From Euryarchaeota archaeon RBG_19FT_COMBO_69_17 (GTDB lineage: Archaea; Thermoplasmatota; Thermoplasmata; RBG-16-68-12): a DNA stretch of 35,646 nucleotides. The notes under the pieces were generated by a model, which saw only the letters and a program-made list of their open reading frames with translations, had not been told where the DNA came from and did no database searches. The translations under genes and the position numbers were made by a program. Of this stretch, positions 1 through 35,646 are shown in pieces (within the stretch, counting starts at the first letter, position 1; each line of letters starts with the position of its first letter). The stretch covers positions 844-36,489 of the forward strand of contig MGWD01000066.1 of NCBI GenBank assembly GCA_001800825.1, read 5' to 3'.

Positions 1-25
1 CGTTTGGACGCCGCCACTCATATCG

Positions 26-424
26 CTACTTCTTCGAAATCGACTCTTCGTAGCGTTTCTTCCAGGCCTGTTTCTTCACATCCTTCAGCAGCTCTTCGAG
101 TTTGCGGCTGGTAAGCCCCGCGGATCGCGCCTTGCGACTCACCGTTTCTAAGGTGTGTGCTTCGTCCGGGCTCCTGAAGGCTTCGACCAATTCCTCAAGT
201 CGGCGGCGATCCAACCTCTTCCGCTCTTGTCGGCTCTGTTCGATGGCGGTGCGTATTGCCTCCACGGCTTCTCGATTGAGGATCCCCGCGGAGTTGGACA
301 GTCGACGGCGGTCTGATGTCGGCACGGTGGCGTCAATTTCCTTGCGACGGCCCGCTGGCTTCCGAGGCTTGGACTTCCTCACCGAGGTCGTAACCGGCTT
401 TCGCATGGATGCACCCGTCCTCAA
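26..424 (-). CDS. Lys/Arg-rich hypothetical protein, overlaps the UPF0175-like gene upstream
   Basis: 132-aa ORF; start overlaps the stop of the 421..756 ORF by 4 nt; basic, helical-looking sequence (RKSKPRKPAGRRK...LEELLKDVKKQAWKKRYEE). Confidence 0.6.
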   Translation of the reverse strand: MRTGASMRKPVTTSVRKSKPRKPAGRRKEIDATVPTSDRRRLSNSAGILNREAVEAIRTAIEQSRQERKRLDRRRLEELVEAFRSPDEAHTLETVSRKARSAGLTSRKLEELLKDVKKQAWKKRYEESISKK

Positions 425-756
425 ATCTTGCTCAGCACGTAATCGATCCCCTTTCGCTCTTGGCTCGCCGTGACGTTACCCTTCACGCCGTGGGCCAGCA
501 GGATGTCGATCATCTCTCGCACGGTGGTGTCAGCAAGCTCTGCAGCTTCCCTGAGGTTCACCTTGCCGTCCCGATATAGGCGGACCGCGTATTCCCTGGC
601 GCCGAGCGCGATCAGCCGACGGGCGGCGGTCGATTCGCTCAAGTGTTCGCGCTGCGCAACGTATCGAATGGTCCTGAGCAGCGTCTCAGGTACCCTGACA
701 CTTCGGACCTCGCCCATGGTGACCCTAGTCGCGAACCTCCCCTGCCGATGGTGCAC
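421..756 (-). CDS. UPF0175-like small HTH protein (antitoxin-like)
   Basis: Sequence RVPETLLRTIRYVAQREHLSESTAARRLIALGAREYAVRLYRDGKVNLREAAELADTTVREMIDILLAHGVKGN resembles the UPF0175 family; true start probably the internal MGEVRSV. Confidence 0.7.
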   Translation of the reverse strand: MHHRQGRFATRVTMGEVRSVRVPETLLRTIRYVAQREHLSESTAARRLIALGAREYAVRLYRDGKVNLREAAELADTTVREMIDILLAHGVKGNVTASQERKGIDYVLSKI

Positions 757-820
757 ATCCCTAATGTACCCTGCCTGTTAGCGGAGATGCATCAGCGCCC
801 GTACAGCCACGAATCGTGTC

Positions 821-1219
821 TCAAATCCACGTCGTACGGAGGCCCCTGATTTTCGAGAAGTGGGAGTCGTCCGAGACAACGCGACCCCGGAGACGAAGCG
901 CCGTGGCGGCAATCACGCAGTCCGCCATGGGCAGATCCCGATGCATGCATTGCAGGAACCCAGCCTCGCGCGCCAACTCGGGATCGAGTTGCACCACTTC
1001 CAAGCCAGCGTGCTCAAGGGCCCTGAGCTTGGCCAACGCCTCAGCACGGCCCGCTTCCTGACAGATTGCGTTCACCACTTCTGCAATTACGATGGTCGGG
1101 AGAACTCCTCGCCGTTCCTTGCGGAGTGCGGCCAGCTTCGTTCGAGTCCGGGAGAGAACTGCCTCGTCCTTCGCTCCGAAGTGAGTGAGGAGGAATTTCG
1201 AGTCCAGGATCTCCTTCAA
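821..1219 (-). CDS. PIN-domain ribonuclease toxin (VapC-like)
   Basis: MKEILDSKFLLTHF... VNAI... ADCVIAATALRLRGRVVSDDSHFSKIRGL: PIN-type acidic pattern; overlaps the AbrB-like gene by 4 nt. Confidence 0.8.
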   Translation of the reverse strand: MKEILDSKFLLTHFGAKDEAVLSRTRTKLAALRKERRGVLPTIVIAEVVNAICQEAGRAEALAKLRALEHAGLEVVQLDPELAREAGFLQCMHRDLPMADCVIAATALRLRGRVVSDDSHFSKIRGLRTTWI

Positions 1220-1461
1220 TCTTTGTCCTCCCGAGACTCCCCGAGCACCTTCAACAGACGCTCCAGTGTCGTCTTCTTCGAAAGGGAACCGCCCAGCTCC
1301 TCGAGATTGGGCACGGGCCGGATGAGCATCGAATCCCCCCGATCCTCGATGATGAGCCGACTGCCCTCCTTGATGCTGTGACGTCTCCGGAATTCGATGG
1401 GGATGGTCGTCTGGCCCCTGCGTGTGACTTTGATGACCTTTCGTGCCCGCTCCATGTCCAC
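1216..1461 (-). CDS. AbrB/SpoVT-family antitoxin (VapB-like)
   Basis: KVIKVTRRGQTTIPIEFRRRHSIKEGSRLIIEDRGDSMLIRPV is a typical swapped-hairpin AbrB domain; adjacent to the PIN gene. Confidence 0.85.
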   Translation of the reverse strand: MDMERARKVIKVTRRGQTTIPIEFRRRHSIKEGSRLIIEDRGDSMLIRPVPNLEELGGSLSKKTTLERLLKVLGESREDKD

Positions 1462-1473
1462 GACGAGGAGCCT

Positions 1474-1499
1474 CCTACTAGATAAGTGTTCCTACTAGA
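1474..1499. promoter_or_regulatory. Tandem CCTACTAGA direct repeats upstream of vapB-like gene (candidate operator)
   Basis: CCTACTAGA at 1474-1482 and 1491-1499, 17 nt apart start-to-start, 13 nt upstream of the minus-strand start at 1461. Confidence 0.5.
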
Positions 1500-1670
1500 G
1501 TGGCGAATCCTACTCCTCTGAGAATCCTATTTCCAGCGAATGTCTTGGCAGATCATCACTCGTCCCCGCCACGGGACGTCGACCGTCACCGGCGGCCCAA
1601 GAGACGTCTGCAGAGTCCGGCATTACGTCGGCTAATGGAGATCGCGAGCAAGGATCGCCTCCACGGGCAC

Positions 1671-2243
1671 TCAATCCTTCGTCTGGGCTTTGACCCTTTG
1701 AAGGAGCATTTCGAGGCCGGTCGCGACCCGCTGGCTCCGAGCGAACGCCCACATCCCCGCGAAGTCCAGGCGATTCCCTTGTTCCGCCAGAATCCCGAGT
1801 GCGTCCTCGACATCCTGTGGACTGCCGAACTTGAGTTTCATCACGACCGTGTGCTCGGGCGCCGACACAGGAATCGTGATCCCCCTCCACCGCACGGCTG
1901 CCCGAGTCCGCAACGCGCGCCTCGCCGTGGGGTCGGAGGCGGGGGCCAGGTCGATCCGGAGGGGGCCTCGGCGATCCTCGATTGAGCAATGGGCGCGTTC
2001 GCGAATCGCCGAGCTTAGGTCGTACTCCGAGGCAAAGAACCCCCTCCGACGGAAATCAAGGGCGATACGGCCCGCCTTGCTCTCCGGAATCCTCGCGAGG
2101 ACATCTACGTCTCGGGTCGTTCGCGGTTCTCCGAACACAATCACGGAGACCGCGCCGACAAAGACGTGGTCCACGCGGTTCTTTCGGAGGACCTCCTCCG
2201 CGGCCCTAACGACGCCTGCGAGGGAGCGTTTCTTTCGCGGCAT
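1671..2243 (-). CDS. Nucleotidyltransferase-fold protein (DUF6036-like)
   Basis: VFVGAVSVIVFGEPRTTRDVDVLARI ... RIDLAPAS ... APEHTVVMKLKFGSPQDVEDALGIL: MNT/NTase-type GxxS-xxDxD pattern (GEPRTTRDVDV). Confidence 0.75.
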   Translation of the reverse strand: MPRKKRSLAGVVRAAEEVLRKNRVDHVFVGAVSVIVFGEPRTTRDVDVLARIPESKAGRIALDFRRRGFFASEYDLSSAIRERAHCSIEDRRGPLRIDLAPASDPTARRALRTRAAVRWRGITIPVSAPEHTVVMKLKFGSPQDVEDALGILAEQGNRLDFAGMWAFARSQRVATGLEMLLQRVKAQTKD

Positions 2244-2403
2244 CGTGCAAGCTCCTTGCGTCTTCCATCAGACCCGTGGCAGCGTCCAGCTTCTGTGCAG
2301 GGGTGAGCTCCTTGCGACGGTCGGCGGAACGCACGATGGCATTGAACCGGAACTCCTGCCTTTGTTCTCTCTGATCCTTTTTCACGGTGGAGCGACGACG
2401 CAT
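2206..2403 (-). CDS. Small charged partner protein of the nucleotidyltransferase
   Basis: 65-aa ORF overlapping the NTase start by 38 nt; conserved operon-like arrangement. Confidence 0.5.
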   Translation of the reverse strand: MRRRSTVKKDQREQRQEFRFNAIVRSADRRKELTPAQKLDAATGLMEDARSLHDAAKETLPRRRR

Positions 2404-2717
2404 GCCATATTAGATGATGCGCATCGGCAGCATGAAACTACTGCCCCGAGACGGCCTCCTCGCTCGGGGCTACCGCTTGGCGGGGCTTCCCCCGCGTTCA
2501 GCCGGAGCTCCTTGACAAGCCCTTCCGCCGGCGCGTCGCTCGGGGTGTGTTCCGCGCGTAGCGGTTTGTGCAGAATGTCCCTCAGGCGTGAGGGGGGGCG
2601 CCAGGGACTGCCGTTCCTGCGGCCGCTGGCACCAGATGGGGACGATGGGACGGGTCGCCCATCCTCGAGGCCTCCGCGACCGACCCCGACGGCCCGGGAC
2701 GAAGGACCCGTCCCCCG

Positions 2718-3218
2718 TCAGGGGTTGAGCTGCCACAGGAGGTAGTTCAGGGACCCCGCGATCGTGACCCACGCGAGGTACGGCACGAAGAGGCCGCCGG
2801 CCCACCGCGTGATCCGCCAGAAGACGACGAGGGTCGCGAGGACCGCCGCCCCGAGGACGAGGATCCCCCCGAAAGCCACAGGCAGGCTGCGAAATCCGAA
2901 GAACAGGACGGACCACAGGACGTTGAGGCCGAGCTGGACGCCGAAGAGGACGAGAGGAAGGGAGAGGGCCCAGCCGACCTTCCTCCAGACGAGCCACGCC
3001 GCGAGGCCCATGAGCGCGTAGAGGACCGTCCAGATCGCCCCGATCACCGCGCCCGACGGCGTCCAGTCCGGCTTCGTCAGGTCCGCGTACCACGGCTCGA
3101 GGGACGACACGGTCACGATGGACCCGACCGCCGCGGCGGCGAAGGAGACGCCGAGGAACACGGCGAGGGCGAGGAGGTCCTTGCCCCGGAGGACGAGGGC
3201 GGCCATCCAGGCGGTCAC
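2718..3218 (-). CDS. tspO: TspO/MBR family membrane protein
   Basis: WYADLTKPDWTPSGAVIGAIWTVLYALMGLAAWLVW...LGLNVLWSVLFFGFRSL...PYLAWVTIAGSLNYLLWQLNP: hallmark TspO motifs. Confidence 0.93.
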   Translation of the reverse strand: MTAWMAALVLRGKDLLALAVFLGVSFAAAAVGSIVTVSSLEPWYADLTKPDWTPSGAVIGAIWTVLYALMGLAAWLVWRKVGWALSLPLVLFGVQLGLNVLWSVLFFGFRSLPVAFGGILVLGAAVLATLVVFWRITRWAGGLFVPYLAWVTIAGSLNYLLWQLNP

Positions 3219-3347
3219 CCGCCCGTGCGATAAAAGGATGGGGCCCGGGGAGCCCCCCGCCGCAGGCCCGCCGTCGGGACAAGGTATCTATGGGCCGCGT
3301 TCGATGGCCTCCCGCGCGGCAGGGTCAAACGGGGGAGGACGCAGACG

Positions 3348-3761
3348 ATGGGCGGACGCGGGAAGGGGGTGGACGCCTACCTCGCGAGGGCGTCGGGCCC
3401 TTTCCGGGAGGCGTTCGACGGAGTCGAGGCCGTCGTCCGCGGGATCTTCCCCGAGGCGGCCTCCGTCCTGGCGTACGGCATGCCCGGGTGGTCCGTCCGC
3501 GTGCGGGACGCGCCACCCCCGGGGTACAAGGGGACCCTGGACCCGACCCACCTGATGATCCTCCTCGCGGACCGGAAGACGGGCATCACCCTCCACGTCT
3601 GGAACCCCCTCGAGGAGGCGTTCCTTGAGTCCCATCGGCCCGCGATGGAGCGCGGCGGGTTGAAGGTCATGCGGGGCTGCCTCGCGTTCCGCCGGAAAGG
3701 ACCGTACCCCGTCGGGGCGGTCGAGGCCCTCCTCCGCGCGGCCGCGGAGGGCGTCAGGTGA
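3348..3761 (+). CDS. DUF1801-family protein
   Basis: YLARASGPFREAFDGVEAVVRGIFPEAASVLAYGMPGWSV ... HLMILLADRKTGITLHVWNP. Confidence 0.75.
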   Translation: MGGRGKGVDAYLARASGPFREAFDGVEAVVRGIFPEAASVLAYGMPGWSVRVRDAPPPGYKGTLDPTHLMILLADRKTGITLHVWNPLEEAFLESHRPAMERGGLKVMRGCLAFRRKGPYPVGAVEALLRAAAEGVR

Positions 3762-4365
3762 GGCCGTCGATGGCGGTCCAGACGAGCCACGCCGCGAAGG
3801 CGACGAGGGAGACGATGGAGAACCCGAGGGCGACGCGGTACGTCCGGGCGAAGCGGGCCTGGGCCTTCCGCAGGGCCCAGGGGAACGCGGAGATCCACAG
3901 GAGGATCCCCGCGAAGAAGCCCACGAGGACCGCGGGCCCGAGCCGATCGACGAGGGCGAGCCCCGCCGTGAGCCACCAGAGGATCGGGTAGGGGGAGGTC
4001 GCGTTGACGGTCAGCCCGGTCGCGTACGAGGCTGCGTGGGCGCGGACGTCCGGGGCCGCGGGCCCCGGGACGCGGTCCCACGCGCGGGCCGCGCCCCAGG
4101 CGAAGTACGCCATGACGGCGGCCCCGAGGAGGGCGACGTAGGGGAGGACGCCGCGCGCGCCGACGACGGCGGAGTGGGCGAGGACGGACAGGGCGAGGAA
4201 CCCCGCGTCGGCCGTCATCGCCCCGCATCCGACGAGGAAGCCGGACCGCCACGACCGCGTGACGGCCCGGGAGGCGATGAGCGCGTTCACGGGCCCGGGC
4301 GGGGCCGCGAGGGACAGGCCGATCACGAGGCCCGCGGCCGCGCCCGCGAGGAGGTCCAGGACCAC
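3754..4365 (-). CDS. LysE-family transporter
   Basis: GLVIGLSLAAPPGPVNALIASRAVTRSWRSGFLVGCGAMTADAGF: LysE/RhtB N-terminal motif plus multiple TM segments. Confidence 0.88.
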   Translation of the reverse strand: MVLDLLAGAAAGLVIGLSLAAPPGPVNALIASRAVTRSWRSGFLVGCGAMTADAGFLALSVLAHSAVVGARGVLPYVALLGAAVMAYFAWGAARAWDRVPGPAAPDVRAHAASYATGLTVNATSPYPILWWLTAGLALVDRLGPAVLVGFFAGILLWISAFPWALRKAQARFARTYRVALGFSIVSLVAFAAWLVWTAIDGLT

Positions 4366-4439
4366 GCGGCGCCATCGCGCCTCCCGTTGATGAAGGACGC
4401 GGCCGAAGGCTTATACCGGCCCGGCCCTTCCGCGCGGCG

Positions 4440-5174
4440 ATGCGGATCGGCGGGTCCACGTACTCGAAAGAGCCCTTCCCGAAGCAGCTCCAGGAGCTGC
4501 GAGAGGCGGGCTTCGACTACGCGGAGTTCGACCTCGCGCACGTCCGGATGGCGCCGGACAAGCTCCTCGTCGAGGCGACGGCCCTCGCGCGGACGATCCC
4601 CCTCGAGACGGCCCACCTCCCGCCGCCCCGGTTCACGCACGACGACCTCGCCCGGTTCGTCGGCTTCCTGGACGCCCTCGCCCCCGTGGGCACGCGGCTC
4701 TTCAACGTCCATCTCCTCGAGGCGAAGGCGTCCCCCAAGATCGCGGACGACGTGAAGGCGGCGTGGCTCGGGGACCTCGTGAGGGCCGCGCGGGAACGGA
4801 GCGTGTCCGTGACCCTCGAGAACGTCGACGAGCCGCCCGACGTCCTGCGGAAGGCCCTCGACGCGGTCCCGGACCTGGGGTTCTGCCTCGACGTCGGGCA
4901 CGCGCACCTCGACAAGCGGGACGACGGCGGCCGGGCGTACCTCGAGGCCCTCAAGGACCGCCTCGCCCTCGTCCACGTCCACGACAACCACGGCGGGCAC
5001 GGGAAGGAGGGGGACGAGCACCTCCCGCTCGGGAAGGGGACGATCGACGTGGAGCGGGACGTGCGGGCCGTCCGCGCGGCCGGGTACGACGGGCGCTTGA
5101 CGCTCGAGATCTTCGCGGGCACGCCGGAGGACAAGAAGGGCGCCCTCCGGAAGCTGCGCCACTGGGTCCAGTGA
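4440..5174 (+). CDS. Sugar phosphate isomerase/epimerase (AP-endonuclease-2-like TIM barrel)
   Basis: LENVDEPPDVLRKALDAVPDLGFCLDVGHAHL ... LVHVHDNHGGHGKEGDEHLPLGKGTIDVERDVRAVRAAGYDGRLTLEIF. Confidence 0.9.
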   Translation: MRIGGSTYSKEPFPKQLQELREAGFDYAEFDLAHVRMAPDKLLVEATALARTIPLETAHLPPPRFTHDDLARFVGFLDALAPVGTRLFNVHLLEAKASPKIADDVKAAWLGDLVRAARERSVSVTLENVDEPPDVLRKALDAVPDLGFCLDVGHAHLDKRDDGGRAYLEALKDRLALVHVHDNHGGHGKEGDEHLPLGKGTIDVERDVRAVRAAGYDGRLTLEIFAGTPEDKKGALRKLRHWVQ

Positions 5175-5175
5175 C

Positions 5176-5754
5176 ATGGAGCCCTTCGAGCCCGTCCGGA
5201 AGGTCGCCTCCGTCCTCGAGTCCTTCCGGCGTCCGTGGTGGGTCGCGGGGGGCTGGGCGATCGACCTCCTCGTCGAGCGGGAGACGCGGGCCCACGAGGA
5301 CGTCGAGGTCGCGATCCTCCGGGGGGACCAAGGGACCCTGCGGGACCACCTGCGCGGCTGGCGGCTCGAACGGGTGGCCCGCGGGAGCCCGACGCGGATC
5401 CCTTGGGCCGACGGGGAATGGATCGGCCCTCCGGACCACGAGGTCCACGCGCGCTCCCCGGACGGGACCTTCGAGCTCGAGATCCTCCTCAACGAAGGGG
5501 AGGGCCCGACGTGGCGGTTCCGGCGGGACCCGCGGATCACGAGGCCCCTCGCCCTCGCCGGGATGAGGACCGCGGACGGCGTGCCGTTCCTCGCCCCCGA
5601 GATCGTCCTCCTGTACAAGGCGAAGGAGCCGCGGGAGCGGGATCTCCACGACTTCCGCGTGGCCCGCGGGGCCCTCGACGAGGACCGTCGGGCATGGCTG
5701 CGGGACGCCCTCGCGGCCGTCCACCCGGGCCATCCGTGGATCCGCGAGCTCTGA
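5176..5754 (+). CDS. Nucleotidyltransferase-fold protein, aminoglycoside adenylyltransferase-like
   Basis: PWWVAGGWAIDLLVERETRAHEDVEVAILRGDQ: G-G-W-A-I-D ... H-x-D-x-E/D pattern. Confidence 0.75.
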   Translation: MEPFEPVRKVASVLESFRRPWWVAGGWAIDLLVERETRAHEDVEVAILRGDQGTLRDHLRGWRLERVARGSPTRIPWADGEWIGPPDHEVHARSPDGTFELEILLNEGEGPTWRFRRDPRITRPLALAGMRTADGVPFLAPEIVLLYKAKEPRERDLHDFRVARGALDEDRRAWLRDALAAVHPGHPWIREL

Positions 5755-5773
5755 CGGACCGCGGCTTTGGCCC

Positions 5774-5795
5774 GTTAACCTTACTCAAGGTTAAC
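5774..5795. promoter_or_regulatory. 22-bp inverted repeat GTTAACCTTACTCAAGGTTAAC (candidate TF site)
   Basis: Perfect 9-bp arms (GTTAACCTT/AAGGTTAAC) with ACTC spacer; 19/22 match to the site at 28662-28683. Confidence 0.6.
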
Positions 5796-5865
5796 CGCGG
5801 AGCGACACTTTCGCGGACCCCTCCCCCGCTCCCCTCCATAGGGTCCCCCGCCCATCGTCGGGAGG

Positions 5866-6375
5866 ATGGGCCGGACGATCCCGACGTACCGCCTCCACCT
5901 CGAGTCGATCCTCAACGACTGGATGGACTACCGCCGGGCCCTCCGGGAGAAGGACCGGGAGGCCTTCGACCGCCTCGTCGCCAAGGCGAGGCAGCACGCG
6001 AGCGCGGCGAGCTTCGCGGCCCACCTCGACCCGACGGCCCTCGCGATCCTGTCCATCCTCCTGGAGACGGAGAAGGAGATCGGGGCCGCAAAGGATATGG
6101 GTATGCATATGCATACGCAAGACGAGATGGCGAAGAACATCGCCGTGGCCGACGACGTGTACGCGATGCTCTCGAAGGAGAAGAGGGAGGGGGAGAGCTT
6201 CAGCGACGTGATCCGGCGACTCGGGAAGCGGCGGAAGAGCCTCCTCGAGTTCGCGGGCGCGTGGGCGGACATCCCCGACGAGGAGTTCCGGGAGATGGAG
6301 GCCGCGTGGGCATGGGCGAACCAGCCCCTCGAGGAGGCGCTCGGGCGCCGGGGGAAGCGCGTTGAAGGTCCTTGA
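5866..6375 (+). CDS. Two-part protein: DUF8156-like N-terminal region fused in frame to a VapB-type antitoxin
   Basis: N-part MGRTIPTYRLHLESILNDWMDYRRALREKDREAFDRLVAKARQHASAASF...LLETEKEI; C-part MAKNIAVADDVYAMLSKEKREGESFSDVIRRLGKRRKSLLEFAG typical of archaeal VapB; internal ATG at 6127. Confidence 0.75.
   Translation: MGRTIPTYRLHLESILNDWMDYRRALREKDREAFDRLVAKARQHASAASFAAHLDPTALAILSILLETEKEIGAAKDMGMHMHTQDEMAKNIAVADDVYAMLSKEKREGESFSDVIRRLGKRRKSLLEFAGAWADIPDEEFREMEAAWAWANQPLEEALGRRGKRVEGP
6101..6116. repeat. 16-bp perfect palindrome GTATGCATATGCATAC inside the fusion ORF
   Basis: Read directly; AT-rich island in GC-rich coding DNA, 10 nt before the internal vapB-like ATG. Confidence 0.7.
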
Positions 6376-6763
6376 CACGACGTTCCTCGTCGACGTCCTG
6401 CGGAACGTCCCCGCGGCGATCGACAGGCTGCGCGCGCTCGAGGCGGAGGGGCCCCTCGCGACGACGGAGATCGTGGCCTACGAGCTGTACCATGGGATCC
6501 AGCACCTGGGCCGGAGGCGGCGGGAGACGGAGGCGGCCCGCATCGAGGAGCTCCTCGCCCAGACGGACGTCTTCGTGTTCGACCGGCGGTCCGCGATCCG
6601 GGCCGCGGAGATGTCCGGGGAGCTCCGCCGTCGCGGGCAGAGCATCGGGGTCGTGGACCTGCTCATCGCGGCCGTCGCGCTCACCCTCGGGGCCGAGGCG
6701 GTCGTGACCCGGGACGCCTCGAGCTTCGCCCACGTGGGCGGGCTCCGCGTGGAAACGTATTGA
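6362..6763 (+). CDS. vapC: PIN-domain toxin (VapC)
   Basis: KVLDTTFLVDVLRNVPAAI ... TTEIVAYELYHGI ... GVVDLLIAAVALTLGAEAVVTRDASSFAHVGGLRVETY; TTG start overlapping upstream ORF. Confidence 0.9.
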   Translation: MKVLDTTFLVDVLRNVPAAIDRLRALEAEGPLATTEIVAYELYHGIQHLGRRRRETEAARIEELLAQTDVFVFDRRSAIRAAEMSGELRRRGQSIGVVDLLIAAVALTLGAEAVVTRDASSFAHVGGLRVETY

Positions 6764-6786
6764 ACCTCCGACGATTTGCCGGCGTG

Positions 6787-7302
6787 ATGATCCGGGACGC
6801 GGGGGATGCCGACCGGGCGGCCCTCGAGCGCGTCGCGCGGGCCTCCTTCGACGGGATCTACGCGTTCTTCGCCCTCCGCGGGATCCGCCGCGCGGACCCC
6901 CTCCTCGTCGCCGAGGACGGCGGCGCGGTCGTCGGATTCCTCGAGGGACTCGTCTTCGACGGTGCGCCTCGGATCGGGTATGTGTACTTCGTCGCGGTGG
7001 ACCCCGGCCATCGGGGGCACGGCCACGCCCGGGCCCTCGTCGGGGAGGCCCTCCGCTGCTTCGAGGCCCGGCAGGCGACCCGCGCTTTCGCCGCGGTCCC
7101 CGACGACAACGACGCGTCTCGCCGCCTCTTCGAGTCCCTCGGTTTCGAGGAGGTCCCGCGGTCCGCCCTCCGGCAGTGGTACGGCTGGCGGGGGATCGGG
7201 GTCCAGATGCGGATGGTCCTCGCCCCCCACGAGGTCCTCCTGGCGCGTACTTTCGCGGACCCCTCCCCGGCGCCCGCTCAAGAGGCCCCCCGTCCCTCGT
7301 AG
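6787..7302 (+). CDS. GNAT-family N-acetyltransferase
   Basis: MIRDAGDADRAALERVARASF ... VYFVAVDPGHRGHGHARALVGEALR ... FAAVPDDNDASRRLFESLGFEEV. Confidence 0.9.
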   Translation: MIRDAGDADRAALERVARASFDGIYAFFALRGIRRADPLLVAEDGGAVVGFLEGLVFDGAPRIGYVYFVAVDPGHRGHGHARALVGEALRCFEARQATRAFAAVPDDNDASRRLFESLGFEEVPRSALRQWYGWRGIGVQMRMVLAPHEVLLARTFADPSPAPAQEAPRPS

Positions 7303-7310
7303 GACGGGGG
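7287..7310 (+). other. 9-bp-stem RNA hairpin at the GNAT stop / PolB upstream junction
   Basis: CCCCCGTCC (7287-7295) - CTCGTA - GGACGGGGG (7302-7310), perfect complement. Confidence 0.6.
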
Positions 7311-7366
7311 AGACCGCCACGCACGGCTGGATCATCGACGCGTACGGGGACCTCGACCGCGATGCC

Positions 7367-10258
7367 ATGGTCCTCTGGCTCTGGAACGAGCAGGGGGCCC
7401 ACCGGATCGAGGACCCGCGGTTCCTCCCGACGTTCTTCCTCCACGTGCCCCCCGCTGAGCTCCCGGCCCTCCGGCGGCGGATCGAGATCCTCGACGGGGT
7501 GCGGGAGGTCCGCGAGGTCGAGCGCCGGATCGCCTTGGAGGACGAGGAGCCGCGGCCCGTCCTCGAGATCGTCCCGCGGCACTACCGCGACCTGCCGAAG
7601 GTCGCCCGGATCCTCGACTCGAACGGGGGGTACGTCGACCACAAGCTGTTCAACGTCGACCTGAGGCCGAGCCAGCGGTACATGATGGAACACGGGATCT
7701 TCCCCATGGGGCTCGTCCGGCACGCGAACGGCCGCTGGACCCCGGAGGAGGAGCACTTCGCCTTGGACTACCCGCTCCCCCCGCTGCGGCGGTCCCTCCT
7801 GGACCTCCACGTCGACAACCCGATGGGCATCCCGCGGATGCAGGACCGTCTCCTCGGGGCCCGCGTGGACGACGACGAGGTCGACGGGGACGAGGAATCC
7901 ATCCTCCGGGGGATCGAGGCGCTCGTGCGGTCGAAGGATCCCGATGTCCTCCTGACGGACGGCGGGGACGCGTTCACGATGCCCTACCTCGCGCGGAAGG
8001 TCGCGGACCTCGGGATGGACCTGCAGCTCGGGCGGGACCGGGACCGATTCGCGGAGCGGAAGGGGAAGTCCTACTTCACGTACGGGAAGATCGTCTACAA
8101 GCCCGGGCAATACCTCCTGCGCGGGCGCCTGCATCTGGACCGCGGGCACTTCGCGTACCGGGAGAGCGCCCTCGCGGGGCTCGCGGAGCTCTCGCGACTC
8201 TCCACGCTCACGCCTCAGGAGCAGGCCCGCCTCACGCCGGGCACGGCTTTCACCGCGATGCAGGTGAACCTCGCCCACAAGGACGGAACCCTCGTCCTCT
8301 GGAAGAAGAACCGACCGGAGGGATTCAAGAGCGCGGAGGATCTCCTCCGGGGCGATCGTGGCGGTTTCATTTTCGAGCCGGAAGTCGGTTTGCACGAAGG
8401 ACTCTACGAACTCGATTTCTTTGCCCTCTACCCTAGCATTATGGTCGGCTGCAATATCTCGGCTGAGACCCTCGACTGTCCATGTTGCACACTCGATGGA
8501 CGCGCCGTTCCGGAGTTGAGATATCACTTTTGCAGGCGACGTCTCGGGTTGATCCCTAGGGTTCTCAAGCCCGTGCTTGAACGCAGGCGATACTACAAGA
8601 AAATGAAGAGAGAACCGGGGCCTTTACAAGAAATCTACGTGGGGCGGGACACCATCTTGAAGTGGCTGTTGGTGACGTGTCTCGATGGGTCTACAGTCGT
8701 CCCTTTCAAGATTAACGGCGAGTACCGTATCTCTAGAATCGATCAAGTAATTGATCGCTACCTCAGGACCGAGGGTACACTGGAGCCGGATGATAGCATC
8801 TTTGTGTTGGGACCTGGGAAGGACTTTGAACTCACGGAAAAGCGCGTGAGAAAAGTCATCAAGGCAAAGGCGCCCGATAGCGAGTTGCTCATCCGGACTC
8901 GCGGGGGAAGGGAGATCCTTGCGACGCCGAACCATCAATTCTTTGTGCTGGCAAACGATGGCAACTTGCTGGAAAGAAGATCTGACGAACTGAAAGTAGG
9001 CGATTTCCTTCCGGAATACGCCTCGCTCCCTCTGGAGAGCAAAGCGCCTAGCACATTCGACATCTTGAGGCCCTTTCATGCTTCGCTCACAAGCGAAGAG
9101 CGACCGGGGGAGCTCCCTCCGGCTGCAAAGAATCTTTTGCGACTCGTGTCCGCAGACCTTTCATTTAGGCGTGTCGAGAAAATCGTTTCCGTTCCTCGCC
9201 GATCAGAGTACGTTTATTGTTTCGAAACCGAGGATAAACCGCACGGTTTCGTGATCGCCGGCGGCATAGTCGTTGGGAATAGTTTTGGGTACACCGGCTA
9301 CAAAAATGCCCGTTTCGGCCGCATCGAGTGCCACGAGGCGATCAACGCGTACGCGCGGGACATCCTCGTGCGCACGATGGAGATCTCCGAATCCCACGGA
9401 TACGAGGTCGTCCATGGCATCGTGGACTCCGTCTGGCTCCGGCCCAAGCCCGACGCGGATCCCATCGAGAAGGTCCGGGAGCACATCGCAGGCTCCATCG
9501 GCCTCCCCATCGAGCTCGAGGGGCGGTACAAGTGGATCGTCTTCCTGCCCTGCAAGACGACGGGCGTGGGCGCCCTGAACCGCTACTACGGGCTCTTCGA
9601 GGACGGCGAATTCAAGCTCCGCGGGATCGAGCTGCGGAAGCACGACACCCCGGAGTTCATCAACATCGCCCAGGAGGCGATGCTCGGGGAGCTGAGCTAT
9701 GCGTCGACCGCGGAGGAGTTCCGGGAGCGGATCCCCCGCGCGGTGAACGTCCTCCGGTGGACCGCGAAGCGCGTCCTCGACCGCGCGATCCCGGTCCACC
9801 AGTTCATCCTCACGCGGAACGTGACGAAGGCCCTTCCCGAGTACGTCGTCCTCACGGCGACCGCGGCGGCCCTCAAGCAGATGGAGAAGCGCGGGTTCTC
9901 CGTGGAGCCCGGGGAGACGGTCCGGTACGTCCTCCTCGACGCCCGCGCGCGCGATTCCGAGCGGAAGGTGCGGGTCGCGGAGTTCCTCCAGGGGGACGAG
10001 GAGCCCGACGCGTGGGAGTACATCCGCCTCCTCTGCCGCTCCGGGCAGACCCTCCTCGCGCCCTTCGGGTACACGGAGGACCGGCTGTACGGGATGTGCA
10101 AGGACCTCGGGGACGTCCGCCCGCCCACGGGGGACGATGGGGTCCGGATCCAGGAGGACTACAAGTCCCGGGGCCACAGCCGCGCCCGCGGCGGGGTCGG
10201 GTACAAGCGGCCGTGGAAGATCGAGGACCCGCCCGAGGCGGATCCCGACGTAGCGTGA
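7367..10258 (+). CDS. Family-B DNA polymerase (divergent, PolB2-like) interrupted by an in-frame mini-intein; start uncertain, coding probably begins upstream of 7367
   Basis: Motif A ELDFFALYPSIM; motif B KWLLVT/SFGYTGYKNARFG (split by intein); motif C VVHGIVDSVWL; ELSRLSTLTPQEQARLTPGTAFTAMQ. Confidence 0.88.
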   Translation: MVLWLWNEQGAHRIEDPRFLPTFFLHVPPAELPALRRRIEILDGVREVREVERRIALEDEEPRPVLEIVPRHYRDLPKVARILDSNGGYVDHKLFNVDLRPSQRYMMEHGIFPMGLVRHANGRWTPEEEHFALDYPLPPLRRSLLDLHVDNPMGIPRMQDRLLGARVDDDEVDGDEESILRGIEALVRSKDPDVLLTDGGDAFTMPYLARKVADLGMDLQLGRDRDRFAERKGKSYFTYGKIVYKPGQYLLRGRLHLDRGHFAYRESALAGLAELSRLSTLTPQEQARLTPGTAFTAMQVNLAHKDGTLVLWKKNRPEGFKSAEDLLRGDRGGFIFEPEVGLHEGLYELDFFALYPSIMVGCNISAETLDCPCCTLDGRAVPELRYHFCRRRLGLIPRVLKPVLERRRYYKKMKREPGPLQEIYVGRDTILKWLLVTCLDGSTVVPFKINGEYRISRIDQVIDRYLRTEGTLEPDDSIFVLGPGKDFELTEKRVRKVIKAKAPDSELLIRTRGGREILATPNHQFFVLANDGNLLERRSDELKVGDFLPEYASLPLESKAPSTFDILRPFHASLTSEERPGELPPAAKNLLRLVSADLSFRRVEKIVSVPRRSEYVYCFETEDKPHGFVIAGGIVVGNSFGYTGYKNARFGRIECHEAINAYARDILVRTMEISESHGYEVVHGIVDSVWLRPKPDADPIEKVREHIAGSIGLPIELEGRYKWIVFLPCKTTGVGALNRYYGLFEDGEFKLRGIELRKHDTPEFINIAQEAMLGELSYASTAEEFRERIPRAVNVLRWTAKRVLDRAIPVHQFILTRNVTKALPEYVVLTATAAALKQMEKRGFSVEPGETVRYVLLDARARDSERKVRVAEFLQGDEEPDAWEYIRLLCRSGQTLLAPFGYTEDRLYGMCKDLGDVRPPTGDDGVRIQEDYKSRGHSRARGGVGYKRPWKIEDPPEADPDVA
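8678..9280 (+). other. Mini-intein (201 aa) in PolB motif B
   Basis: Block A CLDGSTVVPFKI, block B GREILATPNHQFFVL, C-terminal HGFVIAGGIVVGN followed by Ser+1; no LAGLIDADG motif seen. Confidence 0.9.
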
Positions 10259-10263
10259 CGGCC

Positions 10264-10842
10264 TCACGCCTTCCGAGCGATGGCCTCGATCCGCAGGGTG
10301 ACCTTGACCTTGTCCCCGACGAGCACGCCGCCGTTGTCGAGGACCTGGTTCCAGCTCACCCCGAAGTCCTTCCGGTTCAGGGTCGCCTTCGCGAGGAACG
10401 CGACGCGGGCGTTGCCCCACGGGTCGACGCCCTCGCCTTCCTTCTCGACATCGAGGGCGACCGCCCGCGTGACCCCGCGGATCGTGAGCTCCCCCGCGAG
10501 CCGGCCCTCGTCCCCGTCCCCCGTCTCGACCGCCGTGCCGCGGAACGAGATCGTCGGATGGTTCGCGACGTCGAAGAAGTCCGGGGACCGCAGGTGGGTG
10601 TCCCGGTCCTCGACCCCCGTGTCGATCGTCCGCGCGTCGATCTCCGCCTCCGCCCGGCCGAGGGTGGGCGCGGCGGGGTCGTACTCGATACTCCCGCGAA
10701 GGGAGTTGAAGCGTCCCGTGACCGAGGAGATCATCATGTGCCGCACGGCGAACTCCGCGGAGCTGTGGGCGGGATCGATGTCCCAAGTCTTGGTGTTCTT
10801 CGGCCCGGACATCGGAAGCGGTGGGGCGACCATCGTCATCAT
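10264..10842 (-). CDS. yceI: YceI-family lipid-binding protein
   Basis: TWDIDPAHSSAEFAVRHMMISSVTGRFNSLRGSIEYD ... IDTGVEDRDTHLRSPDFFDVANHPTISF ... LNRKDFGVSW. Confidence 0.95.
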   Translation of the reverse strand: MMTMVAPPLPMSGPKNTKTWDIDPAHSSAEFAVRHMMISSVTGRFNSLRGSIEYDPAAPTLGRAEAEIDARTIDTGVEDRDTHLRSPDFFDVANHPTISFRGTAVETGDGDEGRLAGELTIRGVTRAVALDVEKEGEGVDPWGNARVAFLAKATLNRKDFGVSWNQVLDNGGVLVGDKVKVTLRIEAIARKA

Positions 10843-10851
10843 CTCGCCATC

Positions 10852-10890
10852 ACTACGAAGTGGATAGTTAAATAGTTCCCCCTTCGTAGT
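10852..10890 (-). promoter_or_regulatory. yceI promoter: TATA-like element between arms of a 9-bp inverted repeat ACTACGAAG/CTTCGTAGT
   Basis: ACTACGAAG at 10852-10860 and CTTCGTAGT at 10882-10890 flank GGATAGTTAAATAG; located just upstream of the minus-strand start. Confidence 0.65.
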
Positions 10891-10957
10891 ATCGTAGCCA
10901 ATCCGGGAACGGGGAGTCGCTCCCCTCCGGAGGAGCGACGGGCCCGACGGGAGGGGG

Positions 10958-11182
10958 TCAGGCTTCCGGGAACGGTTCCTCTCGAAGGCCCTCCGCGGTC
11001 GCGACGAGCTTGGACACGCGCTGCTCCGCCTGGGCCAGGAGATCGTGGCACCGGCGGTACAGGGCGAGCCCTTCCTCGAAGGCGGCGAGGGCGCGGTCCA
11101 GGGGCGCGTCGCCCCGGGACAGCTCCTCGACCTTCGCCTCGAGGGCCGCGAGGGCGTCCTCGAACAGGGGTCGGTCGGTCAT
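10958..11182 (-). CDS. xseB: Exodeoxyribonuclease VII small subunit
   Basis: FEDALAALEAKVEELSRGDAPLDRALAAFEEGLALYRRCHDLLAQAEQRV; ATGA overlap with xseA. Confidence 0.93.
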   Translation of the reverse strand: MTDRPLFEDALAALEAKVEELSRGDAPLDRALAAFEEGLALYRRCHDLLAQAEQRVSKLVATAEGLREEPFPEA

Positions 11183-12414
11183 GGGTCCTCCTTCGCTTCG
11201 ACGTGAACGTGAAGGCGCCCGTCATGGAGGCGGACGAGCAGGGCGTCCCCGGAGCGCGCCTCCCCGGCGCGGGACACGACCCGGCCGTCGGGCCGCAGGA
11301 GGATCGCGTACCCTCGCCGCAGGGTCCCGAGGGGGCTCAGGAGATGGAGCCGCCGGCCGAGGGACGTGAGCCGCTCCTGGTCCCTCCGCAGGGAGTTCCG
11401 GATCCCCGCCTCGAGGCCGCTCCCCGCGGCCCGCAGGCGTCGGCCGTTCGACTCGACGTCCCGCCGCAGGCCCGACGGGGTGAGCCGGTACCCGAGGGAC
11501 GCGAGGGCCGTCCACCGATCCCGGAGGGCGTCCCGGGTCCCCCGGAGGAGGCCCGCGCCCAGGGTCGCGACGTGGGCCATGAGCTCCGCGCGGTCCGGGG
11601 CCACGAGCTCCGCGGCCGCACTCGGCGTCGGCGCGCGGAGGTCCGCGACGAAGTCGACGATCGTGAGGTCCGTCTCGTGCCCGACCGCGCTCACGACGGG
11701 CACGGGGCACGCGGCGATCGCGCGGGCGAGGCCCTCGTCGTTGAAGCACCAGAGGTCCTCGAGGGATCCCCCGCCCCGGGCGACGAGGACGACGTCCACG
11801 CGGCCCTGGACCGCGGCGAGGGCCGCCCGCAGGCTCGCGGGGGCCTCGGGGCCCTGGACGAGGGACGGCGCCACGACGACGTCGGCCAGGGGAAAGCGGC
11901 GCCGCAGGACGACGAGGACGTCGTGGATCACGGCCCCCGCCTCCGAGGTGACGACGCCGATCCGCCGGGGGAACGCGGGGAGGGGGCGCTTCCTCGACTC
12001 CTCGAAGAGGCCTTCCGCCGCGAGGCGGCGGCGCGTCGTCTGGAAGGCGGCCCAGAACGCCCCCACGCCCGCGGGCGTGAGGGCCCTCACGACGAGCTGG
12101 ACCTCGCCCCGCCGGGCGTACAGGTCCACGTCCCCCGACGCGACGACCTCCATCCCGTCCTCGAGGTCGAAGCCGAGGCCCTCCGACGCGTCCCGGAACA
12201 GGACGCACGCGATCTGCGCGTTCGCGTCCTTCAGGCCGAAGAAGACGTGCCCTGCGGGCGTGCGCTGGACGTTGCCCGCCTCGCCCCGGACGAGGACCCG
12301 CCCGAGCAAGGGGTTCGACCGGAGGGTCTCCCGCAGGATCCGCGTGAGCTCCGTCACGGTCAGGGCGCGCGGGCCTTCGTCGGCCCGCGCCTCGCGCACG
12401 GCGATCGCTTCCAT
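11179..12414 (-). CDS. xseA: Exodeoxyribonuclease VII large subunit
   Basis: LTVTELTRILRETLRSNPLLGRVLVRGEAGNVQRTPAGHVFFGLKDANAQI ... GVVTSEAGAVIHDVL ... LVARGGGSLEDLWCFNDEGLARAI ... SAVGHETDLTIVDFVADLRAPTPSAAAEL. Confidence 0.97.
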   Translation of the reverse strand: MEAIAVREARADEGPRALTVTELTRILRETLRSNPLLGRVLVRGEAGNVQRTPAGHVFFGLKDANAQIACVLFRDASEGLGFDLEDGMEVVASGDVDLYARRGEVQLVVRALTPAGVGAFWAAFQTTRRRLAAEGLFEESRKRPLPAFPRRIGVVTSEAGAVIHDVLVVLRRRFPLADVVVAPSLVQGPEAPASLRAALAAVQGRVDVVLVARGGGSLEDLWCFNDEGLARAIAACPVPVVSAVGHETDLTIVDFVADLRAPTPSAAAELVAPDRAELMAHVATLGAGLLRGTRDALRDRWTALASLGYRLTPSGLRRDVESNGRRLRAAGSGLEAGIRNSLRRDQERLTSLGRRLHLLSPLGTLRRGYAILLRPDGRVVSRAGEARSGDALLVRLHDGRLHVHVEAKEDP

Positions 12415-12539
12415 GGTCCGGTCGAGGGCGGACCACGCGGTGTGCCTATTTCAAGGGCGGATGGAGGGGTGGACGAAAGTGAACCCGCGGCAACGTGGCT
12501 CGGACCGTGGGCTCTTGCCCGGACACGCCCGCGTAGGCC

Positions 12540-13079
12540 TCAGGATGCGGTGAGGAGGTCCTTCGAGCTCACGAGGGCGTGGAGTCGCACGCCGATCTCC
12601 GCGAGGCCGATCTTCCCGCCTTCCTCGCGGTCCACGACGGCGACGACGTCCGTGACCACCGCCCCCTGGTGCCGGAGGCGCTCGATCGCGGACCGCAGGG
12701 TGCCGCCCGTCGTGACGACGTCCTCCACGAAGAGGACGCGGTCCCCCTTCGCGAGCTCGCCCTCGTACTCCTTCTTCGTCCCGTGGCCCTTCGCCTCCTT
12801 CCGGACCATGAGGTACGGCTTGCCCGAGACGAGGCTGACGACGGCGGCGATGGGGACCGCGCCGAGCTCCACGCCCGCGATCCGGTCGGCCCCGGCCGCG
12901 TACGGGGACATGCCGTCCCCGATCGCCCGCAGGAGGTCCGGGCGGGTCACGGCCTTCTTGATGTCCACGTAGTACGTCGACGTCCGGCCCGACGCCAGCG
13001 TGAAGGTCCCGTGCTGGAGGGCCCCGCACGCGCGGAGGCCCGCGACGAAGGCCGCGCGGTCGAACTCACCAGGGCTCAT
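12540..13079 (-). CDS. pyrE: Orotate phosphoribosyltransferase
   Basis: HGTFTLASGRTSTYYVDIKKAVTRPDLL ... GVELGAVPIAAVVSLVSGKPYLMVRKEAKGHGTKKEYEGEL ... VLFVEDVVTTGGT (PRPP motif). Confidence 0.96.
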   Translation of the reverse strand: MSPGEFDRAAFVAGLRACGALQHGTFTLASGRTSTYYVDIKKAVTRPDLLRAIGDGMSPYAAGADRIAGVELGAVPIAAVVSLVSGKPYLMVRKEAKGHGTKKEYEGELAKGDRVLFVEDVVTTGGTLRSAIERLRHQGAVVTDVVAVVDREEGGKIGLAEIGVRLHALVSSKDLLTAS

Positions 13080-13626
13080 GCTTCCTCCCCATCCGGTACC
13101 CGAGGACGTTCACGGCACGATGCAGGACCGGCGTAATCAAGATGATGGCGAGGAGCCCGAGGAGCCCGTCCCCCTCGAAGAACTTCGGGCGGGACCAGAG
13201 CGGGAGGAACGCGGACGCCGCAAGGGCGCCGACGACGAAGTCGTACTGGTCCAGGCCGACGGCCTTCGCGCCCCGCGGCTGGTGCAGGCGCCGTTTGATG
13301 AACGCCCCCCAGAGGTCCCCGAGGAGGGCGCCGAGGGCGAGGACGGCGGACGCGAGGAGGGCCTCCGCGGGGGAACCGAAGGACCACGTCGACGCGGGGT
13401 CCGGGAGCCCGACGAGGAGGGAGAGGACGAGGCCGAGGATCGCGCCCGAGGCGACCCCGCCCGCGAGGCCGCGCCACGTCTTCCCGTCCCCGAACAGGCG
13501 CTCCCCGTCCCGCAGCGTGCGGCCGAGGTCGACGGGCCGGCCGCCCCCGAAGACGACGGCCATGGGGTTCGCCGCGTACGCGGGGAGGAAGAACCAGAGG
13601 GCCTGGGGGATCGCGTCGAGGGCCAT
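13066..13626 (-). CDS. carS: CDP-archaeol synthase (DUF46)
   Basis: ALWFFLPAYAANPMAVVFGGGRPVDLGRTLRDGERLFGDGKTWRGLAGGVASGAILG ... HQPRGAKAVGLDQYDFVVGAL; the 449-aa track ORF is an over-extension. Confidence 0.93.
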   Translation of the reverse strand: MALDAIPQALWFFLPAYAANPMAVVFGGGRPVDLGRTLRDGERLFGDGKTWRGLAGGVASGAILGLVLSLLVGLPDPASTWSFGSPAEALLASAVLALGALLGDLWGAFIKRRLHQPRGAKAVGLDQYDFVVGALAASAFLPLWSRPKFFEGDGLLGLLAIILITPVLHRAVNVLGYRMGRKHEPW

Positions 13627-13782
13627 CGCGCGGCGAAGGGGGAGGACCCATATAAGCCACCCGAGGTGCGCGAGGACCCTGCGGCCCGCGGGCGCGCCCC
13701 CGGGAGGGGCCTGCGTTTTCAGGATTGATATTCTCCGCACCACGGTCTTATAGCGCAAGGGGGCTCGTTGCCGGGTCAGCCC

Positions 13783-14484
13783 ATGGACCGCGTGCGCACG
13801 TTCATCGACGGCTTCGACGAGCTCCTCGGCGGCGGCGTGCCCAAGGGCTCCGTCGTCCTCGTGTCGGGCGCGGCGGGCACGATGAAGACCGCGATGACCT
13901 TCTCGATCCTGTACGAGAACGTGAAGGCGGGCTCGAAGGCCCTCTACATCAGCCTCGAGGAGAGCCAGGAGGACCTCCGGGCCGCGATGGAGAGCCTCGG
14001 CCTCACGGGCCTCGAGGACATGGAGCTGTACATCCTCGACATCGGGAAGATCCGCCTCGAGCACAGGGAGGAGGAGCTGTCGAAGAACTGGCTCGAGATC
14101 CTCCAGAAGTACATCGACCAGCGCGTCCGGATGAACGGGTTCGACCTCGTCGCGGTCGACAGCCTCGCGGCCCTGTACAGCCTGAGCTCCCTCGCGAACC
14201 CGCGGCGGGACCTGTTCCACTTCTTCGGGTTCCTCAAGGGCCTCGACGCGACGACGTTCCTCATCTCCGAGGTGCCGTCCGGCGGGGACGGCCGCCTGGG
14301 GCGGTTCGAGGAGGAGTTCCTCGCGGACGGGATCCTGTACCTCCGGCAGTTCGAGAAGGGGGAGACGGACGTCCAGCTGCGCCTGCGGTGCGTGAAGATG
14401 CGGAGGACGAAGCACGAGCGCGGCTACTACGTCCTGATCCGGGACGGCGTGAAGTTCCAGCTCGCCCCCGCGATCTCAGAGTGA
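13783..14484 (+). CDS. RAD55/KaiC-like RecA-superfamily ATPase (paralog 1)
   Basis: GGGVPKGSVVLVSGAAGTMKTAMTF (Walker A-like), LYISLEESQEDL, FDLVAVDSLAALYSL (Walker B), RLRCVKMRRTKHERGYYVL. Confidence 0.9.
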   Translation: MDRVRTFIDGFDELLGGGVPKGSVVLVSGAAGTMKTAMTFSILYENVKAGSKALYISLEESQEDLRAAMESLGLTGLEDMELYILDIGKIRLEHREEELSKNWLEILQKYIDQRVRMNGFDLVAVDSLAALYSLSSLANPRRDLFHFFGFLKGLDATTFLISEVPSGGDGRLGRFEEEFLADGILYLRQFEKGETDVQLRLRCVKMRRTKHERGYYVLIRDGVKFQLAPAISE

Positions 14485-15249
14485 CGTCTTCTGGAGGAGC
14501 TTGAGGAGGGCCTCCGCGTAGCGGGCCCCGAGCTTCTCGTCCCCGAACGTCTTCGTCGCCGCGGCCTTGTTGTCCTCGATCGCCTCGACCGTCTTCGTGA
14601 GGACGGACACGACGTCCTTCCCCGGCGCGCGGCGGAAGAGGGCCGCGATCGACGTGCCCTCGCCGTTCATGAGGACGAGCCGGCCCACGGGCAGGTGCAG
14701 GACGTACGTCCCCTTGCCGCGGCGGGAGGCCTCCCGCTGGATGAGGGCGGACACCTCGGGCTGGTCGAGGTACGCGGTCTCCCCGGACTTCGCGAGGACC
14801 TTCCCCGCCTTCCGGACGATCATGAGGGCCATCGCGTTCGACTCCCGCCCCGTCGCGGCGAGCTCGGACCAGAACGCGGCCTGGAGGGAGAGGGAGCGCA
14901 GGCGGCGCCGGAGGGCCGTCATCGCCTCCCGGTCCTGGGTCCGGGAGAGCTCCTTGAGCTCCGCCTCCATCTGCTTCGCCTCGCTCGGGTGGAGGAGGTG
15001 CCGGAACGTCTGGAACTCCTGGCCCAGGGCGTCCAGCTCGCTCGCGGAATGGGTTCTCGGGGACTCGGGCATGGGCGCCTCCGGCGGATCGCGCCCCGCG
15101 GCCAGGTCCGGGTTCTCCTGCTCGATCAGGTCGACCGCGTCCGCGAGGGGCACGTTCGGGTGGCGAAGCATCGCTTCCATCACGACGCCCCCGCGGCCCT
15201 CGAGTTCCCAGCGGAGGAGTTTCAAGGCTGCCTCGTCGCGCTTCGCCAT
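14476..15249 (-). CDS. Hypothetical protein, 257 aa
   Basis: Complete ORF with matching codon usage; converges with the RAD55-like gene (9-nt overlap). Confidence 0.75.
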   Translation of the reverse strand: MAKRDEAALKLLRWELEGRGGVVMEAMLRHPNVPLADAVDLIEQENPDLAAGRDPPEAPMPESPRTHSASELDALGQEFQTFRHLLHPSEAKQMEAELKELSRTQDREAMTALRRRLRSLSLQAAFWSELAATGRESNAMALMIVRKAGKVLAKSGETAYLDQPEVSALIQREASRRGKGTYVLHLPVGRLVLMNGEGTSIAALFRRAPGKDVVSVLTKTVEAIEDNKAAATKTFGDEKLGARYAEALLKLLQKTSL

Positions 15250-15422
15250 CCCTTCTCGGGCGGGTGGAACGACCTGGGCCTACAAAAGGGCTTCCCTCCC
15301 GTGGGCCGCCTCCTGGACGCCGTCGCGGGCGCGCGCCCGCGCGGGACCCGCGCGCGAATGAATATCTGCCTCGATAACGAAGGCGCCACGCCTTTATAAT
15401 GCGCACCTCGTCGCATCCTCGC

Positions 15423-16142
15423 ATGGAAGTCGAGGTGCCCCTCGTCCACTCCTACGTGGACGGTCTCGACAAGATTCTGGGGGGCGGCGTCCCGAAGGGG
15501 AGCACGGTCCTCGTCGCCGGCACGCCGGGCACGATGAAGACGTCCCTCATCCTGTGGGTCATGAACGAGAACGCGAAGCGCCACGGGACGAAGGGGCTCT
15601 ACGTGAGCCTGGAGCAGGACGCGGACAGCCTCCGGACGGGCGCGGCGCGGATGGGGATGACGGACCTCCAGGAATCCCGCGTGTACATCCTCGACATGGG
15701 GCAGCTCCGGCGGGGCCTGTTCCGCGCGGAGAGCTCGAAGGACTGGGTCACGATCCTCCTCGAGATCATCAAGGAGGCCGTCACGTCGAGCGGGTACGGG
15801 ATGCTCGCCCTCGACAGCCTCGAGGCCCTGTACGCCCTCGCGGACCTGAAGGCCCCGCGGCGGGAGATGTTCCACCTCCTCGGGAGCCTCAAGGAGCTCG
15901 GCCTCACGACGTTCCTCATCGCGGAGACGCCCTTCGGGTCGTCGCGGCTCACCCAGTGGGGGGAGGACTTCCTGTGCGACGGGATCCTCCATCTCCGCAT
16001 GGTCGACGTCGGGGAGGCGGAGGCCCAGCTCCGCCTGCGGTGCGTGAAGATGCGCTTCATGAACCACGACCGGAGCGCCCTCGCCCTGAACCACGATGGC
16101 GAGAAGTTCTTCGTCAGCCATGTGATCTCGCGGAAGAAGTGA
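15423..16142 (+). CDS. RAD55/KaiC-like ATPase (paralog 2)
   Basis: GGGVPKGSTVLVAGTPGTMKTSLIL, LYVSLEQDADSL, GMLALDSLEALYAL, RLRCVKMRFMNHDRS. Confidence 0.9.
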   Translation: MEVEVPLVHSYVDGLDKILGGGVPKGSTVLVAGTPGTMKTSLILWVMNENAKRHGTKGLYVSLEQDADSLRTGAARMGMTDLQESRVYILDMGQLRRGLFRAESSKDWVTILLEIIKEAVTSSGYGMLALDSLEALYALADLKAPRREMFHLLGSLKELGLTTFLIAETPFGSSRLTQWGEDFLCDGILHLRMVDVGEAEAQLRLRCVKMRFMNHDRSALALNHDGEKFFVSHVISRKK

Positions 16143-16197
16143 GCCGCGACGGGAAGGCGGGGAAAGGTTCTTGGCGGCCCGGGGCCGTCCTGCGTCG

Positions 16198-16611
16198 ATG
16201 TTCACCCCGGGCGGCGTGGACCGCTGGGTCTCCTTCGAGCTCGGGCGGATCAACGACGGGCTCGTCGTGGAGCGGAAGAGCCTCGCGGCCCTGCGCCGAG
16301 AGGCGCGGCCCGCGTGCCGGACGCGGTCCGGGGACGAGCATCTCTTCGATCGGCAGGTCCTCGAGCGCCTCGCGGGCCTCCTCACGGCGGACGAGGCGGG
16401 CACCCTACGGCTGCCCGTGACCCTTATCGCCTCCGGGGACCTCGGGGACAGCGTCGTCCTCTCGGACGCCCTCGGGGCCAAGGCGATCCGCGCCCTCGAG
16501 GGGTTCGGAGAGGCGTTCCCGTACCGGGACGGGCGGATGGTCCTCCCGCACTCCCTCGCCCTCGAGGTCGTGCGGACGGCGGGCGGCGCGGTCCAGATCG
16601 CGTTCGGCTGA
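16198..16611 (+). CDS. UPF0216 (DUF61) family protein
   Basis: RWVSFELGRINDGLVVERKSLAALRREARPACRTRSGDEHLFDRQVLERLAGLL. Confidence 0.85.
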   Translation: MFTPGGVDRWVSFELGRINDGLVVERKSLAALRREARPACRTRSGDEHLFDRQVLERLAGLLTADEAGTLRLPVTLIASGDLGDSVVLSDALGAKAIRALEGFGEAFPYRDGRMVLPHSLALEVVRTAGGAVQIAFG

Positions 16612-16618
16612 GGCCGGC

Positions 16619-17053
16619 CTACGCCTCGTCCGACTTCCCCTTCCGGGACGCCCAGAAGTCCTCGGGGACGTCGTCGTAGACGGAGGCGGCCTTCGCGGCC
16701 TCCTCCTTCGCCTTCTGGGCCGCGACGAGCTCCGCGATCCGGTCCTTCCGGAACATCCAGTAGTGGATCCGCCACTCCCGGCCGTCGTAGAGGGTCGTCT
16801 CCTCCCTCTCCGTCGTCAGGATCCCGGAGTCCTCGAGCATGTAGAACGCGTCCCGGTCCTCCGGCTCCAGGACGTTGTCGATGATCCGCTCGGAGTAGCC
16901 GAAGAAGTTGAGGACGTGCTGGGCCATGGACCGGGCCTCTTCCTCCTTCATCCCGGTCCGGTCGATCGAGTTCTTGATCGCCCGCGTGAGGTCGTCGACG
17001 GAGAGGGTCCCGGCGGGGCCGCGCTCCGGTTTCGTCTTGATCGCCATGGGCAC
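16619..17053 (-). CDS. DUF6015-like hypothetical protein
   Basis: LTRAIKNSIDRTGMKEEEARSMAQHVLNFFGYSERIIDNVLEPEDRDAFYMLEDSGILTTEREETTLYDGREWRIHYWM. Confidence 0.75.
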   Translation of the reverse strand: MPMAIKTKPERGPAGTLSVDDLTRAIKNSIDRTGMKEEEARSMAQHVLNFFGYSERIIDNVLEPEDRDAFYMLEDSGILTTEREETTLYDGREWRIHYWMFRKDRIAELVAAQKAKEEAAKAASVYDDVPEDFWASRKGKSDEA

Positions 17054-17141
17054 CCTCGGGGCGTTCCAATGGGGGCGACGGGCTATTTAACCCTTCGGCC
17101 CCTCTGTCTCCCGTTGATTATCAACCTTCCCTCCGGGGTGC

Positions 17142-18050
17142 GTGCAAAGGGTTAACGAGCGCGGGGCCCTTGTCCGTATCCGGATGGCCCAGGGCGTCGA
17201 GTGGGTCGGGCCCGCCGCGAGTCCGGAGGAGCCGTCGCGGGTCCCGCCTGAGGTCCAGGACGAGGTCCGCGAGCTCCGGGACCAGGTCCGCCGCCTCCAG
17301 GAACAGGTGAACGCCCTCGCGGCCCGCCCGAAGGCAGGGGGCCGGATCCCGACCCACGTCGCGGGCCTCGACGCGGCCCTCGAAGGCGGCATCCCCCGCG
17401 GCCACGTCGTCCTCCTCGCGGGCCCGACCGGGGCGATGAAGACGTCCCTCGCCCTGTACGCCGTCGTGAAGAACCGCGCGGCGGGGGCGCGCGGGCTCTA
17501 CGTGACGATCGAGGAGGGGCGGGACTCCCTCATCCAGACGATGCGCCGCCTCGGCCTCTCGGAGGGGGACGAGTTCCTCGTCGACGTCGCGCGGCTCCGC
17601 CTCGAGCGGACGTCCGCGGAGGACGTGCGGGATTGGATGCGCGTCCTGCGGGACTACCTCGCCCGGCGGCACGAGCGGGAGGCCCTCGGCCTCGTCGTGA
17701 TCGACTCCCTCAACGCCCTCCTCGCCCTCGCGCCCGGGGCGGAGGCCCGCGGGGAGCTGTTCACGTTCTTCACGTTCCTGCGGTCCCTCGGGGCGACGTC
17801 GATCCTCGTCGAGGAGCAGGACCCCGCGGCCCCGCGGGTGGACCCCCAGGCCTCCTTCCTCGCGGACGGCGTCCTCGAACTGCGGTTCAGCGGGGCGGGG
17901 GAGGGCCGCGTCCAGCTCCTCCTCCGCTGCGCGAAGATGCGCCACACGCGGCACTCGAGGGACTACTTCGTCCTCCACCACGACGGCAAGAGGTTCGTCG
18001 CGAACCCCTACGAGGCCCCCCGCGGGCGGCGCTGGGGCCGCCGCGGCTGA
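17142..18050 (+). CDS. RAD55/KaiC-like ATPase with N-terminal coiled coil (paralog 3); alternative start 17184
   Basis: EVRELRDQVRRLQEQVNALA coiled coil; GGIPRGHVVLLAGPTGAMKTSLALY; LYVTIEEGRDSL; LGLVVIDSLNALLAL; LLRCAKMRHTRHSRDYFVL. Confidence 0.9.
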   Translation: MQRVNERGALVRIRMAQGVEWVGPAASPEEPSRVPPEVQDEVRELRDQVRRLQEQVNALAARPKAGGRIPTHVAGLDAALEGGIPRGHVVLLAGPTGAMKTSLALYAVVKNRAAGARGLYVTIEEGRDSLIQTMRRLGLSEGDEFLVDVARLRLERTSAEDVRDWMRVLRDYLARRHEREALGLVVIDSLNALLALAPGAEARGELFTFFTFLRSLGATSILVEEQDPAAPRVDPQASFLADGVLELRFSGAGEGRVQLLLRCAKMRHTRHSRDYFVLHHDGKRFVANPYEAPRGRRWGRRG

Positions 18051-18052
18051 GC

Positions 18053-18439
18053 TCAGAAGTTGCCCTTGATCTTCGCCCGGTCGATCTTGATCCCCGCGGG
18101 CGTGGCCATGAGCATGTTCTTGCCCACGACGGCGACGTCGCCCCCGCAATCCCGGACCGCGCTCTTGAGCTCCGCGGTGATCCGCTTCAGGGCGAGCTCG
18201 TCGCTCGAGACGCTCGTGTAGTCCAGGACGAGGATGTTCCCGTTGTACACGTGGGTCGCGAGGTCGTTCACGTCCTCGTAGCGGTAGATCTCCGCGACTT
18301 TCACGAGGTGCTCCACGGGCTCCCCGAGCCCGCCGCCCTCGCCTTCGAAGCTCAGCTCACCCAGGTCGATGTACGTGTCCGCGTCCGCGGCGGAGCCGCC
18401 CTCCGCGAGGCGCTTGAACGGCTTCTTGATGAAGGCCAT
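18053..18439 (-). CDS. sepF: Cell division protein SepF
   Basis: N-terminal amphipathic MAFIKKPFKRLA; YIDLGEL...VKVAEIYRYEDVNDLATHVYNGNILVLDYTSVSSDELALKRITAELKSAVRDCGGDVAVVGKNMLMATPAGIKIDR. Confidence 0.93.
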   Translation of the reverse strand: MAFIKKPFKRLAEGGSAADADTYIDLGELSFEGEGGGLGEPVEHLVKVAEIYRYEDVNDLATHVYNGNILVLDYTSVSSDELALKRITAELKSAVRDCGGDVAVVGKNMLMATPAGIKIDRAKIKGNF

Positions 18440-18648
18440 CCCGAATCCCTTCTGTGAAGGCGCATATCCAGCGCCACGAATTTAAAGATATCGGGGTCGG
18501 CCCGACGCCCCGCGGGGCAGCGCCGCGACGGGAGAGAGTTCCATAGACATAGCTGGATAATAACCGTGGGCGGGAGTGACACGGTCTCCCTCGGCACTCG
18601 TTCCGCGCATAACGTTTAAGAAGGAGGGGCCTTTGTCGCCTGCGTCCC

Positions 18649-19593
18649 ATGGCCTACGACGTGGTCATCGTGGGAGGGGGGCCCGCGGGCCTCACGGCCG
18701 GCATCTACGCGCGCACGCGCAAGCTGTCGACCCTCATCCTCGAGGCCCAGGCCGTCGGCGGGCAGCTCTCCTGGCTCTACCCGACGAAGTCCGTGTACGA
18801 CTACCCGAGCCACATCGCGATCGAGGGGAAGGAGCTCGGGGACCTGTTCGTCGTCCACGCCCGGGAGAGCGGCGCGGAGATCGCCCACGAGGAGGTCGTC
18901 GACCTCAAGAGGCTCAAGTCGGGCTTCCGGCTCACGACGAAGTCCGGGGCCGCGTACGAGGCGAAGACGATCCTCCTCGCGATGGGGATGGGGCTCTTCG
19001 AGCCCAAGCGCCTCGGGATCCCGGGGGAGGCGGAGTTCGAGGGACGCGGGGTCGAGTACCGCGTCCGGGACCGCCACGAGTACAAGGACCGCCGGGTCCT
19101 CGTCGTCGGGGGCGGGGACAGCGCCCTCGAGATCGCCCTCGAGATCGTCGCGTCCGCGCAGCAGGTCATCCTCGTCCACCGCCGGGGGGAGTTCCGGGCC
19201 ATGGAGAAGAACGTCGAGGCGGTCCTCAAGTCCCCCGTGAAGGTCCTCTACAACGCGGAGGTCACGTTCATCGAGGGGGACGACCGGGTGCGCCGGGCCG
19301 TCGTGTACGACAACCGCACCCTGAAGAAGTCCCAGTTCGAGATCGACGGGGTCCTCGTGAACATCGGCTTCGAGCCCAAGTCGACGCCCCTCCCCCGATG
19401 GGGGATCGAGCTCGAGGGGGAGCGGCTCATCAAGGTGAAGGCCGACATGTCGACGTCCGTCGAGGGGATCTACGCGTGCGGGGACATCGTCTCGTACCCC
19501 GGGAAGGACAAGCGGATCGTGACCGCGTGCGGGGAGGCCGTCACCGCGATCATGTCCGTGTACAAGCACCTCAGGTCCCCGTACTGGGCGTGA
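18649..19593 (+). CDS. Thioredoxin-reductase-fold FAD/NAD(P) oxidoreductase without CxxC, ferredoxin-NADP reductase type II-like
   Basis: YDVVIVGGGPAGLTAGIYAR; VLVVGGGDSALEIAL; NIGFEPKSTPLPRWGIELE; GIYACGDIVSYPGKDKRIVTACGEAVTAI; redox CxxC position reads VEYRVRDRHEYKD. Confidence 0.9.
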   Translation: MAYDVVIVGGGPAGLTAGIYARTRKLSTLILEAQAVGGQLSWLYPTKSVYDYPSHIAIEGKELGDLFVVHARESGAEIAHEEVVDLKRLKSGFRLTTKSGAAYEAKTILLAMGMGLFEPKRLGIPGEAEFEGRGVEYRVRDRHEYKDRRVLVVGGGDSALEIALEIVASAQQVILVHRRGEFRAMEKNVEAVLKSPVKVLYNAEVTFIEGDDRVRRAVVYDNRTLKKSQFEIDGVLVNIGFEPKSTPLPRWGIELEGERLIKVKADMSTSVEGIYACGDIVSYPGKDKRIVTACGEAVTAIMSVYKHLRSPYWA

Positions 19594-20236
19594 GGGCCCG
19601 GAGCAGGGGCGGCAGGGCGGCGGGCGTCTCGACGAGATGGGCGACCCCCGCCGCCTCGAGGCGCCGCCGGCCGCCGTAGCCCCACGTGACCCCGATCGTC
19701 CGGGCCCCCGCGGCCTTCCCCGCGAGGACGTCGTTCTCCGTGTCCCCGACGATCGCGCACGCGTCGACCGGGATCCGCAGGATGTCCGCCGCTCGGAGGA
19801 CCCCATCCGGGGCGGGCTTCTTCCGCGCGACCTGGTCCCCGCCGACGACGGCCCCGAAGCGGTCGAGGAGGTCGGCGAGGCGGAGGGCCTCCCGGCTTGC
19901 GGAGCTCGCCTTGTTGCTCACCGCGGCGACGGCCCATGGCCCCAGGGACGCGAGCATCTCGGGGACCCCTGGGAAGGCCCGCACCCCGTGGGCGAGGATC
20001 GCCATCTCCTCCTCGATGAAGGCGGCCGCGATCCGCGGGACGTCCGCCGGGGGGACGTGGAACCCCTCCGAGAGGATCCGGTCGAAGGGGAACCCGATCC
20101 ACGGGGTGATCGCGTCCAGGGAGACCGGGGGCCGGCCCGCGCGGGCGAGGGCCGCGTTGAAGGCGCGGGCCCACTCCTCCCTCGTGTCGAGGAGGGTCCC
20201 GTCGATGTCGAACAGGACGCCGCGCAGGGCGCGCAC
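19571..20236 (-). CDS. HAD-superfamily phosphatase (phosphoglycolate phosphatase-like)
   Basis: GVLFDIDGTLLDTREEWARAF ... AVSNKASSASREAL ... RKKPAPDGVLRAADIL ... AIVGDTENDVLAGKAAGARTIGVTWGYG. Confidence 0.93.
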   Translation of the reverse strand: MRALRGVLFDIDGTLLDTREEWARAFNAALARAGRPPVSLDAITPWIGFPFDRILSEGFHVPPADVPRIAAAFIEEEMAILAHGVRAFPGVPEMLASLGPWAVAAVSNKASSASREALRLADLLDRFGAVVGGDQVARKKPAPDGVLRAADILRIPVDACAIVGDTENDVLAGKAAGARTIGVTWGYGGRRRLEAAGVAHLVETPAALPPLLRALTPSTGT

Positions 20237-20237
20237 G

Positions 20238-20732
20238 TCACGCCTCCTCAGGGAGACGCCAGAGGTCGTCCCCGACGTGGTGGAGGGTCTCGATCGCCTT
20301 CCCCCGCTCCTCTCGCGCCATCGTCGGCCCGTCCATCAGGGCGCGCCCGACGGCGAGGGGCCGCCCGTGCGTCTCGTCCCGCACCCAGACGAGGTCCCCC
20401 GCCGCGATCCCCGGGTCCGCCTCGACGATCCCGGGCGCCATGACGTCGGCCCCGTTGTACACGAAGGGCACGGCGCCCATGTCCACGGTCACCGCGCGCC
20501 GCTTCGCGGGGCGGGCGAGGAGGGCCCGGACCGTCGGGGCGACCGCGTCCCCGTCGAGGAGGGCGAGGGCGTCCTCCCCCAGGAGGAGGAGCCTCATCTC
20601 GCCCGCCTCCGCCTCGTCGAGGGCGGCGTCGTCCGGCGGGACGTCCATCCCGAAGTCCGCGGCGAGCCGGGCGAGCCATGCGGACGCCTCCTTGCGCCGG
20701 AGCCGCGTGCGCCGTCGGATCCGCAGGGCCAC
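20238..20732 (-). CDS. PUA-domain RNA-binding protein (DUF1947/MCT-1-like)
   Basis: RRKEASAWLARLAADFG ... VTVDMGAVPFVYNGADVMAPGIVEADPGIAAGDLVWVRDETHGRPLAVGRALM. Confidence 0.9.
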   Translation of the reverse strand: MALRIRRRTRLRRKEASAWLARLAADFGMDVPPDDAALDEAEAGEMRLLLLGEDALALLDGDAVAPTVRALLARPAKRRAVTVDMGAVPFVYNGADVMAPGIVEADPGIAAGDLVWVRDETHGRPLAVGRALMDGPTMAREERGKAIETLHHVGDDLWRLPEEA

Positions 20733-20807
20733 GGGACGCGGGATGCGGCGGCGGGAGATAATGGTTCCCCGCGGAGCATTTCTATCGAGCCATGCGTATA
20801 GAAGTCG

Positions 20808-22937
20808 TCACGCCGTGGCCGCTCCCGTCTCCGCGCGGAGCTTCCGGGCCCGTTCCGACGTCGGGTTCATCCGGAGGGCGCCGTCGAGGAGCCGCTGGGC
20901 CTTCGCCTCCCGCCCGAGGCGGCGGCACGCGACGGCCGCGTCGCACCAGTACTCCTCGTCGTCGGGGTTGAGCCCGATCGCGGCGTCGAAGGCCGCGAGG
21001 GCCTCCCGGTCCCGCCCGAGGTCGAGGAGGAGATGTCCCTTCCGATGGAAGGGCACGTCCCGGGCCTCCCGGGCGTCGGCCGCCGCGGCGTCGCACGCGG
21101 CGACGGCCTCGTCCTTCCGCCCGAGGGCCGCGAGGGCCTCCGCCCGGACGAGGAGGAGCTCCGCGGTCGCGTCGTCCGTTGGCGCCGCCCGCAGGGCCTC
21201 GTCGGCCCGGCCGAGGGCCAAGAAGGCCCGCGCGAGCTCCGCCCGCGCCTCCGGGGCCGGGGCGAGGGCGACGGCCTTCTCGAGGAGGGGGACCGCGTCC
21301 GCGGGCGTCCCGAGGGCGATCCGCGCGCGGCCCGCGACGAGCCACGCGGACGCGTCTTGAGGGGCGGCCTCCCGGGCCCGGTCCGCAGGGCCGACCGCAT
21401 CCGCGGTCCGTCCGGATCGGAGGAGGAGGGACGCGAGCCGGACGAGGGGCTCCGCCCTGTCCTCCTTGGACGCCGCGAACGCGTACGCGTCGAGGGCCTC
21501 CGGGATCCGCTCGAGCTCTTCGAGGAGCTTCCCCTTGAGGAGGAGGACCTCCGCGTGCTCCGGCTCGAGTTCGAGGGCGGCGTCGAAGCACCGGAGGGCC
21601 TCCGCGTAGCAGCGCTCCGCCTCGAGGGCGTTCCCCATCTCCTCGAGGACCCGCCCGCGGAAGATCCAGGCCTCGTCGTAGCCGGGGTTCAGGATGAGGG
21701 CGTTGTTGAGGGCGTCCCGGGCGTCCTCGAGCCGCCCGAGGTTGTGGAGGACCTCCGCCTTCGCCATCCACGCGTGATCGTAGTTCGGGTTCAGCTCGAG
21801 GCTCTGGGCGACGAGCTCGAGGCCCTCCTCGTGCCGCCCGAGCTTGCCGAGGGCGTGGCCCTTCGCGTACAGGGCGTAGTCGAAGTCGGGGCGGATCTCG
21901 AGGGACTTGTCGTGGTACTTGATCGACTCCGCGTGCCGGGCCATCTTGTTCAGAGCGTTCCCGATGTTGTTCCACGCGATCTCGTACTTCGGGTTCACCT
22001 CGAGGGCCTTCTCGAAGTACGGGATCGACGGCTCGTACCGCCCGAGGTTGTAGAGGGCGTTCCCGAGGTTGTTCCAGAGGACCTCGTCCCCCCGATCGAG
22101 CTCCGTCGCCTGGGTGTACGCGACGACGGCCTCCTCGAGGCGGTTGATCCCGTGGAGGGTGTAGCCCTTGTTGTACCACGCCTGCTTGTAGCGCGGGTTG
22201 ATCTGCAGGGCGCGGTCGTAGCAGCGCAGGGCCTCGTCGTGGATCCCGAGCATGAAGAACGTGAAGCCCTTGTTGTTCCACGCCTCCTCGTTGAGCGGGT
22301 TCAGGGCGAGGGCCTTGTCGTACGCCTCGATCGCCTCCTCGTACTGCTCCGCGGAGTACAGGGCGTTCCCGAGGCCGCACCACGCGCGCTCGTCCTTCGG
22401 GTTGAGGGCTGTCGCCGCCCGGTACGCCTCCACGGCCTCCTCCGTCTTCCCGACCTCCTCGAGGAGGTGGCCCTTCCGCGCCCAGGCGTCCGCGTCCGTC
22501 GTGTCGACGCGGCCGAGGTCCTCGTACACGGAGAGGGCGGCCTTCGTGCGGCCCAGGCGGGCGAGGGCGAGGGCCTTGTCGTGGAGGGCTTCCGGATACC
22601 CGGGGCGGATCGCGAGGGCGCGGTCGTACGCGTCCACGGCGCGGTCGAGGCGTTCGAGGTACGCGTACGCGTTCCCGAGGTTGTACCACGCGATCTCGTA
22701 GTCCGGCTTGAGGGCCACGGCCCGCTCGTACGCGTCGACGGCCTCCTCGTGCCGGCCGAGGCTGTCGAGGGCCACCCCCTTGTTGTTCCACACGACGTGG
22801 TCCTCGTACCCGAGGGCGACCGCGCGGTCGTAGTGGGGCAGGGCGTCCGCGTAGCGCCGCGCGTCGCAGAGGGCGTTCCCTTCGAGGAATTCCGCCTCGC
22901 CGGATGCGAGGTCGCCGGGGCCCGCGGGGCGCGCCAT
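20808..22937 (-). CDS. Large TPR-repeat protein (709 aa)
   Basis: Many ~34-aa TPR units, e.g. YEIAWYNLGNAYAYLERLDRAVDAYDRALAIRPGYPEALHDKALALARLGR. Confidence 0.95.
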   Translation of the reverse strand: MARPAGPGDLASGEAEFLEGNALCDARRYADALPHYDRAVALGYEDHVVWNNKGVALDSLGRHEEAVDAYERAVALKPDYEIAWYNLGNAYAYLERLDRAVDAYDRALAIRPGYPEALHDKALALARLGRTKAALSVYEDLGRVDTTDADAWARKGHLLEEVGKTEEAVEAYRAATALNPKDERAWCGLGNALYSAEQYEEAIEAYDKALALNPLNEEAWNNKGFTFFMLGIHDEALRCYDRALQINPRYKQAWYNKGYTLHGINRLEEAVVAYTQATELDRGDEVLWNNLGNALYNLGRYEPSIPYFEKALEVNPKYEIAWNNIGNALNKMARHAESIKYHDKSLEIRPDFDYALYAKGHALGKLGRHEEGLELVAQSLELNPNYDHAWMAKAEVLHNLGRLEDARDALNNALILNPGYDEAWIFRGRVLEEMGNALEAERCYAEALRCFDAALELEPEHAEVLLLKGKLLEELERIPEALDAYAFAASKEDRAEPLVRLASLLLRSGRTADAVGPADRAREAAPQDASAWLVAGRARIALGTPADAVPLLEKAVALAPAPEARAELARAFLALGRADEALRAAPTDDATAELLLVRAEALAALGRKDEAVAACDAAAADAREARDVPFHRKGHLLLDLGRDREALAAFDAAIGLNPDDEEYWCDAAVACRRLGREAKAQRLLDGALRMNPTSERARKLRAETGAATA

Positions 22938-23063
22938 TCCGCGCGTCCATCCGGGGTGGCGGGCATAAAGGTTCCGCGGTCGAGGTCAGGGATGAGAGCG
23001 TCGCGGAGCGGGGGACTCATCTTTAAGTAGAGACATCCCCTTGGAGCCGGCCCGAGGCGACCC

Positions 23064-24140
23064 GTGTCGACGATGGACGTGGACTCCTTCTCGAAATCGA
23101 AGGCGATGGAGCTCCCCCGGAACGTCGTCGTCGGGCACGACGCGATCCACCAGGTCGGGGAGGTCTGCGCGAGCCTCAAGCTCGGCCGCAAAGCCCTCCT
23201 CGTCGCCGACACCACGACGATGAAGATCGCGGGGAACACGGCCGTCAAGAGCCTCGCGGACCGGAAGATCCGCGCGACGGAGTTCCTCATCCCCGACGCG
23301 ACGTGGGAGGAGGTCAAGGAAGCGGAGGCGAGCATCCGGAAGGGGGAGCTCGACTTCGCCCTCGGGGTCGGGGGCGGCCGATCGATCGACGTCGCGAAGT
23401 GCGCGTCCTTCAACGCGGGCGTCCCGTTCGTCAGCGTGCCCACGGCGGCGTCCCACGACGGCGTCGTGTCGTCCCGGGCGTCGATCACGAAGAAGGGGGA
23501 GAAGGTGAGCCTCGCGGCCCACACGCCGATCGCCGTCATCATGGACACAGGGATCATCGCCGAATCCCCGTTCCGCCTCTTGGCCGCGGGATGCGGGGAC
23601 ATCATCTCGAACCTCACCGCGGTGAAGGACTGGGCCCTCGCCCGGAACCTGCGGAACGAGTACTACTCCTCGTACGCGGCCTCGTTGAGCGAGCTCGCCG
23701 CGCGGCTCGTGATCGAGAACGCGTCGAACATCAAGCCCCGCCTCGAGGAGAGCGCGTGGTTCGTGTGCAAGGCCCTCGTGTCGTCGGGCGTCGCGATGTC
23801 GATCGCCGGCTCCTCCCGGCCGGCCTCGGGGAGCGAGCACAAGTTCTCCCACGCCCTGGACCGGGTCGCGAAGAAGCCCGGCCTCCACGGGGAGCAGTGC
23901 GGGGTCGGCACGATCATGATGATGTACCTCCACGGGGGGACCTGGCAGGAGGTCCGGGACGCCCTCCTCGCGATCGGCGCGCCGACGACCGCGCGGGCGC
24001 TCGGGGTGACGGACGAGGAGGTCGTCAAGGCGCTCGTCCATGCCCACGAGATCTACAAGGAACGCTACACGATCCTCGGGGACGAGGGCCTGACCCAGGA
24101 CGCGGCGGAGCGGCTCGCACGGATCACGAAGGTCATCTGA
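23064..24140 (+). CDS. egsA: sn-glycerol-1-phosphate dehydrogenase
   Basis: MELPRNVVVGHDAIHQVGEVC ... DFALGVGGGRSIDVAKCASFNAGVPFVSVPTAASHDGVVSSRASI ... SGSEHKFSHALD ... HGEQCGVGTIMMMYLHG. Confidence 0.97.
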   Translation: MSTMDVDSFSKSKAMELPRNVVVGHDAIHQVGEVCASLKLGRKALLVADTTTMKIAGNTAVKSLADRKIRATEFLIPDATWEEVKEAEASIRKGELDFALGVGGGRSIDVAKCASFNAGVPFVSVPTAASHDGVVSSRASITKKGEKVSLAAHTPIAVIMDTGIIAESPFRLLAAGCGDIISNLTAVKDWALARNLRNEYYSSYAASLSELAARLVIENASNIKPRLEESAWFVCKALVSSGVAMSIAGSSRPASGSEHKFSHALDRVAKKPGLHGEQCGVGTIMMMYLHGGTWQEVRDALLAIGAPTTARALGVTDEEVVKALVHAHEIYKERYTILGDEGLTQDAAERLARITKVI

Positions 24141-24152
24141 GCCGCGACCCGC

Positions 24153-24905
24153 CTACGGGCCGTCGGCCGAGAGCACGCCGAACCGGTCGAGCTCGCGGAG
24201 GATCCGGGGGACGATCGTCTCCGCTTCGATCGTGAGGCCGTACCTCCGGAAGTAGCCCCCGAGGGCCCTGAGGCCGTGGCGCAGGGCGTCCGAGGCGACC
24301 GTGAGGCGCCGCCACGGGACCCCGCCGAAGCGGTCCACGCGGATCCCGTCCGAGAAGTCGATGAACCAGGCATGGCCGTCGTGCACGAGGACGTTGAACG
24401 CGCTGAGGTCCCCGTGGACCACGCCGGCGCGGGCGAGGGCCTCCACGGACCCGAGGAGCTCCTCGAGGAACGGCGCGGGCTCGTCGAGTCGGACGTCCTG
24501 GAGGCGCGGGGCCGGACCGTCCGCGTCGCCGAGATAGCGCATCGCGAGCATGTTCTCCACGCGGCGGGCCGGCGTGGGCACGCGGACGCCCGCCTTCCAG
24601 GCCTGCCGGAGGAGCTCGAACTCGTGGGCCGCGATCCACGCCATCATGTCGACCTTCGTCGGCCGGCCGCCCCGGTGGGACGTCCGGAAGAGGCGGTACA
24701 CCTTGATCGCGATCGGGGCGTCCCCGAGGCGGGCGAGGAAGACGGTCGCCTCCTTGCCTGCGCTGAGCGGGCCCACGACCTCCGTCGCGAGCCCCGCGGA
24801 CAGGATCGAGTCGACGACGGACCCGTGGGAGGGCTCCTGGGTCTCCAAGGTCCCCGCGCGGATCCGCCACCGGACGCTCGCGTCCAGGTAGGGGTCGTTC
24901 GGCAT
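24153..24905 (-). CDS. RIO-type atypical serine/threonine kinase
   Basis: LSAGKEATVFLARLGDAPIAIKVYRL ... AGVVHGDLSAFNVLVHDGHAWFIDFSDGI. Confidence 0.93.
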   Translation of the reverse strand: MPNDPYLDASVRWRIRAGTLETQEPSHGSVVDSILSAGLATEVVGPLSAGKEATVFLARLGDAPIAIKVYRLFRTSHRGGRPTKVDMMAWIAAHEFELLRQAWKAGVRVPTPARRVENMLAMRYLGDADGPAPRLQDVRLDEPAPFLEELLGSVEALARAGVVHGDLSAFNVLVHDGHAWFIDFSDGIRVDRFGGVPWRRLTVASDALRHGLRALGGYFRRYGLTIEAETIVPRILRELDRFGVLSADGP

Positions 24906-25088
24906 CTTCGGGACGTGTCATTCCGCATCGCGTTCACAGGGCGGGCGCACCGCGCCGGGATCGCCGAACGGGGATCAGCGGGTCCCCGGCGCGCGTCGAA
25001 GAAGGGATCGGGCCATCATCACCGGGAACCTCCTGGTCCTACGGACCCGGACGCCGATGCTCAGCCTCGGGGATAAGTGTTGGGGTCC

Positions 25089-25379
25089 TCACGGGAAGAC
25101 GACGCCTGTGATGACGGACGTGAGGAGGAGCAGGGAGCCGACGAAGAACGTGGAGCCGAGGAAGCGGAGCCGGTCGTCCCCGCGCCGGCGCGGGGACGCC
25201 ACCACGTAGCCCCAGGTGATGACGCTCACGACGATCAGGCCGCCCCCCAGCACGAGGAGGACGCCCCGGAACACGGGAGAGAACCGGTCCCCGCCCGCCG
25301 CCGCGAGCGCGAGCGAGAGCCCGCAGGCGCCGGAGACGAGGAGCGCAAAGAGGCCGAAGGGCACCGTCCAGCGACGCAT
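25089..25379 (-). CDS. Small integral membrane protein (about 3 TM)
   Basis: MRRWTVPFGLFALLVSGACGLSLALAAAGG...GVLLVLGGGLIVVSVITWGYVVASPRRRGDDRLRFLGSTFFVGSLLLLTSVITGVVFP; longer track ORF is an over-extension. Confidence 0.65.
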   Translation of the reverse strand: MRRWTVPFGLFALLVSGACGLSLALAAAGGDRFSPVFRGVLLVLGGGLIVVSVITWGYVVASPRRRGDDRLRFLGSTFFVGSLLLLTSVITGVVFP

Positions 25380-25494
25380 CCGGACACCGACCGAGGACGG
25401 ACCCGCCACGGGATAGTCTTGTCGCGGGCTTCCCGCGGCCGGCCGCGAGGAGAGGCTTAAGACGGACGAGGCCATAGGATGACGTGGTGGGCGC

Positions 25495-25929
25495 GTGGCC
25501 CAGGTCACGTTGGTCGGGGAGGGACAGGCGGCCCTGGGCCGGGAGTTCGTGTACCGCGGACCGCAGCCCCCGTGCCGGGAGTGCAAGGTCAAGGCCGCGT
25601 GCCTGAACCAGGACCTCGGGCGGCGGTACCGGATCGCCCGGGTGCGGGACGTGGCCCACCCGTGCCTGCTCAACGAGGAACGCGCCCGGGTCGTCGAGGT
25701 CGAGCTCGCCCCGCCCGATTGCAGCCTCCCGAGCCGCGCGGCCGTCGAGGGTTCCATCGTCGCGTACGAGGGCGTCGTGTGCGCGAACGGCGCGTGCCCG
25801 AACTTCCGCCTCTGCCATCCCGTCGGGATCGACGCCGGGATGAGGGTGCGGGTCGAGGCCGTCCGGGAGGAGCTCGAGTGCCCGCTCGGGTACGAGCTCC
25901 GGCGCGCCCGCGTCGCGTACGTCGGGTGA
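25495..25929 (+). CDS. UPF0179 family Cys-rich protein
   Basis: VTLVGEGQAALGREFVYRGPQPPCRECKVKAACLNQDLGRRYRI ... CANGACPNFRLCHPVGI; GTG start. Confidence 0.88.
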   Translation: MAQVTLVGEGQAALGREFVYRGPQPPCRECKVKAACLNQDLGRRYRIARVRDVAHPCLLNEERARVVEVELAPPDCSLPSRAAVEGSIVAYEGVVCANGACPNFRLCHPVGIDAGMRVRVEAVREELECPLGYELRRARVAYVG

Positions 25930-25939
25930 GGGAGGGCCC

Positions 25940-26338
25940 ATGAAGGCGTCCCTCCCGAGGCGGATGACCCTCCACGCGATCGAGGCCGCCTTCCTCACCC
26001 GCGGCTACAAGGTCGCGCGGGAGACGTTCGACCTCGTCGCGTTCCGGCCCCTGCACAACGGGAAGCGATTCCACGCCCGCCTCGAGACCCACGGGCAGGA
26101 GGCCGTGCCGAAGGGCGCGGAGCTCGACCTCCACGTGGATTTCATGCGGGAGCTGAAGGGGTACCACGGGTCCGAGGCGGAGTCCGAGGAGATCGCGCGG
26201 GAGATGGCGGACGTCCTCGGGGCCCTCGTCGCCCAGGACGCGACCCGGTCCCGGCCGAGGGTCCGGTGCCCGGAGTGCGGGAAGGAGCTCGGGCAGGAGG
26301 CGTTCCGCGCCCACCGCCGGGTCGTCCACGGACGCTAG
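25940..26338 (+). CDS. Hypothetical protein with C-terminal C2H2 zinc finger
   Basis: RVRCPECGKELGQEAFRAHRRVVHGR. Confidence 0.75.
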   Translation: MKASLPRRMTLHAIEAAFLTRGYKVARETFDLVAFRPLHNGKRFHARLETHGQEAVPKGAELDLHVDFMRELKGYHGSEAESEEIAREMADVLGALVAQDATRSRPRVRCPECGKELGQEAFRAHRRVVHGR

Positions 26339-26354
26339 CCCGGGCCGGCGTCGA

Positions 26355-26798
26355 TCAGGCGAGGTCCTTCGAGTAGATGACCCGGCCCGCGGTCCGGAAG
26401 CCGAGGGACCGCCAGAACGCCGCCGCGGCCTCGTTCTTCGGGAACACCTCGAGGTCCACGCGGTCGATCCGCATCGCCTTCGCCTCGTCGAGGAGCTTCG
26501 CCGCGAGGGCCTTGCCCACGCCCTTCCGCCGGACGCTCGGGTCCACGTAGAAGTCCTGGATCACGAGCATGCGGCCGAGCTCCGCGGACGGCTGGTAGAT
26601 CGCGAGGGCGACCCCGACGAGGGTCCGCTTCTCCCGGGCGACGAGGAGCACGCCGGGGAAGCGGTTCCGCATCTGCTGCTCGACGGCCCATGTGATCCGC
26701 TCGGGTTTCGGCTTCACGCCCTCCGAGGTGTGGTACGCGGCGATGAGCCGCTCGACGTCCGCGCGGTCCGGGCGCGACGCGCGCTCGATGAGGGCCAT
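26355..26798 (-). CDS. GNAT-family N-acetyltransferase
   Basis: LGRMLVIQDFYVDPSVRRKGVGKALAAKLLDEAKAMRIDRVDLEVFPKNEAAAAFWRSLGFRTAGRVIYSKDLA. Confidence 0.9.
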   Translation of the reverse strand: MALIERASRPDRADVERLIAAYHTSEGVKPKPERITWAVEQQMRNRFPGVLLVAREKRTLVGVALAIYQPSAELGRMLVIQDFYVDPSVRRKGVGKALAAKLLDEAKAMRIDRVDLEVFPKNEAAAAFWRSLGFRTAGRVIYSKDLA

Positions 26799-26849
26799 GG
26801 GGACGTCGGGAGCCGGGCGTGCGGCATAAGCCTTGCGTCCCCGGGTTCG

Positions 26850-28118
26850 TCAGAAGAGCACGACGCGGACGACCTCGCCCTTCTCGATCAGGTCGACGTT
26901 CGCGGGGATCTCGATGTACCCGTCCGCATGGGCCATCGACGTGATCGCCCCGCTCTCCTTGTACGCCGGGACGGCGAGGCCGTCTGCGAGGCGGACCGTG
27001 TGGAACTCCACGCGGCCGATCGCGCTCACGAGCCGCTTCGCCATGCGCGCCTCGACGGAACGGCCCGCGGCGGGCGGCAGGCGGGCCATCCGCCGGAGCA
27101 TGGGGGCGAGGAGGAGGTAGCAGTTGCTCAGACACGACGTCGGGTAGCCGGGCATCCCGAGGACCGGTGTGCCGGAGACGCGGCCGAGGACCGTCGGCTT
27201 CCCGGGCTTCACGGCGATCCCGTGGAAGAGGACCTCCCCGAGGGCCGCGAGGGCGTCGAGGATCATGTCCTTCTCCCCGACGCTCGAGCCTCCGGAGAAG
27301 AGGACGAGGTCCGCGTCGCGGGCCTTGCCGATCGCCGCCTTGAGATCTTCGAGCCGGTCCGGGACGCAGCCCTGGAGCCAGGCGTCCCCGCCGTTCTCCC
27401 GGACGAGGGACGCCATCGTGAACGCGTTGATGTCGTACACCTGGCCCGGGCGGATGGGGCCGCCGGGCTCGACGACCTCGTCCCCCGTCGTGAAGATGGA
27501 GACCCGCGGCCTCGCGTACACGCGCACGCGGTCCCGCCCGATCGCGGCGAGGGCCCCGAGCTTCGCGGGCGTGAGGGCCTCGCCCCTCGCCACGACGTCG
27601 GACCCCCGGGGGATGTCCTCCGCCCTCAGGCTCACGTTCTCCCCGGGGTGGACGGGCGTGTACACCTTGACCTCGTCCCCCTCCCGCTCCGTGTCCTCGA
27701 CCATGACGACGGCGTCGGCCCCGGACGGCATCGTGGCCCCCGTGGCGACCTCCGTGCAGCGGCCCGCGGTCACCCGCTTCCTCGGCACGCCGTCCGCGTA
27801 GACGGTCTCCGTCCGCCGCAAGGTGACTGGCTTGAACTTTCCCGTGCGGAACGTGTCCCGGGCGAGGACCGCGTAGCCGTCCATCGCCGCGCGATCCACG
27901 AGGGGCACGTCGATCGGCGAGCGGACGTCCTCCGCGGCCACGCGCCGGAGGGCGTCGAGGAGGGGGACCTCCTCCGTCCGGTCCACGGGCCGGGCCGCGT
28001 CCATCGCGAGGGCGAGGGCGTCGTCGAAGGACAGGAGGGCCTTCAGGGGGCGCATCCCCCGCCCCTGGGGCTCGCGGTCGTCGTGGTCGTGGTGGGCCCG
28101 GCCCCGGGGGCGCGTCAT
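26850..28118 (-). CDS. moeA: Molybdopterin molybdenumtransferase MoeA
   Basis: LLSFDDALALAMDAARPVDRTEEVPLLDALRRVAAEDVRSPIDVPLVDRAAMDGYAV ... IFTTGDEVVEPGGPIRPGQVYDIN ... LFSGGSSVGEKDM ... LGMPGYPTSCL. Confidence 0.95.
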   Translation of the reverse strand: MTRPRGRAHHDHDDREPQGRGMRPLKALLSFDDALALAMDAARPVDRTEEVPLLDALRRVAAEDVRSPIDVPLVDRAAMDGYAVLARDTFRTGKFKPVTLRRTETVYADGVPRKRVTAGRCTEVATGATMPSGADAVVMVEDTEREGDEVKVYTPVHPGENVSLRAEDIPRGSDVVARGEALTPAKLGALAAIGRDRVRVYARPRVSIFTTGDEVVEPGGPIRPGQVYDINAFTMASLVRENGGDAWLQGCVPDRLEDLKAAIGKARDADLVLFSGGSSVGEKDMILDALAALGEVLFHGIAVKPGKPTVLGRVSGTPVLGMPGYPTSCLSNCYLLLAPMLRRMARLPPAAGRSVEARMAKRLVSAIGRVEFHTVRLADGLAVPAYKESGAITSMAHADGYIEIPANVDLIEKGEVVRVVLF

Positions 28119-28615
28119 CGCTTCATCACCCCGACGATATGGCCGAGCTCGGGGAGGATGAGCTTCTCCGCCGCGAGGCGGCAGGCGTCCGGGGAGCCGG
28201 GGAGGCAGAAGAGGATCCGGCCGTGGTAGACGCCCGCGAGGGCGCCGGAGAGCATCGCGGCGCCCCCGATCTCCGCGTAGGAGAGGGCGCGGAAGATCTC
28301 CCCGAACCCGGGGAGGGTCCGCTCGAGGGTCGGCGCGAGGGTCGGGATCGTGACGTCCCGGGGGGAGAGCCCCGTGCCCCCGTTCGTGAGGATCGCCTCG
28401 CACGTCCACGACGCCTGCTCGACGGCGTCCGCGATCGCCTTGGGCTCGTCCCTCACGACGACGTAGAACAGGACCGAGTGGCCCGCCTTCTGGAGGAGGT
28501 CCTTGAGGACCTGGCCCGACTCGTCCGTCTCCGGGGTGCGGCTGTCCGAGATCGTGACGACGCCGACCTTCACGGAGGCGGGCGCGTGGGCCTTGTGGTC
28601 TTGGTGGACGGGCAT
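28115..28615 (-). CDS. moaB: Molybdenum cofactor biosynthesis protein MoaB/MogA
   Basis: VGVVTISDSRTPETDESGQVLKDLLQKAGHSV ... ILTNGGTGLSPRDVTI ... LFCLPGSPDACRLAAEKLILPELGH; ATGA overlap with moeA. Confidence 0.94.
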   Translation of the reverse strand: MPVHQDHKAHAPASVKVGVVTISDSRTPETDESGQVLKDLLQKAGHSVLFYVVVRDEPKAIADAVEQASWTCEAILTNGGTGLSPRDVTIPTLAPTLERTLPGFGEIFRALSYAEIGGAAMLSGALAGVYHGRILFCLPGSPDACRLAAEKLILPELGHIVGVMKR

Positions 28616-28661
28616 GGGCAGGAGGGGAAGACCATCCAAGGACAAAAGGCTCGCCCCGCAA

Positions 28662-28683
28662 GTTAACCTCATTCAAGGTTGAC
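28662..28683. promoter_or_regulatory. Imperfect 22-bp inverted repeat GTTAACCTCATTCAAGGTTGAC upstream of moaB
   Basis: 19/22 identical to 5774-5795; 46 nt upstream of the moaB start on the minus strand. Confidence 0.55.
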
Positions 28684-28888
28684 GAGCATTCCTTCCTGAC
28701 ATTGCGGAATAACCAGTTGTAGAGACATCTTGTGGGCGCCCATGCAGTGCCCGCCTAGGGGGCTGAGCATCGAGCGCGCCGATCCCATATGGGTCGCGGA
28801 ATCACCCTGGACACCGCATCATGGACCTGCATGTCCGGTCATGCTTCGTGAGCGTTCCCCACTCCCGGCTTAAGGTTTCGGCCTTCCG

Positions 28889-29572
28889 TCAAAGCTGCCG
28901 GGTTCGGGATTTTCGAACCCGCAACAAGCTTCCCCGACTCTGCCCCCATTTTCTGACCATCTCGTGTGGCCACCCGAGCTGCCGGGCGATTCCTCCCAGT
29001 CCGGAGTCCTCTTTCGCGAAGCCCAACGGATCGTCCCAACGCTTTTCGACGAATTCGAAGGGTATGTGGAAGGGGCATCGCTCTCGCCAGTCCCAGCCAA
29101 TGAACAAGGGGCCCAGAGCATCCGCATAGAATGCGGTCGCTACGACAACGCCCCTGCTTTCGCCCCCACCCGAGAGCCACGAGGAGACATTGTATAGCGT
29201 AGGGCGTTTGTCGCCGAGTCGCACGACGGATTCATTGAGCCGTGACTCAGCGGGTCTCATGGCCCGATCATACCGCTCTTCTCCGCCGAGTTCCAGCCAG
29301 TCCAGGTAGTGCGTGTGGCCGAATACGATTCCGACATCCTTCGGGGTCCCCTTGCTTTGACGGACCTTGGCCCACCACTTGTCGAAGCCCTTCAGGGCCA
29401 AGTCCCGGTTGTATCGAAGTCCGCCGACCAGACGCCATGACCGCCAGCCAATGCGCATGTATAGCCGAGGGAGCCAGAACAGCGGCAGTCCCGCGATCAG
29501 AAACCAGTCAACGGGCAAGGACGGATAGAAGAAATACGCGAGCAGGGTCGAAACCCACAACGCGGCGAACAC
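28889..29572 (-). pseudogene. N-terminally truncated metallophosphoesterase-like gene
   Basis: C-terminal calcineurin-type motif IVFGHTHYLDWLE present, but the N-terminal D-x-H/GD metal-binding motifs are absent; in-frame stop upstream near 29630. Confidence 0.6.
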
Positions 29573-29647
29573 CCACGCATAGTCCCCCAGGGCCGCGCCC
29601 GCTTGTCGTACCGGCGCGAGCAGGGGTCAGAACTTTCCAATTCGGGC

Positions 29648-29944
29648 GTGCCCATAAAAGGCCGGATCGCGGTTATCGGGGAGGACATGGGTCGAGTCAA
29701 GCCGTTCGCGAAACGCTATGGCTATGAATACTTCGAGACGAAGTCGTCTCCATCGCAGTGGATGCGTGAGAATCGTGCTTGGATTAGAGCACGAATGGAT
29801 GAGGGCTACACGATTGTGGACTTGGGTCCTGCCCCTGGTCGCGCTAACTATCCCTACATCACGAGCGATTTCTACCGGATGGAACTGGGGCAAATCCTCG
29901 GACGGAGTGACCAGGGATGGCTGCCCATTTGGGGTGAGTTCTAA
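29648..29944 (+). CDS. Small protein resembling a polymorphic-toxin/RHS C-terminal-type domain
   Basis: GRIAVIGEDMGRVKPFAKRYGYEYFETKSSPSQWMRENRAWIRARMDEGYTIVDLGPAPGRANYPYITSDFYRMELGQI; alternative start 29603. Confidence 0.5.
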   Translation: MPIKGRIAVIGEDMGRVKPFAKRYGYEYFETKSSPSQWMRENRAWIRARMDEGYTIVDLGPAPGRANYPYITSDFYRMELGQILGRSDQGWLPIWGEF

Positions 29945-30342
29945 TGCCGCCGCGCTTCCAGTCGTATCGTCAGTGGGCGGAGGAAGTCGCTCCCCAGCTC
30001 CATGCCGCACTTTCGGGCGAACGCGAGATCTCCCCGCAGCTGCCGCGGACAGAAGCTTGGTTGGCCTTGTGCCTTTTCTTCGGAGATTCACCGCTCCCGC
30101 TGAGGGACGTAATTCAGATGGCTGACGGGATTGAACACGCCGTTCCCAATCCCGAGGAGATTGCCTGGGGATTCCTGCGGCTCAGGACGAGAGGGTGGCT
30201 TGTCGAGCAAGAAGACCGGTATGGGCTGACGCGTGAAGGGCGGCGAGTGATCGAATCCGTCGTGGGGGAGGGCACGGTCCTAGATCGCATGGAGCGGCTG
30301 GAAGTGTGGACCTTGGCCCATCCCCCTCCAAGCGATGAATGA
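29944..30342 (+). CDS. Winged-helix-like hypothetical protein, coupled to the upstream gene
   Basis: TAATG overlap with the upstream stop; C-terminal GFLRLRTRGWLVEQEDRYGLTREGRRVIESV resembles a winged helix. Confidence 0.6.
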   Translation: MPPRFQSYRQWAEEVAPQLHAALSGEREISPQLPRTEAWLALCLFFGDSPLPLRDVIQMADGIEHAVPNPEEIAWGFLRLRTRGWLVEQEDRYGLTREGRRVIESVVGEGTVLDRMERLEVWTLAHPPPSDE

Positions 30343-30380
30343 TGGGGGGTCGAAGTCCCACGGGAGGCACTAAGGGCTTG

Positions 30381-31343
30381 CTACAAGGCTCCGTCGACAG
30401 CGGGTCGTCGTTGTCCTTTCGTGAGCAGCCGCACGTTGTGCACGATCTCCCTCGCCAGCACCTCGTTCCTCCGGCTCGCCGGCCGCCGGCACCGCAGGCG
30501 GTCCCCGAACAGCCCCTTCTCCGTCGCGAACCGCGACTCCGCCGCTCTCCTCCGATGGTACCGCGCCCCGAACCGGTTCGGGAACTGGAGGGCGAAGCGC
30601 GTCATCCGCTCGAACGCGTCCCTCGGATGGGTCCGCCATCGGGCGTTTTCCTTTGGCGGGAAGTACGGCTGCAGCCCCGCCGACTGTACCGCCGCGCAGC
30701 ACGATCGACTCCAATACGCCCCGTCCCCCGTGACCGCCTCTACGGCAGAGTCCTCGGGGATCTCGTGCAGGAGGGGGTCGAGCTGGGTCGCGTCGTGCCA
30801 AGTCCCGCGCGTCACCCGGACCGCCAACGTGGCCCGCGACGCCGTCCCGGAGAGGACGTGGACCTTCGCGAAATCCCTCCGGGCTTCCGCATCGTGGTTC
30901 GCCCTCCACGCGCCGGAGCCGATGAGGACGAGGCCCGAGGAGTCCACCGCCAAGATCTTCTCGACCGACCAGAAGGGGCGCGCAGTCTCCGTGAACAGGC
31001 TCTCGAGCGTACGCGTGATCCCGTCGCTGCGGTTGTACTTCTGCAGCGTGTTGAAGTGAGGGACGCGGGCGAGCCCGATGGTCGGCTGGAGGAGCTTGAG
31101 GAGGCCGACGGTGCGCCGGAAGCTCAGGTGGAAGTACGCCCGGAAGAGGAGGCAGAGCACGAGTTCTCGCCGAGGGATTCGCGGGCGGCCCCGGTGCCGC
31201 TCCCAGTCGTGGATCGTGGAGGACTCCACGAGGGCCTTCAGGAACTGGCAGGCGAGGCGGACCTCATCGCTCTGCCAGCGGTTGTACTGCGTCCAGTCCC
31301 TGCGGTCGATACGTCGTCGTACCTTGCCTCTGCTCTTGGCCAA
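30381..31343 (-). mobile_element. DDE transposase of an IS5/IS4-like element
   Basis: RRELVLCLLFRAYFHLSFRRTVGLLKLL ... ILAVDSSGLVLIGSGAW ... AVTGDGAYWSRSCCAAVQSAGLQPYFPPKENARW ... RFGARYHRRRAAESRFATEKGLFGDRLRCRR: D...D...E pattern; termini not determined. Confidence 0.88.
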
Positions 31344-31484
31344 GGGGGAATCCCATCCCAGGCCCGTCTGGCGGGCCTGACCGAGGAACTCGTGGACCTC
31401 GCCTTGAACGGCTACCCCGCTCTGGACTTGTCAACGTTCATCGCTGACGAGGAGTTTGTGTGCACGCCCATGTTTTCATCGCCT

Positions 31485-31628
31485 CTACCTAATCTTTATG
31501 ACCCCCATTAGCACCAAGACTACAACTGCTATGATTGTCGCACCAAGAAGACCGAACAAAAACCAACCGATCAAGAATGCCACCACTGAGCCCAGTCCGA
31601 TGTGAGACCATTGCACGGTTATTGCCAT
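31485..31628 (-). CDS. 47-aa single/two-TM small membrane protein, not in ORF track
   Basis: MAITVQWSHIGLGSVVAFLIGWFLFGLLGATIIAVVVLVLMGVIKIR*; 10 nt downstream of the 31639..31974 gene. Confidence 0.6.
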   Translation of the reverse strand: MAITVQWSHIGLGSVVAFLIGWFLFGLLGATIIAVVVLVLMGVIKIR

Positions 31629-31638
31629 GGTTCCCACA

Positions 31639-31974
31639 TCACAGAGGACCCACGATGGTGGGCAGGACGAAGCCTACGATTGCGGCGACAATCCACACGA
31701 TAACTGCGACAACGAGTGCCTTGAGCCAGCCCACGTTGTAGAGACCCCCGAGGGCCAGCAGCCAAACGAACCCAGCGATCAAGGCCGCCAAGAGACCATG
31801 ACCCAGGAAGAGGTACGCCAAGGCGTAAATGATGGCCCCGACGAGGGCGGCCAACAAGGCCGTCCCTATCCCTTCCGTCTCCCCGAACAGCTTCGTGACC
31901 ACGTAGATGATGATCGCCGAAATGATCCATCCGATGACGAAGAAGACCACGGTCCCGAGAAGCGACCCTGGCAC
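31639..31974 (-). CDS. Small hydrophobic membrane protein
   Basis: Multiple TM segments; N-terminus (AITIGGYTVPGSLLGTVVFFVIGW, if extended upstream) resembles the 47-aa neighbour. Confidence 0.6.
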   Translation of the reverse strand: MPGSLLGTVVFFVIGWIISAIIIYVVTKLFGETEGIGTALLAALVGAIIYALAYLFLGHGLLAALIAGFVWLLALGGLYNVGWLKALVVAVIVWIVAAIVGFVLPTIVGPL

Positions 31975-32013
31975 CGTGTATCCCCCGATCGTTATGGCCG
32001 TCTCCTTCCCTCC

Positions 32014-32133
32014 CTAGGTCTTCATGATGTCTCGGCCTGCTTTGCGCTTTCGGACACGACCGCGTCCACCCGCGGACTTCGCGGCACGCCTCTTGGCTGC
32101 GGTCATTCTGCCGCCTCGGCTCTTCTTTGCCAT
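32014..32133 (-). CDS. 39-aa highly basic small protein, not in ORF track
   Basis: MAKKSRGGRMTAAKRRAAKSAGGRGRVRKRKAGRDIMKT*; preceded by GGAGGCGATGAAAAC. Confidence 0.55.
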   Translation of the reverse strand: MAKKSRGGRMTAAKRRAAKSAGGRGRVRKRKAGRDIMKT

Positions 32134-32186
32134 GTTTTCATCGCCTCCTCAGCTCTTTGTTCTCCCGATTAGTCGTCATTCACCTC

Positions 32187-33557
32187 TCACGGGGTAGGCC
32201 TGGTCACGGTGCTGGCGTCCAGTGTGACCGCGGCAATCCGTGCCAACGCCCTGCCGTCCAACGTCGCGCCGGTGTTCAGCGAGACGGCCTGATCCGCCAT
32301 GATCGTTCCAATGAAGGTGGAGTTCGTATCGAGGGTCGCGGAAGTGCCGACCTGCCAGAAGACGTTGGAGGCCTTCGCGCCGCCGGCCAAGATCACATGA
32401 AGGCCGGCTGCCACGTTGAGGGTTGACGCCATCTGGAAGATGAAGACCGCGCTCGCGTTGCCCTGGGCATCGAGGGTGAGATCGCCGGAGGAAATCTCAA
32501 GACCGGACGTGGACTTGTAGAGGCCCGGGGCGAGGGTTAGTCCGCCCAGGTTTCCCGCCACGGTTACAGGACACAGGGTTCGTCCAGCGGCGTCGTTGTA
32601 CGCGATGGTCAAGTCGGCAATCGCCCCGGCCGCAGTTGGACCGCCCGCGTAGATCGTCCCGACCACCGTTCCGGGCGGGAATCCCGTCACCGCGGTACCT
32701 GGACTTACTCCGAGATCCCCCGTGACCGTGGTGCCACCGGTATTGGTGACCGTGGAGCCGGCGAGGACGGCGAAACCGGTGGCCGATCCAAGGGCTACGG
32801 CTGCTTGGCCACAGGCTGATGCTGACGTCGATGTTGTGAGGCTCCATACAAAGTTACTCGCCAGCACGTTGCCCGCGAGATCCTTTGCCCCAGTGGTGAT
32901 TGTGGCAGTATACGTGGTGTTGGATGCGAGAGCGCCTGCGGGATCAAAGCTCGCAGTAAGGCCCGCGTAGGTCGGTGTGCCTGAGACAGACGTTGCCCCT
33001 CGCTTCAAAGTGAAGGTGGACGTGGTGATCGTGGAGGGGTCCATCGCCTCGCTGAACGTCGCCGAGATGTTACTGTTGACCGGCACAGCGACAACGGGGC
33101 TCGTGGAAATCACGAGGGGTGGAGTGGTGTCTGCGAGTGAACCCGTCGTGAAGCCCCATACGAAGTTGACCGCGAGTGCGCGGCCTGAGGAATCCTTGGC
33201 CCCGGTGGTAATCGTGGCCGTGTGTGCGGAGCTGGCTGCGAGATTGCTCGACGGCACGAAGGTCGCGGTCGTGCCCGTATAGCTCACGGTCCCCGAAACC
33301 GAGGTTGTCCCGCGCGTCAGAGTGAAGGTGGACGTGGTGATCGTGGAGGGGTCCATCGCTTTGCTGAACGTCGCCAGGATCTTCGTGTTGATCGGCGTAC
33401 CGGTGGCAGCGAAGACAGGAGATGTGAACGTCACCGTGGGCGCGGCTCCCGGTGCGGTCGCAGGCGGAGCCTGTGTCAGCAAGACGTACCCTACCCCAAG
33501 TGCCACCACCAAAAGGATGACCACGACAATCGCAACAAGCAGTTTCCTTCCAACCAT
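32187..33557 (-). CDS. Secreted/anchored protein: N-terminal TM, two Big_5 Ig-like repeats, DUF3494 ice-binding-like domain
   Basis: VVVILLVVALGVGYVLL TM; two SPV..TP(I/V)N(T/S)xIxATFS(K/E)AMDPSTITTSTFTL repeats; GSATGFAVLAGSTVTNTGGTTVTGDLGVSPGTAVTGFPPGTVVGTIYAGGPTAAGAIADLTIAYNDAAGR. Confidence 0.92.
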   Translation of the reverse strand: MVGRKLLVAIVVVILLVVALGVGYVLLTQAPPATAPGAAPTVTFTSPVFAATGTPINTKILATFSKAMDPSTITTSTFTLTRGTTSVSGTVSYTGTTATFVPSSNLAASSAHTATITTGAKDSSGRALAVNFVWGFTTGSLADTTPPLVISTSPVVAVPVNSNISATFSEAMDPSTITTSTFTLKRGATSVSGTPTYAGLTASFDPAGALASNTTYTATITTGAKDLAGNVLASNFVWSLTTSTSASACGQAAVALGSATGFAVLAGSTVTNTGGTTVTGDLGVSPGTAVTGFPPGTVVGTIYAGGPTAAGAIADLTIAYNDAAGRTLCPVTVAGNLGGLTLAPGLYKSTSGLEISSGDLTLDAQGNASAVFIFQMASTLNVAAGLHVILAGGAKASNVFWQVGTSATLDTNSTFIGTIMADQAVSLNTGATLDGRALARIAAVTLDASTVTRPTP

Positions 33558-33675
33558 GTTGTTACCTTCTCCGATATCAGAAGGGGACCAACCTGGGTCC
33601 CCCCGCCCCTGGGCTGCATCGCGCCCTCAGACACATTTGGCTCGTTCTTTCCGATTCCCCGAACGGCTCTGCGAG

Positions 33676-33831
33676 ATATGGACACCAAACGACCTCGAGA
33701 TTCGGATCACGAGAGCGCACATGCATGGCTCCGTATGGCATGTCGAGAACAGTCAGCTCAGAGGCTGCATCTTCCAAGATGAGGTCGAGGTATGCGGGAC
33801 GGCACAACTTCGCTGGCACCGAAGTCGGTGA
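33676..33831 (+). pseudogene. Degenerate N-terminal fragment related to the downstream Lrp-like regulator
   Basis: IWTPNDLEIRITRAHMHGSVWHVENSQ vs intact MWTPDDLDIRIVKELASPSSFQWDVHIS; nucleotide similarity TGGACACC.AACGACCTCGAGATTCGGAT. Confidence 0.5.
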
Positions 33832-34135
33832 GCATCACGCCGGGCGCGATTACCACATACGATGCATTGTTCGTGGGCCATGGCAACCTGCGCGTGACGA
33901 CCAGCCCGCGCTGTCCGCGACAACCTTCTGAGAGAGGTCCTGCGGGACGAAGTCAGGGGACGTGGCAGCCGATGGCACTAGGAAACCAGCAAGACAGATG
34001 GCCTCGTGCTCGGCAACGTCACTACGGCCATAGACCGCACGTGTGACTTCGAGTGTGTTGAAGCTAGGGCACGTATGCCGCGCCTCCAGAAAAGTCTAAG
34101 TATCCTATGTCCGATTAACCTAATGGGTTGAGGGT

Positions 34136-35053
34136 GTGTGGACACCTGACGATCTCGATATTCGGATAGTAAAAGAGCTTGCGTCTCCTAGTTCGTTCCA
34201 GTGGGACGTCCACATCTCCTATGCGCACGTGGCCGCGGGACTCCACGTCGACGAAGAGACGGTCCGACACCGGCTGCAGCACATGAACGACGTCCGGTTC
34301 CTACGGGGTTGGCAGCTCATGCTCAATCCGGCTCTGCTTGGCCGGGAGGCGGCAATCGTAGAGCTTCGTGTCGGTGGCGCGGAATCCAAGCCCGATGTGA
34401 TTTCGCGACTGAAACTCCTTGAGGGCGTGATGCTCATCGACGACTTCTACGGCAAGGAGCTCGCCGTACTCACCTTGTACGAGAACCCGTCGACTCTGGA
34501 AAGGCAGGTTCGGCTGTTCGCCTCCCTGTGCGGTGGCCCGATACCGGTCTCGTGGAAACTCGTGTTCCCTCCTTGCGACCTGATCCCTACGAGGACGGAC
34601 TGGGGGATCATGCAGGCGCTGCGGAGGGACGGGAGAGGGAGGCTCTCGGACGTCGCCCGCGCCCTGCGACTTTCGACTCGGACGGTCAAGAGGCGAATGA
34701 CCGGGCTGGTCGATGGGAATGCCTTCTATCTGGACCCCATCCTAGACCTCGGGAACGTCGGCGGGGTCCGATGCCGATTCTGGATCACATCCGAAGCGAG
34801 CTGGAAGCAGGCGGTCGACAAGACGATTCTATCCGGGCTCCAGAGGATCATCTCGACGCACACGGCGCCGCAGGAATACTCCCTTGTCGTCGCCCACCTC
34901 TCCAATCTCTCAGAGGTCCAAGAGAGGTTGCTATGGATGAGACAGCTGAGGGGCGTTCGGGAGGTCCGGTCGACCATTGAGGTCGAACATATCCATGTTC
35001 AAGAGTGGGTTGAAGGCGAGATTGAGAAGCGATTGTCGGCGTTCGCGACCTAG
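34136..35053 (+). CDS. Lrp/AsnC-like dual-HTH transcriptional regulator
   Basis: SYAHVAAGLHVDEETVRHRLQHM and GIMQALRRDGRGRLSDVARALRLSTRTVKRRMTGL HTHs. Confidence 0.75.
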   Translation: MWTPDDLDIRIVKELASPSSFQWDVHISYAHVAAGLHVDEETVRHRLQHMNDVRFLRGWQLMLNPALLGREAAIVELRVGGAESKPDVISRLKLLEGVMLIDDFYGKELAVLTLYENPSTLERQVRLFASLCGGPIPVSWKLVFPPCDLIPTRTDWGIMQALRRDGRGRLSDVARALRLSTRTVKRRMTGLVDGNAFYLDPILDLGNVGGVRCRFWITSEASWKQAVDKTILSGLQRIISTHTAPQEYSLVVAHLSNLSEVQERLLWMRQLRGVREVRSTIEVEHIHVQEWVEGEIEKRLSAFAT

Positions 35054-35447
35054 CTGATGTCGGGCCGGGCTCGTCCGGCTCGCGGGTCATGACCGAATCC
35101 CGCGAAGCAGACCAAGTACGCATTGCAATCCTTCGCGATGAACGCCTCGATTCCGCTCCGTATCTCGCCCACATTTTCCTGGAATCCGATGCTCGCCTAC
35201 CACTATCGCGTACGATTTGGCCGTCCGCGCGGACGTCACGCGCCGGCAAAGACCGCGCGACCACCGAGCGCGGTCGCGACACCCCGACGCATGACCGCGG
35301 CCTCAGAAACCCCCGCATGCGGAACTACACATCTGTTCATTTGGAAGACGCGTGGCGGGTCCGAATCGGGCCGAGTTTCTCTTGCGGTCCGGCCTATGCC
35401 TGGGCCGCGAAGAAAAAGGTTTTGTCCAGCCCGCTGAATACCTCCGC

Positions 35448-35646
35448 GTGGACATTGGGGTGGACGTTGGCGGCACGTTCACAGATTTCGTGGGCTTCCG
35501 GGGTCGCGACGTCGTAACGACAAAACTCCTATCCACCCCGAAGCCGGCGAGCGCGATCCTCCGAGGATTCCGCGATCTCCACGCGGACGGAATGGTCCAC
35601 GGCACGACCGTCGCGACGAACGCGATTCTGGAGCGGCGGGGCGCCA
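35448..35646 (+). CDS. Hydantoinase A/oxoprolinase N-terminus, runs off the window end
   Basis: VDIGVDVGGTFTDFVGFRGRDVVTTKLLSTPKPASAILRGFRDLHADGMVHGTTVATNAILERRGA. Confidence 0.88.
   Translation, partial: MDIGVDVGGTFTDFVGFRGRDVVTTKLLSTPKPASAILRGFRDLHADGMVHGTTVATNAILERRGA

Follow-up and report, generated by a model that had tools for sequence, protein, structure and literature searches.

A class 1 mini-intein in an archaeal PolB2 gene, probably the endonuclease-deleted descendant of a mobile intein

A mini-intein in the translesion polymerase PolB2

The window analyzed here, 35,646 nucleotides of the genome of Euryarchaeota archaeon RBG_19FT_COMBO_69_17, carries a class 1 mini-intein of 201 amino acids at positions 8678-9280 of the + strand, on which all intein and polymerase features below also lie. 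Both its sequence and its predicted fold identify the segment as a genuine intein and exclude chance. It interrupts the gene of the polymerase PolB2 and is very likely of mobile origin, an element that would have lost a LAGLIDADG homing endonuclease and would persist in polB2 by splicing in cis. It represents a new intein allele, in a gene not reported as an intein host in the literature searched, and not a new kind of element.

In-frame translation of the segment begins with CLDGST and ends with HGFVIAGGIVVGN, followed by Ser. The segment matches the Pfam family Intein_splicing (E=3.9e-17) and the NCBIfam model intein_Nterm (1e-10), while intein_Cterm taken alone stays below threshold (0.039). 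The class 1 features comprise Cys1, the N-terminal nucleophile (8678-8680), Ser+1, the TxxH motif of block B (T83-P-N-H86, read TPNH at 8924-8935), and the match to the HINT domain and fold. Block F, VYCFETEDKPHGF (9212-9250), contains Cys181 at an F:4-type position and His189, and the C-terminal splice junction is Gly200-Asn201/Ser+1 (9275-9283). Across 22 same-site inteins, C1, P9, P66, T83, H86, V179, C181, and F191 are invariant. Profile searches of the window intein against Pfam and NCBIfam matched no endonuclease family.

The AlphaFold model, computed from an alignment of the 22 same-site inteins, has a mean pLDDT of 86.3, with only residues 121-141 below 50. This linker (9038-9100) occupies the position of the LAGLIDADG domain in full-length relatives, as aligned to loci L103 and L106, and is a probable deletion scar. 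The best Foldseek match in the PDB is the TFIIB Mvu mini-intein (5o9i, E=7e-11), followed by the RadA (4e2t), PolII (2lcj), and CDC21-1 (6rpp) inteins. Like the window intein, these archaeal HINT domains lack an endonuclease and are of comparable size, but they share only 16-21% identity with it and occupy other hosts and sites. An earlier note, made from sequence alone, had proposed a 201-residue mini-intein with these boundaries, a Gly-Asn C-terminus, and no LAGLIDADG endonuclease. Translation, profile matches, and predicted fold agree with it, and the HINT-domain homology that it had set beforehand as a test was found in the Pfam and 5o9i matches.

The host gene extends from about 7319 to 10258. 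Its N-extein (7319-8677) carries motif A, DFFALYPSI, at 8414-8440. The C-extein (9281-10258), delimited by NCBIfam and PDB alignment, carries the remainder of motif B, SFGYTGYKNARFG, and motif C, HGIVDS, at 9413-9430. Together the exteins match the family B polymerase model PRK05761 of NCBIfam (1.4e-127), and the predicted model of an intein-less orthologue resembles the 9N, KOD, and P. abyssi polymerases. Motif C, HGIVD (9413-9427), has the form HxxxD, which is found in PolB2 enzymes where other PolBs have YxDTD (PMC8764526). A small gene whose product starts with MGRT, the N-terminal motif of the PolB2 partner PPB2 (PMC11791011), lies upstream of polB2 in the window and in most relatives; in the window (5866-6375, + strand) it forms an in-frame fusion with a VapB-type antitoxin domain (VAPB_antitox, 4e-17). 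Because of the HxxxD motif C and the upstream PPB2 gene, we assign the host to PolB2, the extender polymerase of translesion synthesis. The earlier description of a divergent PolB was correct as to family and can be made more precise in this way. The PolB2 (Dpo2) mutasome polymerases of Sulfolobus share both marks, but the main texts of the papers describing them mention no intein (PMC8764526, PMC11791011). PolB2 is damage-inducible in Sulfolobus and, in Sulfolobus islandicus, causes damage-induced mutagenesis (PMC8764526).

The neighborhood has further features. A VapC PIN gene and then a GNAT gene separate the PPB2-VapB fusion from polB2 (5866-7302), and PPB2 stands alone, at 81-100 amino acids, in G014 and other genomes. 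As possible candidates for an iRadA gene near polB2, the window has KaiC-type ATPase genes (13768-18050), three in number and all on the + strand, beside a SepF gene on the - strand (13768-18439 in all).

Uninterrupted genes of congeners read LKWTLVT|SFGYQGYKNARFG at the intein codon, and the model of the intein-less orthologue places the junction, T453|S454, where the motif B helix (residues 437-455) ends, in keeping with the active-site position first proposed. In an ungapped alignment to KOD-type PolB, the T|S junction falls between S492 and Y493. Since PI-TkoII, the T. kodakarensis intein of the classical motif-B allele, sits between N491 and S492, the PolB2 allele lies one codon downstream of that N|S site, in a paralogue. 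The 85-residue spacing of the two T. kodakarensis PolB inteins (PMC8966425) is consistent with this placement. PI-TkoII/PI-PkoII (PDB 2cw7) resembles the window intein, with a HINT splicing domain inserted into this helix of a family B enzyme, and matches it in sequence (4.9e-6) and structure; unlike the window intein, PI-TkoII has an endonuclease and interrupts a replicative-type PolB. In those parts of the literature covered by our search, archaeal PolB inteins are placed in PolB3 and PolB1 only and inteins in PolB2 are not described, which makes PolB2, within that literature, a host gene with no earlier intein report and the site a new one.

Alleles at the insertion codon and traces of homing

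Homologues were collected by whole-genome searches; an earlier back-translated pattern search of contigs had given one weak locus. The PolB2 query was matched (E cut-off 1e-20) in 224 of the 350 sampled genomes of the window's class, and 25 of these roughly 224 genes carry an insert at the same codon: those of G000, G001, G003, G006, G007, and G018, all of the window's genus, of G020, G027, and G029, and of 16 members of family f8. The inteins of G006, G018, and G029 (L103, L106, and L107) are 461-528 amino acids long and contain LAGLIDADG_3 or Hom_end domains, and the remaining complete ones measure 161-201. The site is empty in G004, G008, G013, G015, G024, G026, G030, and others. Outside the class no same-site intein was seen: in the phylum's other classes, the sampled PolB2 sequences are continuous across the site, except for a single match whose start lies past it. 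In family f8, the intein is present in 16 of 16 sampled genomes (L110, L109, and L215-L228), always with the junction HN|C. No endonuclease was found in the twelve f8 inteins extracted, nor in those of G051 and G038. Together with the lack of a GC3 dip in the one f8 genome checked (G051), this distribution suggests long vertical retention of the f8 intein.

The genus is intein-rich in general. The source genome has further inteins in a radical-SAM protein, a ribonucleotide reductase, MCM, and GyrA (L002, L003, L004, L005, and L006), with the MCM intein in two different copies on two contigs, perhaps through contamination.

The intein tree and the extein tree conflict. With moderate support (80/79), the window intein clusters with the intein of G027, to which it is 48% identical, against 37% for the intein of the window's congener G001; the exteins of G027 and the window share only about 45% identity. 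Congeneric inteins share 30-38% identity while their exteins share about 80%, and the G007 intein clusters with those of family f8. Full and empty alleles also occur in close relatives, with a dN of only 0.011 between the intein-bearing G027 gene and its closest, empty relative, G022.

Silent sites are most divergent at the insertion codon. Among twelve congeners, mismatch at fourfold-degenerate sites lies at 0.29-0.42 in distant parts of the gene and at 0.58-0.60 immediately upstream of the site, the mean rising from about 0.35 to 0.60 at the site, and the most divergent 60-codon stretch spans about -53 to +7 codons, over the insertion point. Pairs of empty genes show the peak as well (0.48 versus 0.31), a pattern that repeated homing, conversion, and loss within the genus would produce. 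We read the peak as the probable footprint of recurrent homing, a strong indication that is not conclusive because the divergence, judged by the saturation levels, stems in part from the lower GC of this stretch.

This lower GC extends over the intein together with about 350 nt of extein upstream and about 60 nt downstream (8325-9340; about 0.49-0.57, against about 0.70 elsewhere), and we interpret it as a homing or gene-conversion tract. A search for the donor by sliding identity found no match among the sampled genomes. The dip also occurs at the site in intein-less congeners, and for this reason it cannot by itself date the arrival in the source genome; we rejected the low-GC flank as proof of a recent arrival in that genome alone. 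Its presence in empty genes could mean that the flanks merely have an ordinary local composition, a point on which the origin of the intein as a whole does not turn. We consider this rather unlikely, given that both the dip and the silent divergence peak coincide with the intein codon, and that G045 and G051 (the latter the sole f8 genome checked) lack the GC3 dip.

Because LAGLIDADG-bearing and empty alleles occur at the same codon, the trees are discordant, and silent divergence peaks there, the window intein is most likely the endonuclease-deleted descendant of a mobile intein. Its ancestor would have come from an unsampled relative by endonuclease-driven homing, which would have replaced some 350 nt of the upstream extein by DNA of lower GC. 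Translation would now yield a precursor of about 979 amino acids, in which Cys1 would attack the peptide bond that links it to Thr(-1). The acyl group would then move to Ser+1, and Asn201 would cyclize as the exteins are joined, restoring motif B in a PolB2 of about 778 amino acids. We infer that splicing is nearly constitutive.

The penultimate glycine and conditional splicing

Class 1 inteins end in Asn or Gln, usually preceded by His, although this His is not universal. The window intein ends in Asn201 with Gly200 in place of His, and a glycine that impairs Asn cyclization could count against splicing in cis. The earlier note took it to make splicing slow or conditional and so to gate the polymerase. 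The same-site inteins speak against a special role. Their junctions read HN|C (f8 and G007), GN|S (window, G006, and G027), SN|S (G018), and SN|C (G020), and three end in Gln: GQ|S (G001), PQ|C (G003), and SQ|C (G029). Since same-site inteins carry this variety of endings, and the set is under purifying selection where tested, Gly200 appears from these sequences to be one of several tolerated variants. Nor is a penultimate Gly a habit of the whole genome, an idea we rejected: the host's MCM, GyrA, and ribonucleotide reductase inteins end in HN and its radical-SAM intein in AN.

Published data agree with this picture. The RDF intein of mycobacteriophage Bethlehem, also class 1 with a native penultimate Gly before its C-terminal Asn, splices almost completely, and replacing the Gly with His slows it (PMC5050341); unlike the window intein, it has an endonuclease and lies in another host gene. 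In other inteins, changes of the penultimate residue act either way, and a His in block F can serve in place of the penultimate one (PMC5050341). The window intein retains such a residue, H189. Slow or conditional gating is thus a possible hypothesis that Gly200 does not support.

A splicing switch may be proposed on other grounds, namely that the intein is kept since slow or damage-triggered splicing holds a mutagenic PolB2 off until it is needed. The orthologue model puts the intein where the motif B helix ends, so that an unspliced precursor would be expected to lack activity. In Sulfolobus, PolB2 is a mutagenic polymerase induced by damage (PMC8764526), a switch is known for the RadA intein (PMC5790916), and all 16 sampled f8 genes keep the same-site intein, the f8 pairs tested being under purifying selection (omega 0.13-0.43). 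Constraint on splicing alone, however, gives equal purifying selection, and the patchy presence in the window's genus, with near-identical empty alleles, is what a selfish element predicts. No sensor feature was found, and a penultimate Gly is no predictor of slowness (PMC5050341). We therefore regard a switch as distinctly improbable and favor the endonuclease-deleted, cis-splicing mini-intein.

Frameshifts at the site and what the locus offers

In three congeners, an extra T directly follows the first codon past the insertion point and shifts the frame by +1, in the contexts TGT TTT CGG (G007; L100:2740-3250), TCA TTT CGG (G010; L102:2465-2480), and ACA TTT CGG (G014; L101:2565-2585). Non-frameshifted relatives have one codon and then TTC or TTT GGN in frame, and TTT is nearly absent elsewhere in the gene. 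In G010 and G014 the downstream frame encodes a C-extein of about 330 codons that is intact and conserved and has an omega similar to that of the N-extein. We rejected an independently started C-part in these two genomes, where only 2-3 codons are open upstream in frame and the first start codon comes no earlier than codon 28-31, past motif B. On this sequence context, a slip of tRNA-Phe from UUU to UUC is a candidate event that would bring the reading back into frame; in influenza, frameshifting at UCC UUU CGU produces PA-X. Recent repair scars and homing-resistant alleles are alternative leads.

The PolB2 genes of the genus also seem to start at ACG, or at CTG in G003 and G018, where sister lineages have ATG. 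The start position, behind GGGGGAG, was compared across the window (7306-7330) and loci L100-L107 and L111-L113, and upstream starts are ruled out by in-frame stops in G003, G006, G013, and G015. In the window, the putative start is the ACG at 7319-7321 behind GGGGGAG at 7306-7312. Taken together, these features could make the motif-B codon a post-transcriptional gate that limits full-length mutagenic polymerase by an intein in some species and by a programmed +1 frameshift (TTT_CGG) in others, in addition to initiation at a non-AUG codon; we rate this as a long shot. It is highly improbable that the HINT domain is splicing-dead or cleavage-only, with polB2 decaying or working as two fragments: the penultimate Gly and the same-site frameshift in three congeners are what such a reading can draw on, but all nucleophiles and TxxH are intact, in intein-bearing genomes purifying selection acts strongly on both exteins (omega about 0.05-0.25), and most of the class keeps polB2.

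For the mobile-origin mini-intein that we favor, the setting is informative. A single genus displays the full intein life cycle, with endonuclease-bearing, endonuclease-less, and empty alleles and a measurable conversion footprint. The C-terminal dipeptides of the orthologous inteins form a series that occurs in nature (HN, GN, SN, GQ, PQ, and SQ). Finally, the locus allows a concrete test between two roles for inteins in a damage-tolerance polymerase, that of parasite and that of switch.

What the first reader, a model, noticed from the sequence alone, without database searches (positions are those of the whole stretch)
8350..9320. Foreign codon-usage tract spanning the intein and about 330 nt of the upstream extein: possible co-conversion footprint
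Outside this tract PolB uses almost only C/G-ending codons. From about 8350 (ggc gat cgt ggc ggt ttc att ttc) through the intein to about 9320, codons are markedly more A/T-ending. The tract continues well upstream into the extein, including motif A, but only about 40 nt downstream of the splice site. This asymmetry is what homing-associated gene conversion with co-conversion of flanking exteins would leave. It implies recent lateral acquisition, with the endonuclease either lost afterwards or supplied in trans.
Basis: partly seen in the sequence, partly recalled or inferred. Interest (0 to 1): 0.8.

Follow-up and report, generated by a model that had tools for sequence, protein, structure and literature searches.

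The report
Synonymous scar at intein insertion sites
A stretch of a soil archaeon's DNA polymerase gene spelled with unusual codons turns out not to be a private, recent import with its intein: related species without the intein carry the same scar, and so do ten other intein insertion sites in seven other genes of this lineage.

Summary
In the window's polB, GC3 falls from 0.96 to 0.61 over 8312-9313; no other gap-free gene examined in about 290 kb of this genome shows such an internal tract. The reading as a recent co-conversion footprint does not hold as stated. Six intein-free congeners carry the same dip in the same extein codons, strongest right at the insertion point. The paralogous PolB1, intein-free orthologs in other orders and P-loops that never carry inteins lack it. 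Synonymous sites in the tract are near saturation between species, segment phylogenies do not conflict significantly, and no intein more than about 40% identical was found. What generalises is a footprint of about 50 bp: at 11 of 11 intein insertion sites in eight genes, intein-free alleles of this intein-rich family have 1.5-4.5 times the expected A/T-ending codons (542 against 236, combined p 7e-10), against 481/427 in sister families with almost no inteins. Intein-bearing alleles show it equally. I favour recurrent homing-endonuclease attack, keeping synonymous turnover high around the target, as the cause; the precise mechanism is inferred. The broad upstream part of the polB tract is only partly explained.

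The parts
7367..10258 (+). polB (family B DNA polymerase, accessory paralogue; interrupted by an intein). The true start probably lies a little upstream: conserved HGWIIDAY is in frame before 7367
   Evidence: Pfam/NCBIfam matches; alignment to relatives
8312..8677 (+). upstream extein part of the GC3-poor tract (extein codons 316-437; motif A to motif B)
   Evidence: change-point fit; also present in intein-free congeners
8678..9280 (+). pol-b-site mini-intein, 201 aa, GC3 0.59, splicing domain only; ends VVGN|S (penultimate His replaced by Gly)
   Evidence: PF14890 62.9 bits, no LAGLIDADG match; sequence
9281..9322 (+). downstream extein part of the tract (codons 438-451, SFGYTGYKNARFGR), the strongest part of the scar in intein-free congeners
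   Evidence: (46 against 9.7 A/T-ending codons in six intein-free alleles over codons 438-450)
8648..8677 (+). codons -10 to -1 before the insertion point: part of the footprint shared by all tested intein sites
9281..9298 (+). codons +1 to +6 after the insertion point: same footprint; three relatives carry a +1 frameshift here (TTT C GGN)

Best explanation
The tract is the local, unusually visible case of a lineage-wide footprint centred on intein insertion points. In this family of GC-rich Thermoplasmatota nearly every synonymous site is held at G or C. Within about 30 nt upstream and 20 nt downstream of intein insertion points that hold is relaxed: A/T-ending codons are 2.3 times as common as expected and synonymous turnover is high. 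This is so whether or not the allele now carries the intein (shown). The likely cause is recurrent attack by intein homing endonucleases on these sites. Alleles cycle between empty, invaded and cured, and at each round synonymous changes are introduced or favoured in the target (repair, short co-conversion, escape from cleavage) (inferred). In polB a wider dip, from motif A to motif B, is added to this; it is also shared by intein-free congeners. The window's intein is an old, endonuclease-less mini-intein sitting in this scar, not a fresh arrival that brought the flank along.
For: Dip present in genus intein-free alleles (227 against 86.5 A/T-ending codons over codons 316-450, z 16.4) as much as in intein-bearing ones (178/67.5, z 14.6). 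Absent in paralogue PolB1 of the same genomes (261/312), in intein-free Methanomassiliicoccales and other distant orthologs (535/613) and in other-clade intein-bearing orthologs (139/148). At 11 insertion sites in PolB, AtpA, AtpB, RtcB, RadA, EF2, GyrB and RNR, intein-free alleles of family f1 have 542 against 235.7 (1.5-4.5x at every site); gene-wide rank test combined p 7e-10. Sister families f2/f3, 481/426.5, p 0.035. EF2, GyrB and RNR were an out-of-sample test of windows set on the first three genes: 183/78.8 and 123/47.5. The excess is confined to codons -10..+6 in AtpA+RtcB+RadA. Family f3 and four of five f2 genomes have no intein match; families f1, f4, f5, f6 do. ABC-transporter P-loops in the same genomes: 19 against 35.9. 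Matched intein-bearing alleles 2.70x/2.29x, intein-free 2.18x/2.41x. Third-position identity among intein-free alleles is at or near its gene-wide minimum at the site in PolB, EF2 and GyrB. Endonuclease-bearing inteins sit at the same polB site in G006 and G018.
Against: No endonuclease activity was tested. Pooled z-values overstate independence because alleles are related; the rank tests are the safer figures. f2/f3 show a weak excess at four of the eleven sites. The RNR site at codon 291 includes some intein-bearing alleles (the strict set is). Equal scars in intein-bearing and intein-free alleles do not single out escape over mutagenesis or co-conversion. The broad upstream part of the polB tract (codons 316-420) is not explained by a 50-bp footprint.
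Confidence: 0.55

Rival explanations
1. Recent homing with co-conversion: the window's intein arrived recently from a lower-GC3 donor together with about 365 nt of upstream and about 40 nt of downstream extein.
For: Sharp GC3 edges on both sides; the window's tract is nearer in amino acids to G010 (0.88) than to its N-part neighbour G007 (0.82 in the tract, 0.88 in the N part), and its third-position identity to G007 falls from 0.68 to 0.35.
Against: Intein-free congeners have the same dip. No donor: the best intein outside polB relatives is 34% identical. AU test does not reject WIN+G007 in the tract, p 0.205. Inteins throughout this lineage are A/T-ending-rich (2130 against 983), so composition does not date arrival.
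Confidence: 0.15
2. Repeated co-conversion and loss: every lineage has gone through many intein gains and losses, each gain bringing short A/T-richer flanks; intein-free alleles are ex-intein alleles still carrying them.
For: Scar equal in both states; patchy intein distribution within the genus; short flanks match short conversion tracts; sites in intein-poor families lack it.
Against: Needs many exact intein losses. Intein-free alleles do not share flank haplotypes; synonymous identity is lowest at the site in several genes. Within clade A tract proteins are 0.96-0.99 identical, so donors cannot have been distant, and no amelioration trend is seen.
Confidence: 0.2
3. A nucleotide-level or translational constraint at these conserved motifs, unrelated to inteins, favours A/T-ending codons, and inteins merely sit there.
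For: Insertion sites are conserved active-site motifs; f2/f3 show a weak excess at 4 of 11 sites.
Against: Synonymous identity at the site is low, not high; ABC P-loops and PolB1 motif B in the same genomes show a deficit; the site ranks in the top 0.6-4% of windows at 10 of 11 sites.
Confidence: 0.1
4. Assembly chimera or strain mixture in the MAG.
For: The window comes from a MAG with 6.4% contamination.
Against: The tract lies inside one open reading frame with intact flanks, and independent assemblies of congeners show the same dip.
Confidence: 0.02

Closest known systems
Co-conversion of flanking sequence during intein or intron homing
   Same: Altered extein sequence next to an insertion point, asymmetric, linked to homing (PMC10643990 reports co-conversion of an extein residue and large flanking conversions)
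   Different: Known tracts travel with the element; here the footprint is equally strong in alleles without the element, is about 50 bp at most sites, and shows high synonymous divergence rather than shared donor sequence
Homing-endonuclease target escape mutations
   Same: Point mutations in a 14-40 bp target; escapers are seen experimentally in Haloferax (PMC10643990; target size PMC3024317)
   Different: Escape is usually thought to cost the host a conserved motif (PMC3229294); here only synonymous positions deviate, at all tested sites in a lineage
pol-b inteins of archaeal family B DNA polymerases
   Same: Insertion in motif B (LLxx|S-F/Y-G), splicing domain, mini and endonuclease-bearing forms at one site
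   Different: This intein lacks the penultimate His and no relative well above 40% identity over its length was found
Base-composition shift between intein and extein as a sign of recent acquisition (discussed in PMC549080)
   Same: Intein and extein differ in composition
   Different: Here inteins of the lineage generally differ from their hosts, and the adjacent extein shares the shift in intein-free alleles

Membership tests
Intein (class 1, pol-b site) | N-terminal Cys/Ser and splicing-domain profile | tested here: met
   Cys1 of CLDGST; PF14890 62.9 bits, TIGR01445 39.2 bits
Intein (class 1, pol-b site) | C-terminal Asn followed by Cys/Ser/Thr | tested here: met
   VVGN|SFG
Intein (class 1, pol-b site) | penultimate His | tested here: not met
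   Gly in its place. From general knowledge, natural inteins without this His exist, so I keep the intein assignment but mark splicing as unproven
Intein (class 1, pol-b site) | splices in vivo | not testable with these tools
   needs protein expression
Homing co-conversion tract | composition or sequence break flanking the element | tested here: met
Homing co-conversion tract | present in element-bearing, absent in element-free alleles | tested here: not met
   intein-free congeners have it
Homing co-conversion tract | tract phylogeny conflicts with flanks | tested here: inconclusive
   topologies differ but AU tests do not reject congruence
Homing co-conversion tract | identifiable donor | tested here: not met
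   no close intein or tract among congeners or in 390 genomes of the phylum
Endonuclease-target escape | deviations confined to the recognition-sized target | tested here: met
   codons -10..+6; in polB a wider dip is added
Endonuclease-target escape | empty alleles deviate more than invaded ones | tested here: not met
   equal: 2.18x/2.41x against 2.70x/2.29x
Endonuclease-target escape | deviating targets resist cleavage | not testable with these tools
   needs a cleavage assay

The most novel reading that the evidence does not exclude
Synonymous arms race: in an intein-rich, high-GC lineage, hosts and homing endonucleases fight over the synonymous positions of invariant protein motifs. Empty alleles drift or are selected away from the default GC-ending spelling, endonucleases follow, and the scar at every intein site, including sites now empty, records this. 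Intein sites could then be located from codon usage alone in genomes without inteins.
Probability: 0.3. Interest if true: 0.85.

Novelty: new variant of a known kind. Interest (0 to 1): 0.7.

Why it matters
A published model of homing argues that a host escaping an intein endonuclease pays for altering a conserved motif (PMC3229294). A synonymous footprint at 11 sites in eight genes, also in empty alleles, suggests that the contest may take place at silent sites, and gives a way to read past intein activity from genomes that now lack the intein. It also warns that a composition break at an intein is not evidence of recent arrival: in this lineage both the inteins and their target sites are generally off-composition.

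Tried and rejected
1) Recent private co-conversion: weakened by intein-free congeners, saturation and lack of a donor. 2) Amino-acid composition artefact: rejected by amino-acid-controlled expectations. 3) General property of motif A-B or of P-loops: rejected with PolB1 and ABC transporters; a first P-loop control had only one site. 4) Amelioration of an old import: polarised clade-A changes show no excess of A/T-to-G/C, though parsimony is biased in skewed sequence. 5) Escape acting only on empty alleles: a first comparison showed no upstream excess in intein-bearing alleles, but that was alignment loss at the junctions; with exact junctions both states are equal. 6) Segment trees: short and weakly supported, AU tests inconclusive. 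7) A segment label ('ext tract up') was cut out of frame and is not used. 9) Two GyrA inteins were dropped because the C-terminal junction string was not found. 10) No paper on synonymous footprints at intein sites was found in the open library; subscription papers are not covered.

Full report
Observation. A two-state fit of third codon positions across the polB frame (7367-10258) gives 8312-9313 with GC3 0.61 inside and 0.96 outside, log-likelihood gain 95 against at most 12 in 200 permutations. The intein occupies 8678-9280: 201 aa, splicing domain only, ending VVGN|S. Among about 212 ORFs from ~290 kb of the same genome, the other strong internal GC3 breaks that were printed are false 5' extensions or gene ends; ORFs containing runs of N were set aside.

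Relatives. Of 19 genomes in the genus (the window's included), six carry an intein at this site (G000 = window, G001, G003, G006, G007, G018) and six an empty site (G004, G008, G010, G013, G014, G015); the rest lack this PolB or have fragments. The inteins of G006 and G018 contain LAGLIDADG domains; the others are mini-inteins. The genomes are GC-rich soil and groundwater Thermoplasmatota (record titles).

The dip is not tied to the intein. With expectations set per amino acid from the same gene, A/T-ending codons over extein codons 316-450 number 178 against 67.5 in intein-bearing congeners and 227 against 86.5 in intein-free ones. In the intein-free ones the peak is just after the insertion point (46 against 9.7 over codons 438-450). 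The paralogous PolB1 of the same genomes, aligned through motifs A and B, has 261 against 312; intein-free Methanomassiliicoccales and other distant orthologs 535 against 613; intein-bearing orthologs of other clades 139 against 148. The A/T-ending fraction inside the tract is similar in all congeners; the window stands out because its GC3 elsewhere is the highest.

It does not look imported. Third positions in the tract are close to what independent sequences of that composition would give: window against congeners 0.24-0.48 identity at four-fold sites with 0.28-0.31 expected, against mostly 0.5-0.7 outside. Clade A (G006, G008, G013, G015, G018) is 0.96-0.99 identical in amino acids in the tract but only 0.65-0.73 at third positions, below the N-part values (0.78-0.86) and mostly below the C-part values (0.69-0.84). 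So synonymous change happened in place. Polarised changes show no drive back to G/C. Segment trees differ in detail but AU tests do not reject congruence: window+G007 in the tract p 0.205 and in the C part p 0.111; G001 with clade A in the N part p 0.282. The window's intein has no close relative: 34% at best in a search of 390 genomes of the phylum and about 26-42% among congeners.

Generalisation. The family is rich in inteins. Eighteen other inteins in five genomes are strongly A/T-ending-rich (2130 against 983), with an excess in the 12 codons on each side (58/29 and 53/26) that fades by 30 codons. Intein-free orthologs were then examined. In AtpA, RtcB and RadA, family f1 alleles have 129 against 62 in the 12 codons before the insertion point and 88 against 55 after it, while sister families f2 and f3 have none. 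Fine binning confines the excess to codons -10..+6. That window was then tested on EF2, GyrB and four RNR sites: 183/78.8 upstream and 123/47.5 downstream in f1; 150/140.6 and 99/78.1 in f2/f3. With AtpB added, all 11 sites exceed 1.5-fold in f1 (total 542/235.7). The site window ranks in the top 0.6-4% of its gene at ten of them, combined p 7e-10 by Fisher's method on ranks, which does not depend on treating related alleles as independent. f2/f3 give 481/426.5, p 0.035 (in this call the RNR site at codon 291 includes some intein-bearing alleles, the strict set being). P-loops of ABC transporters in six f1 genomes show a deficit, 19 against 35.9, so this is not a P-loop effect.

Mechanism. Matched sites show the same excess with and without an intein: 2.70x and 2.29x with, 2.18x and 2.41x without. 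Third-position identity among empty alleles is at or near its gene-wide minimum at the site in PolB, EF2 and GyrB. So the process raises synonymous turnover within about 50 bp, in both allele states, in lineages that have inteins. Homing endonucleases are the agents that act on just such stretches (14-40 bp targets, PMC3024317), cut sites of related species, and leave escape mutations or end-joining scars (PMC10643990). I therefore favour recurrent endonuclease attack. Whether the silent changes are selected (escape), induced (repair) or carried in short conversion tracts is not resolved; equal scars in both states argue against escape acting on empty alleles alone, and the lack of shared flank sequence argues against simple co-conversion. 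Shown: the footprint, its position, its lineage distribution, its independence of the present intein. Inferred: the endonuclease as cause.

What remains. The broad upstream part of the polB dip (codons 316-420) is shared by the genus but lies outside the 50-bp footprint. In intein-free alleles it resolves into peaks at codons 341-360 (motif A) and 371-400; the latter is partly present in f2/f3 too. It may reflect another, now empty, insertion site in motif A, or relaxed linkers; I could not decide. For the window itself an older import into its own lineage cannot be excluded.

Side observation. Three congeners (G007 with intein, G010 and G014 without) carry one extra base just after the insertion point, giving TTT C GGN, with the downstream frame intact and no start codon nearby. 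A +1 slip of tRNA-Phe from UUU to UUC would restore F-G-Y. This is a candidate programmed frameshift, untested.

Noticed in passing
L036 about 3671-3680 (G010), L037 about 5075-5085 (G014), L033 about 5738-5748 (G007): A +1 frameshift in polB exactly at the intein insertion point in three species (TTT C GGN TAY), with the downstream ORF intact and no start codon near; candidate +1 programmed frameshift at UUU-CGG-N
   Followed up: partly
L206 (G014, RNR): An intein at VKQGG|..VHN|KRRGAN seems to be followed by Lys, not Cys/Ser/Thr; splicing would be atypical, or the junction is misplaced
   Followed up: no
window 9275-9283: The intein's penultimate His is replaced by Gly (VVGN|S)
   Followed up: no
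window 7300-7366: The polB start is probably upstream of 7367: conserved HGWIIDAY precedes it in frame, but no clear ATG/GTG/TTG was identified
   Followed up: no
genus genomes G005, G009, G011, G016, G017: This accessory PolB appears absent or unassembled in several congeners, most of which do have PolB1
   Followed up: no
L100-L104: Relatives of this archaeal PolB (35-38% identity) occur in MAGs labelled Deltaproteobacteria, Thermodesulfobacteriota, Ignavibacteriae and an unnamed bacterium
   Followed up: no
L033:5246-5737 (G007): The G007 polB intein barely matches the splicing-domain profile (16.1 bits) and sits next to the frameshift; it may be degenerate
   Followed up: partly
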